Shown here piece after piece: positions 1-64,000 of a stretch of 64,000 nt of DNA; the first letter of the stretch is position 1; each line of letters opens with the position of its first letter. A model generated the notes under the pieces. The model was not told the origin of the DNA. It ran no database searches and worked only from the letters and a program-made list of their open reading frames with translations. A program made the position numbers and the translations under genes. This DNA is from Psychrobacter arcticus 273-4. Lineage in GTDB: Bacteria > Pseudomonadota > Gammaproteobacteria > Pseudomonadales > Moraxellaceae. The stretch covers positions 1,240,001 through 1,304,000 of the forward strand of contig NC_007204.1 of assembly GCF_000012305.1 (NCBI RefSeq), written 5' to 3'.

Positions 1-935
1 CGGCTACTGCAGCGATGATGCTACCACTGGCGCTTGGTATTCTAACGCAGGTTGACCGCGAAAAAGACCGTGGTACTTTTGTATTCGTTCTATTAGGTAT
101 TGCTTATTCTGCCAGCCTTGGTGGTTTGGGTACGATTGTTGGTTCGCCACCCAATGCTATTGCTGCCAAAGCGCTTGATATCGCGTTTGTCGATTGGATG
201 AAGTTTGGTATTCCAATGATGTTAGTGCTGTTGCCATTACTGCTCGGTGCAATGTATTGGTTCCTTAAGCCTAACCTTAATCGTCAAGTAACGCTTAACG
301 AAGATGAGCCTATTGCATGGAATAAGCCACGTGTGCTAACGATTATTGTCTTTATCGTAACAGCGCTGAGCTGGATACTCTCGAAACAAATTGGTGAAGC
401 ACTTAATATTGATGATGTTGATTCTATTGTGGCGCTGTTAGCGGCATCAGCGGTGGTCAGCTTAGGTTTGGTGTCATGGAAGCAAGTTTCTGATAACACC
501 GACTGGGGCGTACTCATGTTGTTCGGTGGTGGTATTGCGCTATCAACGGTTTTAAAAGTTTCAGGAGCATCTTTGGTTCTTGGTCAAGCAGTTGCTAATG
601 GACTGTCCTCTGCACCGCTTATCGTAGTGGTACTTGCAGTCTCGGCATTCATTATATTCTTGACAGAATTTGCTTCTAATACTGCTTCTGCAGCCTTGTT
701 AGTCCCTGTATTTGCTGCCATTGCTGAGCAAATGGGTCTGCCACCTGCAATATTAGTAATGATTATCGGTATCGGTGCTTCTTGTGCGTTTATGCTACCG
801 GTTGCCACTCCACCAAACGCTATTGTCTTTGGTACAGGTCTTATTAAGCAGACAGAGATGATACGTGTTGGTCTTATACTTAATGTTATTGCTACATTTG
901 TACTAGGTTTGTGGGCATATTTTTTCTTGCTATAA
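1..935 (+). CDS. DASS (SLC13) family sodium/anion symporter, C-terminal part
   Basis: The gene runs in from the left edge: the frame is open from base 3 and reads ATAAMMLPLALGI, which in this family lies mid-protein after the first Asn-Thr signature, so the N-terminal half is missing. About 310 residues remain, with roughly seven hydrophobic segments. Seen motifs are GTIVGSPPNA (first half), FASNTASAALLVP (the second SNT sodium/substrate site) and the family signature PVATPPNAIVFG. DASS proteins import dicarboxylates, citrate or sulfate with sodium ions across the inner membrane; the substrate cannot be told from this fragment. A strong terminator follows within 30 bases, so it ends its transcript. 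Confidence 0.85.
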   Translation, partial: ATAAMMLPLALGILTQVDREKDRGTFVFVLLGIAYSASLGGLGTIVGSPPNAIAAKALDIAFVDWMKFGIPMMLVLLPLLLGAMYWFLKPNLNRQVTLNEDEPIAWNKPRVLTIIVFIVTALSWILSKQIGEALNIDDVDSIVALLAASAVVSLGLVSWKQVSDNTDWGVLMLFGGGIALSTVLKVSGASLVLGQAVANGLSSAPLIVVVLAVSAFIIFLTEFASNTASAALLVPVFAAIAEQMGLPPAILVMIIGIGASCAFMLPVATPPNAIVFGTGLIKQTEMIRVGLILNVIATFVLGLWAYFFLL

Positions 936-963
936 CTTATTAGTCAAGAGAGTTATAACCGAA

Positions 964-1003
964 AAAACCCAATGTTTAAGTGACTCTTGAACATTGGGTT
1001 TTT
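964..1003 (+). terminator. Rho-independent terminator after the DASS gene
   Basis: A 13-bp perfect stem (AAAACCCAATGTT paired with AACATTGGGTTTT) around a 13-base loop runs into a T tract. The leading A tract means it could also work on the minus strand. Confidence 0.85.
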
Positions 1004-1106
1004 CATTTAAGAGTAACAATAGTGTCTGTATGCTTGCTATCATTAGTCTACTAGCGACTCAAAGCAGATTGAAATGACTATTAGCTGACTAGGTTTATCT
1101 AAGAGG

Positions 1107-1244
1107 TATAGTCGGTGAAAAGTAATATCGATACAACAGGTATTGCTGGTGTAAATTTTTTGCAGCCTCTGTCTGCGTAGGCACAGCAAGCAAGAAAAAT
1201 TTGCACCAGCAATACGGTAGCGACTTTAAAGTATTTCAACTATA
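1107..1244 (+). repeat. 138-bp TATAGT element, copy 1 (core inverted)
   Basis: This non-coding element starts TATAGTCGGTG and ends TTCAACTATA. Its centre holds 16-bp inverted arms, GCTGGTGTAAATTTTT at 1145-1160 and AAAAATTTGCACCAGC at 1195-1210. Outer flanks match the other four copies in the window, but the segment between and including the arms is reverse-complemented: here the GCAGCC end lies nearest the TATAGTCGG end. It sits in the 375-bp spacer before hrpA; the rest of that spacer shows no gene. The TATA at both ends fits a TA target duplication. No transposase is present, so it would be non-autonomous (MITE-like). Confidence 0.9.
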
Positions 1245-1379
1245 GATATAGACGATATATATAACGTAAACGATTTATCAGTAGTAACGCCAGTCTAGAC
1301 CATATACGAGTCACTTGAATCGCCGCTCAATTATCCCCATAATCTAACCACTTCCAAACAATAAATAGCCTAAGTAAAT

Positions 1380-4300
1380 ATGCCTGATATTCTAAGAGAT
1401 AATCAAGAAAGCAACCAACATGTACAAGCTGAAAATTTGAACGTTAATGTAAACACTAAACAGCAAGAGAATACAAAACCTCAAAACGCTGTTTCTTTTG
1501 AGAGGTTACCTGTGCTTGCAAAAGATGAGTATCATCTCAGTCGCCTTGAGCGTGAGCTGGCACGTGCGAAATCGTCTAAAAAGCCGGCTGCTAATCAAAA
1601 TACCAATACAGATGACAAACACGACGCTAAAAATAGCAATGATTTGGATAAAAAACGCGCTCAATATGAACAGTTAAAAACCCGCTCACAACAAGCGGTG
1701 CAAGCGCGTATAGATAGTATGCCAAACAAATTGGCAGAGAAACTGAATCTAGATTTACCCGTTAGTCAACGTGCTGATGATTTAATCCAGGCCATTATAG
1801 ATAATCAAGTGATTATTGTCGCTGGCGAGACAGGCTCAGGTAAAACGACCCAACTGCCTAAATTAGCAATGCTAGCAGGGCGTGGTATACGTGGGCAGAT
1901 AGGACATACACAGCCACGAAGATTGGCAGCTCGAAGTGTCGCTAACCGAATTGCGGAAGAGTTGGGTGAGCAATTGGGGAATACTGTCAGCTTTAAGATT
2001 CGCTTTAATGAGCAGGGCACGGCACAATCAGTCGTTAAGCTCATGACTGATGGTATCTTGTTGGCTGAATTGGGTCATGATCGTTTTTTGAGTAAATACG
2101 ATACTATTATTATCGATGAAGCACATGAGCGTAGCTTAAACATCGACTTTATTATGGGTTATCTTAAAAAATTGCTGCCCAAGCGCCCTGATTTAAAAGT
2201 TATTATTACTTCTGCAACGCTTGATACCAAACGCTTTAGTGAATACTTTAGCCGCTATGACAATAAGCTGAAGCGTAACATACCGGCGCCTATCTTCAAT
2301 GTTGAAGGACGAAGCTTCCCTGTCGAAGTGCGTTATCGTCCCTTGACAGATGAGCCGGTAACCAGCTCGGATGATGACAGCTATGACGATTTTGAAGAGA
2401 ACCTGCCGCGTGCGGTCGTTGCTGCTGTAGAGGAATGCTTTAGCGATGCACAAAATAAAGGTCATGCTGACCAAGCAGATATTTTGATATTTGCGGCGAC
2501 TGAAGCTGAGATACGTGAGCTACAAGAGGTGCTTGAGCGTCATGGACCTAAGCATACCGAAGTACTGCCATTGTTTGCACGTCAGACTTATGAAGAACAG
2601 CAGCGTATCTTTCAGCCTTCAGGTCGCGGTCGGCGCATTGTTATTGCCACCAACGTCGCCGAAACGGCATTGACCGTACCCGGTATTCGTTATGTGATTG
2701 ATTTGGGTTTTGCGCGTATTTCACGCTATTCGTATCGCTCACGTGTACAGCGCCTGCCGATTGAGGCAATATCGCAAGCAGCCGCTAATCAGCGTAAAGG
2801 TCGTTGTGGTCGTGTTGCGCCGGGCGTTTGTATTCGCTTATATAGTGATGAAGATTTTACTGGTCGTCTAGAATTTACAGAACCTGAGATTTTACGCACC
2901 AATTTAGCCTCAGTTATTTTGCAGATGGCAAATCTGCGCCTAGGTAGCGTTGATGACTTTGAATTTATTGAGCCGCCTGATAGTCGTTTAGTTACCGATG
3001 GGCATAAACTGCTAAATGAGCTTGGCGCGATTGTCGAAAAAGATGAGCAAGCGGTTAGCAATGTAAGCAATAAGTCAAAACGACAAGGTCTCGATCATTT
3101 AAAATTGACTCGTATCGGGCAACAGATGGCACGTATGCCAATCGATCCAAGGCTGGCGCGTATGCTAGTCGCTGGCTCCGACTTTGACTGTATCCGTGAA
3201 ATGCTGATTGTGGTTGCCGCGCTTGCGGTGCAAGACCCACGCGAGCGTCCGGCGAATAAGCGCACTCAAGCCGATCAAAAGCATGCAGAATTCCGCCAAG
3301 ATGACTCCGACTTCTTATTTTATTTAAGTTTATGGAAAGCGCTGTTTGAAAAAGACGAGGACGGTAATAAGTTGTCTGGCAATCAGCGAAAACAGTTTAC
3401 TAAGAAAAACTATCTTAGCTTTCCGCGGGTACGTGAGTGGCAGCAGACCCATCGCCAGCTGGTGCAAATGGTTACCGAGCTTAAACTGAATGATGATGCT
3501 ATTAATCCCAAATCTAATACTGAAAATGCTGAATTAGCCAATAGTGATCCAACGGGCGTCGATGATGAAGCGTTAAAAGCGGTTAAATATGCCAATTTGC
3601 ATAGAGCTTTATTGACAGGCTTATTGTCCATTATCGCCCATAAAACTGAAAATCGTGGCGAATATTTAGCAGCTCGTCAGCAAAAAGCCAAAATATTCCC
3701 AGCCAGTACGGTATTTAAGCAAATACCGCCGTGGGTCATGGCGTTTGAGATGGTCGAAACCTCACAAGTATTTATGCGCACTGTTGCCAAGATTGAGCCA
3801 GAATGGATTATCTCGGCTGCCGGTAACTTATTAAAATATCACTACTTCGAGCCGCATTGGTCGAAAAAAACCGGTCGCGTCAAAGCTTATGCTCAGATTA
3901 GTCTATTCGGTCTTATTATTATCAGTAAGCAGCTGACCAACTATGAGCAAGTCAATTTAAGTGAGTCGCGCGAGATATTTATTCGAGATGGTCTGGTTAC
4001 TGGAAATTTAGGTAGACAAGCACCATTCTTACAGCACAATATGGATAAAATTGCTGACATTGAACGCATTGAGGATAAATTACGCCGCCGTGATTTATTG
4101 GTCGATGAAGAATCCTTGTATCAGTTTTATGATAAAAAAATTCCTGAGCATATTGCAAGCCGTAAAACGTTTGAAGACTGGCGTGTTGAGGTTGAAAGAA
4201 CCGATACTCAATACCTGTTCTTTACCGATGAGGACGTGCTTAATAGCCAAGCACCGACTACAGGCGATTTTCCAGAAATATGGAAGCTTGGCGATTTAAA

Positions 4301-5651
4301 ACTGCCATTACGCTATATCTTTGATCCAGCAAGCGATGACGATGGGGTGACCATCCGTGTGCCGCTTGTCGCGCTACCGCAGCTTGACGCGATTGAGCTA
4401 TTATGGGGCGTACCGGGCTGGCGTTTTGAGCTGGTCCTGCAATTATTGAAATCATTACCAAAAGACATTCGTCGTCAGATTGTACCTATTCCTGATACTG
4501 CCGATAGTTTGTTTGATGAGTTGCAGCCTGCGGGTGGACAGGGATTATTAAAACAGCTTTGCCAAGCACTTAACCGCCGTGGCATTATGTCGGTCACCCC
4601 AGAGCATTTTAATCCGTCTAGTATTGATCGTTATTTGCAGCCGCAAATCTGCGTGGTTGATGATAAGAACCGTATCATTGAAAAAGGTCGCGATCTACAA
4701 ACATTGCAGATTCGCCATGCCTCTCAGACTCGCCAAGCGGTGAATGAGCAGCAAGGCGCGCATACAGAATTTCCTGAACACTTCGCCTTTAGTAAAAACC
4801 ATCATAGCGCAGGCGTGGTCATGAAACAGTTCGCCGCTTTGGTCACTGACGAGGCAGGTGAAGCAGTATCTATCCATCAATATACCGATGTCAACGCAGC
4901 ATTGCAGGCGCACCGTATTGGGGTCTTAACCTTAATCAAAAGCAAACTTGGGTCAAAGAAAAAACAGCTGACTAGTCAAGTCGATAACATATTCAAACTG
5001 GCATTTGCGCCCCTTGGTGATATGGAAAAGCTGAAAACCATCATCATTGATGCGACTCTAGATGCAGCGCTTGAAGAGCATTATGTATTGTTTGATCATA
5101 CGGCAGACATACCTGAAAGTGCGGATGATATTGCGGTTGGGCTCAGCGAGGAGTTGCCATTTACTCCTGAAGAATACAGCCAAACGCTCGATGTGGTGCT
5201 AAGTAACTTCTTGCTGATCGGTCAAACGATCATAAAAACGCTCAAAAACGTCTATACCCGCTGGCAGCGTATCCGCCAAAGCCTGCTGATGCTTGATCGA
5301 GAGATATTTGGTGAGTCTATCGAAGATATTGAGGATCAGTTAGGAGATTTACATTTGGCTGATTTTGTTTATCGCATGGATTACAGCCACTGGCAACAGT
5401 ATCCACGCTATCTGGAGGCGCTAGAGATTCGTATCGACCGCCTTGAGCACAATATCGAAGCTGACCTAGATGGTGTCTATGCACTCGATTTGCATATGGA
5501 GCGACTGGCAGGACGTGCTAATGATAAAGCCATCAGCGATTACCGCTGGATGGTCGAGGAGTATCGCATTCAACTGTTTGCTCAGCCGATGAAAACCCGT
5601 ATGGCGGTATCACCCAAGCGTCTTAGTAAGATATGGGATAAAATGAGCTAG
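1380..5651 (+). CDS. hrpA: ATP-dependent RNA helicase HrpA (DEAH box)
   Basis: A 1,423-residue protein with the DEAH/RHA helicase layout. Residues 1-110 are charged and low-complexity. Walker A is GETGSGKT at 149-156, the DEAH box is at 246-249, ITSAT is motif III and QRKGRCGRVAPG is motif VI. These are followed by the HA2/OB-fold region and the long C-terminal domain (DUF3418-like) typical of bacterial HrpA, which is about 1,300 residues in E. coli. HrpA is linked to mRNA processing and ribosome rescue in E. coli. The ATG at 1380 has only a weak ribosome site; a slightly later start cannot be excluded. It is a single gene, with a stem-loop downstream. Confidence 0.95.
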   Translation: MPDILRDNQESNQHVQAENLNVNVNTKQQENTKPQNAVSFERLPVLAKDEYHLSRLERELARAKSSKKPAANQNTNTDDKHDAKNSNDLDKKRAQYEQLKTRSQQAVQARIDSMPNKLAEKLNLDLPVSQRADDLIQAIIDNQVIIVAGETGSGKTTQLPKLAMLAGRGIRGQIGHTQPRRLAARSVANRIAEELGEQLGNTVSFKIRFNEQGTAQSVVKLMTDGILLAELGHDRFLSKYDTIIIDEAHERSLNIDFIMGYLKKLLPKRPDLKVIITSATLDTKRFSEYFSRYDNKLKRNIPAPIFNVEGRSFPVEVRYRPLTDEPVTSSDDDSYDDFEENLPRAVVAAVEECFSDAQNKGHADQADILIFAATEAEIRELQEVLERHGPKHTEVLPLFARQTYEEQQRIFQPSGRGRRIVIATNVAETALTVPGIRYVIDLGFARISRYSYRSRVQRLPIEAISQAAANQRKGRCGRVAPGVCIRLYSDEDFTGRLEFTEPEILRTNLASVILQMANLRLGSVDDFEFIEPPDSRLVTDGHKLLNELGAIVEKDEQAVSNVSNKSKRQGLDHLKLTRIGQQMARMPIDPRLARMLVAGSDFDCIREMLIVVAALAVQDPRERPANKRTQADQKHAEFRQDDSDFLFYLSLWKALFEKDEDGNKLSGNQRKQFTKKNYLSFPRVREWQQTHRQLVQMVTELKLNDDAINPKSNTENAELANSDPTGVDDEALKAVKYANLHRALLTGLLSIIAHKTENRGEYLAARQQKAKIFPASTVFKQIPPWVMAFEMVETSQVFMRTVAKIEPEWIISAAGNLLKYHYFEPHWSKKTGRVKAYAQISLFGLIIISKQLTNYEQVNLSESREIFIRDGLVTGNLGRQAPFLQHNMDKIADIERIEDKLRRRDLLVDEESLYQFYDKKIPEHIASRKTFEDWRVEVERTDTQYLFFTDEDVLNSQAPTTGDFPEIWKLGDLKLPLRYIFDPASDDDGVTIRVPLVALPQLDAIELLWGVPGWRFELVLQLLKSLPKDIRRQIVPIPDTADSLFDELQPAGGQGLLKQLCQALNRRGIMSVTPEHFNPSSIDRYLQPQICVVDDKNRIIEKGRDLQTLQIRHASQTRQAVNEQQGAHTEFPEHFAFSKNHHSAGVVMKQFAALVTDEAGEAVSIHQYTDVNAALQAHRIGVLTLIKSKLGSKKKQLTSQVDNIFKLAFAPLGDMEKLKTIIIDATLDAALEEHYVLFDHTADIPESADDIAVGLSEELPFTPEEYSQTLDVVLSNFLLIGQTIIKTLKNVYTRWQRIRQSLLMLDREIFGESIEDIEDQLGDLHLADFVYRMDYSHWQQYPRYLEALEIRIDRLEHNIEADLDGVYALDLHMERLAGRANDKAISDYRWMVEEYRIQLFAQPMKTRMAVSPKRLSKIWDKMS

Positions 5652-5692
5652 CAAAGGTAAGCACTTCAATAACCGTTCGCAAACTTTTATGG

Positions 5693-5727
5693 TCATGCTT
5701 TTAGTTACCATTTGCTAAAAGCATGAC
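5693..5727 (+). terminator. Stem-loop after hrpA
   Basis: A perfect 13-bp stem (GTCATGCTTTTAG with CTAAAAGCATGAC) around a 9-base loop lies 40 bases after the hrpA stop. There is no T tract on the plus strand, so it may be a processing or stability hairpin rather than an intrinsic terminator. Confidence 0.5.
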
Positions 5728-5815
5728 ACTATTGCCTGTATTATCAAAAAGATTATTCAACCGCTTATATGGATATCTTAGACATTATCATGACACTGGC
5801 TGCTAAGCTCATACC

Positions 5816-5935
5816 TTACAAGCCTTTCCAGAAGTAATACTTATCGAAGAAGTCGCCGTGACGCATTGGCTTTTTGTCGATGCTTTTATCAATAATGGAC
5901 TTCTCTGTATTTATGAGTACTGATCATCAAGCGTT
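5816..5935 (-). pseudogene. C-terminal remnant of an unidentified gene
   Basis: On the minus strand, in another frame from the aspartase remnant, an open stretch ends INTEKSIIDKSIDKKPMRHG, then DFFDKYYFWKGL and a TAA at 5816-5818. Its composition looks like genuine protein rather than noise, but it has no start of its own: two in-frame TGA codons precede it. It may be the tail of a neighbour whose body was lost in the deletion that cut the aspartase gene. I do not recognise the family. Confidence 0.4.
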
Positions 5936-6629
5936 GGTATGCCCAGCGTGTGCTACTAGCTATGGATATTTGTTCAGCGGCGCTGATGGCGGGCGGCGGT
6001 ATCGCAGCCACACTAAGTCCAGTTAGCGCTTGTAAGGTCTCAGCACACAGCTCTGAATAACCAGCAGGCGCATTTAAGCCAGTACCGATAGCCGTACCGC
6101 CCATATTAATCTCGTGAAAGAGTGCACGAGTTGACTCAATACGCGCCATCTCTTTTTTGACCATTGTTGCGAAAGCATTAAACTTTTGACCTGCTGTCAT
6201 CGGTACCGTATCTTGTAGATGGGTGCGACCCGTTTTTAATTGGTCGGCAAATTCGATGCTCTTATTGACTAGGCTTTGATGCAGCATTGCCATCTTATCT
6301 AACAGACGTGTACAGTAGTCGTCTAATGCGACATTTAACGCTGTTGGATTGGTGTCATTGGTCGACTGTGAAAGGTTGACATGGTTATTTGGATGCACAT
6401 GCTGATATCGCCCTTTTTCATAGCCCAATATCTCTAAAGCACGATTGGCAATGACAGCGGCTTTTTTAACAGTAGCAAAGGCACGGATAAAGGTAGAGAA
6501 CTGATGTAAGCGTACACCGCTGACGGTGAAATTTTCAGAGGCACGTAAGGTTTAGATGCCGTAGTAAGCGTCAGACGGAACATCGCGATGACCGAGTAAG
6601 TCATATTCTTGGCGAGTAGTGGTTGTCAT
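5889..6629 (-). pseudogene. aspA: Decayed aspartate ammonia-lyase
   Basis: Reading from the ATG at 6629 gives an aspartase N-terminus (EYDLLGHRDVPSDAYYGI), then a TAA at 6552-6554 where the family has Gln in YYGIQTLRA, a C-to-T nonsense change. The frame continues with TLRASENF and ANRALEI, then jumps in frame to LGYEKGRYQHVHPNNHVN. This omits roughly 60 residues that include the conserved GGAGTS region. The fumarase/aspartase motifs QSTNDTNPTA, GRTHLQDTVPMT and GGTAIGTGLN remain. Similarity ends near residue 155 of the downstream frame, and the C-terminal half, with the GSSIMPAKVNP loop, is absent. Three independent lesions make this a dead gene. Confidence 0.9.
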
Positions 6630-6756
6630 TCAATAAAGGCCCTGATAAAAACGTCCATCACCTGTGATATTTATAAAAACCCTGTTATCACTATTGCGAT
6701 GTCGCATCAAATGAGCATTATAGACAACATTTCAGCATAAGCGCCTTATATTGTGA

Positions 6757-7671
6757 TTAATATGGCTGTTTATTTAAAATAAAGACCAATACTGAGCTCA
6801 AAATGACAGCACTTACTACTATAAAAGTTAAAGTCATTGGTTCGGACAAAATCACTACGCCCAGTAATGCTGCAAGCACAGGTACACAAAGCTGTATAAC
6901 GGCCGCCTGCGTATTTTTTAATAAAGGCATTGCCATATACCAGATGCTGTAGCCTATACCAGAGGTAACTGCCCCTGATGCACACGCCAACCATATCCCC
7001 TCCATGGTGATACTGTCTAAATGAATGAGTTGCACATCCATAATGTTTTGATATATAAAACCAGTGAATAATAATATCGGTATCGCTACCAGACTTCTGA
7101 TGAAATTAAAGCCTGTGGCTCGCAGCGGTGAGAGACAGATTTTGCCACGTATGCTATAGATACCCCATGCTACACCGCTGATTGCCATTAGCATGGCAGC
7201 GAGTAATGAAGGCATCGCCGCCGACGGTAGCATCAAATAGACAAACCCTGCGATAGCGACAACAAAGGCAATCCATTGCAAATGACTCAATGTCTCCTTT
7301 TTATAAATACCCCAACCAATCATGGTGAGCTGAACCGCTGAAAATAAAATCAGCGCCCCAGTGCCAGTCTCAAGCTCGACATAAGCAACTGAGAAGCACA
7401 GCGCATAAATCACTAAGCTTATGCTGCTCAGCCAACTACCTTTTTCGCTTAATAGTCTGTTATCAAAGGGTTGACCAATCTTTGATGCTCGATGTCGTAA
7501 GTAGTACGCCTGAGATGCCATGATAATACCCAAGCAAACAGCCGCGCTTGATAGGCGGATGATAGTAAATCTCCAAGCATCTATGTCACCCTCTGCTAAA
7601 GCCATCCTACAAAATAGAGAGTTTGCTGCAAATGCTATGAACGCAATCAGAGTATAAAGCGTGACTTTCAA
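6757..7671 (-). CDS. EamA/DMT family transporter
   Basis: A 304-residue membrane protein with about ten hydrophobic helices in two EamA-type halves. It starts KVTLYTLIAFIAFAANSLFCRMAL and ends with a short cytoplasmic tail (NKQPY). Conserved features are the small-residue-rich helix ETGTGALILFSAVQLTMIGWG near the middle of the first half and the closing helix LLGVVILSEPMT of the second half. Family members export amino acids or other small metabolites; the substrate is unknown here. It stands alone, divergent from the ketoacyl synthase gene across a 424-bp spacer, and its 3' end faces the aspartase remnant. Confidence 0.85.
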   Translation of the reverse strand: MKVTLYTLIAFIAFAANSLFCRMALAEGDIDAWRFTIIRLSSAAVCLGIIMASQAYYLRHRASKIGQPFDNRLLSEKGSWLSSISLVIYALCFSVAYVELETGTGALILFSAVQLTMIGWGIYKKETLSHLQWIAFVVAIAGFVYLMLPSAAMPSLLAAMLMAISGVAWGIYSIRGKICLSPLRATGFNFIRSLVAIPILLFTGFIYQNIMDVQLIHLDSITMEGIWLACASGAVTSGIGYSIWYMAMPLLKNTQAAVIQLCVPVLAALLGVVILSEPMTLTFIVVSAVILSSVLVFILNKQPY

Positions 7672-8095
7672 AAATAATTCCTACAATCAGTAAGTGAGAT
7701 TTTTCATAAAATAGAACAGCTTTAAATACCGTGGTAACCCGGTAATCCCCCCAACCCATTCAACATTTCCACCATTGACACTCCAAAATAGGGAATAAGT
7801 TTGATATTTCTTAATAGAGATTTAGACCATCAAAATGCAGACCAATTATTTATACAAATAACGTGAGTAAGCAAGGCGGATTATAGCGCCGCTGCCGCAA
7901 AATGAAGCCAATCTTTACTTATTCTTGGCAAGAAGCCAGTTATTTGTAACAAAGTATTAGAAATATAATAATATTCAGGCATAATAAAGGCACTTATTTT
8001 AAGTTTACAGTCATTCACCCAAAATCAGATGACTGTTGTTTTACTTCACCTTATGCTTATTTCAAGCCCTATAGTAGTAGACAAGGAAGCGCATC
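7672..8095. other. Divergent intergenic region
   Basis: This 424-bp A/T-rich spacer lies between divergent genes. A TATAAT hexamer at 7964-7969 could be a -10 site for the plus-strand ketoacyl synthase, but the TTGTAA upstream is only 14 bases away, so the match is weak. An AAGGA ribosome site lies just before the ATG at 8096. I saw no gene or repeat. Confidence 0.4.
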
Positions 8096-9241
8096 ATGAC
8101 GACTTGTATCACAGGCACAGGCCTGTATATCCCTCCTTTTAGCATCAGTAATGAAGAACTAGTAGAGTCCTTTAACCAGTATGTTGAAAATTATAATGCA
8201 AAGCACGCGGCTGACATTGAAGCAGGAACCGTTACTGAACTTCAGCCTTCATCAGCGGCTTTTATCGAAAAAGTATCTGGTATTCAATCACGCTATGTGA
8301 TGGAAAAAGACGGCATCTTAAACCCTGAAATCATGGCACCTGTTATCGCTTATCGTAACTTGGGCGAAGAGCTGTCTATCATGGCAGAAATGGGTGTGGC
8401 TGCGTTAAATGACGCCTTAGCTGATGCTGGACTTGAGGCCAATGACTTAGATGGTATCATCCTTGCTTGCTCAAACTTTCAGCGTACTTATCCAGCCGTC
8501 TCTATCGAGATTCAAAATGCGATCGGTATGGTGGGCGGCTTTGCCTATGATATGAATGTGGCTTGTAGTGCAGCGACTTTTGGTCTATCACAAGCACATG
8601 GTTCTATCGCATCAGGTCTTGCTAAGCGCGTCGCTGTGGTCAACGTTGAAATTACTTCAGCTCACCTAAACTGGCGTAACCGTGACAGTCACTTTATATT
8701 TGGTGATGTTGCAACCGCTTGTATCGTCGAAGAACTCGATACGCCAAAAGGCTACGAGATACTGAATGCTAAGCTATTTACTCAGTTTTCGACCAACATC
8801 AAAAATGAATACGGGTTTATGGATCGCTCAGAGTTTTTGGCAGCGCAGACCGATATGTATCCTGATCTTAAAGAGCCAGTAACCGATAAATTATTCTTGC
8901 AAAATGGTCGTAAGGTCTTCCGTGAAGTCTGTCCAAAAGTGTCAGAAGTTATCACTGAGCATCTACAAGAGAATAATATCCCAACCTCTGATGTAAAAAT
9001 GATGTGGCTACATCAAGCCAATGCCAATATGCTAGATTTAATCTTGCGTACGGTCATCGGTAAAGAAGCAGACAAAGCTATTGTGCCAAGTGTCATTGCT
9101 GAATTCGCCAATACCAGCTCAGCCAGCCCAATGATTGTCTTCCATCGCTATAAAGATGGCCTTGCCTCAGGTGATTTGGGTGTTATTTGCTCGTTTGGTG
9201 CCGGTTACTCTATTGGGTCGGTAATCGTCCGCAAGGTCTAA
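8096..9241 (+). CDS. Beta-ketoacyl-ACP synthase III (FabH-like, long form)
   Basis: A 381-residue thiolase-fold condensing enzyme. The Cys-His-Asn triad of FabH-type synthases is visible: Cys157 in NVACSAATF, His306 in WLHQANANM and Asn339 in EFANTSSAS. It is about 60 residues longer than E. coli FabH (317), with extra sequence near residues 25-80, resembling the longer FabH-like proteins of pseudomonads and Acinetobacter. The expected reaction is condensation of an acyl-CoA starter with malonyl-ACP to start fatty acid synthesis; starter preference cannot be read from sequence. AAGGA lies about 10 bases before the ATG. It is a single gene closed by a strong terminator. Confidence 0.88.
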   Translation: MTTCITGTGLYIPPFSISNEELVESFNQYVENYNAKHAADIEAGTVTELQPSSAAFIEKVSGIQSRYVMEKDGILNPEIMAPVIAYRNLGEELSIMAEMGVAALNDALADAGLEANDLDGIILACSNFQRTYPAVSIEIQNAIGMVGGFAYDMNVACSAATFGLSQAHGSIASGLAKRVAVVNVEITSAHLNWRNRDSHFIFGDVATACIVEELDTPKGYEILNAKLFTQFSTNIKNEYGFMDRSEFLAAQTDMYPDLKEPVTDKLFLQNGRKVFREVCPKVSEVITEHLQENNIPTSDVKMMWLHQANANMLDLILRTVIGKEADKAIVPSVIAEFANTSSASPMIVFHRYKDGLASGDLGVICSFGAGYSIGSVIVRKV

Positions 9242-9277
9242 TTTTTAAATCTTAATCTTGATCTCTCATCCTTATCT

Positions 9278-9310
9278 AAATAGCCAAGAATATTCTTGGC
9301 TATTTTTTTT
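9278..9310 (+). terminator. Terminator after the FabH-like gene
   Basis: A near-continuous palindrome (AATAGCCAAGAAT and its complement) followed by eight T residues. Confidence 0.85.
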
Positions 9311-9347
9311 ACTCAAATTTTAAGCAAAGCTTATGCTGTATTCAAAT

Positions 9348-9485
9348 TATAGTAGGTGAACAGTAATATCGATACAACAGGTACTACTGGTGCAAATTTT
9401 TCTTGCTGGCTGTGCCTACGCAGACAGAGGCTGCAAAAAATTTACACCAGCAATACGGTAGCGACTTTAAAGTATTTCAACTATA
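9348..9485 (+). repeat. 138-bp TATAGT element, copy 2 (standard core)
   Basis: A full-length copy starting TATAGTAGGTG and ending TTCAACTATA. Inverted arms are CTGGTGCAAATTTTT and AAAAATTTACACCAG-like sequence. The core reads CTTGC...GGCTGC from the TATAGT(C/A)GG end, which is the majority orientation in this window. It has small substitutions relative to copies 4 and 5 (for example GCTGGCTG for GCTTGCTG). An open reading frame runs across it by chance or selection (see findings). It separates the FabH-like gene from prfA. Confidence 0.92.
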
Positions 9486-9578
9486 TTAGAAAAAAGCGTC
9501 GATATTGTGGAGCTAGCAGAAAAGTTTATCCATATATTGACAAGATTGCTGAGAGGTTTTAATTTAAGCGCAAAAATT

Positions 9579-9587
9579 TGCTATAAT
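9579..9587 (+). promoter_or_regulatory. Extended -10 promoter for prfA
   Basis: TGCTATAAT is a perfect extended -10 element (TGn plus TATAAT) 39 bases before the prfA ATG. No good -35 hexamer is seen, as is usual with extended -10 promoters. It lies downstream of repeat copy 2, so prfA has its own promoter here. Confidence 0.65.
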
Positions 9588-9625
9588 CACGGTCTTATTT
9601 CAATTATTCAATTAAAAGTCCTTTT

Positions 9626-10714
9626 ATGAAAGAATCCTTACGCCTGCGTTTAGACCAGATGGTAGACCGTTATGAAGAGGTCACTGCCTTATTATCAGAC
9701 CCGAGTGTCATCAATGATAACAATAAATTCCGTGAGCTGTCCGTTGAGCATAGTGACTTGATGGATATCACCACTTTATGGCAGAACTATGTTGGTGCAG
9801 AAACGGATCAGGCTGATGCAGAAGCTATGCTAAAAGAAGCTTCAGATCCTGACATGAAAGAGATGATGCAAGAAGAGATTGACAGTGCTCGCGATACTAT
9901 TGTAGAGATGGAAGAAGCACTTAATGTCATGATGCTGCCAAAAGACCCTAATGATAAAGTACCAGCATTTTTGGAGATTCGTGCAGGGACAGGTGGTGAT
10001 GAAGCGGCAATTTTCTCTGGTGATTTGTTCCGTATGTATCAAAAGTATGCGCAAGCTCAAGGCTGGACCTTAGAGGTTTTGTCAGCCAATGAAGGTGAAC
10101 ATGGGGGTTACAAAGAAATCATTACCCGTGTGTCTGGTAATAGCGTCTATGGTCGCCTAAAGTTTGAGTCTGGCGTGCATCGTGTGCAGCGTGTCCCAGA
10201 TACTGAAAGCCAAGGTCGCGTGCATACGTCAGCCTGTACCGTCGCTGTTATGCCTGAAGTTGAGATTGATGACACGGTTAATTTGAACCCAGCCGACATT
10301 CGTTTTGATACGTTCCGCTCAAGCGGTGCCGGTGGTCAGCACGTGAATACCACTGACTCAGCCGTACGTTTGACGCACATTCCAACCGGTACCGTGGTAG
10401 AGTGTCAACAAGAACGCAGTCAGCATAAAAACCGTGCGCAAGCCATGAAAATGCTGATTTCTAAAATTCAGCAAGTCAAAGTTCAAGCACAGGTAGATGC
10501 AGCTGATACGATACGTCGCGACTTGGTTGGTAGCGGTGATCGCTCAGAGCGTATCCGCACCTATAATTTCCCGCAAGGCCGTATGACTGATCATCGTATT
10601 AACCTGACCTTATATAAGCTTGATTCGATTATGGAAGGTGACTTGGATGAAATCCTTGATGCGTTGTTACGTGAGCACCAAGCGGACTTGATGGCAAGTG
10701 TTGGTGGTGCTTAA
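9626..10714 (+). CDS. prfA: Peptide chain release factor 1
   Basis: A 362-residue class I release factor. The GGQ catalytic loop ([10 protein letters not shown]) is at residues 236-238, and the upstream [12 protein letters not shown] segment carries a P-D-T tripeptide at the P-x-T stop-codon recognition position, typical of RF1 rather than the SPF of RF2. The C-terminal [15 protein letters not shown] motif is also present. It terminates translation at UAA and UAG on the ribosome. Length matches the family (360 in E. coli). In many gammaproteobacteria prfA follows hemA and precedes prmC; neither is adjacent here. Confidence 0.97.
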
Positions 10715-10965
10715 TAAGAGATTCATAAGCCTATAAAATAAGAGGCGTACACAATGCAACTGATAACTAAACCTTCGCTAGTATGATCGTTTAACAAAAT
10801 CGCGCTGACTATTGTTGCGATGTTGATGGCGTTTTGGTTATCTGCTGGTAGCGTCACGTCTTCATCAACGACAGCTGCCTTATCTGGGCTTCTTATTTTA
10901 AGCCTTTATTTTAAATTTCTAATGTTCGTTTATTCCTTTAATTATCTAATAATTTTGAGAGTGTT
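10715..10965. other. Spacer between prfA and lysS
   Basis: A 251-bp region without a convincing gene. A short frame opening at 10820 overlaps the start of lysS and shows no recognisable domain. The lysS ribosome site (GAGAG) is at its end. No terminator hairpin was found after prfA. Confidence 0.4.
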
Positions 10966-12510
10966 ATGTCAAAGCCCAACAATCAAAATCAGCAAAATAA
11001 CCAAGAGCAAATCCCAGAAGACGCCAACGAACTGATTGCTCAGCTTCAAGCCAAGCTGGAGGATATCGTTGCTTCAGGCAAACAACCGTATCCGAATACG
11101 TTTAAACGTACGGATTATGCGCAAGACTTGCAGACGGCTTTTGAGGGTATCTCAAAACAAGAAATTGCTGATAATGATGCTAAAGGCGAAAAAACACAGG
11201 TGAATGTCGCCGGTCGCGTCATGCTCAACCGTGGTGCATTTATTGTCATCCAAGACATGACAGGTCGTATCCAATTATATGTGGCACGCAAAGAGCTAGA
11301 TGAAGAGACGTTAGCCGACATCAAATCGCTAGATTTGGGTGATATCGTTGGCGTATCAGGTTACATCGGTCGCTCTGGTAAAGGTGATTTGTACGTACAT
11401 ATCGAAGAGATGCAATTATTGACCAAAGCATTACGCCCAATGCCAAATAAGTTTCATGGTTTAGCAGATGTGGAAGCCCGCTATCGCAACCGTCATCTTG
11501 ATTTGATGACCAATGAGACGACCCGTGATACTTTTATGGTACGCAGCCAAGTCATCAGCGGTATTCGCAAATTTATGTTGAATGAGCGTTTTATGGAAGT
11601 GGAAACGCCTATGATGCATCCCATTCCAGGTGGTGCGGTGGCGCGTCCGTTTGTGACTCATCATAATGCGTTAGACATGCCATTATATCTGCGTATTGCT
11701 CCTGAGCTTTATCTTAAACGCTTAGTCGTTGGTGGCTTTGAGAAAGTATTTGAGATTAACCGCAGCTTCCGTAATGAGGGCGTGTCAACCCGTCATAATC
11801 CTGAATTTACCATGATTGAGTTTTATCAGGCGTATGCTGATTATCATGATTTGATGGATTTGACTGAGCGCTTATTTAACGAATTGGCGACAGATATCTT
11901 GGGTACCACTGAGATTACCTATCAAGAAGAAGATATCAGCCTAAAAGCGCCTTTCGAGCGTCTATCTATGTCTAATGCGATTGCCAAATATGCCGAAAAC
12001 TTCGATATGGCACGTATCAATGATCGTGATTATCTCGCAGAGTACGCATCGACAACGCTTAAGCAGCAGGTAAAAGATGTCTTTGGTGTGGGTAAATTGC
12101 AGACCATTATCTTTGAAGAAACCGCTGAGCATCAATTACGTCAGCCAACATTCATCACTGAATACCCTGCTGAAACCTCACCACTAGCACGCCGCAGTGA
12201 TGACAATCCTGAGATTACTGACCGCTTCGAGCTGTTTGTTGGTGGTCGTGAATTGGCGAATGGCTTTAGTGAGCTGAATGATCCTGCGGATCAGGCTGAG
12301 CGTTTCCTTGGTCAAGTGGCTGAAAAAGACGCTGGCGATGATGAAGCGATGCACTTTGATGCAGAATATATCGAGGCATTGTCTTATGGCTTACCGCCGA
12401 CTGCTGGTGAAGGTATTGGTATTGATCGCTTGGTAATGCTATTGACAGACTCTGCCAGTATTCGTGATGTGATTTTATTCCCACATATGCGCCGTAAGCT
12501 TGAGGGTTAA
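10966..12510 (+). CDS. lysS: Lysyl-tRNA synthetase, class II
   Basis: A 514-residue class IIb synthetase. The N-terminal OB-fold (about residues 70-165, [19 protein letters not shown]) binds the anticodon. The catalytic domain has motif 2 ([18 protein letters not shown]) and motif 3 ([13 protein letters not shown]) with its ATP-binding Arg. It charges tRNA-Lys in the cytoplasm. Length matches the family (about 505). The first 30 residues are Gln/Asn-rich. The stop codon is only three bases before a 138-bp repeat element, so its transcript must end in or read through that element. Confidence 0.97.
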
Positions 12511-12513
12511 AGA

Positions 12514-12651
12514 TATAGTTGAAATACTTTAAAGTCGCTACCGTATTGCTGGTGTAAATTTTTTGCAGCCTCTGTCTGCGTAGGCACAGCAAGCAAGAAA
12601 AATTTGCACCAGCAGTACGTATTGTATCTATATTACTTTTCACCGACTATA
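12514..12651 (-). repeat. 138-bp TATAGT element, copy 3 (standard core)
   Basis: A full-length copy in reverse orientation: the TTGAAATACTTT end comes first on the plus strand and the CACCGACTATA end last. Read from the TATAGTCGG end the core orientation is the same as in copies 2, 4 and 5. It lies three bases after the lysS stop, so it supplies the 3' untranslated region. The 16-bp hairpin arms with A/T-rich bases next to the loop could act as a transcript end signal, though no clean terminator T tract follows. Confidence 0.92.
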
Positions 12652-12736
12652 GTTCGCTTGCCATAAGCCCATGCTAGTACTAAATCGCTGATTTGATGCT
12701 TTACTTATATACTTACGACCCACATTGGCATTCATT

Positions 12737-14632
12737 ATGACGCAGCAATATCAAGTTTTAGCCCGCAAATACCGACCCAAAAACTTTCACGAGTTGATCG
12801 GGCAAACGCATGTCTCACAGGCACTGATTAATGCGATTGATTATAATCGTCTACATCATGCTTATCTATTTACAGGTACGCGCGGAGTCGGTAAGACGAC
12901 CATTGCCCGTATTTTGTCTAAGTGTTTAAACTGTGATACGGGTATTACCAGTACCCCATGCGGCGTGTGTGATAATTGCGTAGCGATTGATCAAGGGCGT
13001 TTTATTGATCTGATTGAGATTGATGCGGCTTCTCGCACCAAAGTTGAAGACACGCGCGAGCTACTTGATAATGTGCCGTATGCGCCAAGCCAAGGTCGCT
13101 ATAAAGTGTACCTGATTGATGAGGTGCATATGCTGTCGACACACAGTTTTAATGCGCTTCTTAAGACTTTGGAAGAGCCGCCTGAGCATGTCAAGTTCCT
13201 ATTAGCAACTACTGATCCTCAAAAGCTGCCGATTACTATTATCTCTCGCTGTTTACAGTTTGTATTGCGTCCTTTATCGCAGAGTTTACTCAGTGAGCAT
13301 TTAGCCAATGTCTTAACCCAAGAACAAGTAGGCTATACGCAGCCTGCACTTTGGCAATTGGCCAGTGCGGCAAAAGGTTCGGTACGTGATGCCTTATCGT
13401 TGACTGACCAAGCCATTGCTTTTGGTCAAGGTGCGCTTGATGATGTGACCGTTAATTCGATGCTTGGCTTGATTGATGCGGCCGATTTAGTCAGCTTAAT
13501 TACAGATATTTATCATCATGATAAACCTGCTGTTGCTGCTCATATTGAGCAGATGCGTGCGCAAATGGTCGATGCATCTAGTATGTTTGATGGACTCGCT
13601 GAGCTATTGCATCAGTTGGCATTGTGTCAGCTGCTGCCCGAAGTCGCTCTCAACGTAAATGAAGCGCAAGCACAGCATATTAATCAGCTTGCCCAGCATA
13701 TGAGCCCTGACGTATTACAGCTTTATTATGAAATCGTGGTACAAGCACGTGAAGGCGTCAAGCTTGCCAGTACGCCTATGCAAGCGCTTGAGATGTGTAT
13801 TTTACGTCTTTTGGCTTTTCGTCCTTTGCCGGTTGATGAGATACTAGTCAAGGTACCTGATAGTACGGTAACGGCTATAGAGCATTATAGTCCCACCATC
13901 TCTAGCACTACATCAGCCACCACTACTGAGCCAGTGCCATCGTCATTAGAATCACAAGCCCAAGCCGATAATATCATTTATGACAATGCTGATATCAGTG
14001 TCAGTGAGAAAAACAGGGTTGGGGCTGATAATATTGTTAATCAAAATGAGCAATATCACTCAAATGACCCTGCTAGTGAATCAAGCCAGTACAATGATTA
14101 TAGCGTTCATAACAGTTTAGAGTTATCTAGCAATCAGCTTGAACCCGTTGTTGAACCCGTTATAAATGATTCTCAATTATTTAGTCAGCCTGAAGACCCT
14201 CGTGCGCTTCTACGTTGTCCGCCGCAAGAATTGATAGGTGAGTGGACAGCAGAAAAATGGGACTATTGGCTGCAAACTGCTCGTGAAGCCGGTAGTTTAG
14301 CTCAAGATGAATTGGCGCTTGCGCGTCAGGGTATGATGACAGGCAGTTGTAATGCCGAAGCCGTCTTTGTCACAGCAGTCGATAGTAAGCATTTGCAGGC
14401 AACGTTTGAGCAGCTAGCGACAAAGATGCAGCTACAGTTTCCTGCTGCTGCCATCAGTTTACGAATTGATAGCAGTATTATGCAAGCCGATGATAAAACC
14501 CCAGAGCGTCGTCAACAAAAACGTCTCGTCCAAGCCAAAACAGTAGCAGAGTCAAGATTGTTTAATACACCAGTGATGCAATATTTAACCGAGCGCGGCG
14601 AAGGCAAAATGGGCAAAGTTCAGTTATATTAA
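12737..14632 (+). CDS. dnaX: DNA polymerase III subunits gamma/tau
   Basis: A clamp-loader ATPase of 631 residues. Walker A is GTRGVGKTT, followed by the four-Cys zinc module (CLNC...CGVCDNC), Walker B DEVHML and the SRC sensor region (TIISRCLQF). These form domains I-III (about residues 1-365). A low-complexity acidic Ser/Asn/Gln linker (about 375-495) precedes a C-terminal polymerase-binding domain, so this is the tau form. The ATG at 12737 fits MTQQYQVLARKYRP; the TTG four codons earlier is less likely. I saw no classic A-AAA-AAG slippery site for the shorter gamma product. A terminator follows. Confidence 0.95.
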   Translation: MTQQYQVLARKYRPKNFHELIGQTHVSQALINAIDYNRLHHAYLFTGTRGVGKTTIARILSKCLNCDTGITSTPCGVCDNCVAIDQGRFIDLIEIDAASRTKVEDTRELLDNVPYAPSQGRYKVYLIDEVHMLSTHSFNALLKTLEEPPEHVKFLLATTDPQKLPITIISRCLQFVLRPLSQSLLSEHLANVLTQEQVGYTQPALWQLASAAKGSVRDALSLTDQAIAFGQGALDDVTVNSMLGLIDAADLVSLITDIYHHDKPAVAAHIEQMRAQMVDASSMFDGLAELLHQLALCQLLPEVALNVNEAQAQHINQLAQHMSPDVLQLYYEIVVQAREGVKLASTPMQALEMCILRLLAFRPLPVDEILVKVPDSTVTAIEHYSPTISSTTSATTTEPVPSSLESQAQADNIIYDNADISVSEKNRVGADNIVNQNEQYHSNDPASESSQYNDYSVHNSLELSSNQLEPVVEPVINDSQLFSQPEDPRALLRCPPQELIGEWTAEKWDYWLQTAREAGSLAQDELALARQGMMTGSCNAEAVFVTAVDSKHLQATFEQLATKMQLQFPAAAISLRIDSSIMQADDKTPERRQQKRLVQAKTVAESRLFNTPVMQYLTERGEGKMGKVQLY

Positions 14633-14701
14633 ACAGTCGTAAATTTATTGATTGGTTATTTATAAAAAGTAACCCTTTATTAAAACTATCGTATATATTA
14701 A

Positions 14702-14740
14702 AACATCAAGGTAATATTGCTCTATCACCTTGATGTTTTT
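14702..14740 (+). terminator. Terminator after dnaX
   Basis: The stem AACATCAAGGT pairs with ACCTTGATGTT around a loop of about 14 bases, followed by a T run. Confidence 0.85.
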
Positions 14741-14817
14741 GCTTTTATTGACTGAGAAATGCTTATATCTTACTCTGAATTTAATATTAAAAAACTGTAA
14801 GATTTATCATTATCCGT

Positions 14818-14823
14818 TATAAT
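14818..14823 (+). promoter_or_regulatory. Possible -10 hexamer for the LysR gene
   Basis: A TATAAT hexamer 43 bases before the ATG at 14867. The sequence 17 bases upstream (CTGTAA) is a poor -35, so activation or autoregulation is possible. Confidence 0.4.
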
Positions 14824-14866
14824 GGTTAAGTTATATTAACAACTAAAAAGCAGCTTGGATGAGAAT

Positions 14867-15766
14867 ATGTTAGATAATTTACGTGGTATGGCTGTGTTTG
14901 CTAGTGTGGTCGGACACGGCTCCTTTAGTGGTTCAGCTCGCGAGTTGGGTATTACTACCAGTGCAGTCAGTCAGCAAATACGTTCTTTAGAGAACACGCT
15001 CGGTGTGGTGTTATTGCATCGCTCAACCCGTAAGCTTAGCTTAACAGAAGCGGGTGCCAGTTTTTATGAAGCGGCAAAAGATGTGGTAAGTGCTGCAGAG
15101 CAAGGTCGAATAAAAGTCAATCAATTACGTGACGAGCTGGCAGGTAGCTTGCGTATTGCAACGACCCCTGAGCTTGGTGTCAATCATATTTTACCTGCAC
15201 TATCGACTTGGATGTCAGCGCACGACGACCTTAGTATCACCTATTTTGCAGACAATAATTATATTGATATGATTGATGAGCGGATCGATATTGCGGTACG
15301 TATGAGCCCTAATATCAACGACTCAACTTTGAGCAATCATCCATTATCTGATGTGCGTCAAATGTTGGTGGCTTCACCACAATATTTGCGTCAGCATAAA
15401 AAAATCGAAACGCCAAAAGATTTGGCAGATCATCAGCTTATCTGCATTGATATCATGAAGGATGCAAATAATGTTGAGCTCACTCAGACTGAGACTGGTA
15501 AAAAAACACGTATCAAAATGACTTCGCGTATCCATACTAATAATGTCTTTATGGCCATGACCATCGCCAAAGAAGGTCATGGCATCCTTAGAATGATGGA
15601 AATGGATGTCAAAAAGGAGCTGGAATCTGGCAATTTGGTCGAAGTTTTGACCGGCTACCAGATGCCAAGTTTTGTGCTTTATGCTGTTACCTTAAACCGT
15701 GAGCAACAGCCTGCAAAAATCACCCGCTGCTTAGAGGTATTAAAAAAATATTTCCATGCAAACTAA
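14867..15766 (+). CDS. LysR-family transcriptional regulator
   Basis: A 299-residue regulator. The N-terminal winged helix-turn-helix (about residues 1-60) contains the typical SGSARELGITTSAVSQQIRS recognition region. The remainder is a two-lobed effector domain (GSLRIATTPELG onward). It resembles the CrgA-like LysR subgroup common in Acinetobacter and Psychrobacter. The ATG at 14867 is preceded by GGATGAG; a TTG four codons upstream is an alternative. The closest gene, argD, is convergent, so no target is implied by context. Confidence 0.9.
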   Translation: MLDNLRGMAVFASVVGHGSFSGSARELGITTSAVSQQIRSLENTLGVVLLHRSTRKLSLTEAGASFYEAAKDVVSAAEQGRIKVNQLRDELAGSLRIATTPELGVNHILPALSTWMSAHDDLSITYFADNNYIDMIDERIDIAVRMSPNINDSTLSNHPLSDVRQMLVASPQYLRQHKKIETPKDLADHQLICIDIMKDANNVELTQTETGKKTRIKMTSRIHTNNVFMAMTIAKEGHGILRMMEMDVKKELESGNLVEVLTGYQMPSFVLYAVTLNREQQPAKITRCLEVLKKYFHAN

Positions 15767-15810
15767 GGCTTAATTTATTTAAATGCCAATGCAGCTGATT
15801 GATTAGTAAC

Positions 15811-15852
15811 AAGAAAAAGCCTATAGATAATTTATCTATAGGCTTTTTCTTG
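15811..15852. terminator. Bidirectional terminator between the LysR gene and argD
   Basis: A long palindrome (AAGAAAAAGCCTATAGATAA with its complement) has A and T tracts on both sides, so it can serve both convergent genes. Confidence 0.85.
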
Positions 15853-15920
15853 TTAGCAATTTCAGAATACTTTAATTGAAATTGCTAAGGTTATGTTCAA
15901 ATGCTTTTGCATAATTGCTT

Positions 15921-17102
15921 TTAAAAAGAGGGTTTCAATAAGTTAACGAGGCGCTCTACCACTTGTGAGCTTTCATCACGGCTCATATTGAGTGGTGGTA
16001 GCAGACGAATGACATGAGCGCCCGTGACGTTGATGATGAGTTTTTGCTCATCACGCGCGCGATCGACTAAATTACTACAGTCCATATCTTCAGGCAAGGC
16101 AATCCCAATCATCATTCCAGCGCCGCGACTGCTTACGCCATATTCTCCAAACGCATCAACCATGCCATCACGAATGAACTGTCCCTCAGTGACTGCGTTT
16201 TTCATGATATCACTGTTAGCCAATACATCATATACGCTATGTACCACGCGACTGGCTAACGGTGTGCCGCCATAGGTTGAGCCATGACTACCAGCGCCAA
16301 ACAAGCCATTAGCGCGACCACGTACCATACAGGCACCAACGGGGAAGCCATTGCCTAAGCCTTTAGCTGTCGTTAATACATCAGGGCGTGCACTGCTGTG
16401 CTGATAAGCGAAATATTTACCCGTACGTCCATTACCTGTTTGCACTTCATCGAGCATGAACAGCCAATTATGGGTGTTGCATACGGCTTGTATCTGCTCA
16501 AGGTAACTAAAGCCGTTGGACGCCGTATTAAGACCGCCTTCACCTTGAATAGGCTCTACAAATACCGCGCAAATATCCTCATAATCATGAGCTGCTTGCT
16601 CAATGGCGGCAATATCACCAAATGGCACACGGATAAAATCATCATCTAAGGTATAAAAGCCTTCGCGCGCTTTAGGATTTGCCGTAGCGGATAATGATAA
16701 TAAGGTACGACCGTGGAAAGATTGCTCCATCACAATAACTTTTGGGCGTTTAAATCCTTGCTGATGCGCATATAGCCGTGCCAATTTTAGTGCCGCCTCG
16801 TTTGCTTCAGCGCCACTATTGGCAAAAAACACACTGTCCATTTGCGCCGCATTGCATAATGCTTCACCAGCACGCTCTTGCCAATCGATACCAAATAAAT
16901 TACTGGTATGAACCAACGTCGCTGCCTGCTGCTGAATAGCATCGGTTACTTGCGGATGGCAATGCCCTAATCCACACACCGCGATTCCGGTCAATGCATC
17001 TAAATAAGGTGTCTCATCTCGAGTATACAGCCAGCTTCCTGAGCCGCGGGTAAAACTAATAGGTTGACGAAGATAGGTGGGCATCAAGTAAGTAGCAGAC
17101 AT
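15921..17102 (-). CDS. argD: Acetylornithine aminotransferase (class III)
   Basis: A 393-residue PLP enzyme of the acetylornithine/succinyldiaminopimelate aminotransferase family, which transfers the amino group between N-acetylornithine and 2-oxoglutarate in arginine synthesis. Seen motifs are ALTGIAVCGLGHCHP, FFANSGAEANEAALKLAR, SFHGRTLLSLSAT, VEPIQGEGG, LDEVQTGNGRTG and the PLP lysine in TTAKGLGNGFPVGA. The ATG at 17102 is favoured over one at 17111 because AAGGA lies nine bases before it. About 60 bases separate it from yacG upstream, so they may be co-transcribed. Other class III aminotransferases (ornithine, GABA) fit less well. Confidence 0.88.
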   Translation of the reverse strand: MSATYLMPTYLRQPISFTRGSGSWLYTRDETPYLDALTGIAVCGLGHCHPQVTDAIQQQAATLVHTSNLFGIDWQERAGEALCNAAQMDSVFFANSGAEANEAALKLARLYAHQQGFKRPKVIVMEQSFHGRTLLSLSATANPKAREGFYTLDDDFIRVPFGDIAAIEQAAHDYEDICAVFVEPIQGEGGLNTASNGFSYLEQIQAVCNTHNWLFMLDEVQTGNGRTGKYFAYQHSSARPDVLTTAKGLGNGFPVGACMVRGRANGLFGAGSHGSTYGGTPLASRVVHSVYDVLANSDIMKNAVTEGQFIRDGMVDAFGEYGVSSRGAGMMIGIALPEDMDCSNLVDRARDEQKLIINVTGAHVIRLLPPLNMSRDESSQVVERLVNLLKPSF

Positions 17103-17165
17103 GTACAGCATCCTTGAAATAATAAAGTGATGAAAGTAAGAGGGTAAAGTGCTTAAGGCTTGCGG

Positions 17166-17363
17166 TTATAGCTCATCAGAAAACGGCGTCGACTCCGAAG
17201 GCAAGGTATAGTCCTCATTTGCCCATGCGCCAAGATCAATCAGCTTGCAGCGATGACTACAAAACGGCTTATATTTATTGTCTTGCCACAGCGTTTGAGT
17301 GCCACAACGTGGACAAGGATAAGTTTTGGGTGAAGGGCTCGAGCTGGGAGTAGATTCAGTCAT
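17166..17363 (-). CDS. yacG: DNA gyrase inhibitor YacG (small zinc protein)
   Basis: A 65-residue protein with the YacG zinc site: Cys17-x2-Cys20 and Cys35-x3-Cys39, in PCPRCGT and [15 protein letters not shown]. The [12 protein letters not shown] segment is a family hallmark. In E. coli YacG binds gyrase B and blocks DNA binding. The N-terminus is Ser/Pro-rich. It lies just upstream of argD on the same strand. Confidence 0.93.
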
Positions 17364-17566
17364 AATAAAAGTAGGTAAATCCTTGGTTTTATCAATAAAG
17401 TATTGTTCAAAAACAGTTGATTATTCAGTCATAGCGTTATTAATTTGCTTGAGAGTGCTATTAGTCGATAGATAATCAATATCGCGATATTACTATTGAG
17501 CTACATTGACTATATAATAGCATGCAGTCGAATAATGACAAATGACAAATAATTTAAGGACAGCAA

Positions 17567-18232
17567 ATGACTGACAATCTTGAGCTTTCACATCAGCAAG
17601 AACGGGCATTTCAACCACAACGACTTTCAGCGCCGCGTGATTTTATGCAGCCAGCTGCATTGCTTAAACCTGAATTATCGCTAGTTTTGGAGATTGGGGC
17701 AGGGAAGGGCAAGCATGCTTTAAGCTTTGCGATGCAGAATTCTGATAAGTATCTGATTGCGATTGAGCGTACTCGCAATAAGTTTGAGGCATTTAAAAAG
17801 TTGGCAGCGCAGCAAAATTCAGCCAACTTGACAGCCATTCATGCTGATGCAATCGCATGGATCGTACATGCCATTGCGCCAAACAGTATCGATAGTATCT
17901 ATATCCTATATCCTAATCCTGAGCAGCATAATCCCAATCAGCAGTGGCTTAATATGCCGTTTTTTGAGTTTTTACTGTCGCGTTTACAGGCGGGTGGGAA
18001 AATAATACTAGCGACCAACATCGAAACGTATATGGACAATGCTGAGCAGCAAGCGAATGAAGTTTGGTGTCTACCCAATACTCGTAGTCAGGTTGCAAGC
18101 AGCAGTCAGCGCACACATTTTGAAGTTAAATACTTAGCACGCCAAGAAACCTGCTGGGAGTTGAGTATGAAGAAACCCAAGGGTTATCAAACCAGATTTG
18201 ATAAGTGGACGACAGACACTTTAACTATTTAA
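17567..18232 (+). CDS. TrmB-like SAM-dependent methyltransferase
   Basis: A 221-residue Rossmann methyltransferase. The SAM motif LEIGAGKGKHAL is near residues 42-53, acidic IAIERTRNKFEA follows, and IYILYPNPEQHNPNQQW stands where tRNA (guanine-N7) methyltransferase has its DPWPKKRHHKRR-like motif. The GYQTRFDKW end matches the TrmB C-terminal GxxTxFE region. The Trp-Pro-Lys-rich loop is altered to Asn-Pro-Glu, so it is either a divergent TrmB or a paralogue with another substrate. Many Moraxellaceae may carry a canonical trmB elsewhere; this is inference. Confidence 0.75.
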   Translation: MTDNLELSHQQERAFQPQRLSAPRDFMQPAALLKPELSLVLEIGAGKGKHALSFAMQNSDKYLIAIERTRNKFEAFKKLAAQQNSANLTAIHADAIAWIVHAIAPNSIDSIYILYPNPEQHNPNQQWLNMPFFEFLLSRLQAGGKIILATNIETYMDNAEQQANEVWCLPNTRSQVASSSQRTHFEVKYLARQETCWELSMKKPKGYQTRFDKWTTDTLTI

Positions 18233-18337
18233 AGTAATAGCCTAAGTAAAAATATAAAATAATGACAACTTATTATTGAACGCTATATTCAAGTTAATAA
18301 TATAAAATAGCCTAAGCAATATTTAATTGTCATAAAT

Positions 18338-18362
18338 AAAACCGCCCCTAAAAAGGCGGTCC
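18338..18362 (-). terminator. Terminator after the ABC1 kinase gene
   Basis: A short GC-rich stem (ACCGCC/GGCGGT) with an eight-base loop and, on the minus strand, TTTTAT after it. It lies 34 bases past the minus-strand stop. Confidence 0.75.
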
Positions 18363-18395
18363 AAAAATCCGTTGATTACAGACTTAAAAATCAAT

Positions 18396-19802
18396 TTATA
18401 AAAACGGTTTTACTAGATTATTAGAGTCAGTACGGGCATCAAGCACTGTCAAAAAAGTATAGGCGCCAATAAATTTTCGACTGATAAACATAAATTCTTT
18501 GGGCGGTAGATTGAACTCAAAAGACTGCATCGCTTGTGTCGCGTCATTTGAGAGGCGAGTGTGCAGCTTACTGTTAGCCCAAATATAGCGCTGTTGTTTA
18601 TCTAGACAATTGACAGGCATATCAGTGTTTATTATAGGATCACTAAAAGGTTCAGTTGCCAACAAAAACAATGAGGCGATATCTGAACGCACCTTATCAC
18701 TCATAGTATCAAAAAAATTATAACCGGTCATCGCACTCATCATGGATTGGTGGTCATGATAATAACCGGCACGCAATAAATGATGAGCAATCGTCAATAA
18801 ATTATTATCGAACTGGCGAATAGCCCCAAAATCTAATAATATCAGTTTATCAACCTCATTTTCATCGCGTGCGACACGGACAAGATAATTACCAAAGTTT
18901 GGATCCGTTTGCATCTCACCCCAAACGAAAATCTCTTGTATCATGATTTCGATAGCCGCCTGACCGATAGCATTTCGGCGCTCAAGAGGCAATAATTGCA
19001 GTGCATCAGAAACCACGCTGATACCCGGCTCATAAGACATACAAAGCAAGCCTTTGGTCGAATAAGTGCGATTAATCTTGGGTACTACATAACGTATATC
19101 GTCAAGCAAACGGTCATAGAACCGTTCAGTCGTAGCAGCTTCCGCTTCGTAGTCAACTTCGTGATGCAATAAATCACGTATCTCTTCAAACCATGCATCG
19201 AGTGAACGGGTTTGTGGCACGATACTACTAACCTTTAACAGGCTTTTAAATAGAGCTAAGTCAGAGTTAATCGCATCAGAAACACCCGGATATTGAATTT
19301 TTAATACCACTTGTTCGCCTGTGGCTATTACGGTTGCACGGTGAACTTGGGCGAGGGATGCCGTCCCGATAGGGACAGGGTCAACCTGAAGTTCATGCAA
19401 TTTATTACCCAATAACTGACGCAAAGTTTGCTCTATTTTTGGCCATGCTAATGTAGCGGTGTCATCGTTAAGCGTTTGTAAGGCGCGGGTAATCTCAGGT
19501 GGCAAGATATGCTCACCATAAATCGCCAGCATTTGCCCGATTTTTACTACAGAGCCTTTTAATTTGCCAAGCTCTTCTGCCAAATAATGCGCCTGTTCCT
19601 CCATAAATATTTGGTTGCGTGCTGTACGCGCTTCTTTATTAAGAAACATACCAGACACGCTATTACCTGCCCAACGACGACCGATGTTTAATGAGGTTTT
19701 GGCAATCGACATACGACGATCAAACCCCGAAGTTTTTAAATTATCGATAGACTGCTTATTATTAGAAGACTTAGAGGTATTGTTTGCCATAGATGTCGTC
19801 AT
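18396..19802 (-). CDS. ABC1/UbiB-family atypical kinase
   Basis: About 468 residues from the ATG at 19802. Family motifs are LKGSVVKIGQML (KxGQ), VPIGTASLAQVHRA (Ala-rich loop), VVLKIQYPG (catalytic Lys), WGEMQTDPNFGNYL (NxxN-type metal/catalytic loop) and LILLDFGAIRQ (DFG). Members (UbiB, Coq8) support ubiquinone synthesis through ATPase activity. This one lacks the two C-terminal transmembrane helices of E. coli UbiB, so it is a soluble relative. The frame extends 42 codons upstream to 19928, but that part has no kinase similarity and the start there is unlikely. A 138-bp repeat lies about 140 bases upstream. Confidence 0.88.
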   Translation of the reverse strand: MTTSMANNTSKSSNNKQSIDNLKTSGFDRRMSIAKTSLNIGRRWAGNSVSGMFLNKEARTARNQIFMEEQAHYLAEELGKLKGSVVKIGQMLAIYGEHILPPEITRALQTLNDDTATLAWPKIEQTLRQLLGNKLHELQVDPVPIGTASLAQVHRATVIATGEQVVLKIQYPGVSDAINSDLALFKSLLKVSSIVPQTRSLDAWFEEIRDLLHHEVDYEAEAATTERFYDRLLDDIRYVVPKINRTYSTKGLLCMSYEPGISVVSDALQLLPLERRNAIGQAAIEIMIQEIFVWGEMQTDPNFGNYLVRVARDENEVDKLILLDFGAIRQFDNNLLTIAHHLLRAGYYHDHQSMMSAMTGYNFFDTMSDKVRSDIASLFLLATEPFSDPIINTDMPVNCLDKQQRYIWANSKLHTRLSNDATQAMQSFEFNLPPKEFMFISRKFIGAYTFLTVLDARTDSNNLVKPFL

Positions 19803-19942
19803 TTCATCGAGTTGGTATTGATTTGTGGGTGATGTACCTACAATACAAGGGAGATGTGCTATGAGTGTACAGAATTGTATCATATAAAGAAGGCAGGTTA
19901 TGCAGCTTAGCCAAGCGGCGTTATTCACTTTGGAATTTGGAA

Positions 19943-20080
19943 TATAGTCGGTGAAAAGTAATATCGATACAACACGTACTACTGGTGCAAATTTTTCTTG
20001 CTTGCTGTGCCTACGCAGACAGAGGCTGCAAAAAATTTACACCAGCAATACGGTAGCGACTTTAAAGTATTTCAACTATA
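19943..20080 (+). repeat. 138-bp TATAGT element, copy 4 (standard core)
   Basis: A full-length copy with TATAGTCGGTG and TTCAACTATA ends and arms CTGGTGCAAATTTTT and AAAAATTTACACCAG. Sequence is almost identical to copy 5 and close to copy 2. It sits upstream of the minus-strand ABC1 kinase gene, where it could displace or carry promoter signals. Confidence 0.93.
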
Positions 20081-20209
20081 CCACACTGAAATTCGAGAGA
20101 ATTTTTTTGCCTGTTAGTTTTAGCATCCTTTAAAAACGATAGCCCATCAAAAAATTCGACCCAGCATCAGGCGAGGTCGAATTCATCAAAAGTTGTTATT
20201 AGTACTGCT

Positions 20210-20284
20210 TATAGTAAGTTCAGACTAAAATAGGTACAAGTATGATACCAGTAGCCTGTATTTTTCTAAAGTGAATTGACTATA
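20210..20284. repeat. 75-bp element with imperfect TATAGT terminal repeats
   Basis: The stretch begins TATAGTAAGTTCA and ends TGAATTGACTATA; the ends are inverted repeats matching at 11 of 13 positions. The terminal hexamer TATAGT is the same as in the 138-bp family, and TATA at both ends again fits a TA duplication, but the interior is unrelated. It lies in the spacer downstream of purD. Only one copy is in the window, so a mobile-element reading rests on the ends. Confidence 0.55.
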
Positions 20285-20296
20285 TCACTGCTAATT

Positions 20297-21622
20297 TTAA
20301 ATACTTTCACGGGAAATAGCATGATGACCGATATCACGGCGATAATGAGCACCATCAAAACTGATGGCAGCAGTGACCATTAATGCTGCTTGCTGCGCAT
20401 CTGAGATGCTATCTGCTAATGCGGTCACACATAATACGCGACCGCCATTGGTTACTACTTCTTTCTCATTGCTAAGGGCATCTTCATTAGCAAAGGCTGT
20501 GCCCGCATGGAACACTTTTACGGCATCTTGGTTGTCGGCATTTAACTCTGGCAAGCCTGCAATCACATCACCTTTTGATGAGGTTTCAGGATAGCCTTTG
20601 GAGGCAACGACAATACCAAGCGCAGGGCGCTCATCCCAGTTGGCTTCGGTCGGTAATTTACCTTCAAGTCCTTGTGCGACCAAATCTACCATCGACGATT
20701 GCAAGCGCATCAAAATAGGCTGCGTCTCTGGATCGCCAAAACGGCAGTTAAACTCAATCACATAAGGATCGCCCGCATCATCAATCATGAGTCCAGCATA
20801 TAAAAATCCCGTATAAGGATGACCTGCCGCCTTCATTGCATCAACGACTGGCTGAATCACTTGTGCCATGACTTTGTCATGAACCTCTTGAGTGACAACC
20901 GGTGCAGGAGAGTATGCACCCATGCCGCCTGTGTTTGGACCCGTATCACCTTCAAAGGCACGCTTATGGTCTTGGCTGGTTGCCATTGGCAGGATGTTTT
21001 CACCATCTACCATGCAAATAAAGCTGGCTTCTTCGCCTTGCAAAAACTGCTCAATCACCACGCGGCTACCGGCATCGCCAAACTTATTATCCGCCAGCAT
21101 ATCATCAATGGCTTCATGCGCCTGTTCGATCGTCTCAGCAACGATGACGCCTTTACCAGCAGCAAGACCATCGGCTTTAATCACAATAGGTGCACCTTGC
21201 TCATCGATGTAAGCTTTTGCCGCTACCGCATCGGTAAAGCCTTGATAAGCCGCCGTTGGAATATTGTTTTGCGCCATGAATTCTTTGGCGAAAGTTTTTG
21301 AGCCTTCTAACTGAGCGCAATACGCCGTTGGGCCCCAAGCTTTGATATCGGCAGCACGGCAAGCATCGACAATACCCGTCACTAATGGTGCTTCTGGACC
21401 AACGATAACCATATCAATAGCATTATTCTGACAAAACTCGATAACGGCGCTGTGCTCGCCTGCATCAGCTGCGTCTTCCAAAATGACGTTTTGGCATTTG
21501 GGTTCAAGAGCGGTGCCAGCATTACCGGGCGCGACATAGATATTTTTTACATTATTATCTTTTGCGCACTGCCATGCTAGTGCGTGTTCACGACCACCTG
21601 CACCAATCACCAAAATATTCAT
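20297..21622 (-). CDS. purD: Phosphoribosylamine-glycine ligase
   Basis: A 441-residue ATP-grasp enzyme that joins glycine to phosphoribosylamine in purine synthesis. Visible are NILVIGAGGREHALAW at the start, VIVGPEAPLVTGI, KADGLAAGKGVIVA (ATP-binding Lys loop), GPNTGGMGAYSPAPV and VIEFNCRFGDPETQ (metal-binding Glu/Asn). Length fits the family (429 in E. coli). The ATG at 21622 is chosen since AGAGG lies six bases before it; an ATG directly upstream at 21625 is possible. purH is not adjacent as it is in E. coli. Confidence 0.96.
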   Translation of the reverse strand: MNILVIGAGGREHALAWQCAKDNNVKNIYVAPGNAGTALEPKCQNVILEDAADAGEHSAVIEFCQNNAIDMVIVGPEAPLVTGIVDACRAADIKAWGPTAYCAQLEGSKTFAKEFMAQNNIPTAAYQGFTDAVAAKAYIDEQGAPIVIKADGLAAGKGVIVAETIEQAHEAIDDMLADNKFGDAGSRVVIEQFLQGEEASFICMVDGENILPMATSQDHKRAFEGDTGPNTGGMGAYSPAPVVTQEVHDKVMAQVIQPVVDAMKAAGHPYTGFLYAGLMIDDAGDPYVIEFNCRFGDPETQPILMRLQSSMVDLVAQGLEGKLPTEANWDERPALGIVVASKGYPETSSKGDVIAGLPELNADNQDAVKVFHAGTAFANEDALSNEKEVVTNGGRVLCVTALADSISDAQQAALMVTAAISFDGAHYRRDIGHHAISRESI

Positions 21623-22061
21623 CATACCTCTTGCCCTTAGCATTAAAATTCATAATAAGTGAGTGAATAGCGAGCCAGCAAAATACTGTCCAATATCCTG
21701 CGCCATTCTAACAAAAAAACGCCGCCATTGTCATGACTATGTGTCATAGCTATGCGCCTGTCCGTCGATATTCAGCCGTATCAGGTCGTAATCGTCTCAT
21801 TAGTAAATGTTATCGACATCTTGCTGATTCATGAAATGATGTTGTACGCTTTAGCTATGCAAGCAGCTGCGTTACACTGCCACCTGAGACAGAGCGTTGA
21901 GTGAAATTATTGACTTATCGGGTCAGTTCAACCTCACAAAATAATTCGTACAGCGGGAGTCAGACAAACAATGATTGTTAATGATCAATAAGTGTAAACT
22001 TAGCCAATACACACATAACATATAAATAAGAAGCTTATAAAAAAGCGCAAGGACAAAGGAT
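21623..22061. other. Divergent spacer between purD and gdhB
   Basis: A 439-bp region between divergent genes. It contains an imperfect palindrome CATGACTATG-TGT-CATAGCTATG at about 21735-21757, a possible regulator site. An AAGGA ribosome site precedes the gdhB ATG. A PurR-type operator (ACGCAAACGTTTGCGT-like) was looked for and not seen. Confidence 0.35.
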
Positions 22062-25000
22062 ATGCCAAACTCTCTAAATATCGCAAAAGAGCGGATCAGC
22101 CAGATAAGCGATATTGCCACCAGTTATGTACAAGCGGACAAATCATTATTTGACCACTTTATCCATAGCTACTATCAGCCACTACATCAAGAGACTGCAA
22201 AGGACATCAGTAATGCTGATTTAGCAGGGATGGCGCTGCATCATTTTACGCTACTAAAAGCCTATGACCGCAGCCAGCCGCAGCTTGCTATTTTAAATCC
22301 CATTGCAGAAGAGCAGCATTTTCATAGCTCACATACCGTTATCCAAATCGTTGCCTATGACAGACCATTTTTGGTCGACACACTGTTGATGAGTCTTGAA
22401 GAGCAAGGCATCGATGTGCATCGTACTTATCATATCATCGTCAATGTCGAACGCGATGAAAATGGGGCGATCACTAAAGTTGAAAGCGCCCAAGAAAGTG
22501 GTACTTCACACATGTCTTTGATTCACTGTGAAATCTCTTATCAAGACAATGATGAATTGGCAGCATTAAAACAGATGCTGTTGGCAAAAGTAGACACACT
22601 TGATGTTGTCGTTGATGACTGGCAGCAGATACGCGCCAAGCTAACCGATATAAAAGCAGACCTTGCTACAAAAACACTGCCGGAAGTATTTTATTCTCAG
22701 CAAGAGATTCAAGCATTTTTAGATTGGGTACTAGACGACCACTTTATCTTTTTGGGATATCGAGAGTACCGCTTAGAAGACGGGCACAGCGTCGAGGTTG
22801 ATAGTGTTGGCAACACAGCCAATCAAGCCGACCGCAGTGATTTAGATTTATTTTCTATTGGTAACAGTGGGCTTGGGTTATTACGCGGTGGTAGTGAGGA
22901 TCAGCTTTCAAAAAGCTTTGACGAGCTGCCAAGCAATCTAAAAAGACTGCTAACAGCGCCGCAAGTGCTGGTCTTGTCAAAATCAAGCCGAGTATCGCCC
23001 GTACACCGACCAGTCTATATGGATTTTTTGGGCATTCATAAATTTGACGATAATGGCAAGCTCGTCGGTGAGCATCGCTTTATTGGTCTCTTTACAGCGC
23101 AAGCTTATCAGCTAAGCGTACAACAAATTCCATTATTACGAGAAAAATCTAACAAAATCATGGCGATGGCAAAACTACCACGTGATGGTCATGCGTATCA
23201 TAAAATGATGCATATCATTAATACCTTGCCGCGCGATGATTTATTTCAAGCCAGCATTGAAGATCTTTACCCGACAGTTCTAGGAATCAGTCAGCTACAG
23301 GACAAAAAAAGCCTGCGCTTATTTTGCCGTATCGATCATTACCAGCGTTTTGTTTCCTGCTTGGTCTATATTCCGCGTGATAAATTCAATACAGAACTTC
23401 GCATCAAGGTCCAAAATGTCCTAAAAGAAGCCTATGGTGGCACATCTTCAGGCTTTACGACGGAGTTTAATGAATCTGAACATGCCCGCGTCCATGTGCA
23501 TGTCCGTACAGTGCCAGGTCAAGTACATGAGGTGGATACTGCTGCGCTCCAAGCCAAGCTGTCCTCTTTGATGCAGTCGTGGAGTGATAATTATCAAAAA
23601 ATGCTGCTGGATAACGTGGGTGAGCAGCATGCCAATGCCTTGACGCGTAGATTTTTAAGTTATATACCTGCCGCTTACCAAGAGCGATTCGATGCACGTA
23701 CTGCCGTTGAAGATACCAAGCGTTTGGCTGGATTGAGCGATGAGCAGCCGATGATTTGGCACTTATATCAATCGACAGGTGATGCAAGCAATCAGTTGCA
23801 TTTAAAGCTATATGGTCGCCAAAAAGCGGTTATTTTATCCAAAGTCTTACCCGTACTAGAGAATTTTGGGGTGTCAGTTATCTCAGCGCAGACCTATGAG
23901 TTTGATCTACCTGAGCAACCTATTTGGATGCAGGAGTATGAGCTGATTTTAGAGCACGTCGATACCATTGATATGCAAGTGGTGCGCGCGCAGTTTGAAG
24001 ACAGCTTACAGCAAATTTGGGCAGGACAGGTTGAGAGTGATTCACTTAACGAGTTGGTATTGACCACCAAGTTAGATACTTATGATGTGGTGGTACTGCG
24101 TGCCTTATCACGCTATATGATGCAGGCGAAAGCACCGTTCTCAAATGTTTATATCCAACAAACCATCGTAAAAAACAGCGCTATCAGCGTGGCATTAGGC
24201 AGTTTGTTTGATGCACGGATGAATCCTAAATATAGTGAAGAGGAACGAGCCAGCAAAACCAGCCAGATTCAAGAGCAGATCACCGCCGCATTAGCAGGTG
24301 TCAGTAGCTTGGATGAAGATCGTATCTTCCGCTGGTACTTGGATTTAATTAACGCCATGGTACGAACCAATTTTTATCAAAGAGAGGCGGATGGACAACG
24401 TAAAGATCGTTTGTCCTTTAAATTTTTGGCAGCAGATATACCAAACCTGCCAAAACCTAAGCCGATGTTTGAGATCTTTGTCTATTCGCCACGCGTTGAA
24501 GCAGTGCATTTGCGTGGCGGTAAAGTCGCGCGCGGCGGGCTGCGCTGGTCTGATCGTATGGAAGATTTCCGTACCGAAGTACTCGGTTTGGTTAAAGCAC
24601 AAATGGTCAAAAATGCCGTTATCGTACCGGTTGGTTCAAAAGGCGGTTTTATCGTTAAGACTAAAACGATGGCGGATGGTCGTGATGTGTTCCAAGCTGA
24701 GGGCATTGCCTGCTACCAAACATTCCTTCGCGGTATGCTTGATGTGACCGACAATATCGTCGATGGGGTGATTGTCCCGCCAGCCAATACCGTACGTCAT
24801 GATGAAGATGATCCGTATTTGGTGGTCGCTGCCGATAAAGGTACGGCAACCTTTTCTGACATTGCCAATGCTTTGTCTACTGAATATAACTTTTGGCTAG
24901 ATGATGCCTTTGCTTCTGGTGGCTCGGTCGGTTATGACCACAAAGCGATGGGCATCACCGCCCGCGGTGGTTGGGAGTCGGTTAAGCGCCACTTCCGTAT

Positions 25001-26921
25001 GCGCGGCATGGACATTCAAAATCGTGATGATTTTACCGTCGTTGCTATTGGCGATATGAGTGGTGACGTCTTTGGTAACGGTATGCTTAGATCAACCCAT
25101 ACTAAACTGGTGGCTGCCTTTAACCATCTGCATATTTTTATTGATCCCAATCCAGATACAGCGGCGTCTTTTGCAGAGCGTGAGCGCTTATTTGATCTAC
25201 CTCGCTCATCATGGGAGGACTATGAAAAGTCACTCATTAGCCAAGGCGGTGGTATCTTCTCACGCCAAGACAAGACTATTGCTATCAGCCCTGAGATGAA
25301 AGTACTGTTCGATATCTCAGATGACAGCTTAGCACCTAATGATTTTATCAGCGCATTGCTAAAATCGCCAGTAGATCTCATTTGGAATGGTGGTATCGGT
25401 ACCTATGTGAAAAGCAGTGAGGAGAGCCATGACGATGTAGGTGATCGTGCCAATGATGCCGTACGTGTCAACGGTGGCGAATTACGTGCGACTATCGTCG
25501 GTGAAGGTGGTAACCTAGGGTTCACGCAGCGAGGTCGTATCGAGTATGCCCAAACTGGTGGGCGCATTTATACCGATGCGATCGATAACTCAGGCGGCGT
25601 TAACTGCTCAGATCATGAAGTCAATATCAAAATCTTACTTGGCAAAGTGGTTGAGCAAGGTGATATGACGTTGAAGCAGCGTAATGAGCTTCTTGAGAGC
25701 ATGACCGAGACCATTAGCGAATTGGTGCTGCGTCAAAACTATCTGCAACCGCAAGCAATTGAGCTGAGCCAAATACTTGCAGCTGCAAACTTAAGTGATC
25801 ATCAGCGATTTATTCAGATGTTAGAAGCAGAAGGGCGTCTGGATCGTGCAATTGAGTATTTGCCATTAGATGAAGAGATTACCAAACGCCAAAAAGCGGG
25901 TACAGGTCTGACTAATCCTGAGCTAGCAGTTGTGATGGCTTACGGAAAAATGTGGGTTTATGATAACTTACTGCTCTCAGATTTACCGGATGCGCCATAT
26001 TTTGTTAATGAATTACGTAAATACTTCCCTGATGAGCTGTCATCGCGCTTCTTTGATGAGATGACCGAGCACCGTTTGCACCGTGAAATCATCAGTACGT
26101 ATCTGACCAATAGTGTGGTCAACCGTCTGGGTATCGAAGCATTATTCCGTCTGCATGAAGAAACAGGACAAACGCTTGCCACTATCGTGCGTGGCTATGC
26201 CATTGCGCGTGATGTATTCCATGTCTCAAAAGCATGGGAGCTGCTAGAAGCACTTGATAATCAAGTGGATGCCATCTTGCTGCTCGAGCTTGAACTACGT
26301 TTGCGCGATGCACTCGAAAACGGCGTGGTCTGGTTTATCAATGCCTTTGGACAAGATTTGCAAGTGGCCGATATGATTAGCCGTTTTGAAGATAGTGTTG
26401 AAAAGCTAACCAAATCAGGCGGATTTATTGAGCAGCAATTCTCACAATACTTGCAAGCCGATACCACAAGCTTGATAGAAGATGGTCTCTCCGCCAATGA
26501 TGCATCAATGTTTGCGATGTTGCCATACCATGTTGATGCGCTTGATGCTGCACTCTTAGCAGAGCAGTACGAACGTCCGGTTGATGAGATTGCCACTTTA
26601 TACTTTGAGGCTTATCACGTTTTGCAGCTTGATTGGATGATGGATAATATCGCCACGTTACCGCAGCAGGATCACTGGGATCGCCGTGCCCGTCACGCAC
26701 TTGCCAATGAAGTATCGCGCAGCTTACGCATGCTGATGGATACGTTATTGACTCAGCCTGATGCGATCCAAGCATTCAATGATTGGAAATCGCGGTATGC
26801 CAGCCAGCTTGCCGGCATCACTGCTGAGATGGACAAACTTGATAGCAATGATGATAGTCATATCAGCTTATCAACGTTATCAGTCTTGATGAGTGAGTTA
26901 AGTGGTTTAGTGAATAAATAA
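22062..26921 (+). CDS. gdhB: NAD-specific glutamate dehydrogenase, large (GdhB/GDH-180 type)
   Basis: A 1,619-residue enzyme, the size of the approximately 180-kDa NAD-dependent glutamate dehydrogenases of Pseudomonas and Streptomyces, which oxidise glutamate to 2-oxoglutarate and ammonia. The long N-terminal half carries ACT-like regulatory segments. The catalytic core begins near residue 815 with RGGKVARGGLRWSDR, VKAQMVKNAVIVPVGSKGGF (substrate lysines) and FTVVAIGDMSGDVFGNGM (NAD-binding fold). The C-terminal 500 residues are helical and specific to this class. It is a single gene with its own terminator. Catabolic use of glutamate is the likely role. Confidence 0.96.
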   Translation: MPNSLNIAKERISQISDIATSYVQADKSLFDHFIHSYYQPLHQETAKDISNADLAGMALHHFTLLKAYDRSQPQLAILNPIAEEQHFHSSHTVIQIVAYDRPFLVDTLLMSLEEQGIDVHRTYHIIVNVERDENGAITKVESAQESGTSHMSLIHCEISYQDNDELAALKQMLLAKVDTLDVVVDDWQQIRAKLTDIKADLATKTLPEVFYSQQEIQAFLDWVLDDHFIFLGYREYRLEDGHSVEVDSVGNTANQADRSDLDLFSIGNSGLGLLRGGSEDQLSKSFDELPSNLKRLLTAPQVLVLSKSSRVSPVHRPVYMDFLGIHKFDDNGKLVGEHRFIGLFTAQAYQLSVQQIPLLREKSNKIMAMAKLPRDGHAYHKMMHIINTLPRDDLFQASIEDLYPTVLGISQLQDKKSLRLFCRIDHYQRFVSCLVYIPRDKFNTELRIKVQNVLKEAYGGTSSGFTTEFNESEHARVHVHVRTVPGQVHEVDTAALQAKLSSLMQSWSDNYQKMLLDNVGEQHANALTRRFLSYIPAAYQERFDARTAVEDTKRLAGLSDEQPMIWHLYQSTGDASNQLHLKLYGRQKAVILSKVLPVLENFGVSVISAQTYEFDLPEQPIWMQEYELILEHVDTIDMQVVRAQFEDSLQQIWAGQVESDSLNELVLTTKLDTYDVVVLRALSRYMMQAKAPFSNVYIQQTIVKNSAISVALGSLFDARMNPKYSEEERASKTSQIQEQITAALAGVSSLDEDRIFRWYLDLINAMVRTNFYQREADGQRKDRLSFKFLAADIPNLPKPKPMFEIFVYSPRVEAVHLRGGKVARGGLRWSDRMEDFRTEVLGLVKAQMVKNAVIVPVGSKGGFIVKTKTMADGRDVFQAEGIACYQTFLRGMLDVTDNIVDGVIVPPANTVRHDEDDPYLVVAADKGTATFSDIANALSTEYNFWLDDAFASGGSVGYDHKAMGITARGGWESVKRHFRMRGMDIQNRDDFTVVAIGDMSGDVFGNGMLRSTHTKLVAAFNHLHIFIDPNPDTAASFAERERLFDLPRSSWEDYEKSLISQGGGIFSRQDKTIAISPEMKVLFDISDDSLAPNDFISALLKSPVDLIWNGGIGTYVKSSEESHDDVGDRANDAVRVNGGELRATIVGEGGNLGFTQRGRIEYAQTGGRIYTDAIDNSGGVNCSDHEVNIKILLGKVVEQGDMTLKQRNELLESMTETISELVLRQNYLQPQAIELSQILAAANLSDHQRFIQMLEAEGRLDRAIEYLPLDEEITKRQKAGTGLTNPELAVVMAYGKMWVYDNLLLSDLPDAPYFVNELRKYFPDELSSRFFDEMTEHRLHREIISTYLTNSVVNRLGIEALFRLHEETGQTLATIVRGYAIARDVFHVSKAWELLEALDNQVDAILLLELELRLRDALENGVVWFINAFGQDLQVADMISRFEDSVEKLTKSGGFIEQQFSQYLQADTTSLIEDGLSANDASMFAMLPYHVDALDAALLAEQYERPVDEIATLYFEAYHVLQLDWMMDNIATLPQQDHWDRRARHALANEVSRSLRMLMDTLLTQPDAIQAFNDWKSRYASQLAGITAEMDKLDSNDDSHISLSTLSVLMSELSGLVNK

Positions 26922-26950
26922 AATGCACTAAATAACTATTTTTTATTATA

Positions 26951-26984
26951 AAAAACCACCGTTATTCATTAACGGTGGTTTTTA
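26951..26984 (+). terminator. Terminator after gdhB
   Basis: AAAAACCACCGTTA pairs with TAACGGTGGTTTTT around a short loop. It runs directly into the octamer repeat tract. Confidence 0.9.
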
Positions 26985-27018
26985 TGTTTTTATGTTTTTA
27001 TGTTTTTATGTTTTTGTG
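26979..27018. repeat. Octamer tandem repeat (TTTTTATG x5)
   Basis: Four perfect copies of TTTTTATG and a fifth with G in place of A, starting in the T tail of the gdhB terminator. It is non-coding and lies between convergent genes, so it is a candidate for length variation between strains. Confidence 0.8.
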
Positions 27019-27099
27019 CTAAATGGCAGTGCCAGTATCATTTGATAGTTTTTTAAATGTACTTCTTTATCATACATCGTCATCAACCACTTTAACTTA

Positions 27100-30000
27100 T
27101 TATACTTTGTCATTCACAATACGCCGACACCCTTGACCGCTGATTTGGCTAAAGCCGCCAGATATTTTTTCAACCTTTATTTGGGTCAAGATACGATCTT
27201 TTAACGCCTGTACGTGAGAGATTATACCAATCAATTTCCCTTCTTGTTGCAAGCCAGTCAAGGTATCTAGAGCAATATCCAACGACTCTTCATCAAGCGT
27301 GCCAAAACCTTCATCCAAAAACAGCGAATCCACACGGATATTGTGACTGGCCATTTGCGACAATCCAAGGGCAAGCGCCAGACTGATGATAAAGCCTTCG
27401 CCGCCGGATAAGTTTTTGGTACTACGAATATCGCCGCCCTGATAGTTATCAATGACATTAAGCTCAAGCGGATTGCTGTCATCATGAATCAGCAGATAGC
27501 GGTCACTCATCTTTTGTAATTGGCTATTGGCATGGCTAATCATAACTTCAAAGGTTAAGCCTTGTGCAAAGGTGCGATATTTCTTACCATCCGCTGAACC
27601 AATTAAAATATGCAGCTGCTGCCAAATTTTTAATTTTTCTTTTTGCACATTGATGGCGGTAAGTTGGGCTGCTCGTTGACCTTTTTGGTTCTCATTGTCT
27701 TTGAGCTTTTGAACAATAGCACCAATCTGTTGGCTGAGCTGATCTATCTCCATCTGAATGTGCTGATGTTGGGCAGCAATCGTTTCTTGGCTGGCATTTG
27801 TCATAGCAAGAGACAGGTTCTGCTCTAATGATTGCTGGGTGCTATCTAACTGTGACTTTGCCTGCTGCAAGGCACTATCAATCGCAAGTTTACGGAGATG
27901 TAAAGCATCACGCTCTTCTTTAGGCAGGCGTGCACGGATAAAAGCATCTTCATCCATAAACTGCGCCGCTTCTAGATGCTCCAGAAATACAGCTTGTTGC
28001 GTATTCAGTGCTGTCGTAGCAGACTGCAATGCTGCCAATATCTGTCGTTGTCTGCTTTGCAATTGCGCTAATACTTGCTGCGTGCTGTCTAACTGTCTTT
28101 GAGCATTTGCCTGTTTGGCTTTTGCGTCATCGACTGCGCTGCGCAGTAGTGTGTCTTCAGACTCTGTGTTTTTGTCTGCAAAAATTGCAGTCCTGTCGCT
28201 CTTGACCTGCTCAAGAGCGACATTTTTATCCGCTATCAAGTGTTCGAGTCTTTTTAGAGCGCTTTCATCAGAGGTGAGCTGAGCTTGTTTGGTGTCAATT
28301 TGAGCGCGCACCGTACTCAATGTATTGCTTAGCTGTTGCTGGCTATTTTTTTGCTCATTAAAATGCTTTTTTAGCTGGCTTAGCATGCTGCGTTGTTGAC
28401 GTAATCTATTAATATGACGCTCATAGTCGCTGCTATCTAGTATGGTTTGCTCATCAATACTAGCGTCCAATTGCTTAAGTGCGCTTTGAATGTCTGTTCT
28501 TTGAAAATCAATACTCAAATATTCTCTATAGCTATCCGCCGGATACTTATCTGCCAATGATAAAATACTGCTAGTAATAGCGGCTAATGCCAAAAAGTTG
28601 GCGGCTATCTTATCCTCAATGGTCCCTGCTTTCTGCGAGTGTAGCTTGATATCCGTCGTCAGATTATTTAACTTGCTCATCAGTACCTGCTGCTGATTTT
28701 CATCACTCTTTATAGCAATATTTAGCTCTGATATGCTTGCCGTTAAGTCATCATGTTGAATTAATAGGTCTTTAAGAGACTGCTTTTGCTCGAGTAGCTT
28801 TTGTTTGGCGCTGTCTAGTAAAGATAAAGTGCTTTCAATATCACTATTACTATCAATGTCAGGTTTATTTATATCTTCACTCAGTTGATAAAGCGGATGG
28901 ACACTCCCTGCAATCGCTTTGGAATGATTTTTATTGGCGTCAAAAAGTAAAAGCAGGCTATCTTGAATGTCTTTGCCCAACATCTCACACTGCTGCTGTA
29001 ACGGGGCTAACTGCTGCTGTTGATGGTTAATGGCTTCATTCTTAGTAGCATGGTCGATATGATGTTTAGATAATGCTTGTTCGAGATGCTCAATGAGCGT
29101 CTCAAGCTCAGATATTTGCTGCTGGGTCTGCTGCGTCAGCGACAACGCTTGTTTATTGTCAATCTGACCATCTAATAGCGGATGATGTTGACCATAAGGG
29201 TGCTCATGCGCGCCGCACAGCGGGCAGGGTGTGCCATCTTTGAGCTCGACGATGTAATCTTCAAGCCTTGCGACTTTTTGCAATAGAGCAAGGTGCGTCT
29301 GCTTGTCGTGTTTTTTAAGCTTCGTGCTCTGAATATCTACGCGATGAGTGGCAATTAAGTCGTCTAAGACCGTCAGTTCCTGATTCAATACCGGTAGCGC
29401 GAGATTGATTTTATGGATTTGACGGGTCAGCTCAAACCGTTGTTTAATCTTAAATCTCACTTGCTCAATCTGTGCGCTGATGTGCTCGATTTGCTCTTGC
29501 TCACCGCGCATAATAGCAAGCGGCTGGTTTTGAGTGACTACTGCTTGCTGCTGCTGTAGATTTAGCAGTTGCTCGCGCCGCTGCGCTATCAATGAAAGAT
29601 CAGTGTTTTGCTGTTTGGATAATATCTCAAAATCAGCTTGTAGCTGGCAGGCCAGGCTATGTTGGCTAATTCTAGCTGCTGAAAAATCAGAGTTATCTTC
29701 TAGTAGCGCCCTTAATCGTTGACAGCTACTATCAAAGATTGTCATATCGGTATCAAGGTCACTCAGCTCTGGGTAGCTGCTAAAGTACTGGTCGATATTA
29801 TTTAGCTGAGTTTTGGTGCGATCGGCAGTTTGCTGATGGTTTTGTATTTCTTGGCATAATATCTGTGCATTACCTACCAATAAGTCCTTACGCTGGTTGT
29901 ATTCCACTAAGGACTGAGACTGCTGTCTGATATTATGATCTAATTCGCGCACCTGTGCGATGACAGGCAAGTTTGTTTGAAGGTTGTCTGCGGCTTGTTT

Positions 30001-31023
30001 TCCTAGCGTGTTGGCATCGTCTAAATGGCATGCAGCTTGTGCCAGCGCTTGTTGCTGGGCAGGGATTTGGCTCAGCAAACTCTGTTGTTCAACATCTAGC
30101 TTCTTTACCGTCTCACGACTATAGCTAAGCTCGCGAAACTGGCTATCAATCTCTAATGCCTTGTTGGCAATGCTTAAACGCTTGGCTTCTGGAACAAAGG
30201 CTTGCTGCGCTTGCTGGGCGGTTGCAAACTCGCTTTGATAAATAGATAGGTTATTTTGCAGCTGTTGTACGTTATTTAGCCATTGCAGCTGCTCACTTAA
30301 TGTCTTAAAGCTTTGTCGCTGTGTGCTTTGCTGTTGATTTAATGCTTTTAGCTCGGCTGCCTGCAGATTTTCGTCTTCAATACTTAGCAAGGATAAGCCA
30401 TCAACGCCTGCCTGCAATTTACTGAGCACATCTTCTTCAAAGCGTTTTTTCTCATGAACATTGAGTGAGATTTTGGCATAGATAGCAGTACCCGTTATTT
30501 TCTCTAAAATCGCCGCTCTATCACCGATATCAGATTTTAAAAACGCAGCAAAACTGCCTTGCGCCAGCATGATGGAGCGGGTAAATTGGCTAAAATCCAT
30601 GCCAATAAGCGCTTGGATATAAGCAGAGGTTTTGGATTTTTTTTCTTCTAAAATCTTGCCAGACTTGACCTCGCTAATCTCGTGCTTAATCGGTAATAAG
30701 TTGCCTTTGGCTTTTTTGTGGGCACGATGTTGGTACCATGAACACTGATATCGCTTGGCGTCAATCTCGATAATAACTTCTGCCGAGCACTCTCCTGTAC
30801 CTTGGGTCATGATCTCATTGGTAGAGCCAGTAATATCACCGAGTCGTGGCGTTTGGCTGTAGAGCGCCAAACAAATAGCGTCCAAAATGGTGGTCTTGCC
30901 AGCGCCTGTTTGCCCCGTAATGGCAAAGATACCTTCGTTAAGAAAAGCGGCGTCACTAAAATCAATGTGCCATTCGCCTTTTAAGGAGTTGAGGTTTTTT
31001 AGTCTTAATTCAATTAGGCGCAT
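27100..31023 (-). CDS. sbcC: Nuclease SbcCD, ATPase subunit SbcC
   Basis: A 1,307-residue SMC/Rad50-type protein. Walker A GQTGAGKT is at residues 37-44. Two long coiled-coil arms (Gln/Leu-rich) flank the zinc hook CPLCGAHEHPYG near residue 600. The C-terminal half-domain has the signature NLSGGEGFIISLALALGL, Walker B SLFLDEGFGTLDEESL and a final His switch IGIISHVQALK. Partnered with SbcD it cuts DNA hairpins and protein-blocked ends. It is longer than E. coli SbcC (1,048), due to longer coils. It lies 72 bases downstream of sbcD, in the same transcript. Confidence 0.95.
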   Translation of the reverse strand: MRLIELRLKNLNSLKGEWHIDFSDAAFLNEGIFAITGQTGAGKTTILDAICLALYSQTPRLGDITGSTNEIMTQGTGECSAEVIIEIDAKRYQCSWYQHRAHKKAKGNLLPIKHEISEVKSGKILEEKKSKTSAYIQALIGMDFSQFTRSIMLAQGSFAAFLKSDIGDRAAILEKITGTAIYAKISLNVHEKKRFEEDVLSKLQAGVDGLSLLSIEDENLQAAELKALNQQQSTQRQSFKTLSEQLQWLNNVQQLQNNLSIYQSEFATAQQAQQAFVPEAKRLSIANKALEIDSQFRELSYSRETVKKLDVEQQSLLSQIPAQQQALAQAACHLDDANTLGKQAADNLQTNLPVIAQVRELDHNIRQQSQSLVEYNQRKDLLVGNAQILCQEIQNHQQTADRTKTQLNNIDQYFSSYPELSDLDTDMTIFDSSCQRLRALLEDNSDFSAARISQHSLACQLQADFEILSKQQNTDLSLIAQRREQLLNLQQQQAVVTQNQPLAIMRGEQEQIEHISAQIEQVRFKIKQRFELTRQIHKINLALPVLNQELTVLDDLIATHRVDIQSTKLKKHDKQTHLALLQKVARLEDYIVELKDGTPCPLCGAHEHPYGQHHPLLDGQIDNKQALSLTQQTQQQISELETLIEHLEQALSKHHIDHATKNEAINHQQQQLAPLQQQCEMLGKDIQDSLLLLFDANKNHSKAIAGSVHPLYQLSEDINKPDIDSNSDIESTLSLLDSAKQKLLEQKQSLKDLLIQHDDLTASISELNIAIKSDENQQQVLMSKLNNLTTDIKLHSQKAGTIEDKIAANFLALAAITSSILSLADKYPADSYREYLSIDFQRTDIQSALKQLDASIDEQTILDSSDYERHINRLRQQRSMLSQLKKHFNEQKNSQQQLSNTLSTVRAQIDTKQAQLTSDESALKRLEHLIADKNVALEQVKSDRTAIFADKNTESEDTLLRSAVDDAKAKQANAQRQLDSTQQVLAQLQSRQRQILAALQSATTALNTQQAVFLEHLEAAQFMDEDAFIRARLPKEERDALHLRKLAIDSALQQAKSQLDSTQQSLEQNLSLAMTNASQETIAAQHQHIQMEIDQLSQQIGAIVQKLKDNENQKGQRAAQLTAINVQKEKLKIWQQLHILIGSADGKKYRTFAQGLTFEVMISHANSQLQKMSDRYLLIHDDSNPLELNVIDNYQGGDIRSTKNLSGGEGFIISLALALGLSQMASHNIRVDSLFLDEGFGTLDEESLDIALDTLTGLQQEGKLIGIISHVQALKDRILTQIKVEKISGGFSQISGQGCRRIVNDKV

Positions 31024-31095
31024 GGCATGGTCTTATTTTTATAGATATTAATGATAATTTACCGTTAGTTGTATCAGGGTTATGAGTTTTAGGTA

Positions 31096-32649
31096 TTATT
31101 CAGCTTGAGTATCTGCATGATGCAGGTCATAAACGATTTGACCATAAGCCTCTCGCAAGGTTAGTCTTTGCTCATCAGGGACGTTGTGAGCGGTTAAGCA
31201 GCGCTCAAATACTTCTTGCTCATTTAAATCTTGTAGCGTCTCAGAAATTTGTTGTTGATTCAGTACTTTGTTATAAGTGCGCGTATCTTTTATTTTTAAC
31301 ACCTCACAGGGTAAGCCCTCTACCATCGCTTGAATACTTTCACGCAATTCGCTAACCACCTCATCACCGGTGTAAATAATCTCTAACCAGACCGATTCTG
31401 TATCAGTCAGAGTCTTAATAGTGTTATCAACTGTTTGATTGATGGTATCCAAATCACCCGATACTTGCGCCAATTTTTGGAATGTTGGAATAGGTAGGGA
31501 AGTGATTTGCATCTGACGGGCGGTATCATGATGCAGTAGCGTGGCGGTTAAAGTGGAATGAGTACTTAGAATAACCTCTGTTTGTTTAGAGGTTTCTTCA
31601 ATACTCGTTTCACTATGCTGATCGCTTTCTATAGACTCCACATCAGCAAACAGGTCATCCATAAAGCTCGCTGCCTGATTGACTGCTTTAGCGGTTTTTT
31701 CTACTGTCTTGTCAATGTTGATAATGGAATTCGTCAGCTGCTGATGACAAATTCTCTTAGACGTATTTGTCAGTGTTAGATCTTTATTCTTTAGCACCGA
31801 CCCAAACTGCACCAGCAATACTTGTTTTTGCTGGCGCGCCTCACCAAAACCCATCGCAATAGGCGAGCCTGAATAGCGAATGGTTTCACGCCCACCGACG
31901 CGCTGCGGTACATGCAAATGTCCAAGCGCTACATAATCAAAACTTTCACTGAACATATCAGCGGAGACTTTACCAAGCGAGCCAATATACAGCTCACGCA
32001 CCCCATCATCATCGGTAGTGGTGCCGCCGGCAGCAAACAGATGTCCTGTAGCTATGATAGGGACGTGCCGCTTATGCACTTTGGCTAATTCAGCTTGTTT
32101 GGCTCTGGAAATCTCTGCAACACCATCATAGTGCGCGCAGATACCAGCGATAACATTGGCGTCTTTGCTTTGAGCTGACTCGCCAGCACTACTACTGCGC
32201 ACATCACGGTCACGCAGATAAGGGACAGCCGTGATAATACAATGCGGATTACCATCTGCATCATCTAATACCATCACCTCATCATTCAAGTCTTCGCAAG
32301 CCGTACCAACGACATGGACGTTTAAAAACTTAAGTACATGACTTGGGGCATCCAAAAATGTTGGTGAATCATGATTGCCAGCGACGATGACGACATGCTG
32401 ACAGCATGATTTTGAAACCGTGCCTAAAAACTCATAATACAGCGCTTGGGCTTTATTACTTGGCGTCATAGTATCAAAGATATCACCAGCGACAATAAGT
32501 ACATCCACTTGCTGCGCACTAATGGTGTCTTGTAGCCAGCTTAAAAAGGCGGCAAATTCATCATAGCGCAGACGTCCATAAAGTCGTCGTCCCAAATGCC
32601 AGTCAGAGGTGTGCAGGATAGTGAGAGGGGTAACAGCAGATACAGACAT
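31096..32649 (-). CDS. sbcD: Nuclease SbcCD, nuclease subunit SbcD
   Basis: A 517-residue metallophosphoesterase of the Mre11 family. Metal-binding motifs are TSDWHLGRRL, VAGDIFDTM, VAGNHDSPT, ATGHLFA and ALGHLHVPQR, all in the first 250 residues. E. coli SbcD has 400 residues; the surplus here is a polar, poorly conserved stretch at about residues 280-360 before the C-terminal capping region. The start at 32649 (MSVSAV) fits family length; the frame extends eleven codons further up. It works with SbcC, encoded next. Confidence 0.93.
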   Translation of the reverse strand: MSVSAVTPLTILHTSDWHLGRRLYGRLRYDEFAAFLSWLQDTISAQQVDVLIVAGDIFDTMTPSNKAQALYYEFLGTVSKSCCQHVVIVAGNHDSPTFLDAPSHVLKFLNVHVVGTACEDLNDEVMVLDDADGNPHCIITAVPYLRDRDVRSSSAGESAQSKDANVIAGICAHYDGVAEISRAKQAELAKVHKRHVPIIATGHLFAAGGTTTDDDGVRELYIGSLGKVSADMFSESFDYVALGHLHVPQRVGGRETIRYSGSPIAMGFGEARQQKQVLLVQFGSVLKNKDLTLTNTSKRICHQQLTNSIINIDKTVEKTAKAVNQAASFMDDLFADVESIESDQHSETSIEETSKQTEVILSTHSTLTATLLHHDTARQMQITSLPIPTFQKLAQVSGDLDTINQTVDNTIKTLTDTESVWLEIIYTGDEVVSELRESIQAMVEGLPCEVLKIKDTRTYNKVLNQQQISETLQDLNEQEVFERCLTAHNVPDEQRLTLREAYGQIVYDLHHADTQAE

Positions 32650-32724
32650 AATGAGGCTTAATGGTGAATAAAAGACAGCCATTATTCTAGCAAGGATTAG
32701 AGAAGTTTGCTCTGTTGCAATCAG

Positions 32725-32760
32725 AAAAAAGCCCTACCACGAAATTGGCAGGGCTTTAAA
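32725..32760 (-). terminator. Terminator after cysG
   Basis: On the minus strand AAAGCCCTGCC pairs with GGTAGGGCTTT and is followed by a T run. It lies between the cysG stop and the start of sbcD. Confidence 0.8.
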
Positions 32761-32785
32761 TCAAAGGGGTCTTTTAGGAAGCTTT

Positions 32786-34435
32786 CTAACCAATAATCAA
32801 CTGCTCAAGATCGCCATCTTCCGTTGCCAAATTAGTAATCATAGATAGCGCATGCGCTTGCTGGTGAGCATTAAATTGAGCATTAGATTTTGGTGTTGTA
32901 GCAGTACCGCCGCGTAACCAGTTATTGTCAGTTTCTGAAGTGTTTTGATTATGCTGCTGATTGTGTAAGTTATACCAAGCCAAGTCATGGTGCAAGCTTA
33001 CGACATCACCCATGATGAGCAGAGCAGGCGTTGGCAGCTGGTTTTTTTCTTGTAATTCAACGATGCTGGCAAGTGTACCTGTTAATACTTGCTGATTGGG
33101 CATACTGGCATTAGAGACAATGGCAATTGGGGTCTCCGCACTACGTCCAGCGTCAATCAAGCCTTCCGTTAAGCGCGGTAGAGAATGCAAACCCATATAA
33201 AAAACCACGGTCTCATCGGTATCTAAGAAGTTTTTAAAGTTGTTGTTGGGTGCGCCAGCCTTCAAAAACCCTGTCACAAAACGTACTGATTGCGAATGGT
33301 CGCGATGGGTAAGGGGAATACCAGCATAACTAGCAGCAGCATTGGCAGCGGTAATACCCGGTACCACTTGATAAGGGATATTGTGCGCGCGCAGACTTTC
33401 AATCTCTTCACCGCCGCGCCCAAAGATAAATGGGTCACCGCCTTTTAGACGCACCACACGCCGACCTTCTTTTGCGCTATTGACCAAAAGCTCATTGATG
33501 CCTAATTGCGCAACGGCATGATTTCTGCGTTTTTTGCCAACAAATACTTTATCGGCATCGCGGCGGCATAAATCCAATACTTGCGGTGAAACCAGCGCAT
33601 CATAATAGACAATATCCGCTTGCTGCATCAGACGCAGCGCTTTAAAGGTTAACAGCTCTGGGTCACCGGGGCCGGCACCAACGATATAGACTTCGCCCAT
33701 GGTATTTCGGGCTGCTGTGAATTCATTTGCTATCGCTGGCGCAGATGTTGAAGCGGTACTCAGCCCATTATCATCCGTGGCGTCTTTTGCAGTGATACTT
33801 GCCGCTGTGTTATCCAAGTCAGCCTGCAGTTGGGCAAGGGCTTCGTTTTCATTACCCGCAAACATCAATTGACTGACTTTACCTTCAAATGCCCGTTCCC
33901 AAAACTGCCTACGCCCAGTCAATGTTGGGATTTTGGCTTTCACGTCACCTCGAAACTCGCCAGCAAGCTTGGCCAGTTTTCCATAACCTTGTGGAATTAA
34001 CGTTTCTAGCCGTGCCCGCAGTAAACGTGCCAGCACCGGCGCTTTACCATTTGATGAGATACCAATCACAATTGGATTACGATCCACAATTGCAGGGAAG
34101 ATGAAATCGCACAAGTGCGGCGTATCGACGACATTTACAGGGATGTTCAATGCCGTTGCATCGGCATGTATTTGATGATTGAGCCTCTCATCGTCAGTGG
34201 CGGCGATAATAACGCGCGAGTTTGTCATATAGGTTTTATTATAATGCTCATAAATCAGCTCGTGCTTACTGCTACTTAGCAAAGCTTGTATCTCGTGGTT
34301 AATGCTTGGCGCAAGGACAGTGATACACGCGCCAGCACGGCTGAGCAAATCAGCTTTGCGTAGCGCCACATCGCCGCCGCCAACAATCAGCACTTTACGA
34401 TCTTCTAATTTAAAAAATAGGGGAAAGGTATTCAT
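32786..34435 (-). CDS. cysG: Siroheme synthase CysG
   Basis: A fusion enzyme of 549 residues. Residues 1-210 are the precorrin-2 dehydrogenase/ferrochelatase half (VLIVGGGDVALRKADLL NAD-binding motif). After a Ser/Thr/Ala-rich linker, residues from about 245 form the uroporphyrinogen III methyltransferase half (IVGAGPGDPELLT, VRLKGGDPFIFGRGGEE, PGITAANAAASYAGIPLTHR). It turns uroporphyrinogen III into siroheme, the cofactor of CysI encoded nearby. It exceeds E. coli CysG (457) by the linker and a polar Asn/Gln/His-rich tail of about 60 residues. The start at 34435 matches the family N-terminus. Confidence 0.95.
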   Translation of the reverse strand: MNTFPLFFKLEDRKVLIVGGGDVALRKADLLSRAGACITVLAPSINHEIQALLSSSKHELIYEHYNKTYMTNSRVIIAATDDERLNHQIHADATALNIPVNVVDTPHLCDFIFPAIVDRNPIVIGISSNGKAPVLARLLRARLETLIPQGYGKLAKLAGEFRGDVKAKIPTLTGRRQFWERAFEGKVSQLMFAGNENEALAQLQADLDNTAASITAKDATDDNGLSTASTSAPAIANEFTAARNTMGEVYIVGAGPGDPELLTFKALRLMQQADIVYYDALVSPQVLDLCRRDADKVFVGKKRRNHAVAQLGINELLVNSAKEGRRVVRLKGGDPFIFGRGGEEIESLRAHNIPYQVVPGITAANAAASYAGIPLTHRDHSQSVRFVTGFLKAGAPNNNFKNFLDTDETVVFYMGLHSLPRLTEGLIDAGRSAETPIAIVSNASMPNQQVLTGTLASIVELQEKNQLPTPALLIMGDVVSLHHDLAWYNLHNQQHNQNTSETDNNWLRGGTATTPKSNAQFNAHQQAHALSMITNLATEDGDLEQLIIG

Positions 34436-34589
34436 AGTATGACCAGTCATTCAATTGAATATATACCGCTATTATGAGTTATCAGATGCGCAGGCTCACG
34501 TAATGTATTGGCATTAGCATAGTCGTTTTTGATATATTAATGATGGTTTTTGCTGAGAGATGGAATAGAAGCATAAAATCATCATGCAT

Positions 34590-34638
34590 AAAAAATTCCG
34601 CTTAACTGATGTATCTCAAGTTAAGCGGAATTTTTTTA
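34590..34638 (-). terminator. Terminator after cysH
   Basis: A long stem (AAATTCCGCTTAAC with GTTAAGCGGAATTT) has A/T tracts on both sides. It is 38 bases past the cysH stop and ends the cysI-DUF934-cysH transcript. Confidence 0.85.
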
Positions 34639-34675
34639 TATCATATTTATTGAATCATAAGGCTGTATTTGGCTA

Positions 34676-35314
34676 CTACAACTGCGTATGTAGACCACAT
34701 TCGCGATGCTCTTCTACTTTAGTCGGATCAAAATAATCGAACTCATTCGGTAAACCATGCTCATCTAAGTAAACATCTAAATCAGCATCGCTCTTTTCAA
34801 ACAAAGGCGCTACTTTTAATACGCCATCTTTAGATAGGCTCAGCACATCAAGACCTTGGCGAAATTCGGTTTGATCTTTACGAATAGCATTGAACCAAAC
34901 GTCAGGCTTTAGCTCATCTAAAGCGCGGCGGAATGGCTCAAGTTTTACTTGATCGGTGAACTCATCATGTAGTGGATTATCAATACCAGGGATACCTTCC
35001 ATCGTCACGTCACGATGGGCAGCGGTTTGCTTAGGAATATAGGTGATAACGTTTAAATTTAAATCACGGATGACTTTATTGGCAAACTGGTAAGTGGCGT
35101 CAGTGTTATAGCCAGAATCTACCCACAATACGGTGATATCAGGGCGTTGTTTGGCAACCAAATGCAAAATCGCTGATTCGTAAGGGCGAAAGTTAGTAGT
35201 GATGATTGGGTTTTTCGCTTGGCTCAGTGCCCATTCTACGATCTGTTCTGGCGATTTACCTTGCAAGTCTTGGTTGGCTTGATCGATATCTAAATGTGGG
35301 TGTAATTGGCTCAT
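34676..35314 (-). CDS. cysH: Phosphoadenylyl-sulfate reductase
   Basis: A 212-residue PP-loop enzyme that reduces activated sulfate to sulfite. The C-terminal catalytic ECGLHTQL motif is present. It is the only cysteine in the protein, and the two cysteine pairs that bind a 4Fe-4S cluster in APS reductases are absent, so PAPS is the expected substrate. Length is a little under E. coli CysH (244). It is the last gene of the cysI-DUF934-cysH run, 50 bases after the DUF934 gene. Confidence 0.92.
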   Translation of the reverse strand: MSQLHPHLDIDQANQDLQGKSPEQIVEWALSQAKNPIITTNFRPYESAILHLVAKQRPDITVLWVDSGYNTDATYQFANKVIRDLNLNVITYIPKQTAAHRDVTMEGIPGIDNPLHDEFTDQVKLEPFRRALDELKPDVWFNAIRKDQTEFRQGLDVLSLSKDGVLKVAPLFEKSDADLDVYLDEHGLPNEFDYFDPTKVEEHRECGLHTQL

Positions 35315-35364
35315 GGTATATTCCTTAATAGTGGTTAATAGTGGTATGTATATGTAATGATAAA

Positions 35365-35961
35365 TTAAGCGCCTGCAAACATCGGTAATGCAGCAGCATT
35401 GCGACCGTCATAGCTACTGGCAAGGGCGTTAAATGCTTGGCTGATATCAGAGATAGACTGCATATCGTGCTCGTTTATCACAAAACTGTCAGCACCTGCG
35501 CGCAACAGATAAGCAATTTGGTCACGGCCAAACTTGCCAGCCATACGAATCTCGCCCTCATAACCCATTTGACGCAGGGTTTGTGCATAACTAAAGCCGC
35601 GTCCGTCGGTAAAGGCCGGTACATGAATGACAATCAAATTTTGCTGTAATAAAAACTCTGACAAACCAACCAGTGTATCGGTATCGTTATCTGATGTGAC
35701 CCAAACGCCGACACGGCTGGCATGTTCGGTCAATAGCTGGTGCAACTGCTGCAGTAGCCCGCCAGCGAGCTTGCCTTCAGCATTCAGTAAATCGGTGAGT
35801 GGCAATACAATATCGAGCTTTTCTTGTTTATGTAGTAGCTCAAGCAGCGATATATGGCTAAGGGCAATGCCATCTGGTAGCTCATTGGTGCTAAGCGCTA
35901 ACCACGTATCGTTTTGACTGATATCAGCACCTTTGCTGTTTAACACATGATGATTAGCCAT
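35365..35961 (-). CDS. DUF934 protein of sulfite reduction
   Basis: A 198-residue protein of the DUF934 family, which is regularly found beside sulfite reductase in proteobacteria that lack the E. coli CysJ arrangement. Its ATG at 35961 overlaps the cysI stop by eight bases, so the two are translationally coupled. Visible family segments are AFTDGRGFSYAQTLRQMGYEGE and FVINEHDMQS. It has no cysteine cluster and no membrane segment. A role in electron supply or assembly of CysI is suggested by context only. Confidence 0.88.
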   Translation of the reverse strand: MANHHVLNSKGADISQNDTWLALSTNELPDGIALSHISLLELLHKQEKLDIVLPLTDLLNAEGKLAGGLLQQLHQLLTEHASRVGVWVTSDNDTDTLVGLSEFLLQQNLIVIHVPAFTDGRGFSYAQTLRQMGYEGEIRMAGKFGRDQIAYLLRAGADSFVINEHDMQSISDISQAFNALASSYDGRNAAALPMFAGA

Positions 35962-37639
35962 AGACCTTCTCCTTAAAGGGTGTAATGCCCACACGATCGA
36001 CCAAGTCACCAAAGCCTTCTATATCATGCTCATTGCTGACGCGCTGTTCTAAATAAACGTCCAGTATCTTTTGTAGGGTCGTCGCTACGTCATCCGCCGG
36101 TACCGCTTTACCTAGTATCTTGCCAATTTTGGCATTATCACTAGAGTTGCCGCCCAGACTGATTTGATACCAATGCTCGCCTTTTTTATCGACACCAAGG
36201 ATACCGATATCACCCGTATGATGATGCGCACAAGCGTTCATACAGCCAGACATATTGAGGCGAATTTCACCCAAATCATAAAGGTAGTCAAGATCATCAA
36301 ACTGCTTTTCGATTTGTTCAGCGATATTATGAGTCGTCGCATTGGCAAGCGAGCAATAATCCCAGCCTGGGCAAACAATCATGTCGGTTAAGGTATTGAT
36401 ATTAGCGCGGGCTAAATGTAGCTCAGACAGCTGTTGCCATAGCTCGTACAGCTGATTGGTTTGTACATCTGCAAATACTAGATTCTGCTGATAGGTACCA
36501 CGCAATTCACTAAAGCTATATGTATCCGCAAGATCAGCGAGGGCATCCATTTGCGATTCGCTCACATCACCTGATGGTATATAGGTGCCGTCGACCAAAC
36601 CCGCTTTTAGCGAAATCACCACAGCGCGATAGCCTGCGACTTTATGCGCCACGGTATTTTGCTGATACCAATTGGCAAATTCTTTATCGGCGCTGAGTTG
36701 CTGTTGTAGCTCAGACTGGACTTGTAGCGCATCAAAGGTAACGTAGTCAGGCTCGCTAAAAAAGCGACTAGCAGTGTCAAAACTTGCATCAGTCAACGTC
36801 AATGGACCGTCTTTGATGTGCGCTTCCCACTCAGCATCAACCAGTTTGGCAAAGGCAGGGCCGCCCATGCTCTCAACCAATATCTTGATACGGGCTTTAT
36901 ATTTATTATCACGGCGACCATGCAGGTTATAAACGCGCAAAATAGCATCTAGATAGCTGAGCAGATGCTGGCGTGGTAAGAATTCCTTAATCACTTTACC
37001 AATTACCGGTGTACGTCCAAGTCCGCCGCCAACAATAACCTCAAAACCAAGCTCGCCTGCGTCATTGGTTTTTACATGTAGACCAACATCATGTACTTGT
37101 GTCGCAGCACGGTCATTGGCTGTACCAATAACGGCAATCTTGAATTTACGCGGCAAAAAAGCAAACTCAGGGTGAAAGGTTGACCACTGGCGAATAATCT
37201 CGCAATAAGGACGTGGGTCTGCGATCTCTTCTTGATGGATACCGGCATAAGGGTCGGTCGTGGTATTACGAATACAGTTACCCGATGTTTGGATAGAGTG
37301 CATTTGTACTGATGCCAGCTCCGCCATAATATCTGGCACTTCTTCAAGTTTTGGCCAGTTCAGCTGAATATTGGTACGAGTAGTAAAGTGCCCATAACCT
37401 TTGTCATATTTGCGGGTAATTTCTGCCAATTTACGCAATTGGTAACTGGCTAGCAGACCATAAGGAATGGCGATACGCAACATCGGTGCATAACGCTGGA
37501 TATAAAGACCGTTTTGCAAACGCAGCGGTAAAAATTGCTCTTCTGGCAGCTCGCCTGCCAAAAACCGTTCGGTTTGGTCGCGAAACTGTGCGACTCGTTC
37601 TTCTACCAAGGTTTGGTCAGCGTAGTTATATTGATACAT
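35954..37639 (-). CDS. cysI: Sulfite reductase hemoprotein (CysI type)
   Basis: A 561-residue siroheme/4Fe-4S reductase of the nitrite/sulfite reductase family. It has two repeated halves. The cluster ligands are CPGWDYC and GCMNACAHH near residues 410-465 (Cys-x5-Cys and Cys-x3-Cys). Siroheme-contact segments include FTTRTNIQLNW and the Arg/Lys of GNCIRNTTTDPYAG. It reduces sulfite to sulfide with six electrons. No CysJ flavoprotein is nearby; with the DUF934 partner this points to a ferredoxin or other donor. It is the first gene of its transcript. Confidence 0.93.
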   Translation of the reverse strand: MYQYNYADQTLVEERVAQFRDQTERFLAGELPEEQFLPLRLQNGLYIQRYAPMLRIAIPYGLLASYQLRKLAEITRKYDKGYGHFTTRTNIQLNWPKLEEVPDIMAELASVQMHSIQTSGNCIRNTTTDPYAGIHQEEIADPRPYCEIIRQWSTFHPEFAFLPRKFKIAVIGTANDRAATQVHDVGLHVKTNDAGELGFEVIVGGGLGRTPVIGKVIKEFLPRQHLLSYLDAILRVYNLHGRRDNKYKARIKILVESMGGPAFAKLVDAEWEAHIKDGPLTLTDASFDTASRFFSEPDYVTFDALQVQSELQQQLSADKEFANWYQQNTVAHKVAGYRAVVISLKAGLVDGTYIPSGDVSESQMDALADLADTYSFSELRGTYQQNLVFADVQTNQLYELWQQLSELHLARANINTLTDMIVCPGWDYCSLANATTHNIAEQIEKQFDDLDYLYDLGEIRLNMSGCMNACAHHHTGDIGILGVDKKGEHWYQISLGGNSSDNAKIGKILGKAVPADDVATTLQKILDVYLEQRVSNEHDIEGFGDLVDRVGITPFKEKVYG

Positions 37640-37884
37640 GACGTAATCTCAATTTTGTTTTTAAACATAAAAGCTGCGACGAAAATGATTTGCGTGTGTA
37701 CTCGATTTTATTGCCAGTCGCAAGGTAAACAATTCAGATTTACATCATATAAGCTTGCGTCTATAAACATAAATTCCTTTAAGATATATCTATATCCAAA
37801 CACAGCATAAATTTTCATAACGAAAGTTAGGTAGCCTATGCTTATCGAATTTAATACCTGATTTTAATGAGCAATTTTGCAACG

Positions 37885-38022
37885 TATAGTTGAAATACTT
37901 TAAAGTCGCTACAGTATTACTGGTGTAAATTTTTTGCAGCCTCTGTCTGCGTAGGCACAGCAAGCAAGAAAAATTTGCACCAGTAGTACGTGTTGTATCG
38001 ATATTACTTTTCACCGACTATA
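37885..38022 (-). repeat. 138-bp TATAGT element, copy 5 (standard core)
   Basis: A full-length copy in reverse orientation in the 471-bp spacer between divergent cysI and sat, about 90 bases before the sat ATG. Its interior (CAGTAATACTGTAGCG read from the other strand) shares an ACTG variant with the short derivative next to cysA. The remaining spacer is A/T-rich with no gene; any CysB/Cbl binding sites there are not evident by eye. Confidence 0.93.
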
Positions 38023-38110
38023 CCGAAATTAGTGCTTTATTTACCCCATTACTTTTCTACCCCATTTATCTACAGTTATTCATCTTTTCCTCATCTCTTA
38101 AGGCTGTAAA

Positions 38111-39370
38111 ATGACTATGACATCTATCACCGCTAATCAAAAACCATCAAAACTCGTTCCTCCGCACGGTAGCCCTGAGCTTAAGCCATTGCTATTAAAT
38201 GGTGATGCTCTTAACCAAGCATTGAAGCTTGCCAGCACCTTACCAACCATTACTCTCAGCTCACGTGAGCGCGGTGATTTGATCATGTTTGGGATCGGTG
38301 GTTTTACACCATTGAATGGTTTTATGAATCAAGCAGATTGGCAGGGCGTGGTTGATAACATGCGTCTGCAAAGTGGCGATAATGCTGGCTTGTTTTGGCC
38401 GATTCCTATTACTTTATCAGCACCAAAAGCGACCGCTGATAGCTTAAATGCAGGCGATAAAGTCGCCTTGGTGGCGCAAGATGGCGAGATTATGGGCATC
38501 CTAACGGTAGAAGAAACCTATACCATCGATAAAGAGCATGAGTGCCAACAAGTATTTACTACCACAGATCCAGAGCATCCCGGTGTGCAACAAGTCTTGG
38601 AGCAAAGTGAAGTAAACATTGCAGGCAGTGTCGAAGTACTGAGTGAAGGTGAATTCCCAACACTATATCCTGAGATTTATAAAACACCCGCTGAAACGCG
38701 AGAGATTTTGGATAATAAAGGCTGGCAAACGGTCGCTGCTTTCCAAACGCGCAATCCAATGCACCGCTCACATGAGTATCTTGCTAAGATTGCCATCGAG
38801 ATATGTGATGGGGTATTGATACACTCGTTATTGGGCGCGTTAAAACCAGGCGATATCCCAGCAGACGTGCGCCAAGAAGCCATTAAGAGCTTGATTGACA
38901 ATTACTTTAGACAAGATACAGTGATTCAAGCCGGTTATCCGCTCGATATGCGTTATGCTGGTCCGCGTGAAGCATTGCTACATGCGCTATTCCGCCAAAA
39001 CTATGGTTGTAGCCATCTGATCGTTGGTCGTGACCATGCGGGCGTTGGGGATTATTATGGTGCCTTTGATGCGCAAACCATCTTTGATCATGTTGGTAAA
39101 GACGATTTGATTACCCAGCCGTTAAAGATTGGTTGGACGTTTTGGTGTAATGCTTGTAATGCCATGGCGTCAGACAAAACCTGTCCGCATGACGCCTCTG
39201 AGCATGTCAAAGTCTCAGGGACGAAGCTGCGTAAAGCATTGTCAGAGGACGAAGACGTGCCAGACAACTTTAGCCGTCCAGAAGTTTTGCAGATTTTGCG
39301 TGATTATTATGCCGGTATTGCATTTGATGAGCGTGCTGAGGTTAAATTGGTCGGGGCTTCTGCAGTATAG
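38111..39370 (+). CDS. sat: Sulfate adenylyltransferase (single-chain ATP sulfurylase)
   Basis: A 419-residue Sat/MET3-type ATP sulfurylase that makes APS from sulfate and ATP. It has the PUA-like N-terminal domain and catalytic motifs [13 protein letters not shown] (QxRN and HxxH) and [14 protein letters not shown] (GRDHAG). A late [15 protein letters not shown] stretch contains three Cys and a His and may bind zinc, as in other bacterial Sat proteins. This is the homo-oligomeric enzyme, not the CysD/CysN heterodimer. A strong terminator follows, so it is monocistronic. Confidence 0.95.
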
Positions 39371-39394
39371 ACATTCATATTAAATGTGAACTAT

Positions 39395-39430
39395 TAAAAA
39401 GGGTCAGATGATAAGTCTGACCCTTTTTTT
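39395..39430 (+). terminator. Terminator after sat
   Basis: AAAAAGGGTCAGA pairs with TCTGACCCTTTTT with a short loop and a T run. Confidence 0.9.
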
Positions 39431-39477
39431 ATGCTAAACATCGTGGTTAGCTGAGCTCTAAATCACCTGCCAGCTTT

Positions 39478-39503
39478 TGATAGTCACCGATGATAGTCAC
39501 CGA
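39478..39503. repeat. 13-bp perfect tandem duplication
   Basis: TGATAGTCACCGA occurs twice in direct succession, followed by CTATATA. The second copy plus flank (TCACCGACTATA, 39497-39508) equals the TATAGTCGGTGA end of the 138-bp element, so it may be a solo end. It lies about 255 bases before the first sulfate-binding protein gene. The rest of this 389-bp spacer holds the sat terminator and no gene. Confidence 0.6.
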
Positions 39504-39759
39504 CTATATATCGCAAAATAGCTCCTAAAAAATAGCCATTGTAGAATAAATAATAACAGTGCTTATGCCAAGTTCATCACTCGATAAGCGTATTCGTCAC
39601 TAAGCGTTTGTTCTCTATGCTGCTAGCATATCTCTCATCAACAAAAAAACCAATGCATCTCCCAAAATTCTTACCATTACTGCCTTTGTCATCCTTATTT
39701 ATAGAATCAATAAAATAGTAGGGTCTACCAGTGGCAGCATGACATTATCGAGAGCGTCT

Positions 39760-40923
39760 ATGCAAACGACCAATATAGCCAAGAATCAGCCTTTACGTCA
39801 TATCTCAATGACTGACAATCAAGTGATTCAAAATAAAGTCATTCAAAATAAAGTACCACGTACCTTGATAATGGGTGGCGCGCTGACGATGGCAGTATTC
39901 ATGACAGGCTGTAGCCCTACTGAAGCCACGAAAAATGAGACACAGACCAGCGCACAAAAATCAGCAGCACCGTCGCAAGATATTAATCTGCTTAACGTTT
40001 CTTACGATGTCTCACGCGATTTTTATAAGGACTACAATACCTTATTTGCTAAAGGCTACCAAAAAGAGCATCCCAATAGCAAAGTACACGTCAATCAGTC
40101 GCATGGTGGCTCGAGTAAGCAAGCACTGTCGGTTGCCAATGGTCTACAAGCGGATGTGGTGACCTTTAACCAAGAAAGCGATATGAATCTATTGGTCGAA
40201 AAAGGCTTGGTTGCTGCTGACTGGCAGAAAGCGTTACCAAACGGCGCTGTCCCTTATACCAGCACCATAGTGCTATTGGTACGTAGCGGAAATCCAAAGG
40301 GTATTAAAGACTGGCAAGATTTGGCCCGTAGTGACGTGGCTATAGTGATACCAAATCCAAAAACCAGTGGCACAGCGCGTTATGCCTTTTTGGGTGCCTA
40401 TGGTTATGGTCTGCATCATTTTAAAGAAAATGTTGAAACCTCTATCAAAACAGATACCTTTATCAAGAAGCTGCTAGCAAACGTCGTCACTTATGACAAT
40501 GGCGCGCGTGCAGCAACGACCAGCTTTACCCAGCGCGGTTTAGGGGATGTACTCATTACGACCGAAAACGAAGCGCATTTGGCTGCCAAGCAATTTGCCA
40601 AAGGACAGGTAGATATTGTCTATCCACGTTATTCAGTGTTGATTGCCAATCCTGTCGCGGTAGTCACTGCGGTAACTGATAAGGCGGGCAAAACAGAAGC
40701 GGCAAACACCTATCTAAAAAGCTTATGGGACACGCCAGCACAGGAGCTGATGGCACAGAGGTACATGCGTCCTAGTAATGAGCAAGTGCTTGCTGCCCAT
40801 AAAGATACCTTGCTTGATATTGAGAGGTTTGAGCCGGTGAGTGTCTTTGGTCCTTGGACACAGATTATGGAGACGTTTTTTGTTGATGGCGGGCGTTTTG
40901 ATAAGCTGGCAAGTGTGCAGTAA
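39760..40923 (+). CDS. Sulfate ABC transporter substrate-binding lipoprotein 1
   Basis: A CysP/Sbp-family periplasmic binding protein of about 387 residues. An N-terminal hydrophobic stretch ends in the lipobox FMTGC, so it is probably membrane-anchored. Sulfate-binding family motifs are NVSYDVSRDFYKDYN, NQSHGGSSKQALSV and YAFLGAYGYG. GAGAG five bases before the ATG at 39760 supports this start; ATGs at 39739 and 39808 are alternatives. The segment before the hydrophobic stretch contains a repeated VIQNK. It is the first of two paralogues upstream of the cysTWA permease genes. Confidence 0.9.
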   Translation: MQTTNIAKNQPLRHISMTDNQVIQNKVIQNKVPRTLIMGGALTMAVFMTGCSPTEATKNETQTSAQKSAAPSQDINLLNVSYDVSRDFYKDYNTLFAKGYQKEHPNSKVHVNQSHGGSSKQALSVANGLQADVVTFNQESDMNLLVEKGLVAADWQKALPNGAVPYTSTIVLLVRSGNPKGIKDWQDLARSDVAIVIPNPKTSGTARYAFLGAYGYGLHHFKENVETSIKTDTFIKKLLANVVTYDNGARAATTSFTQRGLGDVLITTENEAHLAAKQFAKGQVDIVYPRYSVLIANPVAVVTAVTDKAGKTEAANTYLKSLWDTPAQELMAQRYMRPSNEQVLAAHKDTLLDIERFEPVSVFGPWTQIMETFFVDGGRFDKLASVQ

Positions 40924-40947
40924 AGGTAACTAGATTAGTCAGTGACA

Positions 40948-41004
40948 AGCCGTTTGATTCAGATATTCATTCTTAACTTGGATGAGAGACTGAGTCAAAC
41001 GGCT
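40948..41004 (+). other. Hairpin between the two sulfate-binding protein genes
   Basis: AGCCGTTTGATTCAG pairs with CTGAGTCAAACGGCT, 14 of 15 positions, around a loop of about 27 bases. No T tract follows. It may protect or process the upstream message. Confidence 0.6.
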
Positions 41005-41204
41005 AAATGACCAGCAGACAGTGCAGTTATGGTTAAAAATATTTAGCTTATTCATTGCTGATAAATTTAAGTCATTGATAATATTATATTTACAAATCCT
41101 TTATTCCATTTTGGAAATAACATAAACATATTCATCATTAAACATAATAAGATAGCGCTGTTAGCATACTTACATTACTTATCAGACATATTTTTGAGGC
41201 AGCC

Positions 41205-42302
41205 ATGACATCATATACCACAGGTTATAAAAATAAAACGCTTAGCGTCCTAAGTATCGCCGGTGTGGCGCTCACTTTAGGTATCGCAGGCTGTAGTAAC
41301 AATGAAAAGACTGAGCCGGCTGCCAATGCAGAGGGCAAACCAGCAGCGACAGAAGGGCAGGACATCGAGCTATTAAACGTCTCTTATGATGTCGCCCGTG
41401 ATTTTTACAAAGACTACAATCCATTATTTGTTGATCATTACCAAGCTGAAAACCCAAACAGTAATATTCTTATCAATCAGTCGCATGGTGGTTCAAGTAA
41501 ACAAGCACTGTCGGTGGCAAATGGTCTACAAGCAGATGTCGCGACCATGAACCAAGGCTCTGATATTGAGCTGCTTGAGAAAAAAGGTTTGGTTGAGTCA
41601 GATTGGGAAAGCAAATTCCCAGACAATGCGGTACCTTTTACCAGTACCATCGTCTTCTTAGTGCGCAAAGACAATCCAAAAGGTATCAATGATTGGGCAG
41701 ACTTGACCAAAGAGGGTGTTGAGATTGTCATGGCAAACCCAAAAGTCACGGGTAACGGTCGCTATGCTTTCTTAGGTGCTTATGGTTATGGCTTACATGC
41801 TTTTAATAAAGATGAAGCACAAGCGGAAAAATATGTTAAAGACATGCTAAAAAACGTCAAAGTTTATGAAAGTGGCGGGCGTGCAGCGACTACGACGTTT
41901 GTACAGCGTGGTATCGGTGATGTCTTAGTGACCTTTGAGAATGAAGCCAATCTTGCGGCAAAAGATTTTGGGGTTGGTCAAGTTGAGATCGTTTATCCAA
42001 AATACTCAATCAAGTCTGAAAGCCCAGTGGCTATCGTAAAAACAGTCACTGATAAAAAAGGCACCACAGATGCCGCCAAAGCATATCTTGATTTCTTATG
42101 GAGCGATGCTGCCCAGCAATTGGCAGCTGACTTATACTTACGCCCAAGTGTGAAGAGTGTATTGGATAAAAACAGTGATAAATTGCCACCGATTGACACT
42201 TTCCGTCCGAATGATGCGTTTGGCACATGGGATGAGATCATGAGCACCTATTTCAGTGATGGTGGTTTGTTTGATAAGTTGGCGGTTAATGCGCCTCAGT
42301 AA
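41205..42302 (+). CDS. Sulfate ABC transporter substrate-binding lipoprotein 2
   Basis: A 365-residue paralogue of the preceding gene, with the same motifs (NVSYDVARDFYKDYN, NQSHGGSSKQALSVANGLQAD, YAFLGAYGYGLHAFN). The signal ends in the lipobox IAGC. AGGCAGCC lies before the ATG. Sulfate or thiosulfate capture for CysTWA is expected; which paralogue prefers which anion cannot be read from sequence. It is separated from cysT by 256 bases including a hairpin, so the level of binding protein and permease may differ. Confidence 0.92.
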   Translation: MTSYTTGYKNKTLSVLSIAGVALTLGIAGCSNNEKTEPAANAEGKPAATEGQDIELLNVSYDVARDFYKDYNPLFVDHYQAENPNSNILINQSHGGSSKQALSVANGLQADVATMNQGSDIELLEKKGLVESDWESKFPDNAVPFTSTIVFLVRKDNPKGINDWADLTKEGVEIVMANPKVTGNGRYAFLGAYGYGLHAFNKDEAQAEKYVKDMLKNVKVYESGGRAATTTFVQRGIGDVLVTFENEANLAAKDFGVGQVEIVYPKYSIKSESPVAIVKTVTDKKGTTDAAKAYLDFLWSDAAQQLAADLYLRPSVKSVLDKNSDKLPPIDTFRPNDAFGTWDEIMSTYFSDGGLFDKLAVNAPQ

Positions 42303-42419
42303 TACCAGTAGTAATGTTAGTAACGACGTTTAAATAGCCGTGACTTATTTGAAGGGCGGCTACTGCATTATTTGATGATTAATCAGTAATGCACGACGTC
42401 ATGAAATTATGTCAATCTC

Positions 42420-42454
42420 ATAAAGGACATGGCCGACAACGCTATGTCCTTTAT
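42420..42454 (+). other. Hairpin between the binding protein and cysT
   Basis: A perfect 11-bp stem (ATAAAGGACAT with ATGTCCTTTAT) around a 13-base loop. It has only a short T-containing tail, so it may be a leaky terminator that lowers permease expression relative to the binding protein. Confidence 0.6.
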
Positions 42455-42558
42455 ACCATGAGCATATTCATAATCTCTTTTTATCATACTTTTTTCTTCA
42501 TATCGATACGACCGAGTGCTTACGATAAGTACCATCAGCTAGGCAATAGGACACCACT

Positions 42559-43443
42559 ATGAGTGCAACAACATCTCCCACTAATAAGCCCCTTCCTAGA
42601 AAAGGTTGGTTAACACGCTTGCGTCAGCGCAATGTGCTACCAGGGTTTGGGCTAAGTATGGGCATCACTGTCTTTAGCTTGTCGCTGTTGGTAGTACTGC
42701 CATTTGCCATGATGGCCTATACCACAACACAAATGGGCTGGACGGGATTTTGGGGTACTATTAGCCAGCCGCAAGTGACCGCTGCTATTAAACTAAGCCT
42801 ATGGATGTCGTTTTTGGCGATGCTGACCAATATGGTGTTTGGCACACTGGTCGCATGGGTGCTCGTACGCTATGAGTTTTGGGGCAAATCTTTGATAAAT
42901 GCCTTGGTGGATTTACCCTTTGCGCTCCCAACAGCGGTCACTGGTATCTCGCTTGCGACTTTGTATGCACCCAATGGTCTTATCGGGCAGTGGTTTGCCA
43001 AGTTTGATATTCAAGTGGCTTTTACACCATTGGGTATTTGGCTGGCTTTAGTGGTTGTCAGCTTTCCCTTTATCGTCCGCGCTGTACAGCCCGTACTCGC
43101 AGAGTTATCTGTTGAATTTGAGGAGGCAGCAGCGGTATTGGGTGCCAATCGATTTACCACGTTTCGTAAGGTGATTTTGCCAGAGCTATTGCCTGCGTTA
43201 TTGATGGGTGCAGGCATGATGTTTGCGCGTGCCACTGGTGAGTATGGTTCGGTCATTTTTATCGCTGGCAATATTCCGATGCAGTCTGAAATTTTACCAT
43301 TAATCATTATTAGTAAGCTTGAGCAGTTTGACGTCCAAGGCGCATCAGCCATTGCATTATTTATGCTACTAATCTCCTTTGTGATTTTATTGACCATCAA
43401 TATCGTACAGTGGAAGCTGTCGCGCCGTGTAGGAGCTCGCTAA
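42559..43443 (+). CDS. cysT: Sulfate ABC transporter permease CysT
   Basis: A 294-residue inner-membrane permease with about six helices. The cytoplasmic EAA loop reads EEAAAVLGANRFTTFRKVILPEL, which docks to the ATPase. The helix PFALPTAVTGISLATLYAPNGLIG is typical of the CysT/CysU family. Length fits (277 in E. coli). Its stop overlaps the cysW ATG by one base, so the two are coupled. Confidence 0.95.
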   Translation: MSATTSPTNKPLPRKGWLTRLRQRNVLPGFGLSMGITVFSLSLLVVLPFAMMAYTTTQMGWTGFWGTISQPQVTAAIKLSLWMSFLAMLTNMVFGTLVAWVLVRYEFWGKSLINALVDLPFALPTAVTGISLATLYAPNGLIGQWFAKFDIQVAFTPLGIWLALVVVSFPFIVRAVQPVLAELSVEFEEAAAVLGANRFTTFRKVILPELLPALLMGAGMMFARATGEYGSVIFIAGNIPMQSEILPLIIISKLEQFDVQGASAIALFMLLISFVILLTINIVQWKLSRRVGAR

Positions 43444-44375
43444 TGCAAATCTCTAATATCTACGACTACCAGAGCAACCCAGCAACCAAAGATACACTAT
43501 GGATACGCCGTGCCTTTATCACCATCGCTGTGTTATTTATGGTTATTATGTTGGTTGTGCCACTGCTAGCCGTGTTCTATGAAGCCTTTAAGGGTGGCTG
43601 GCAGTTATATATCGCCTCTCTTGTCGATCCTGAAGCCTTGCAGGCGATTAAGCTAACCTTGATTACTGCCGCAATTGTCTTACCGATTAATATGGTGATG
43701 GGTATTGCTATTGCGTGGCTGGTGACCCGTTATCAGTTTAAAGGTAAACAGCTGGTGACCACTTTGCTTGATTTACCGTTTTCGGTGTCGCCCGTGGTCG
43801 CAGGTTTGATGTTTGTTTTGCTATTCGGGTTAAACTCTAGCATTGGTGGCTGGCTTGAGAGCATGGGATTTCAGGTAATCTATGCTGTACCGGGGATTAT
43901 TTTAGCGACTTTGTTTGTCACCTTTCCCTTTGTGGCACGTGAGTTGATACCGCTGATGCAGACGCAGGGTGATAGTGAAGAGCAAGCTGCACTGACTTTG
44001 GGTGCTACTGGCTGGCAGACGTTTTGGCATGTGACACTGCCTAATATCAAATGGGCGCTGCTGTATGGTTTGATATTGACCAATGCGCGAGCGATGGGTG
44101 AGTTTGGTGCAGTGAGTGTGGTCTCAGGTCATATTCGCGGTGAAACCAATACCATGCCGCTACTGGTCGAAATTGCTTACAATGACTATAACTTTACCGC
44201 TGCGTTTGCTTTATCAAGCTTACTTGCCGCACTCGCTTTAGTAACGTTACTCATTCAGCAAATCATGACCAAGCTACAAGATCGCAAATTCGCTAAGTCT
44301 GAACGTTTGATAAGTGCGCCTGAACTACCAGTCAGTGCTAATGCTACTGTTGCAGAATCAGCAGGCAAAGCATAG
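43443..44375 (+). CDS. cysW: Sulfate ABC transporter permease CysW
   Basis: A 310-residue permease with about six helices. The EAA loop is EEQAALTLGATGWQTFWHVTLPNI, and ARAMGEFGAVSVVSGHIRGETNT is a CysW signature. The start at 43443 overlaps the cysT stop (TAATG). A Ser/Ala-rich tail of about 25 residues follows the last helix. It pairs with CysT to form the sulfate/thiosulfate channel. Confidence 0.95.
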   Translation: MQISNIYDYQSNPATKDTLWIRRAFITIAVLFMVIMLVVPLLAVFYEAFKGGWQLYIASLVDPEALQAIKLTLITAAIVLPINMVMGIAIAWLVTRYQFKGKQLVTTLLDLPFSVSPVVAGLMFVLLFGLNSSIGGWLESMGFQVIYAVPGIILATLFVTFPFVARELIPLMQTQGDSEEQAALTLGATGWQTFWHVTLPNIKWALLYGLILTNARAMGEFGAVSVVSGHIRGETNTMPLLVEIAYNDYNFTAAFALSSLLAALALVTLLIQQIMTKLQDRKFAKSERLISAPELPVSANATVAESAGKA

Positions 44376-44468
44376 CGATTCATGTCTATAGACGCCATTT
44401 CCGCTATTTGCCATAGTATTAAAACAATCTGCTACGCTACGATAAAAGAAATAATAAGAGACACCATT

Positions 44469-45191
44469 ATGAGCATCGAGATTCGCAACGTTAATAAGAA
44501 ATTTGGTAACTTTACCGCCTTAGATGATATCAATATCACGGTACCTACGGGTAAATTGACGACTTTATTGGGTCCTTCAGGCTGCGGTAAAACCACCTTG
44601 CTGCGTATCATTGCCGGTCTTGAGTATTCGGACTCTGGGCAGATACTGTTTGATGAACTAGACGTCACCAATACTCCGGTACAAAAGCGCCATATCGGCT
44701 TCATGTTTCAGCACTATGCATTATTTCGCCATAAAAATGTTGCTGACAATGTGGGCTTTGGTCTGACGTTGTTACCAAAGAATGAGCGCCCAAGTAAAGC
44801 GGATATCAATAAGCGCGTGGCTGAGCTATTAGATTTGGTGCAGTTGCCACAAGTGGCAACTGCTTACCCGCATCAATTATCAGGCGGTCAGCGTCAGCGT
44901 ATTGCGCTGGCAAGAGCACTTGCGGTTAAGCCAAAACTACTATTATTAGATGAGCCGTTTGGGGCGCTGGATGCCAAAGTACGTAAAGAGCTGCGTACCT
45001 GGTTAAAAGACATTCATCATGAGCTTGGCATCACTAGCATCATGGTTACTCATGACCAAGAAGAGGCAAGGGCGGTATCTGATGAGATTGTGGTGATGAA
45101 TCATGGTCGGGTTGAACAGGTAGGCACCTCAGAAGCATTGATCAATCGCCCAGCCAATGCCTTTGTCAGTGATTTCTTAGACTTGGTATAG
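44469..45191 (+). CDS. cysA: Sulfate ABC transporter ATPase CysA, short form
   Basis: A 240-residue ABC ATPase. It has Walker [12 protein letters not shown], the Q-loop [16 protein letters not shown], signature [16 protein letters not shown], Walker [21 protein letters not shown] and the His switch [16 protein letters not shown]. coli CysA has 365 residues; here the protein stops at the end of the nucleotide-binding domain ([10 protein letters not shown]) and the C-terminal regulatory/TOBE-like domain is absent. The stop TAG lies inside a TATAGT hexamer that begins a truncated repeat element. The ATG at 44469 follows a 94-base gap after cysW. The core should still hydrolyse ATP. Confidence 0.9.
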
Positions 45192-45237
45192 TGTTTAATA
45201 AAGAATACTGTAGCGACTTTAAAGTATTTCAACTATA
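45187..45237 (+). repeat. Truncated TATAGT element at the cysA stop
   Basis: Bases 45204-45237 (AATACTGTAGCG through TTCAACTATA) match the right end of the 138-bp element exactly as in copy 5. A TATAGT hexamer at 45187-45192 could be the left end, giving a 51-bp internal-deletion derivative. The left match beyond the hexamer is poor, so a solo right end is the alternative. The cysA stop codon is inside the hexamer. Confidence 0.7.
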
Positions 45238-45248
45238 TCAGTGCCGCA

Positions 45249-45279
45249 TAAAAAAGACCTCATCATGAGGTCTTTTTTA
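45249..45279. terminator. Bidirectional terminator between cysA and the ArsR gene
   Basis: AAAAAAGACCTCAT pairs with ATGAGGTCTTTTTT. It serves cysA on the plus strand and, given its symmetric A/T tracts, the convergent ArsR gene as well. Confidence 0.9.
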
Positions 45280-45356
45280 TGGGCTAACATAAGCCAAAGA
45301 TCTTTAAGCAAAATTTTTCACTGCCTATCACAGCGCCTATTAGTGCTAGGCTAGTA

Positions 45357-45680
45357 TTAGGCGGATTTTAGTATGGCTTTTTCTTTGCTTGATACCTGCT
45401 TGTAGGTAATGTCCAAAATATTTTGACACCATTCTGGCAAGTCATTTGCGACCTCGTACCACATCCAAGTGCCATCACGAACACAGTTTAAGATGCCCAG
45501 TTTTTTTAGGTGATTAAGGTGACGCGATATCGTTGGTTGTGGCTGATCAAGTATTTCTACTAACTCACCGACGCAGCGTGATTCTTTATTATATAGGATT
45601 TGGAAAATCTTCAAGCGCGTAGGGTCAGATAATACTTTAAACAACTCAAGCGGTTGTATCATAGAATTATTATTAGACAT
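45357..45680 (-). CDS. ArsR-family transcriptional regulator
   Basis: A 107-residue winged helix-turn-helix protein. FKVLSDPTRLKIFQILYN, the recognition helix QPTISRHLNHLKKLGIL and the wing CVRDGTWMWYEV are typical. The ESRCVGELVE segment holds one Cys at the position of the ELCVCDL metal motif, but the second Cys is missing, so classic arsenic/cadmium sensing through that site is doubtful. Two further cysteines are in NCVRDG and WCQNIL. It is divergent from bfd with a 287-bp spacer, so control of the iron genes is possible but unproven. Confidence 0.88.
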   Translation of the reverse strand: MSNNNSMIQPLELFKVLSDPTRLKIFQILYNKESRCVGELVEILDQPQPTISRHLNHLKKLGILNCVRDGTWMWYEVANDLPEWCQNILDITYKQVSSKEKAILKSA

Positions 45681-45900
45681 GGATCAATTCCAATATACAT
45701 TTAGTTAATAGGGGCACAATATAGCAGCACTTATCCATAAAATCGATTAATAAACGACCAAATTTACAGTTCATCGCCATTTTACTACCTTAAGTACCGT
45801 AAAGTTACACGGATTGTTATATTCAGTTACATATATTAATTAAATTAATATAACTATAAAGTTTTGATTGAGATGATGGATAAGTATACCAAACACTATT

Positions 45901-45919
45901 GTAAATGCTAATAATTATC
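45901..45919 (+). promoter_or_regulatory. Fur-box candidate upstream of bfd
   Basis: GTAAATGCTAATAATTATC matches the 19-bp Fur consensus at about 15 of 19 positions. The core GCTAAT-A-ATTATC differs from GATAAT-n-ATTATC by one base. It lies 49 bases before the bfd ATG, a suitable place for iron-dependent repression. Matching was done by eye. Confidence 0.6.
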
Positions 45920-45967
45920 GTTAATATAGCTAATAATACGTTAGTCAATCACAGTAGGAACCCGCTT

Positions 45968-46159
45968 ATGTACGTCTGTATCTGTAATGATGTCAAAGAA
46001 AAGCAAATAAAAGCCGCCATTGCTTCTGGTATCGATACGTTAGATGGTCTAAAAGACACCTTAGATGTCGCAACCTGCTGCGGATGCTGTGAGCCTATGG
46101 TAAATGACTATCTAGAGGAGCATCATGCCAAGTTCGATGTATTGGCTTATGCTGTTTAA
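45968..46159 (+). CDS. bfd: Bacterioferritin-associated ferredoxin
   Basis: A 63-residue 2Fe-2S protein. The four cluster ligands are Cys4 and Cys6 (YVCICND) and Cys38 and Cys41 (CCGCCEPM), at the same positions as in E. coli Bfd. It passes electrons to bacterioferritin to release stored iron. AGGA nine bases before the ATG at 45968 fixes the start. A Fur-box candidate lies upstream and two bacterioferritin genes follow, so storage and release are encoded together. Confidence 0.95.
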   Translation: MYVCICNDVKEKQIKAAIASGIDTLDGLKDTLDVATCCGCCEPMVNDYLEEHHAKFDVLAYAV

Positions 46160-46243
46160 AAACTAACTGTTTATATATTGGCGCTTTATCTATAAAATTA
46201 TGAATACATATAACAAGCAATGATACATACAGGAGTGTAGGTG

Positions 46244-46732
46244 ATGATTGGCAACCCTAAAGTGATTGATTATTTAAACTTTTTATTAGGTGGTGAGCTT
46301 GCAGCTCGTGACCAGTATTTCATCCACTCTGAGATGTATGCTGAATGGCATTACGGTAAATTGTACGACCGTATCAGCCATGAAATGGAAGATGAGACCT
46401 TACATGCACAGGCGATTATACGTCGTATTTTAATGTTAGGCGGCACGCCTAAAATGAGTGTTGATACCATTAATATTGGTACCACTGTACCTGAGATGCT
46501 ACAGCTTGATTTAAATTTAGAGTATCAGGTACAAAAGCATCTCAAAGACGGTATCGCAATTTGCGAAGAAGTGCATGACTATGTCACACGCGAGATGTTG
46601 GTTGAGCAGCTCAAAGATACCGAAGAAGATCATACCCATTGGCTTGAGCAACAGTTGCGCCTTATTGATATGATTGGTCTGCCAAATTATTTGCAAAGTC
46701 AGATGGCTGAAGTCTCTCCCAATCTTGTTTGA
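46244..46732 (+). CDS. bfr: Bacterioferritin, ferroxidase-type subunit (no heme Met)
   Basis: A 162-residue four-helix ferritin. The di-iron ferroxidase ligands are intact: Glu18, Glu51, His54, Glu93, Glu127 and His130. The usual heme ligand Met52 is Thr here (E-T-L-H in place of E-M-x-H). It should oxidise and store iron but not hold heme on its own side of the dimer. AGGAG precedes the ATG at 46244; a GTG one codon upstream is less likely. It is followed by a complementary second subunit, suggesting mixed 24-mers. Confidence 0.93.
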
Positions 46733-46803
46733 TAGTAACGGATGACAATCACCATATAGATAGTTAGCTCAAATAACAAATACCTAGGTAGGGAGAGAGA
46801 AAA

Positions 46804-47277
46804 ATGAAAGGGGATAAAGAGATTATCCGCGCACTTAATAAAGTTCTGGGTCAGTCATTAATAGCCATCAATCAGTATTTTTTGCATGCGCGTATTGCTC
46901 GCCATTGGGGTTTAGAGTCATTAAACGAAAGTTTCTATAAACAGTCTATTGCAGAGATGAAATGGTCTGATGATCTAATTGCTCGAATTTTGTTGCTAGG
47001 TGGTTTGCCGAATTTGCAAGATTATGGCAAGATGTTCATCGCTGAAGATGTGCCTGAAATGATTGACTGCAATTTACGCTTAGAGAAGCAAAAGTTTAGC
47101 ATTATCACCGATGCGATTACTTTGTGTGAGACGCAGCAGGATTATGTGTCGCGTCAGCTACTGGTCACTCTAAAAGAGGGTAATGAAGAGTATCAAGACT
47201 GGCTTGAGACGCAAGAAGATTTGATGAAAGATGTCGGTATTGAAAACTATATCCAATCGCAGATGAATGACGATTAA
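46804..47277 (+). CDS. bfr: Bacterioferritin, heme-binding subunit (ferroxidase site lost)
   Basis: A 157-residue bacterioferritin with Met52 present (E51-M52-K-W54), so heme can bind at the dimer interface. Four of six ferroxidase ligands are replaced: Ser18, Trp54, Asn127 and Tyr130; Glu51 and Glu94 remain. It is 71 bases after the first subunit, with a strong GGGAGAGAG ribosome site. The pattern is the mirror image of its neighbour's and matches paired bacterioferritins known from some pseudomonads and neisseriae. A terminator closes the cluster. Confidence 0.93.
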   Translation: MKGDKEIIRALNKVLGQSLIAINQYFLHARIARHWGLESLNESFYKQSIAEMKWSDDLIARILLLGGLPNLQDYGKMFIAEDVPEMIDCNLRLEKQKFSIITDAITLCETQQDYVSRQLLVTLKEGNEEYQDWLETQEDLMKDVGIENYIQSQMNDD

Positions 47278-47304
47278 ATATTAGCAACTCTCATTGAATC
47301 ACAA

Positions 47305-47354
47305 TAAGCCAGCTTACGTTTTGGTTATAACCCAAGCATAAGCTGGCTTTTTTT
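47305..47354 (+). terminator. Terminator after the bacterioferritin cluster
   Basis: AAGCCAGCTTA pairs with TAAGCTGGCTT across a loop of about 22 bases, followed by a T run. Confidence 0.85.
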
Positions 47355-47430
47355 GATCTATTGTTTATCTACGATTTTTTATCCAAATATTCTTGTTTAT
47401 ATTTTCGATACAAGCTTTCAACACCCATTT

Positions 47431-48807
47431 TCAATATAAGCCGCGACCATCCTCGGGTTTTAAGCGTAAGAAATGCAATCCTGAGAGAATGGTAAACAGA
47501 CCCAATATCCAATAGGTGGTTTGAAAGGCGGTCAATGTATCCATCTGTAGGCGCTCACGTAGTAGATTGAGCAGTGCAGCACCAAAGGCAATGCCAAAGC
47601 TGATTGCCAATTGTTGGTTGACGGCCATCAAACTATTGCCGCTACTGGTTTGTGCGCCGTGCAGGTCGCCAATGGTGATGGTGTTCATCGCACTGAACTG
47701 CATAGAGTTACACGCGCCCATCACTGTCAAAATAGGGATAAACCACATCCACTGTGCCGCATCATTAAACTGCGCCAAGATGATAATCAGTATGCCTATC
47801 AAAGTCGTGTTGTAGACTAATACCGTCCGATAGCTATAACGCTGAATAATGTTACTCACCCAAGGCTTGATGCCGATAGCCCCTACAGCAATAGGAGCGA
47901 GTAGCCAGCCCGCTTGCGATGGAGAGTACTCGAACACCACCTGCAGCAGTAGTGGAAGTAAAAATGGTACAGCGCTAATGCCCAATCGGGTAAATAAATT
48001 GCCTGTGATGCCGATACGAAAGGTACGTATATCAAACAAACTCAATGGAAATAGCGGTGTTGCGCGGCGTTTTGCGTGCCAAATATAAGCGCCGAGCAAT
48101 AGACTTGCCAGCAATCCAAGCATCATTCCATAAAATTCACGCCCGACTTGTGTGCCAAATTCTACTGCCAGAGTAAAACCACACGCAGCAGCGGCAAACA
48201 ATAAAAACCCTGTCCAATCTAGACGCTTGGAGTCCTCAAACAATGCTGGCACCAGTTTTTTGCCCATGATAAAACCAAAAATACCCATCGGGATATTGAT
48301 TAAAAATATCCAGTGCCAGCTGGTGTACTGTACGATATAACCACCCAATACTGGTCCGACCAATGGTGCAACCAAAGCAGGGATGACCGCAAAGTTCATC
48401 ACCGTTAATAGCTTATTGCGCGGATAAGACTTGACCAATATCAAGCGTGCAACCGGTGTCATCATCGCGCCGCCGATACCTTGTACGATACGTGAACTGA
48501 TCAAAAAATCCAAGGTCGGAGAAGCGGCACACAATAGCGAGCCGATACAAAATATGATAATGGCGGACAAGAACACGCGGCGTGTGCCATATTTATCGGC
48601 TAAAAATCCGCTAATAGGAATAAAAATCGCCAAAGTAAGCGCGTAGCTGATAACCGCCCATTGCATTTGTAGTGGTGATTCGCCCAATGCTTGTGCCATC
48701 TGTGGTAGGGAGGTATTTAGAATAGTAGCGTCTAAAATTTGCATAAATAACGCTACCGCCAGTACATAAGGTAGGTATTTATCTTGCGTTGGAGTCAGTG
48801 CTACCAT
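47431..48807 (-). CDS. MFS drug exporter, DHA2 (EmrB/QacA) family
   Basis: A 458-residue membrane protein with about 14 hydrophobic helices. The first helix carries the DHA2 motif LDATILNTSLPQMAQAL, and motif A reads GFLADKYGTRRVFL. Motif C-like glycines and prolines occur in PALVAPLVGPVLGGYI, marking a proton-coupled exporter. It resembles E. coli MdtD in length. The gene stands alone with no regulator or EmrA-type adaptor next to it, so the substrate is open. Confidence 0.88.
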   Translation of the reverse strand: MVALTPTQDKYLPYVLAVALFMQILDATILNTSLPQMAQALGESPLQMQWAVISYALTLAIFIPISGFLADKYGTRRVFLSAIIIFCIGSLLCAASPTLDFLISSRIVQGIGGAMMTPVARLILVKSYPRNKLLTVMNFAVIPALVAPLVGPVLGGYIVQYTSWHWIFLINIPMGIFGFIMGKKLVPALFEDSKRLDWTGFLLFAAAACGFTLAVEFGTQVGREFYGMMLGLLASLLLGAYIWHAKRRATPLFPLSLFDIRTFRIGITGNLFTRLGISAVPFLLPLLLQVVFEYSPSQAGWLLAPIAVGAIGIKPWVSNIIQRYSYRTVLVYNTTLIGILIIILAQFNDAAQWMWFIPILTVMGACNSMQFSAMNTITIGDLHGAQTSSGNSLMAVNQQLAISFGIAFGAALLNLLRERLQMDTLTAFQTTYWILGLFTILSGLHFLRLKPEDGRGLY

Positions 48808-49067
48808 ATTGATGTCACCATATCTTTAGAGCAGTGGCTTGTTGAAACTCACCTTAATCGACAGTAAATTTTATACAAAGACATTATATTATGCGTAGTA
48901 TAAAAACAACTGCCGAGCAGTTAAAGAGCAGCATAGTAATCATTACCACATTAATTACAAGACAAGACTTTAATAGCAGGATCAGTCCCCGTTATAGTGG
49001 GAGGTATATGGTAAACACCACCATTTTTAAAATATGACAACCAACACAACAAAAAATAGGTCGAATT

Positions 49068-49910
49068 ATGAGTCAGAATAATAATCCTACGAACGGTCAG
49101 ATAGAGAGCTATACACCGCCTAAAGTTTGGACAAAAGATAAAGAAAACGGCGGCAAATTTTCGAGTATCAATAGTCCAACTGCTGGCGTGCGCCATGATA
49201 AAGTGCTGCCAGTAGGCGATGCTTCGTTACAGCTGTATTCATTGAATACGCCAAATGGCGTTAAGGTAAACATTCTACTAGAAGAGCTGGCTGAGCTTGG
49301 TATCAAAGAAGCAGCATACAATGCTTACCTCATAGATATCTCGAAAGGCGATCAGTTTGGCTCAGGATTCGTTGCTATTAACCCAAACTCAAAGATACCG
49401 GCTTTGGTTGACCACAGTAATAGCGAGGCTGGCGAGCCGATTGCTATCTTTGAGTCTGGCGCTATCTTAATGTACTTAGCGGAGAAATTTGGCAAATTTA
49501 TTCCGATGCAGCAAGGTAAGGCACGCGTTGAGTGTCTGTCTTGGCTGATGTGGCAGATGGGTAGCGCGCCTTTCTTAGGTGGTGGTTTTGGGCATTTTTA
49601 CGCCTACGCTCCTGAGCCTATGGAATATCCTATCAATCGCTATACCATGGAAGTCAAACGCCAGCTTGATGTCCTTGACCGCCATCTAAAAGACCATGCA
49701 TATATGGGCGGAGATGAGGAGTCTGACTATAATATCGCCGATATGATTATTTGGGCATGGTATGGTCAATTGGCACTTGGCAAGCTTTATGAGGCGGCAG
49801 AATTCTTACAAGTTGATGAGTACCCGCATTTACAGCGCTGGGCGAAAACAATTGCCGAACGTCCAGCAGTTAAACGAGCGGTGGACTTAGTCCTTGAGCC
49901 TATTACTTAG
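49068..49910 (+). CDS. yghU: Glutathione-dependent disulfide-bond oxidoreductase YghU
   Basis: A 280-residue protein of the nu-class glutathione S-transferases. The N-terminal extension YTPPKVWTKDKENGGKFSSI and the thioredoxin-fold domain (LYSLNTPNGVKVNILLEEL, NPNSKIPALVD, FESGAILMYLAEK) match YghU, whose Thr-Pro-Asn loop binds two glutathiones and reduces disulfides. The helical C-terminal domain (MWQMGSAPFLGGGFGHFYAYAPE) is well conserved. Length is near E. coli YghU (288). It is monocistronic, with a terminator 100 bases downstream. Confidence 0.93.
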   Translation: MSQNNNPTNGQIESYTPPKVWTKDKENGGKFSSINSPTAGVRHDKVLPVGDASLQLYSLNTPNGVKVNILLEELAELGIKEAAYNAYLIDISKGDQFGSGFVAINPNSKIPALVDHSNSEAGEPIAIFESGAILMYLAEKFGKFIPMQQGKARVECLSWLMWQMGSAPFLGGGFGHFYAYAPEPMEYPINRYTMEVKRQLDVLDRHLKDHAYMGGDEESDYNIADMIIWAWYGQLALGKLYEAAEFLQVDEYPHLQRWAKTIAERPAVKRAVDLVLEPIT

Positions 49911-50010
49911 GCTGGTTGTCATAATAATTAACTTTAACGTTTAATTTATTTAGTTATAAATATTTGATATTAAAGATAAATAACCAATATAGCTCTATAT
50001 CTTAATGAAT

Positions 50011-50049
50011 AAAAAGATTAATAAGCACCTGTCTTATTAATCTTTTTTT
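50011..50049 (+). terminator. Terminator after yghU
   Basis: AAAAAGATTAATAAG pairs with CTTATTAATCTTTTT around a short loop, with a T run. The rest of this 377-bp spacer up to 50287 shows no gene. Confidence 0.85.
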
Positions 50050-50287
50050 GCTTTAAATATTCATGTATTCCAAAGACATATACCAGTCGCACCTCTTTAA
50101 TAACGTATTTATTTTGAACTGACTGTGTATGAATATAGCTATTTAGGATTATACTTCATTATTTACATAATGGTACATTAGTACAACAGATAGAAACATG
50201 GATACGTTAAGATAGCAGCCTCCACCCAAAAAGGGTAGGCGCTTAAACCTCTTCTATTGATGAATGATGATTATGAAGGAGAATGAT

Positions 50288-51502
50288 ATGCTTAGGAGTA
50301 GACCAACCCTCTTATTGAGTAAAAATGGTTCTAGTAGCCAGAGCGATGTTGTCAAACCTAAATACTCAAACAACCCCTATATTAAAGCGCCGTCTAAAAA
50401 AACAAAAAAGATAACAAAAACCATGTCAAAAAGAATTTTATTACCAATACTTGCCGCCATCAGTGCAGCGTTATACAGCGCTGCAAGTAGTGCTGACACG
50501 CCTGTAGATTTTACCAACCAAGATTGGCACGTGGTCTGTGACAATACACGTACTTGCCGGCTGGCTGGTTATCAGGCAAATAATGATATCGAATTGCCAG
50601 TGTCTTTATTGTTGATACGCCGTGCAGGTGCCAATGCCACGGTTGATGCTCGGGTCAAGCTCGGCGGTGCAAGAGAAAATTCTGCCAAAGCCTTGATGCA
50701 GCTGGGTAACCGTCACCGGATATCCTTATTTATTAACGATAAAGATTATGGCGAAGCCAAACCTTTTTCAGGTGCTGCTGGTTATGCTGAGCTCACCTCA
50801 CCGCAGGTCACAGCGCTATTAGAGGCACTGACCAAATCAAGCAAGATAGAGCTGGTTATCCGCAACACGCGCTGGCGGTTGTCCGATAAAGGGGCGAGTG
50901 CAGTCATGCTAAAAGCGGATGAAGCACAAGGTCGAGTGGGCACAGCCAGTGCTTTTATTCGTACAGAGGGCGCAAACAAATCCAATAGCGGTGTGTTATC
51001 ACCCAAGTCGATACCAGCGATACGGATGGTGATGCCCAATCCTAAGGCCACGTCTGGCAATAAGAAAAAATTCGTTATGCGCTCATCCCAGTTATCAGAT
51101 TTGATGAAAGACACCATAAAAAATGTCAGTAGCAACTGCCCAAGCTTATCTGACAAATCGTCATGGAACGCCAATCGTCTAAACAGCAAGCAGTTGCTGG
51201 TACAGCATAATTGCTGGACAGGTGCTTATAATGCAGGTAAAGGTGTCTGGGTCATCAATGACACCAAACCATACGAGCCAAAGCTGATCACAACTAATGC
51301 TACGGATTATGACAAGGGTCAGATCACCGCTATCCAAAAAGGTCGTGGTCTTGGCGATTGTATATCTAAAACCGAGTGGTTATGGACGGGTAAGGACTTT
51401 GAGAAAAGTCATGAGAGCAACACTGGTCTGTGCCGTATGATTGAAGCGGGTGGTGCTTGGCAGATGCCACTTTACGTCACTGACGTCAAGATATCACGTT
51501 AA
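50288..51502 (+). CDS. DUF1176 domain protein, exported
   Basis: About 404 residues. The mature part (DFTNQDWHVVCDNTRTCRLAGY onward) matches the DUF1176 family of periplasmic proteins of unknown function; six or more Cys probably form disulfides. A signal-peptide-like stretch (SKRILLPILAAISAALYSAASSA) begins at the Met at 50423. However, the only strong ribosome site, AAGGAG, serves the ATG at 50288, which adds 45 polar Ser/Lys-rich residues before the signal. Either start is possible. No operon partners. Confidence 0.78.
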   Translation: MLRSRPTLLLSKNGSSSQSDVVKPKYSNNPYIKAPSKKTKKITKTMSKRILLPILAAISAALYSAASSADTPVDFTNQDWHVVCDNTRTCRLAGYQANNDIELPVSLLLIRRAGANATVDARVKLGGARENSAKALMQLGNRHRISLFINDKDYGEAKPFSGAAGYAELTSPQVTALLEALTKSSKIELVIRNTRWRLSDKGASAVMLKADEAQGRVGTASAFIRTEGANKSNSGVLSPKSIPAIRMVMPNPKATSGNKKKFVMRSSQLSDLMKDTIKNVSSNCPSLSDKSSWNANRLNSKQLLVQHNCWTGAYNAGKGVWVINDTKPYEPKLITTNATDYDKGQITAIQKGRGLGDCISKTEWLWTGKDFEKSHESNTGLCRMIEAGGAWQMPLYVTDVKISR

Positions 51503-52148
51503 TATTAATGCCTCAATTTCTGCTGACTTCTCTTTTAAAACGGTAATGATAGTTTGTTCGATACTTTTTAGAGAAAATGAGTCGCAAGCGGTAAAAATTA
51601 TTTAATGCAAAAACACCTATATTATTAACCATGTATGGTTCAACAATCCTTGTTTCATAGCTCTTTTCCATAATAATCGAAAAAACAGCTACTGATTACA
51701 GTTTTGTTGTGTTATACTGCGTCGCCACGTTAGCATAGTCTAATGTGAATTATGAGATTGATAACATCGCCTGCGATTTTGGGTCTAGGATGACCGAAAG
51801 TAATTGTTGCCGATGATTTTGTGTACTTAAATAATCCTATTATTTTTGACTCATATCTTATCTACTGACCCTTGTATGGGCTAGATTGGTTGTTATTTTC
51901 CTTTATCTGCTTTGGACAAAGCATTGGTATTGAGTTTTTAGCAGACAAGGATGAGACACTCGGCACTACCACCAAAATACGTCAGACAGCACGAACGCCT
52001 TTATATAATTTTGACAAGCCTTATGGGTTTGGTATTTGATTATCATTATTTTGATAATCAGATTATATGGGTAGCGTGGTGAACGGTTATCAGTGGTATG
52101 CATCAAGTTTGCTGAATTTACAGCAGCTTATACTTACCAAGGATATTC
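51503..52148 (+). promoter_or_regulatory. Long leader region of the DEAD-box helicase gene
   Basis: A 646-bp spacer with no open frame of note. An extended -10 (TGTTATACT, hexamer 51713-51718) would give an untranslated leader of about 425 bases before the ATG at 52149. The stretch 51720-51830 contains G/C-rich segments able to fold (GTCGCCACG, CGCCTGCG, GTTGCCGATG). Long leaders of this type precede cold-shock helicase genes such as E. coli deaD; the identity here is inferred. Confidence 0.5.
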
Positions 52149-53852
52149 ATGACTGACATCTTATCTGCAATCGCTGCTGAAAACGGCATTATCGAAAGCA
52201 CTGACACCCCAAACACTACTGCAAATACCGATACTAATAATGAAGCGGCTACGACTGACGCTACTGACGAAAATAAAGTTACCTTTACTGACCTAAATAT
52301 TGCCAAGCCAATTCTTAGCGCGCTTGAGCGTAGTGGTTATACTCACCCAACACCTATTCAAGCAGAAGCCATTCCTTTTGCATTACAAGGTCGTGACCTT
52401 TTGTTATCTGCGCAAACGGGTAGTGGTAAAACAGCTGCATTCGTTATCCCAGTACTTGATCGCTTGAGCCGTGCAACCAGCTTCGACAAATTGACCAAAG
52501 CTCTTATTCTAACGCCAACGCGTGAACTTGCTCAGCAAGTACATGATAGCGTACGTACGTATTCTAAAGATATGCGTGGTCTATTCTGCGTGCCTTTAGT
52601 TGGCGGCGCACCATACAACGGTCAGATTACTGCTTTGAAAAAAGGCGTACAAGTTATCGTTGCAACCCCAGGTCGTTTACTTGACCATATCAATGCGGGT
52701 CGCGTTGACTTATCAAGCCTTGAAATCTTGGTACTTGATGAAGCTGACCGTATGCTAGATATGGGTTTTGCTGACGATATCAGCGACATACTACGTGCAG
52801 CACCGATTGATCGTCAAACGATTATGTGTTCAGCAACTTGGGACGGTCCTGTCGGCAAAATCGCTGCCAGCTTCACCAAAAACCCTGAGCGTGTATCAAT
52901 CAAAGTTGAATCTGCGCACATCGAAGAAAAAGTGTATTACTGTGATGATTTTGATCACAAAAACCGTTTGCTTGACAAAATCGTTTGCCACAAAGATATG
53001 GAACAAATCATTATCTTTGCTGCCACTAAACGTAGTACTGAAAAATTAGCAAAACAGCTACAAGAAGCCGGTCATAAAGCAAGCTTCCTACATGGCGATT
53101 TGCCACAAAGCAAGCGTAACCGCATTGTTCAAGACCTACGTAATGGTAAATGCAAAATCTTAGTTGCGACCGACGTAGCGGCTCGTGGTCTAGACGTTCC
53201 AGCACTATCGCACGTCATTAACTATGACTTACCGCGTCAAACGGAAGATTACGTCCATCGTATCGGTCGTTGTGGTCGTGCAGGCCGTACTGGTGTTGCT
53301 ATAAGCTTATGTAGCATGGATGACCGTCCACAGCTTAACGCTATTAACCGTTATTTAGATCGTAAAATGGAAGCCTCTGTTATCGAAGGCATGGAGCCTA
53401 AGAAAACTTACGTTCCTAGCGAAAACAAAGGCAATGGTCGTGGTCGTGGCCGTGGTCGTTCAAACGGCGGTGGTAATGGTAATGGTCAAGGTCGTGGTCG
53501 TTCAGCGGGTGGTTATGCTGGTTCTGGCGCTAGTAAACCTAGTGGTCAAGGCCGTGGTCGCCCATCAGGTGATAGCAGCAACGCTACTGGTCAACGCGCA
53601 AGCAATGACAGCGGTTATCAAGGTAAGCCACGTGATTCATCTGGCAAGCCAAATGAGCGTTCAGGTGGCAAGCCTTACCAAGGTAAGCGTACTGGTGCTC
53701 CTAGCCGCGGCGATAGCACTGGCGTTCCACGTGGTGAGCGTGCTGCAACGGGTCGTGGTCGTCCAAGTGGTAGCCAAGGTCGCCCAGCAGCTCGTTCAGA
53801 CAGCCGTGGTCAAGGTCGTCCAACTGGCGGCAACCGTGGTAACAACTCGTAA
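52149..53852 (+). CDS. DEAD-box ATP-dependent RNA helicase with RG-rich tail
   Basis: A 567-residue helicase. After an acidic Thr/Asn-rich N-terminus of 45 residues come the Q motif (YTHPTPIQAEAIP), AQTGSGKTAAF, PTRELAQQ, TPGRLLD, the DEAD box at 197-200, SAT, and VHRIGRCGRAGRTG. From about residue 421 to the end is a low-complexity tail rich in Gly, Arg, Ser and Gln with repeated GRGR and GQGRGRP units. This fits an RhlE/SrmB/DeaD-like helicase that unwinds structured RNA or aids ribosome assembly, often at low temperature. The exact subfamily is uncertain. Confidence 0.9.
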   Translation: MTDILSAIAAENGIIESTDTPNTTANTDTNNEAATTDATDENKVTFTDLNIAKPILSALERSGYTHPTPIQAEAIPFALQGRDLLLSAQTGSGKTAAFVIPVLDRLSRATSFDKLTKALILTPTRELAQQVHDSVRTYSKDMRGLFCVPLVGGAPYNGQITALKKGVQVIVATPGRLLDHINAGRVDLSSLEILVLDEADRMLDMGFADDISDILRAAPIDRQTIMCSATWDGPVGKIAASFTKNPERVSIKVESAHIEEKVYYCDDFDHKNRLLDKIVCHKDMEQIIIFAATKRSTEKLAKQLQEAGHKASFLHGDLPQSKRNRIVQDLRNGKCKILVATDVAARGLDVPALSHVINYDLPRQTEDYVHRIGRCGRAGRTGVAISLCSMDDRPQLNAINRYLDRKMEASVIEGMEPKKTYVPSENKGNGRGRGRGRSNGGGNGNGQGRGRSAGGYAGSGASKPSGQGRGRPSGDSSNATGQRASNDSGYQGKPRDSSGKPNERSGGKPYQGKRTGAPSRGDSTGVPRGERAATGRGRPSGSQGRPAARSDSRGQGRPTGGNRGNNS

Positions 53853-53913
53853 TAGCCTTATTTTAGAGGATTAATGATTTTAATAATCATACCTTAATCG
53901 TCTAAAGATATAG

Positions 53914-53946
53914 CAAAAAGCCAGATACTTGTTATCTGGCTTTTTT
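53914..53946 (+). terminator. Terminator after the helicase gene
   Basis: AAAAAGCCAGATA pairs with TATCTGGCTTTTT around a five-base loop, then a T run. Confidence 0.9.
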
Positions 53947-54130
53947 GTGTTTAATAGTTTGATATTAACCACCACGTAGAGATATGACCCAAGTATATGC
54001 AGGTATTTAAAAACTGTTGCTTATTCAAATCTTTTAAAATTAAGCTTTGTACTCGATAGCTACTTGCGCGTCTTTTTTGCCTTGTCTATACTGACAGATT
54101 TTTTCCTATCGTGTGCTGCGGAGCCATTGG

Positions 54131-55375
54131 ATGCCTGATATTTCTAATTTAGCTATTGAAAGCTTGCCATTAGCGTTTGGCATCATTATGGCGATTATCG
54201 GATTGGTTTTTTATACCCAAGCATTGCCTGGTAAGTTTTGGCAACGGTTTTATGCGGTGCTACCGGGTATCGTACTGTGCTGTTTTATACCTGCGACGCT
54301 AAACAGCTTAGGTGTCTTCGCTGACGGTATTGGCTCGCAGATTTATGGTTTTACTGCTACTTATCTGTTGCCAGCCAGTTTACTGCTAATGACCTTATCA
54401 ATGGATGTACCGAAGATACTGGGCTTAGGCTGGAAAGCGATAGCTATGTTCTTCGCGGCCAGTATCGCCATTGTCATTAGTGGTCCTATTAGCTTAGGTA
54501 TCGCTAAATGGGTGTCGCCTGAGATGTTTACCGATGACACGCTATGGCGCGGCTTTTCAGCGGTTGCTGGTAGCTGGATTGGCGGCGCGGCCAACCAAGC
54601 AGCGATGAAGGAGCTGTTCGGGGTCAGTGATGATCTGTTTGGGATGATGATATTGGTCGATACCACCAATGCTTCACTGTGGTTACTGGCCATCTTAGTC
54701 ATGGCAAAACACAGTGAAAAGATTGACAAGTTTTTACGGGCGGATAGCAGTAGCATTGATAAGGTCGTCAAAGCCGTTGAAAGTTATGAGCGTGACAATG
54801 CTCGTCCTGCCACGCTTAATGATTTGATGGTGATGTTTGGTTTGTGCTTTGCCATGGTTGGTGTAGCACATTTCGTTGGTGGTCAGATTGCAGGGTTCTT
54901 TGCCCCTTATAGTTGGGCGGTACAATACAGCTTTGCCAGCTCATTCTTTTGGATGGTGGTGATTATCACCTTAATAGGGGTAGTTTTCTCCTTTACCAAA
55001 ATACGTCGCCTTGATCATGTTGGTGCTTCAAAAATTGGTACCGTCTTTATCTTCATATTAATTGCTGCTATTGGTATGCAAATTAATCTAGCAGGTATCG
55101 TCTCACAATGGCGACTGCTACTAATTGGTTTGCTTTGGATGAGCATCCATGTGATATTGATATTTATTTTTGCCAGAATCATCCGTGCGCCGTTTTTCTT
55201 TTTGGCAGTCGGCTCCAATGCCAATACTGGCGGCGCGTCATCGGCACCCATTGTCGCAACGGCATTTCACCCGTCACTAGCGCCAGTTGGGGTGTTTTTG
55301 GGTATTTTAGGCTATGCCGTGGGTACCTTTGGTGGTTACATCAGTACGCAGATGATGCGGCTGGTGGTGGGGTGA
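54131..55375 (+). CDS. DUF819 family membrane protein
   Basis: A 414-residue integral membrane protein with about eleven helices, of the DUF819 (YjcL-like) family. Recognisable segments are AGSWIGGAANQAAMKE in the first half and GSNANTGGASSAPIVATAFHPSLAPVGVFLGILGY near the end, small-residue-rich loops that suggest a transporter with re-entrant hairpins. The function is not known. GGAG eight bases before the ATG at 54131 sets the start; an upstream GTG at 54113 is less likely. It converges on the MocR gene with only eleven bases between stops. Confidence 0.85.
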   Translation: MPDISNLAIESLPLAFGIIMAIIGLVFYTQALPGKFWQRFYAVLPGIVLCCFIPATLNSLGVFADGIGSQIYGFTATYLLPASLLLMTLSMDVPKILGLGWKAIAMFFAASIAIVISGPISLGIAKWVSPEMFTDDTLWRGFSAVAGSWIGGAANQAAMKELFGVSDDLFGMMILVDTTNASLWLLAILVMAKHSEKIDKFLRADSSSIDKVVKAVESYERDNARPATLNDLMVMFGLCFAMVGVAHFVGGQIAGFFAPYSWAVQYSFASSFFWMVVIITLIGVVFSFTKIRRLDHVGASKIGTVFIFILIAAIGMQINLAGIVSQWRLLLIGLLWMSIHVILIFIFARIIRAPFFFLAVGSNANTGGASSAPIVATAFHPSLAPVGVFLGILGYAVGTFGGYISTQMMRLVVG

Positions 55376-55386
55376 TGGAGTTTTTA

Positions 55387-56799
55387 TCAGTATTGACAGC
55401 TTTTATCCAAATAATCACCCAACCACCTCAAAAATTCATCACTTGTTGTTGAGACATTTAGGCGCAGATGGGTTGAGGCGCTGACATCGGGATAAAATAA
55501 TTGCCCCGGTGCGACCAGCCAGCCTTCTTTATAGGCATCTAGTGCCAGCTGGCTGGTATCTTGCCCCATATCTACCCAAACAAAAAGACCTGCTTGTGTA
55601 TGTTCAGGGTAGATAAGCCTTATCTTTGGTAATGCTTTTCGCATTCTTTCATGAGCCCTATACAAATGCTGCTGCACTTTTTTAATCTGCCGACGATACT
55701 CACCATGCGTCCATAAATGATGACAAACCCGTTCGCCAAATTCTGGCGTGTTTGAATTGCTTAAGGTTTTAATACGCAATACATCATCAATATAGTTATC
55801 AGGACAGACCAACATGCCGACGCGCCAGCCTGACGCCATTGACTTTGAAAACCCAGTCGCATAAAACACCCGCTCGAACTGATCAAGGCTGGCATAACGC
55901 AGCACTTGACCACCCGGTACAAATGCAGCGTATAAATCGTCCTCAAAAATATAAGCATCGTACTCATGAATAAGATTGAGTACTTGGTGCGCGCGGGCAG
56001 GATGTAGATTATAGGATGTTGGGTTGTGCAGCACGCTATTGGTCAAATAGAGCTTAGGGCGATGCGCAGCGAATAGCTTTTGCATCTGCTCAATATTAGG
56101 CCCTTGATGGTCACGTTCTACAGAGACGACGTTTAATCCTTGTTGTTGCAGGCAGCTTGATAGCCAATACCAGCCCGGCCCATCAACGACCACCGTATCC
56201 CCAGCTTGAGTAAGAAGCCGCGCAACCATGGTCACGGCTTGCGATACCCCAGCTGTAGTAATCACATGGTCAGCATGGGTTTGCATGCCCAGTGTATGCA
56301 GGTGTTGAACCAGCTGCTGACGTAGCGGCAGATAGCCTTGAACATTACCATAATCATAGATAAAGCTATCGGCTTGCTGGGTTACCTGCCGTATGGCCCA
56401 TTCCATCTTATCATTACGTACCCAGTCTCTCGGTAATGTTCCCACCCCTGGCGAGCGATTATGCGGGATATCACTAAAGACTTGTTGCACCAGCCAGCGC
56501 GTATCTATTACTGGGTGCTTAAAAACTTTTCTTTTATCATCATTCGGCTGAACTAATTTTGACTGCGTATTGACATAATACCCTGAGCTGGGCTTAGCTA
56601 TTAGCACACCGGTAGCCACCAATTGCTCATAAGCTTGTACCACCGTAAAGCTTGATATATTTAATAGTTTCGCTAACTTTCGCACCGAGGGCACACGCTG
56701 ATTGGGCAGGTAAATATGCCAGTCAATACGCTGCTGTAACCATTCAGCGACAGCGGCAGTCTTGGTTAAATTTGGATTGAGCGTATAGGTTTCGACCAT
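55387..56799 (-). CDS. MocR-type GntR regulator with aminotransferase domain
   Basis: A 470-residue fusion. Residues 1-75 are a GntR winged helix (RVPSVRKLAKLLNISSFTVVQAYEQL). The rest is a fold-type I aminotransferase domain with VITTAGVSQAVTMVARLL, YIFEDDLYAAF (PLP-contact Asp/Tyr) and the PLP lysine in YATGFSKSMASGWRVG. MocR proteins (such as PdxR and GabR) sense PLP or amino compounds. It is divergent from an EamA-type exporter with a 285-bp spacer, the usual layout when a MocR protein controls its neighbour. Confidence 0.92.
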   Translation of the reverse strand: MVETYTLNPNLTKTAAVAEWLQQRIDWHIYLPNQRVPSVRKLAKLLNISSFTVVQAYEQLVATGVLIAKPSSGYYVNTQSKLVQPNDDKRKVFKHPVIDTRWLVQQVFSDIPHNRSPGVGTLPRDWVRNDKMEWAIRQVTQQADSFIYDYGNVQGYLPLRQQLVQHLHTLGMQTHADHVITTAGVSQAVTMVARLLTQAGDTVVVDGPGWYWLSSCLQQQGLNVVSVERDHQGPNIEQMQKLFAAHRPKLYLTNSVLHNPTSYNLHPARAHQVLNLIHEYDAYIFEDDLYAAFVPGGQVLRYASLDQFERVFYATGFSKSMASGWRVGMLVCPDNYIDDVLRIKTLSNSNTPEFGERVCHHLWTHGEYRRQIKKVQQHLYRAHERMRKALPKIRLIYPEHTQAGLFVWVDMGQDTSQLALDAYKEGWLVAPGQLFYPDVSASTHLRLNVSTTSDEFLRWLGDYLDKSCQY

Positions 56800-57084
56800 A
56801 ATGAATGTACTTATCTCTTCAATGTAATGATTAATTGTAACGTTAAGAGCAACTATACACTTTGTTCACCATTAGTGAAACTGTATCGGGTCTGTTATGG
56901 CTATTTAAACTATAGTTGAGTATATCAACAATAGTTAGAATCATACGGATGGTAGACAGAATGAACTTAACCGCAAGCTTTGACGGCAGTATAACGGCAT
57001 AGGCTGTATTTATACTGGTCAATTCCATCACGTCCGAATACAACAACTTAATGTCAATAAACAATCATTATTTAGGATCATCCT

Positions 57085-58023
57085 ATGACCCCAATCCACA
57101 TTGCCTTAGCCGTATTGGTTACCTTTATATGGGGTGTGAATTTTACCTTTATTGCATGGGCGCTTGAAAGCTTTCCACCGTTAATGCTCACTGCCCTACG
57201 CTTTTTCTTTACCGCTGTGCCCCTTGTTCTTTTTCTCAAGCCGCCTAAATTCAACCGTACGTTATTTATTTATGCGATCGGTACCTTTGTCATGCAGTAT
57301 GCTTTTGTATTCACCGCCATGCATTTGGGTGCATCGGCAGGGTTGACGGCGCTGTTGTTGCAAGTTCAAATTTTCATCACCGTCTTGCTGGCGTATGTCA
57401 TATTAGGTGAAGCGGTGAGTCGTATGCAGATTATCGGTATGTTAGTTGGTGTGCTAGGGCTTGGTGTGATTGCGCTAAATCTCGGCGGTGATATGCCCTT
57501 GGTTGGCTTTATCTGCATATTGATTGCAGCCATAGGTTGGAGCTTTGGCAATATTGCTTCAAAACAAGCCTCAACGCAGCAAAGTACTAGTAATATTTCT
57601 ACTGCCTCGCCTGTTGATAGCAACAATAGAACATCGGCACTATCTGCGTTATCACTAGTGGTATGGGGCGGTCTGATCGCTTGTGTGATTTTGACGTTAT
57701 CTTCTCTACTATTCGAGACCGAAGCATGGCATCTCACGACATTTACGCATGCATCCTTTAAGTCTTGGCTATCGCTTGGGTTTATTGTCTATGTCTCAAC
57801 CCTGATTGGCTTTGGACTGTGGGCGCATTTGCTTAGTCAAAATATCGCCTCTAAGGTTGTGCCATTTGCCTTACTGGTACCCGTATTCGGTATGGCGACT
57901 TCAGTGCTGCTCATAGGAGAGGTGGTCACATGGTGGAAGGTGCTAGCAATGGTGCTCATCTTATCTGGACTGATATTGGCTAATGTGAAGATAGGACTAG
58001 GCAGGAGGTCTGCTCACGCGTAG
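57085..58023 (+). CDS. eamA: EamA-type amino acid/metabolite exporter
   Basis: A 312-residue, ten-helix DMT permease closely resembling E. coli EamA, the O-acetylserine/cysteine exporter. Shared segments include WGVNFTFIAWALESFPPLMLTALRF, the Ala/Gly-rich GASAGLTALLLQVQIFITVLLAY, IGWSFGNIASK and IGFGLWAHLL. A polar insert of about 25 Ser/Thr residues lies near residue 165 between the halves. A MocR regulator is transcribed divergently. Cysteine-related export would fit the sulfur genes elsewhere in the window, but this is inference. Confidence 0.85.
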   Translation: MTPIHIALAVLVTFIWGVNFTFIAWALESFPPLMLTALRFFFTAVPLVLFLKPPKFNRTLFIYAIGTFVMQYAFVFTAMHLGASAGLTALLLQVQIFITVLLAYVILGEAVSRMQIIGMLVGVLGLGVIALNLGGDMPLVGFICILIAAIGWSFGNIASKQASTQQSTSNISTASPVDSNNRTSALSALSLVVWGGLIACVILTLSSLLFETEAWHLTTFTHASFKSWLSLGFIVYVSTLIGFGLWAHLLSQNIASKVVPFALLVPVFGMATSVLLIGEVVTWWKVLAMVLILSGLILANVKIGLGRRSAHA

Positions 58024-58091
58024 TAGTAAATAACTTATGCAACCTATTAATATCTACTAACCACGTTTGGAAAGATTTTTTGTAATTCGCT

Positions 58092-58130
58092 TCCTAATAT
58101 TGATGAGATTATGGTGAATTTCTTTCGTTA
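58092..58130 (+). pseudogene. Remnant of an mtfA 3' end
   Basis: The frame LPNIDEIMVNFFR then TAA matches the tail of the intact mtfA gene 2.5 kb downstream (YPDIYEIMVKFFRQTPL). A similar terminator follows both copies. Nothing else of the second mtfA is left here. It marks the left border of a decayed region. Confidence 0.6.
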
Positions 58131-58164
58131 AACGCTGCTGTGATTAGAATTAGTAAGAATAGAC

Positions 58165-58206
58165 AAAAAGAGCAGTGCATCACATATGAGGCATTGCTCT
58201 TTTTTT
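58165..58206 (+). terminator. Terminator after eamA and the mtfA remnant
   Basis: AAAGAGCAGTGC pairs imperfectly with GCATTGCTCTTT and a T run follows. Sequence resembles the mtfA terminator at 60712-60752 (shared CAGTRCATCACA). Confidence 0.8.
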
Positions 58207-58480
58207 ATTTTAAACGCTTTATATCCCACTATGATAAAGATTAAAACAGGCTGCTTATTGATACAGCTATACACTCACAGTCAAAAACTCTGCACGCACA
58301 GTCAATCTATTTTGCCAAAACCTCGCTATAGTGAAAAATCTTGATCATTAGGATAGATGATAAGCCAGATAAAGCGCGTGCTGAAGGGTAAGGATAAATG
58401 GTCATATAGACCGGAATATTCTTATTTAGCTTATACAAACGCGCTTCTTCTGACCCAAATTTCTCGACAAGGAGTCTTTC

Positions 58481-59017
58481 ATGAGCAACGCTCACCCCTC
58501 TATAGATCCTATTACCTTGTCTGTCGTACCTAGCGCCCTAGAAACGGCGCAGCGTGAGAGGACAACCACCTTAGAAAAAACCGCCCGTTCGAGTGTCTTT
58601 AACTTAGCCCATGACTATAGTAATGCGCTGTTTGATCATTTGCCTGAGATGATTTTGCAAGGGCAAGATATTCCCATTCATTAGAGGTTAAAATCTTAGA
58701 GCAGCTGCTTAACCTTATTGTATTGACATTGAGCGCTCCGAAAGAGGTAATTATGAGTAGCAGCTCGTCCATACAATCGGTGCACCTAAAGTGCATCGAG
58801 CATTACGTCTATTTGCACCTAGAAAACCCTACTTTAACCCCAGCAATGGTCGCTGCGTTTAAAGCAGGCCAATCATATCTTAAAAACCAAAAGCTACGTA
58901 ACCATCGATGAAGTGGCGCATAGAGTCGGTTATGGCGACCAAGGTTACTTCTCACGCATTTATAAGCAGCATTTCGGCTATACGCCGCGAAACACCCCAA
59001 ACACAGGTATAGGATAG
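58481..59017 (+). pseudogene. Decayed AraC-family regulator
   Basis: Pieces of an AraC protein lie in different frames. A 67-codon piece (58481-58684, ending LAHDYSNALFDHLPEMILQGQ) resembles the linker before the DNA-binding domain. A second (58753-58911) reads VHLKCIEHYVYLHLENPTLTPAMVAA, like the first helix-turn-helix. A third, in another frame, reads IDEVAHRVGYGDQGYFSRIYKQHFGYTPR, the classic second AraC helix-turn-helix, ending at the TAG at 59015. Stops and frameshifts between pieces, and loss of the sensor domain, make it non-functional. Confidence 0.75.
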
Positions 59018-59097
59018 TCATTGTCATGTACCCTGTCATACAGTCGCTGTATGATTTACGAATTGAGCATAATTGCGTATATTAAGGAAAAACTAAG

Positions 59098-59813
59098 ATG
59101 ACTGATGCTACGAATGATAAAACAGCAAAAGTAGAGATTTATGAAAGCGCTGATGGACAGGCGCAGATAGAGATACGCTTAGAACATGACACTCTATGGC
59201 TCTCGCAGGCCCAATTGGCTACGCTGTTTGAAAAAGACTCTGATACAATAGGATTGCATCTAAAAAATATTTATAAGGAAGGTGAGTTAGACCCAGAAGC
59301 AACTACCGAGCAATCCTCGGTAGTTCGTCAAGAGGGAAGTCGGCAGGTTCGACGCAACATTCGCTTTTACAATCTAGATGCTATTATTTCTGTGGGTTAT
59401 CGGGTTAATTCCAAAAAAGGTACTCAGTTCCGTATATGGGCAACCCAACGCCTACGTGAATACTTGGTTCAAGGCTATACGCTCAATCAAGAGCGCTTTG
59501 ATAAAAATTCAAGCGAGCTATAACAAGCTTTAAATTTAATTAGAAAAACCGCCCAAAGTCCCGAGCTGAAAACCGATGAAGGCTGTACTTTATGGTCAAA
59601 AACCATCCTTTTACCGATGGTAATAAACGCAGCGGCGCTTTTTTGTTTGTAGATTTTTTGCATCGTAATAATCGACTGCTTAATGATAAAGGTGACATGG
59701 TTATTAATAACACGGGGCTTGCCGCATTAACCTTGTTGGTTGCCGAGTCTGACCCCAACCAAAAAGAAACCTTGATTAAATTAATTATGAATATGCTGTC
59801 TTTAGAATCTTGA
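59098..59813 (+). pseudogene. Broken RhuM-Fic family gene
   Basis: The first 141 codons encode the RhuM domain (IRLEHDTLWLSQAQLATLFEKD, IRFYNLDAIISVGYRVNSKKGTQFRIWATQ). A TAA at 59521 interrupts SSEL-QALNLIRKTAQSPELKTDEG. After a deletion of perhaps 90 codons and a frame change, the Fic/Doc active-site region follows: YFMVKNHPFTDGNKRSGAFLF (His-Pro-Phe...Gly-Asn-Lys-Arg) to the TGA at 59811. RhuM-Fic fusions are normally single proteins of about 330 residues. They are accessory genes often found in defence or toxin-like islands; the function is unsettled. The intact N-terminal piece might still be made. Confidence 0.85.
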
Positions 59814-59910
59814 TAAACAGGCTTATTATCAGCACCACTTAACCCCATAAAACGCATAACGCTAATAATAAAAAGCACAGTCTGACGACAAAAACTAAAG
59901 GAACTTCAAT

Positions 59911-60666
59911 ATGTTTAGCATGACAAAAGACTGGCGCGAGCAGCGCATATTGGACAGCAGCGAGTTTACCCATGCTGACTGGCTGCAAGCGGCTCAGCGT
60001 ATTGTGATACTTGGTAGGTTGAACGAAGATGAGCTAACACGCTTGTTTGAGCTGGCGACGTTGTTTTTGGCGGATAAGTCGATTACTGGCGCGCAGGGTT
60101 TCGAGATTACCGATGCGGTCAAGCAATCTATCGCCTTACAAGCTTGCCTGCCTATTTTAAACCTAAGCCTTGAGTGGTACGCTGGCTGGTCGGCCATTAT
60201 TATTTATCCGGGTTCTTACAAAAGCGAAACCACCACCGTTGATGAGTTGGGTATCGTTCATGAGGGCAGTCAGCATCGCAGCGGCGAAGCGTGGCTGCGC
60301 GGCCCCGTTATTCTGTCGTGGAAGGATGCCAAACACTCAGGTGAGCGCGATGGTCACAATGTCGTCATTCATGAGTTTGTACATAAGCTTGATATGCTAA
60401 ATGGTCGCGCCAATGGTTTTCCGCCGCTACAACCGGATATGGATCCTGTGCGCTGGACTGAGATTATGACGCGAGATTTTGAGGATTTTCAAAGCCATCA
60501 TAAATCAGGTTTTGACCGTTATGGCGCGACCAATCCTGCGGAATTTTTTGCGGTACTGAGTGAAGTGTTTTTTGAGACGCCGCAAAAGCTGATTGATGCT
60601 TATCCTGATATTTACGAGATAATGGTGAAATTTTTTCGGCAAACGCCACTTGAGCCAAGACCGTAA
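59911..60666 (+). CDS. mtfA: MtfA zinc peptidase (M90)
   Basis: A 251-residue protein of the MtfA/DUF980 family. The zinc site HEFVH is at 154-158 with a downstream Glu in NPAEFFAVLSEVFFE. The GPVILSWKDAKHSGERDGHNVV segment is a family hallmark. In E. coli MtfA binds the repressor Mlc and has aminopeptidase activity, affecting glucose PTS expression. Psychrobacter-type bacteria generally lack that PTS regulation, so another role is likely here. It lies directly after the broken RhuM-Fic gene. Confidence 0.92.
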   Translation: MFSMTKDWREQRILDSSEFTHADWLQAAQRIVILGRLNEDELTRLFELATLFLADKSITGAQGFEITDAVKQSIALQACLPILNLSLEWYAGWSAIIIYPGSYKSETTTVDELGIVHEGSQHRSGEAWLRGPVILSWKDAKHSGERDGHNVVIHEFVHKLDMLNGRANGFPPLQPDMDPVRWTEIMTRDFEDFQSHHKSGFDRYGATNPAEFFAVLSEVFFETPQKLIDAYPDIYEIMVKFFRQTPLEPRP

Positions 60667-60711
60667 GATTTATGTATATCAAAAAGTAAATATATAATAG
60701 TTGAAGTAAAC

Positions 60712-60752
60712 GAAAAGGGCAGTACATCACAAACAATATATTGTCCTTTTTA
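60712..60752 (+). terminator. Terminator after mtfA
   Basis: AAAAGGGCA pairs with TGTCCTTTT (one G-T pair) over a loop of about 21 bases, ending in T/A-rich sequence. Confidence 0.65.
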
Positions 60753-60791
60753 TATAGAATATTCCTAATAAATCATATGCTTACAATATAT

Positions 60792-61466
60792 TTATACTGT
60801 CCATCTATCATTAATAATGGCCACCAAATAGCGCTTACCTTGATAGTTATCAAATACCAAGCGCATTATACGCCAGTCCATACCATCATATTCCTCAGAC
60901 CCTTTATCATGAAATTCAACAACATCTGAGTTCGGATAGATATCTCTTAAGTTATTAATCATACCAGCAGTTTGATGGAACTCATTGATTCTAATAGCGC
61001 TATTATTATATTTTTTAGCATCAATCCAAGTTCTTAGATATTCTGGTAGTGGTACTACCAATGCCTCGCCAGTACCGTCTTTTTCGCCCCAAGTGAAACG
61101 AATTTTTGATTGTTGTAGATACTGAGCATACTGCTCGCGGCTAAAGACTTTATCCGTATCAGTCCTTACGTAAGCATACATCGAAAAACGTACGCCACGA
61201 GTTGGGTGAATATCATCTATGATTCTAGAAAAATCATTATTGGCAAGCGCGCGCTGAATACGCAGTGCTTGCTGTTTGAGCGTTTGCTGGCTCATATCTG
61301 AGACTATAGGTACAGATGGGTTGCCAGTTGATTGATTTGGAGTGCTGGCGTTGGATTCAGCAGAAGATTGGCACCCTGTGATTGCTAGCACTAAACCAAA
61401 ACCCGCCGCGGTTGATAGCTTATAAAGATAAGACTGAAAAATATTAGAACGAGTAGATGGCATCAT
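60792..61466 (-). CDS. Conserved hypothetical lipoprotein
   Basis: A 224-residue protein with a signal peptide ending in the lipobox AITGC (Cys near 32). A Ser/Asn/Pro-rich linker follows, then a mixed alpha/beta domain of about 160 residues with HPTRGVRFSMYAYV, RFTWGEKDGTGEA and DGMDWRIMRLVFDNY. I recognise no enzyme motif. AAGGA lies eight bases before the ATG at 61466. Likely an outer- or inner-membrane-anchored periplasmic protein; the function is unknown. Confidence 0.8.
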   Translation of the reverse strand: MMPSTRSNIFQSYLYKLSTAAGFGLVLAITGCQSSAESNASTPNQSTGNPSVPIVSDMSQQTLKQQALRIQRALANNDFSRIIDDIHPTRGVRFSMYAYVRTDTDKVFSREQYAQYLQQSKIRFTWGEKDGTGEALVVPLPEYLRTWIDAKKYNNSAIRINEFHQTAGMINNLRDIYPNSDVVEFHDKGSEEYDGMDWRIMRLVFDNYQGKRYLVAIINDRWTV

Positions 61467-61698
61467 AACAATATCCTTATCGTAGCTTATTTAAGTCAAT
61501 CCAAAACACATACTAGATTCAATGTATATTTACCAATCAATAGTACTAATAACGCATCAAAGTTTATAATGGTGCTGTGTAAACAGTGTTTTTTAATAAA
61601 CTCGATAGACACAATTAAGCAGTAAAGTAGTAAAGTAGTAGTTTGTATGTGATTTAATGAATATAACACTTAAAACGTCATATTTCATGGAGGGTGCC

Positions 61699-62172
61699 AT
61701 GCAAAAAATGATATTTTCTATAATGATACTCACAATAGGGTTTTCTGCTATCACGGCTACTGCTAATCTAACGCAGCCATTACAGACAGCTTTTGCCATG
61801 AAAATTGATACTGTCGCTAAGATGTACCAGCAGGATGTGAGTAATGAAGGAATGGATAACCCAGTGGTATTACAACAATATGCCAATCCGGATCTAAAGG
61901 CTGCCATGCAGCGTGAGCAAGATTACTTTGCTAAAGCGCAAACATCCTGTCATGTGGGTTATGATGTATTGTGGAATTCTCAAGATCCTGATTATGCACA
62001 AGACAAGCAATTTTCGGTGACGACCAGAGGTTTGGTTCAAGTCAGCTTAGCGCATGGCCATAATGTTTATTATGAATTGTCCTGTGATAATTCTGCGTGC
62101 CAAGTGGCAGATGTAATCTTAGACGAGGATGGAACATCTTTACGAGCGCATTTGCTTAAAAACTGTCCTTAA
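61699..62172 (+). CDS. Small exported protein of unknown function
   Basis: A 157-residue protein. The ATG at 61699 has a GGAGG ribosome site and starts a Sec signal peptide (MQKMIFSIMILTIGFSAITATA). The mature part has four Cys (TSCHVG, LSCDNSACQ, KNCP) that could form two disulfides. No known domain is recognised. It is divergent from the neighbouring lipoprotein gene and is probably periplasmic or secreted. Confidence 0.72.
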   Translation: MQKMIFSIMILTIGFSAITATANLTQPLQTAFAMKIDTVAKMYQQDVSNEGMDNPVVLQQYANPDLKAAMQREQDYFAKAQTSCHVGYDVLWNSQDPDYAQDKQFSVTTRGLVQVSLAHGHNVYYELSCDNSACQVADVILDEDGTSLRAHLLKNCP

Positions 62173-62356
62173 TGGGAAATTAATATATCGACATCAAATA
62201 ACTGCTAATAGAAATCAATGGGATGATTAGCAAATAGCATTATACAAAATATGATGTGCCCAAATTCTAAAGCCGTTGGTTTGTTTTCGCATAATGTATA
62301 TTATGTTAAATAGGCTGTTTTAGAGTTGCTGATATATAGTGTCTATGAGAAATTTT

Positions 62357-63616
62357 TTAATTATTCGTCATAGTATATATCAAGATAATTAAAACAGTCA
62401 TGTGAATAATTTGGGTTGGAACAAAAGCAAGTGCGTATTGAAAACCACCAGTAATTGCCGCATTAATTGATTTAGAAATTGCATGTGTAGCTAAACCTAA
62501 TAATAAGGCGAGCAATAAAATATGGTTAGTTGGGTTCCCTTGCATTACTACGGCAGCCATTGCTGCATGTATCTCAAAGATAGAAGTAAGTACGGTTCCT
62601 GCAATAAGACCAGCGTCACCCAGCCATAAACTTAAACCATAAACAATTACTTGAATAATAGTAAGTGTAACTACAATGATACCTGCCTCTTTTAAACTAA
62701 ACATGGGTGTATCAGTTAACTTAACTTTCTCTCCGGATCGAGTTTTTCTCATCAACCATATTCCAGGAATAATTAAAATTATTATTGCAATAATAGATGG
62801 GAATAATAAAATTTTAAGCCAAGTAAAACTTACACCTGCAACAATAATAAGAAGTTGTACCAATGTTGCGACACAGGATATAAGGGCAGCTCCAGCATTT
62901 TCTTTTGCATCTGCACGACCATGACGAACTTCTATTCCAAGGCTTGCAATCGTGGCTGTACTGGATACAAATCCTGATGCTAAAGCAGATAAAAACATGG
63001 CGTGGCGTGATGATAGAAGCCTCTTTGCCATATGTGCTAGTGCTTGAATTGCTAAAACCAATGTCAATAATTTTAAAATAATATAAGGATTTAGTACTGA
63101 ACCCCAAAGAGCCCTATTGGGGGTTAAAGGAAGTGCAATTAAAAGTAAAGCAAGTAAAAAGATACCATCTTTGAATTCAAGCTCAGTAATCCATTTAGTC
63201 GCTACTCCATGCATTGAATGCTTTGTCATTAGAAGGAAGGTAAGGACTACTGTAAGTGCAGCTGCATAAGAAATATGCCATAAACATAGTCCACCTATAA
63301 AATAGGTGAGTATAAAAGCAAGTTCAGTTGTTACACCTGGATCTTCAATTTGTTTATTAATAGAGATGATACTTATACTACCTACTATCAATGCCCCTAT
63401 GAGTCCTATAAAAAAACCGAAAGAAAAACAAATTGCCCCTAATAGAGAGCAAATTGCAAAAGATCTAATACCTGCAAAGCTGTGTTGATTTCCACGTTGT
63501 TTGCTACGCTCTCTTTCTAGACCAATGAGTAGTCCACAACCTAGTGCTGCAGTAGTTGCAGTAATTAAATTTTGGACAGGTTCAATCGTAAATGTATTAA
63601 CAATTATGAAATTCAT
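62357..63616 (-). CDS. MgtC/SapB and DUF4010 membrane protein
   Basis: About 419 residues with roughly eleven helices. The N-terminal MgtC/SapB domain carries the family motif CGLLIGLERERSKQR (Arg/Glu cluster) and FAGIRSFAICSLLGA. The C-terminal part is a DUF4010 domain (SSRHAMFLSALASGFVSSTATIASLG). Such proteins are uncharacterised membrane proteins related to the MgtC virulence factor by the first domain only. The start at 63616 has GGAG six bases upstream. A/T-rich codon usage is a little more extreme than in neighbours, which could mean recent acquisition. Confidence 0.85.
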   Translation of the reverse strand: MNFIIVNTFTIEPVQNLITATTAALGCGLLIGLERERSKQRGNQHSFAGIRSFAICSLLGAICFSFGFFIGLIGALIVGSISIISINKQIEDPGVTTELAFILTYFIGGLCLWHISYAAALTVVLTFLLMTKHSMHGVATKWITELEFKDGIFLLALLLIALPLTPNRALWGSVLNPYIILKLLTLVLAIQALAHMAKRLLSSRHAMFLSALASGFVSSTATIASLGIEVRHGRADAKENAGAALISCVATLVQLLIIVAGVSFTWLKILLFPSIIAIIILIIPGIWLMRKTRSGEKVKLTDTPMFSLKEAGIIVVTLTIIQVIVYGLSLWLGDAGLIAGTVLTSIFEIHAAMAAVVMQGNPTNHILLLALLLGLATHAISKSINAAITGGFQYALAFVPTQIIHMTVLIILIYTMTNN

Positions 63617-63960
63617 CCCACTCTCCATGACCCCTGCTGTCAAATCCGTATAACTAAACTTGGGAGGTTTTGATTACGCAGCATGACGATAAAAATCAAA
63701 CTACACCTGTCTTGGTGATCTATAGCTAAAATCTAATACATGTATGTAGTTGTTCATTTTCATGAACTAAAAATAATTATTTATTCATAAAAATAAAGTA
63801 TTTATCTTATATAACAATAGCTTGTATATAGTAAAATTAATGAACCTTATTTTACATAAACATAAACCCAATAAACTGTTTTAGAGTTAATGATAGCACG
63901 GGTTTTAGATAATTAGGTTTCTAGTGCATTGGATACAGTCCGACATATCCTACTAATATG
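63617..63960. other. A/T-rich region upstream of the MgtC/DUF4010 gene
   Basis: No gene was found. A weak inverted repeat (GTTTTGATT with AATCAAAC, 63668-63703) might be part of a leader or operator for the minus-strand gene. The rest is very A/T-rich. Confidence 0.35.
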
Positions 63961-64000
63961 CGATGAAGCTTCAAACTATGTGCAGTTTGAAGCTTCATCG
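63961..64000. repeat. Perfect 17-bp inverted repeat at the window edge
   Basis: CGATGAAGCTTCAAACT, a six-base loop, and its exact complement fill the last 40 bases. It may be a terminator for a gene beyond the edge; the T tract cannot be seen. Confidence 0.75.

Follow-up and report, generated by a model that had tools for sequence, protein, structure and literature searches.

One copy of a short repeat carries a hairpin core flipped in place. Judging from the sequence, the flip was probably made when replication switched template once from one hairpin arm to the other, and it would be a mutational by-product rather than a regulated switch. The repeat is a 138-bp element, found in five copies in the 64,000-nucleotide stretch of the Psychrobacter arcticus 273-4 genome that we analyzed (the window). 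In the copy at 1107-1244, the outer flanks follow the family layout and the hairpin core at 1140-1216 is reverse-complemented.

The 1107 copy runs from TATAGT to ACTATA on the + strand. Its left flank (1107-1139, TATAGTCGGTGAAAAGTAATATCGATACAACAG) and right flank (1217-1244, GTAGCGACTTTAAAGTATTTCAACTATA) are both in family orientation on the + strand. The core between them, composed of arm, loop and arm, is reversed relative to the flanks and lies on the - strand, as does its loop GCTGTGCCTACGCAGACAGAGGCTGC (1162-1187). A repeat search found the core to be complementary to 19975-20051 at 97% and to 9381-9456 at 96%. In the same search, whole 138-bp copies pair at 94-99%, except for the 1107 copy, for which the two repeat families that contain it give 77% and 68%. 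The junctions and the opposite-sense pairing of the core bear out the original prediction, which described an inverted core within unchanged flanks and gave the left arm as GTATTGCTGGTGTAAA, the sequence we find. The predicted DNA fold has an energy of -26.5 kcal/mol (z -5.4) for the 1107 copy and -20.5 kcal/mol (z -2.9) for the 19943 copy.

The remaining four copies are in normal orientation, at 9348-9485 and 19943-20080 on the + strand and at 12514-12651 and 37885-38022 on the - strand. All five were listed in the original prediction. Each extends from TATAGT to ACTATA and has the layout claimed for it there. The start of the 9348 copy was misquoted as TATAGTCGG and is actually TATAGTAGG. 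A sixth relative at 45187-45237 (+ strand) is 51 bp long; it has an internal deletion and keeps the right end alone. A search for CAAATTTTTCTTGC with up to two mismatches gave seven matches against 1.6 expected. Five of them are exact, and these are the five window copies. None of 100 shuffles reached seven matches, so the window copies are not due to chance. A 75-bp TATAGT...ACTATA stretch without the loop is also found at 20210-20284, about 130 bases from the 19943 copy.

All five window copies are located between reading frames of at least 200 amino acids. The genes flanking the 1107 copy encode a DASS transporter and HrpA. No open reading frame of at least 80 amino acids is found between 935 and 1380. 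An Rfam scan of 1000-1350 returned no fitting family, its two miRNA matches being far under the gathering scores. No terminator-like site is present in 900-1450, and promoter and terminator counts are close to the shuffle means. SbcCD was correctly placed in the window by the original prediction: adjoining SbcC- and SbcD-like genes occupy 27100-32682 on the - strand, with SbcC matches under the curated cut-offs and one SbcD model above its own. Nothing in the analysis points to a part for SbcCD in the flip. The genome is a single contig of 2,650,701 bases, and the G+C content of the window is 43%.

The family is abundant in this genome (G000). The core of the element has 337 matches at up to three mismatches. 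At the same threshold, the left junction is found 308 times in the normal and once in the inverted form, and the right junction 305 times and once. The 1107 copy is the sole inverted copy found in this genome. Counting the 19943 copy, no fewer than 33 full-length copies in the genome share its exact sequence, with 40 of 382 candidates scored. Both flanks were classified for 113 distinct loop matches in fetched pieces of this genome: 104 are normal, one is inverted and eight are others, namely two non-elements, three members of another subfamily, two hybrids and one element with an expanded left flank. The hybrids, L251:18418 and L259:14631, join the left half of one subfamily to the right half of another at the common loop. 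In L050, the left flank next to the loop at 1513 contains a run of 5-base repeats of the ACAAT type, as if expanded.

In the proposed mechanism, the replicating strand would leave its template on reaching the outer end of the left arm and continue on the opposite strand. There it would copy, in reverse, the right arm, then the loop and the inner part of the left arm, before it switched back inside the CACCAG of the right arm. In the expected product, the loop is inverted and the left arm has taken on the sequence of the right arm. To model one such switch, we kept the left and right parts of a copy and placed between them a stretch of that copy in reverse complement. Applied to the copy L256:16507, one switch rebuilds the 1107 copy with no mismatches, whereas without a switch each of the 104 copies differs from it by at least 29 mismatches; about 40 of these 104 were out of register in the one-switch model, their start being misplaced. 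With 27 further copies, including the commonest form, one switch leaves a single mismatch. The first switch point falls where the arms end on the outside, in a zone of equivalent breakpoints at 1140-1143 (GTA; a=33..36 of the element). The return switch point falls at 1204-1210 in the right arm (t=97..103 of the element). This is the CACCAG within which the original prediction had set the boundary. The source stretch is offset by 12 bases from the stretch it replaced, and therefore the event was not a symmetric inversion. We infer that a polymerase switching templates caused the event, and that this happened in the 1107 copy rather than in a source copy since lost.

The closest competitor is a conservative inversion between the arms, through RecA-type exchange, annealing or cruciform cutting and religation, in a copy whose arms were already homogenized or had a point mutation. 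Such parents are plausible in that the right-arm form is found on both sides in 6 of 98 copies, and symmetric inversion of L053, L255 or L265 leaves just one mismatch. However, none of 61 gap-free copies is turned into the 1107 sequence without a mismatch by a symmetric two-ended inversion, so that one extra change is needed, and the normal left junction of the exact parent is absent from the genome, with no exact instance among 33 matches at up to one mismatch. The longest perfect arms in the seven inverted copies known to us are 8-21 nt. Arms of this length are short for RecA-type exchange. We regard conservative inversion as unlikely. The fit margin of the template switch over inversion plus one point change is one base; it favors the switch and is not proof, and a parent now lost could erase it. 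Of the RecA-type or cruciform inversion across the arms put forward in the original prediction, the inversion of the core is real, while symmetric inversion fits slightly worse than an asymmetric switch. Alternatively, another copy may have paired in reverse via the palindromic arms and donated its core by ectopic gene conversion. The two hybrids mean that copies do exchange sequence, and the 27 copies at one mismatch after one switch make a donor indistinguishable. Against this, conversion would have to involve two exchanges over short arms that are separated by a loop without homology, and single-exchange products with two left or two right flanks are absent from the 113 classified loop matches of this genome. 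We find this route quite improbable.

A site-specific recombinase flipping the core as a phase-variable switch was also proposed. The core is flanked by inverted repeats and both orientations occur in nature. However, the arm sequences differ among the inverted copies, so that no common recombination site is seen, and the inverted layout is seen in about 1 of 300 copies of this genome. Sigma-70-like matches in 900-1450 number four, no clear excess over the shuffle mean of 2.1 (sd 1.6). The single one overlapping the 1107 element ends in its TATAGT left end, and none is in the core. Given these arms, this rarity and the slightly better fit of an asymmetric switch, the proposal is not supported, and we consider a recombinase highly improbable. 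The by-product option offered beside it is supported by the one-switch fit and the rarity. That a repeated hairpin was misassembled or misread here is hardly credible. Near-identical palindromic copies by the hundred would be expected to make assembly hard, but a mis-join would not be expected to flip just 64-77 bases between unique flanks and also convert an arm, and the same inverted layout is found in other genomes (L063, L078, L086, L091, L173 and L200).

Comparison of the arms within copies provides further information on the template switch. Among 104 normal copies, 98 are readable in both arms and six are unreadable. Identical 10-nt arms are present in 23 of the 98, with 18.2 expected. 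The left-arm form occurs twice in 16 of them, the right-arm form twice in six and a new form (ATTTC) twice in one. In 10,000 shuffles, the mean arm match was reached by 36 and the number of identical pairs by 264. Most of the 16 left-type homogenized copies have an extra base in common (TACTGTAG) and may descend from one change; much of the homogenization signal is due to these 16 copies. The longest perfect arms have a median of 14 nt in the seven inverted copies and 8 nt in the other 253, ten ambiguous ones included (one-sided Mann-Whitney p 0.002, in a post hoc test devised after the inverted copies were known and with seven being few). Outside this genome, the comparison of six inverted copies with 185 others (median 10) gives p 0.007. 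The inverted copy L200 has a longest perfect arm of just 8 nt. Both the homogenization and the longer arms of inverted copies are consistent with a template switch. In addition, for 130 of 159 copies from named genomes (at least 120 loci), the two halves fold better together than they do with another copy drawn at random. This test indicates coherence and not selection, because subfamilies are mixed in it.

The core flip is rare but recurrent in the genus. The inverted left-junction pattern is present in this genome and in one other of the 105 genus genomes, G104, which contains one complete (L063) and one truncated (L062) inverted copy against 17 normal matches. We compared 260 distinct copies: 69 from this genome, 32 from the other G genomes and 159 from a loop scan of named genomes, which covers at least 120 loci (L098-L217), each titled Psychrobacter. 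Classified by both flanks together, seven are inverted and ten are ambiguous. The seven are L061 (the 1107 copy), L063, L078, L086, L091, L173 and L200. Two of them were not found blindly, since the 1107 copy was given and L063 turned up in a search that targeted inverted copies. Besides L063, 190 copies lie outside this genome, of which five are inverted and ten ambiguous. The inverted copies are spread over G000, G104 (L063, with L200 assigned there), G013, G025, G032 and the uncultured isolate of L173, which makes five or six genomes, as this isolate may equal one of the G genomes. Two candidates were left uncounted: L117:3233 is ambiguous by flank similarity, and L190:6794, which looked inverted by one end motif, reads as a normal copy with a fragment of a second element next to it.

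For each of the seven, at least five of the six nearest flank relatives are in normal orientation. The flips thus look recurrent and derived, rather than like marks of two old subfamilies defined by core orientation. Such subfamilies, with orientation fixed at each locus across strains, are what the original prediction had named as telling against ongoing inversion. Because L061 is near L063 and L173 is near L200, the independence of all seven inversions is something that we infer. DNA downstream of the 1107 element is matched in 103 of 105 genomes, and the five best relatives (L272-L276) were inspected. No copy of the 1107 insertion was recognized at the matching place in these five, so there is no orthologous copy to compare. 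In L273 and L275, the region upstream of hrpA has no element of this kind. In L274 and L276, the stretch displayed lay within that gene. No loop match with up to four mismatches is found anywhere in L273-L276. L272 (G018) has two elements at that place. They belong to other subfamilies and have a different upstream gene beside them, so they are not evidently the same insertion.

In the parts of two studies consulted here, arm homogenization and spacer inversion are traced to template switching between short inverted repeats (PMC8604942, PMC8794818). In yeast REG2, spacer inversion and arm conversion occur together (PMC8604942), and loop inversion in rRNA hairpins is put down to inter-strand switching (PMC8794818). 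The 1107 copy resembles the cases in those parts of the two studies in its inverted loop, an arm matching its partner and boundaries within the arms, and the family resembles them in recurrence and a preference for long arms (PMC8604942, PMC8794818). In the same material the published spacers are 2-8 nt, whereas the turned stretch here is at least 64 nt, loop included (PMC8604942, PMC8794818). Unlike these cases, ours is a bacterial mobile repeat with more than 300 sister copies displaying the parent state. Since spacer inversion by template switching is already published, we take the 1107 flip as a new case of a known process. We found no report of a flipped bacterial MITE core and no description of this repeat in the literature searched, mostly titles and abstract openings with few subscription journals; in PMC12306157, Psychrobacter arcticus appears once, in a genome-statistics table. 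A lone odd copy of a repeat need not imply a switch. More than 300 similar hairpins form a natural counter of template-switch events, in which the parent is known, the event is legible per base and the arm match is varied. The family could yield the per-copy frequency of long loop inversions and arm conversion in bacteria.

Of the 105 genus genomes, 66 have the loop pattern. The frame of the loop, TTGCTTGCTGT...ACAGAGGC, is common to elements with very different stems and flanks (L098-L217, at least 120 loci), and the tips vary, with TCGCAGGCGTG, AGCTAGCCG and TATC as alternatives among the matches listed for the same loci. A left-end match is followed by TTGCT[TG]GCTGT...ACAGAGGC, with up to two mismatches, in 33 of 49 cases among the matches listed for L098-L217; this is a hand count that excludes the scan triggers and in which at least two pairs read one element twice. 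The remaining 16 have no loop frame, and several of them are truncated or have a more diverged loop. The frame could be kept up by selection acting on the hairpin, by sequence exchange among copies via the loop, as in the hybrids L251:18418 and L259:14631, or by both. There is a modest chance, which we put forward tentatively, that the loop is not passive: its frame would be kept genus-wide in either orientation, the folded hairpin being recognized and flips tolerated. If so, the hairpin would be recognized by a host protein or an RNA-level process that is indifferent to loop orientation.

The 138-bp element is a non-autonomous, non-coding MITE derived from an IS630-family insertion sequence. 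Its center is an imperfect palindrome with arms of about 20 bp and a loop of about 30-40 nt, and no transposase gene is contained in its 138 bp. The TATAGTC ends of the MITE resemble those of IS630-family elements, 912-920 bp long, that occur in the genus. Among 30 fetched DDE_3 loci, 13 contain a stretch of 912-920 bp that is bounded on either side by TATAGT-type ends. The IS630-family element at L231 has ends TATAGTCAGTTCAAAATAAAAGAGATACAACC and TATAGTCGGTTCTTTATAAATAAGATACAATT, and its two reading frames match DDE_3 and HTH_Tnp_IS630; the loop is absent from it. By eye, relatives with TATAGTCAGTCCTAAATAAAA ends are closely similar to the IS630-family elements in this respect, and the window's own subfamily (TATAGTCGGT...GATACA) is so more loosely. 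A TA duplication is seen in one nested insertion, read from L110 alone (copies at 978 and 1062), as ...GAGACTA, element, TA CAAAAAAATC.... This genome contains three partial DDE_3 matches (G000:C1:180972, 741392 and 1505728) and no others. Two are above the cut-off and the longest open frame is 87 amino acids, so the family here seems to have outlived its transposase. No DDE_3 match is found in G003, which nevertheless has 33 loop matches.

PMC2229807 reviews bacterial MITEs that have TA ends, and the next two comparisons, made by description, draw on portions of that source. RUP of Streptococcus pneumoniae is likewise shorter than 200 bp and gene-free, with TA ends and a long stem-loop, and mobilization by an IS630-family element is proposed or likely for both (PMC2229807). 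The element described here differs from RUP in that a single 2.65-Mb genome contains more than 300 copies of it beside three partial DDE_3 pieces. The Correia (NEMIS) element of Neisseria is also a MITE, close to ours in size, that has TA at its termini and gives transcripts with stem-loops; the portion of PMC2229807 drawn on here names no parent element for it, whereas IS630-family elements with similar ends accompany our repeat. MITEAba12 is also a short MITE of the Moraxellaceae (PMC6382973). As presented in the section of that paper used here, it is a different element, 113 bp long, with ends GGCTTTGTTGCACAAA and 9-bp target duplications (PMC6382973).
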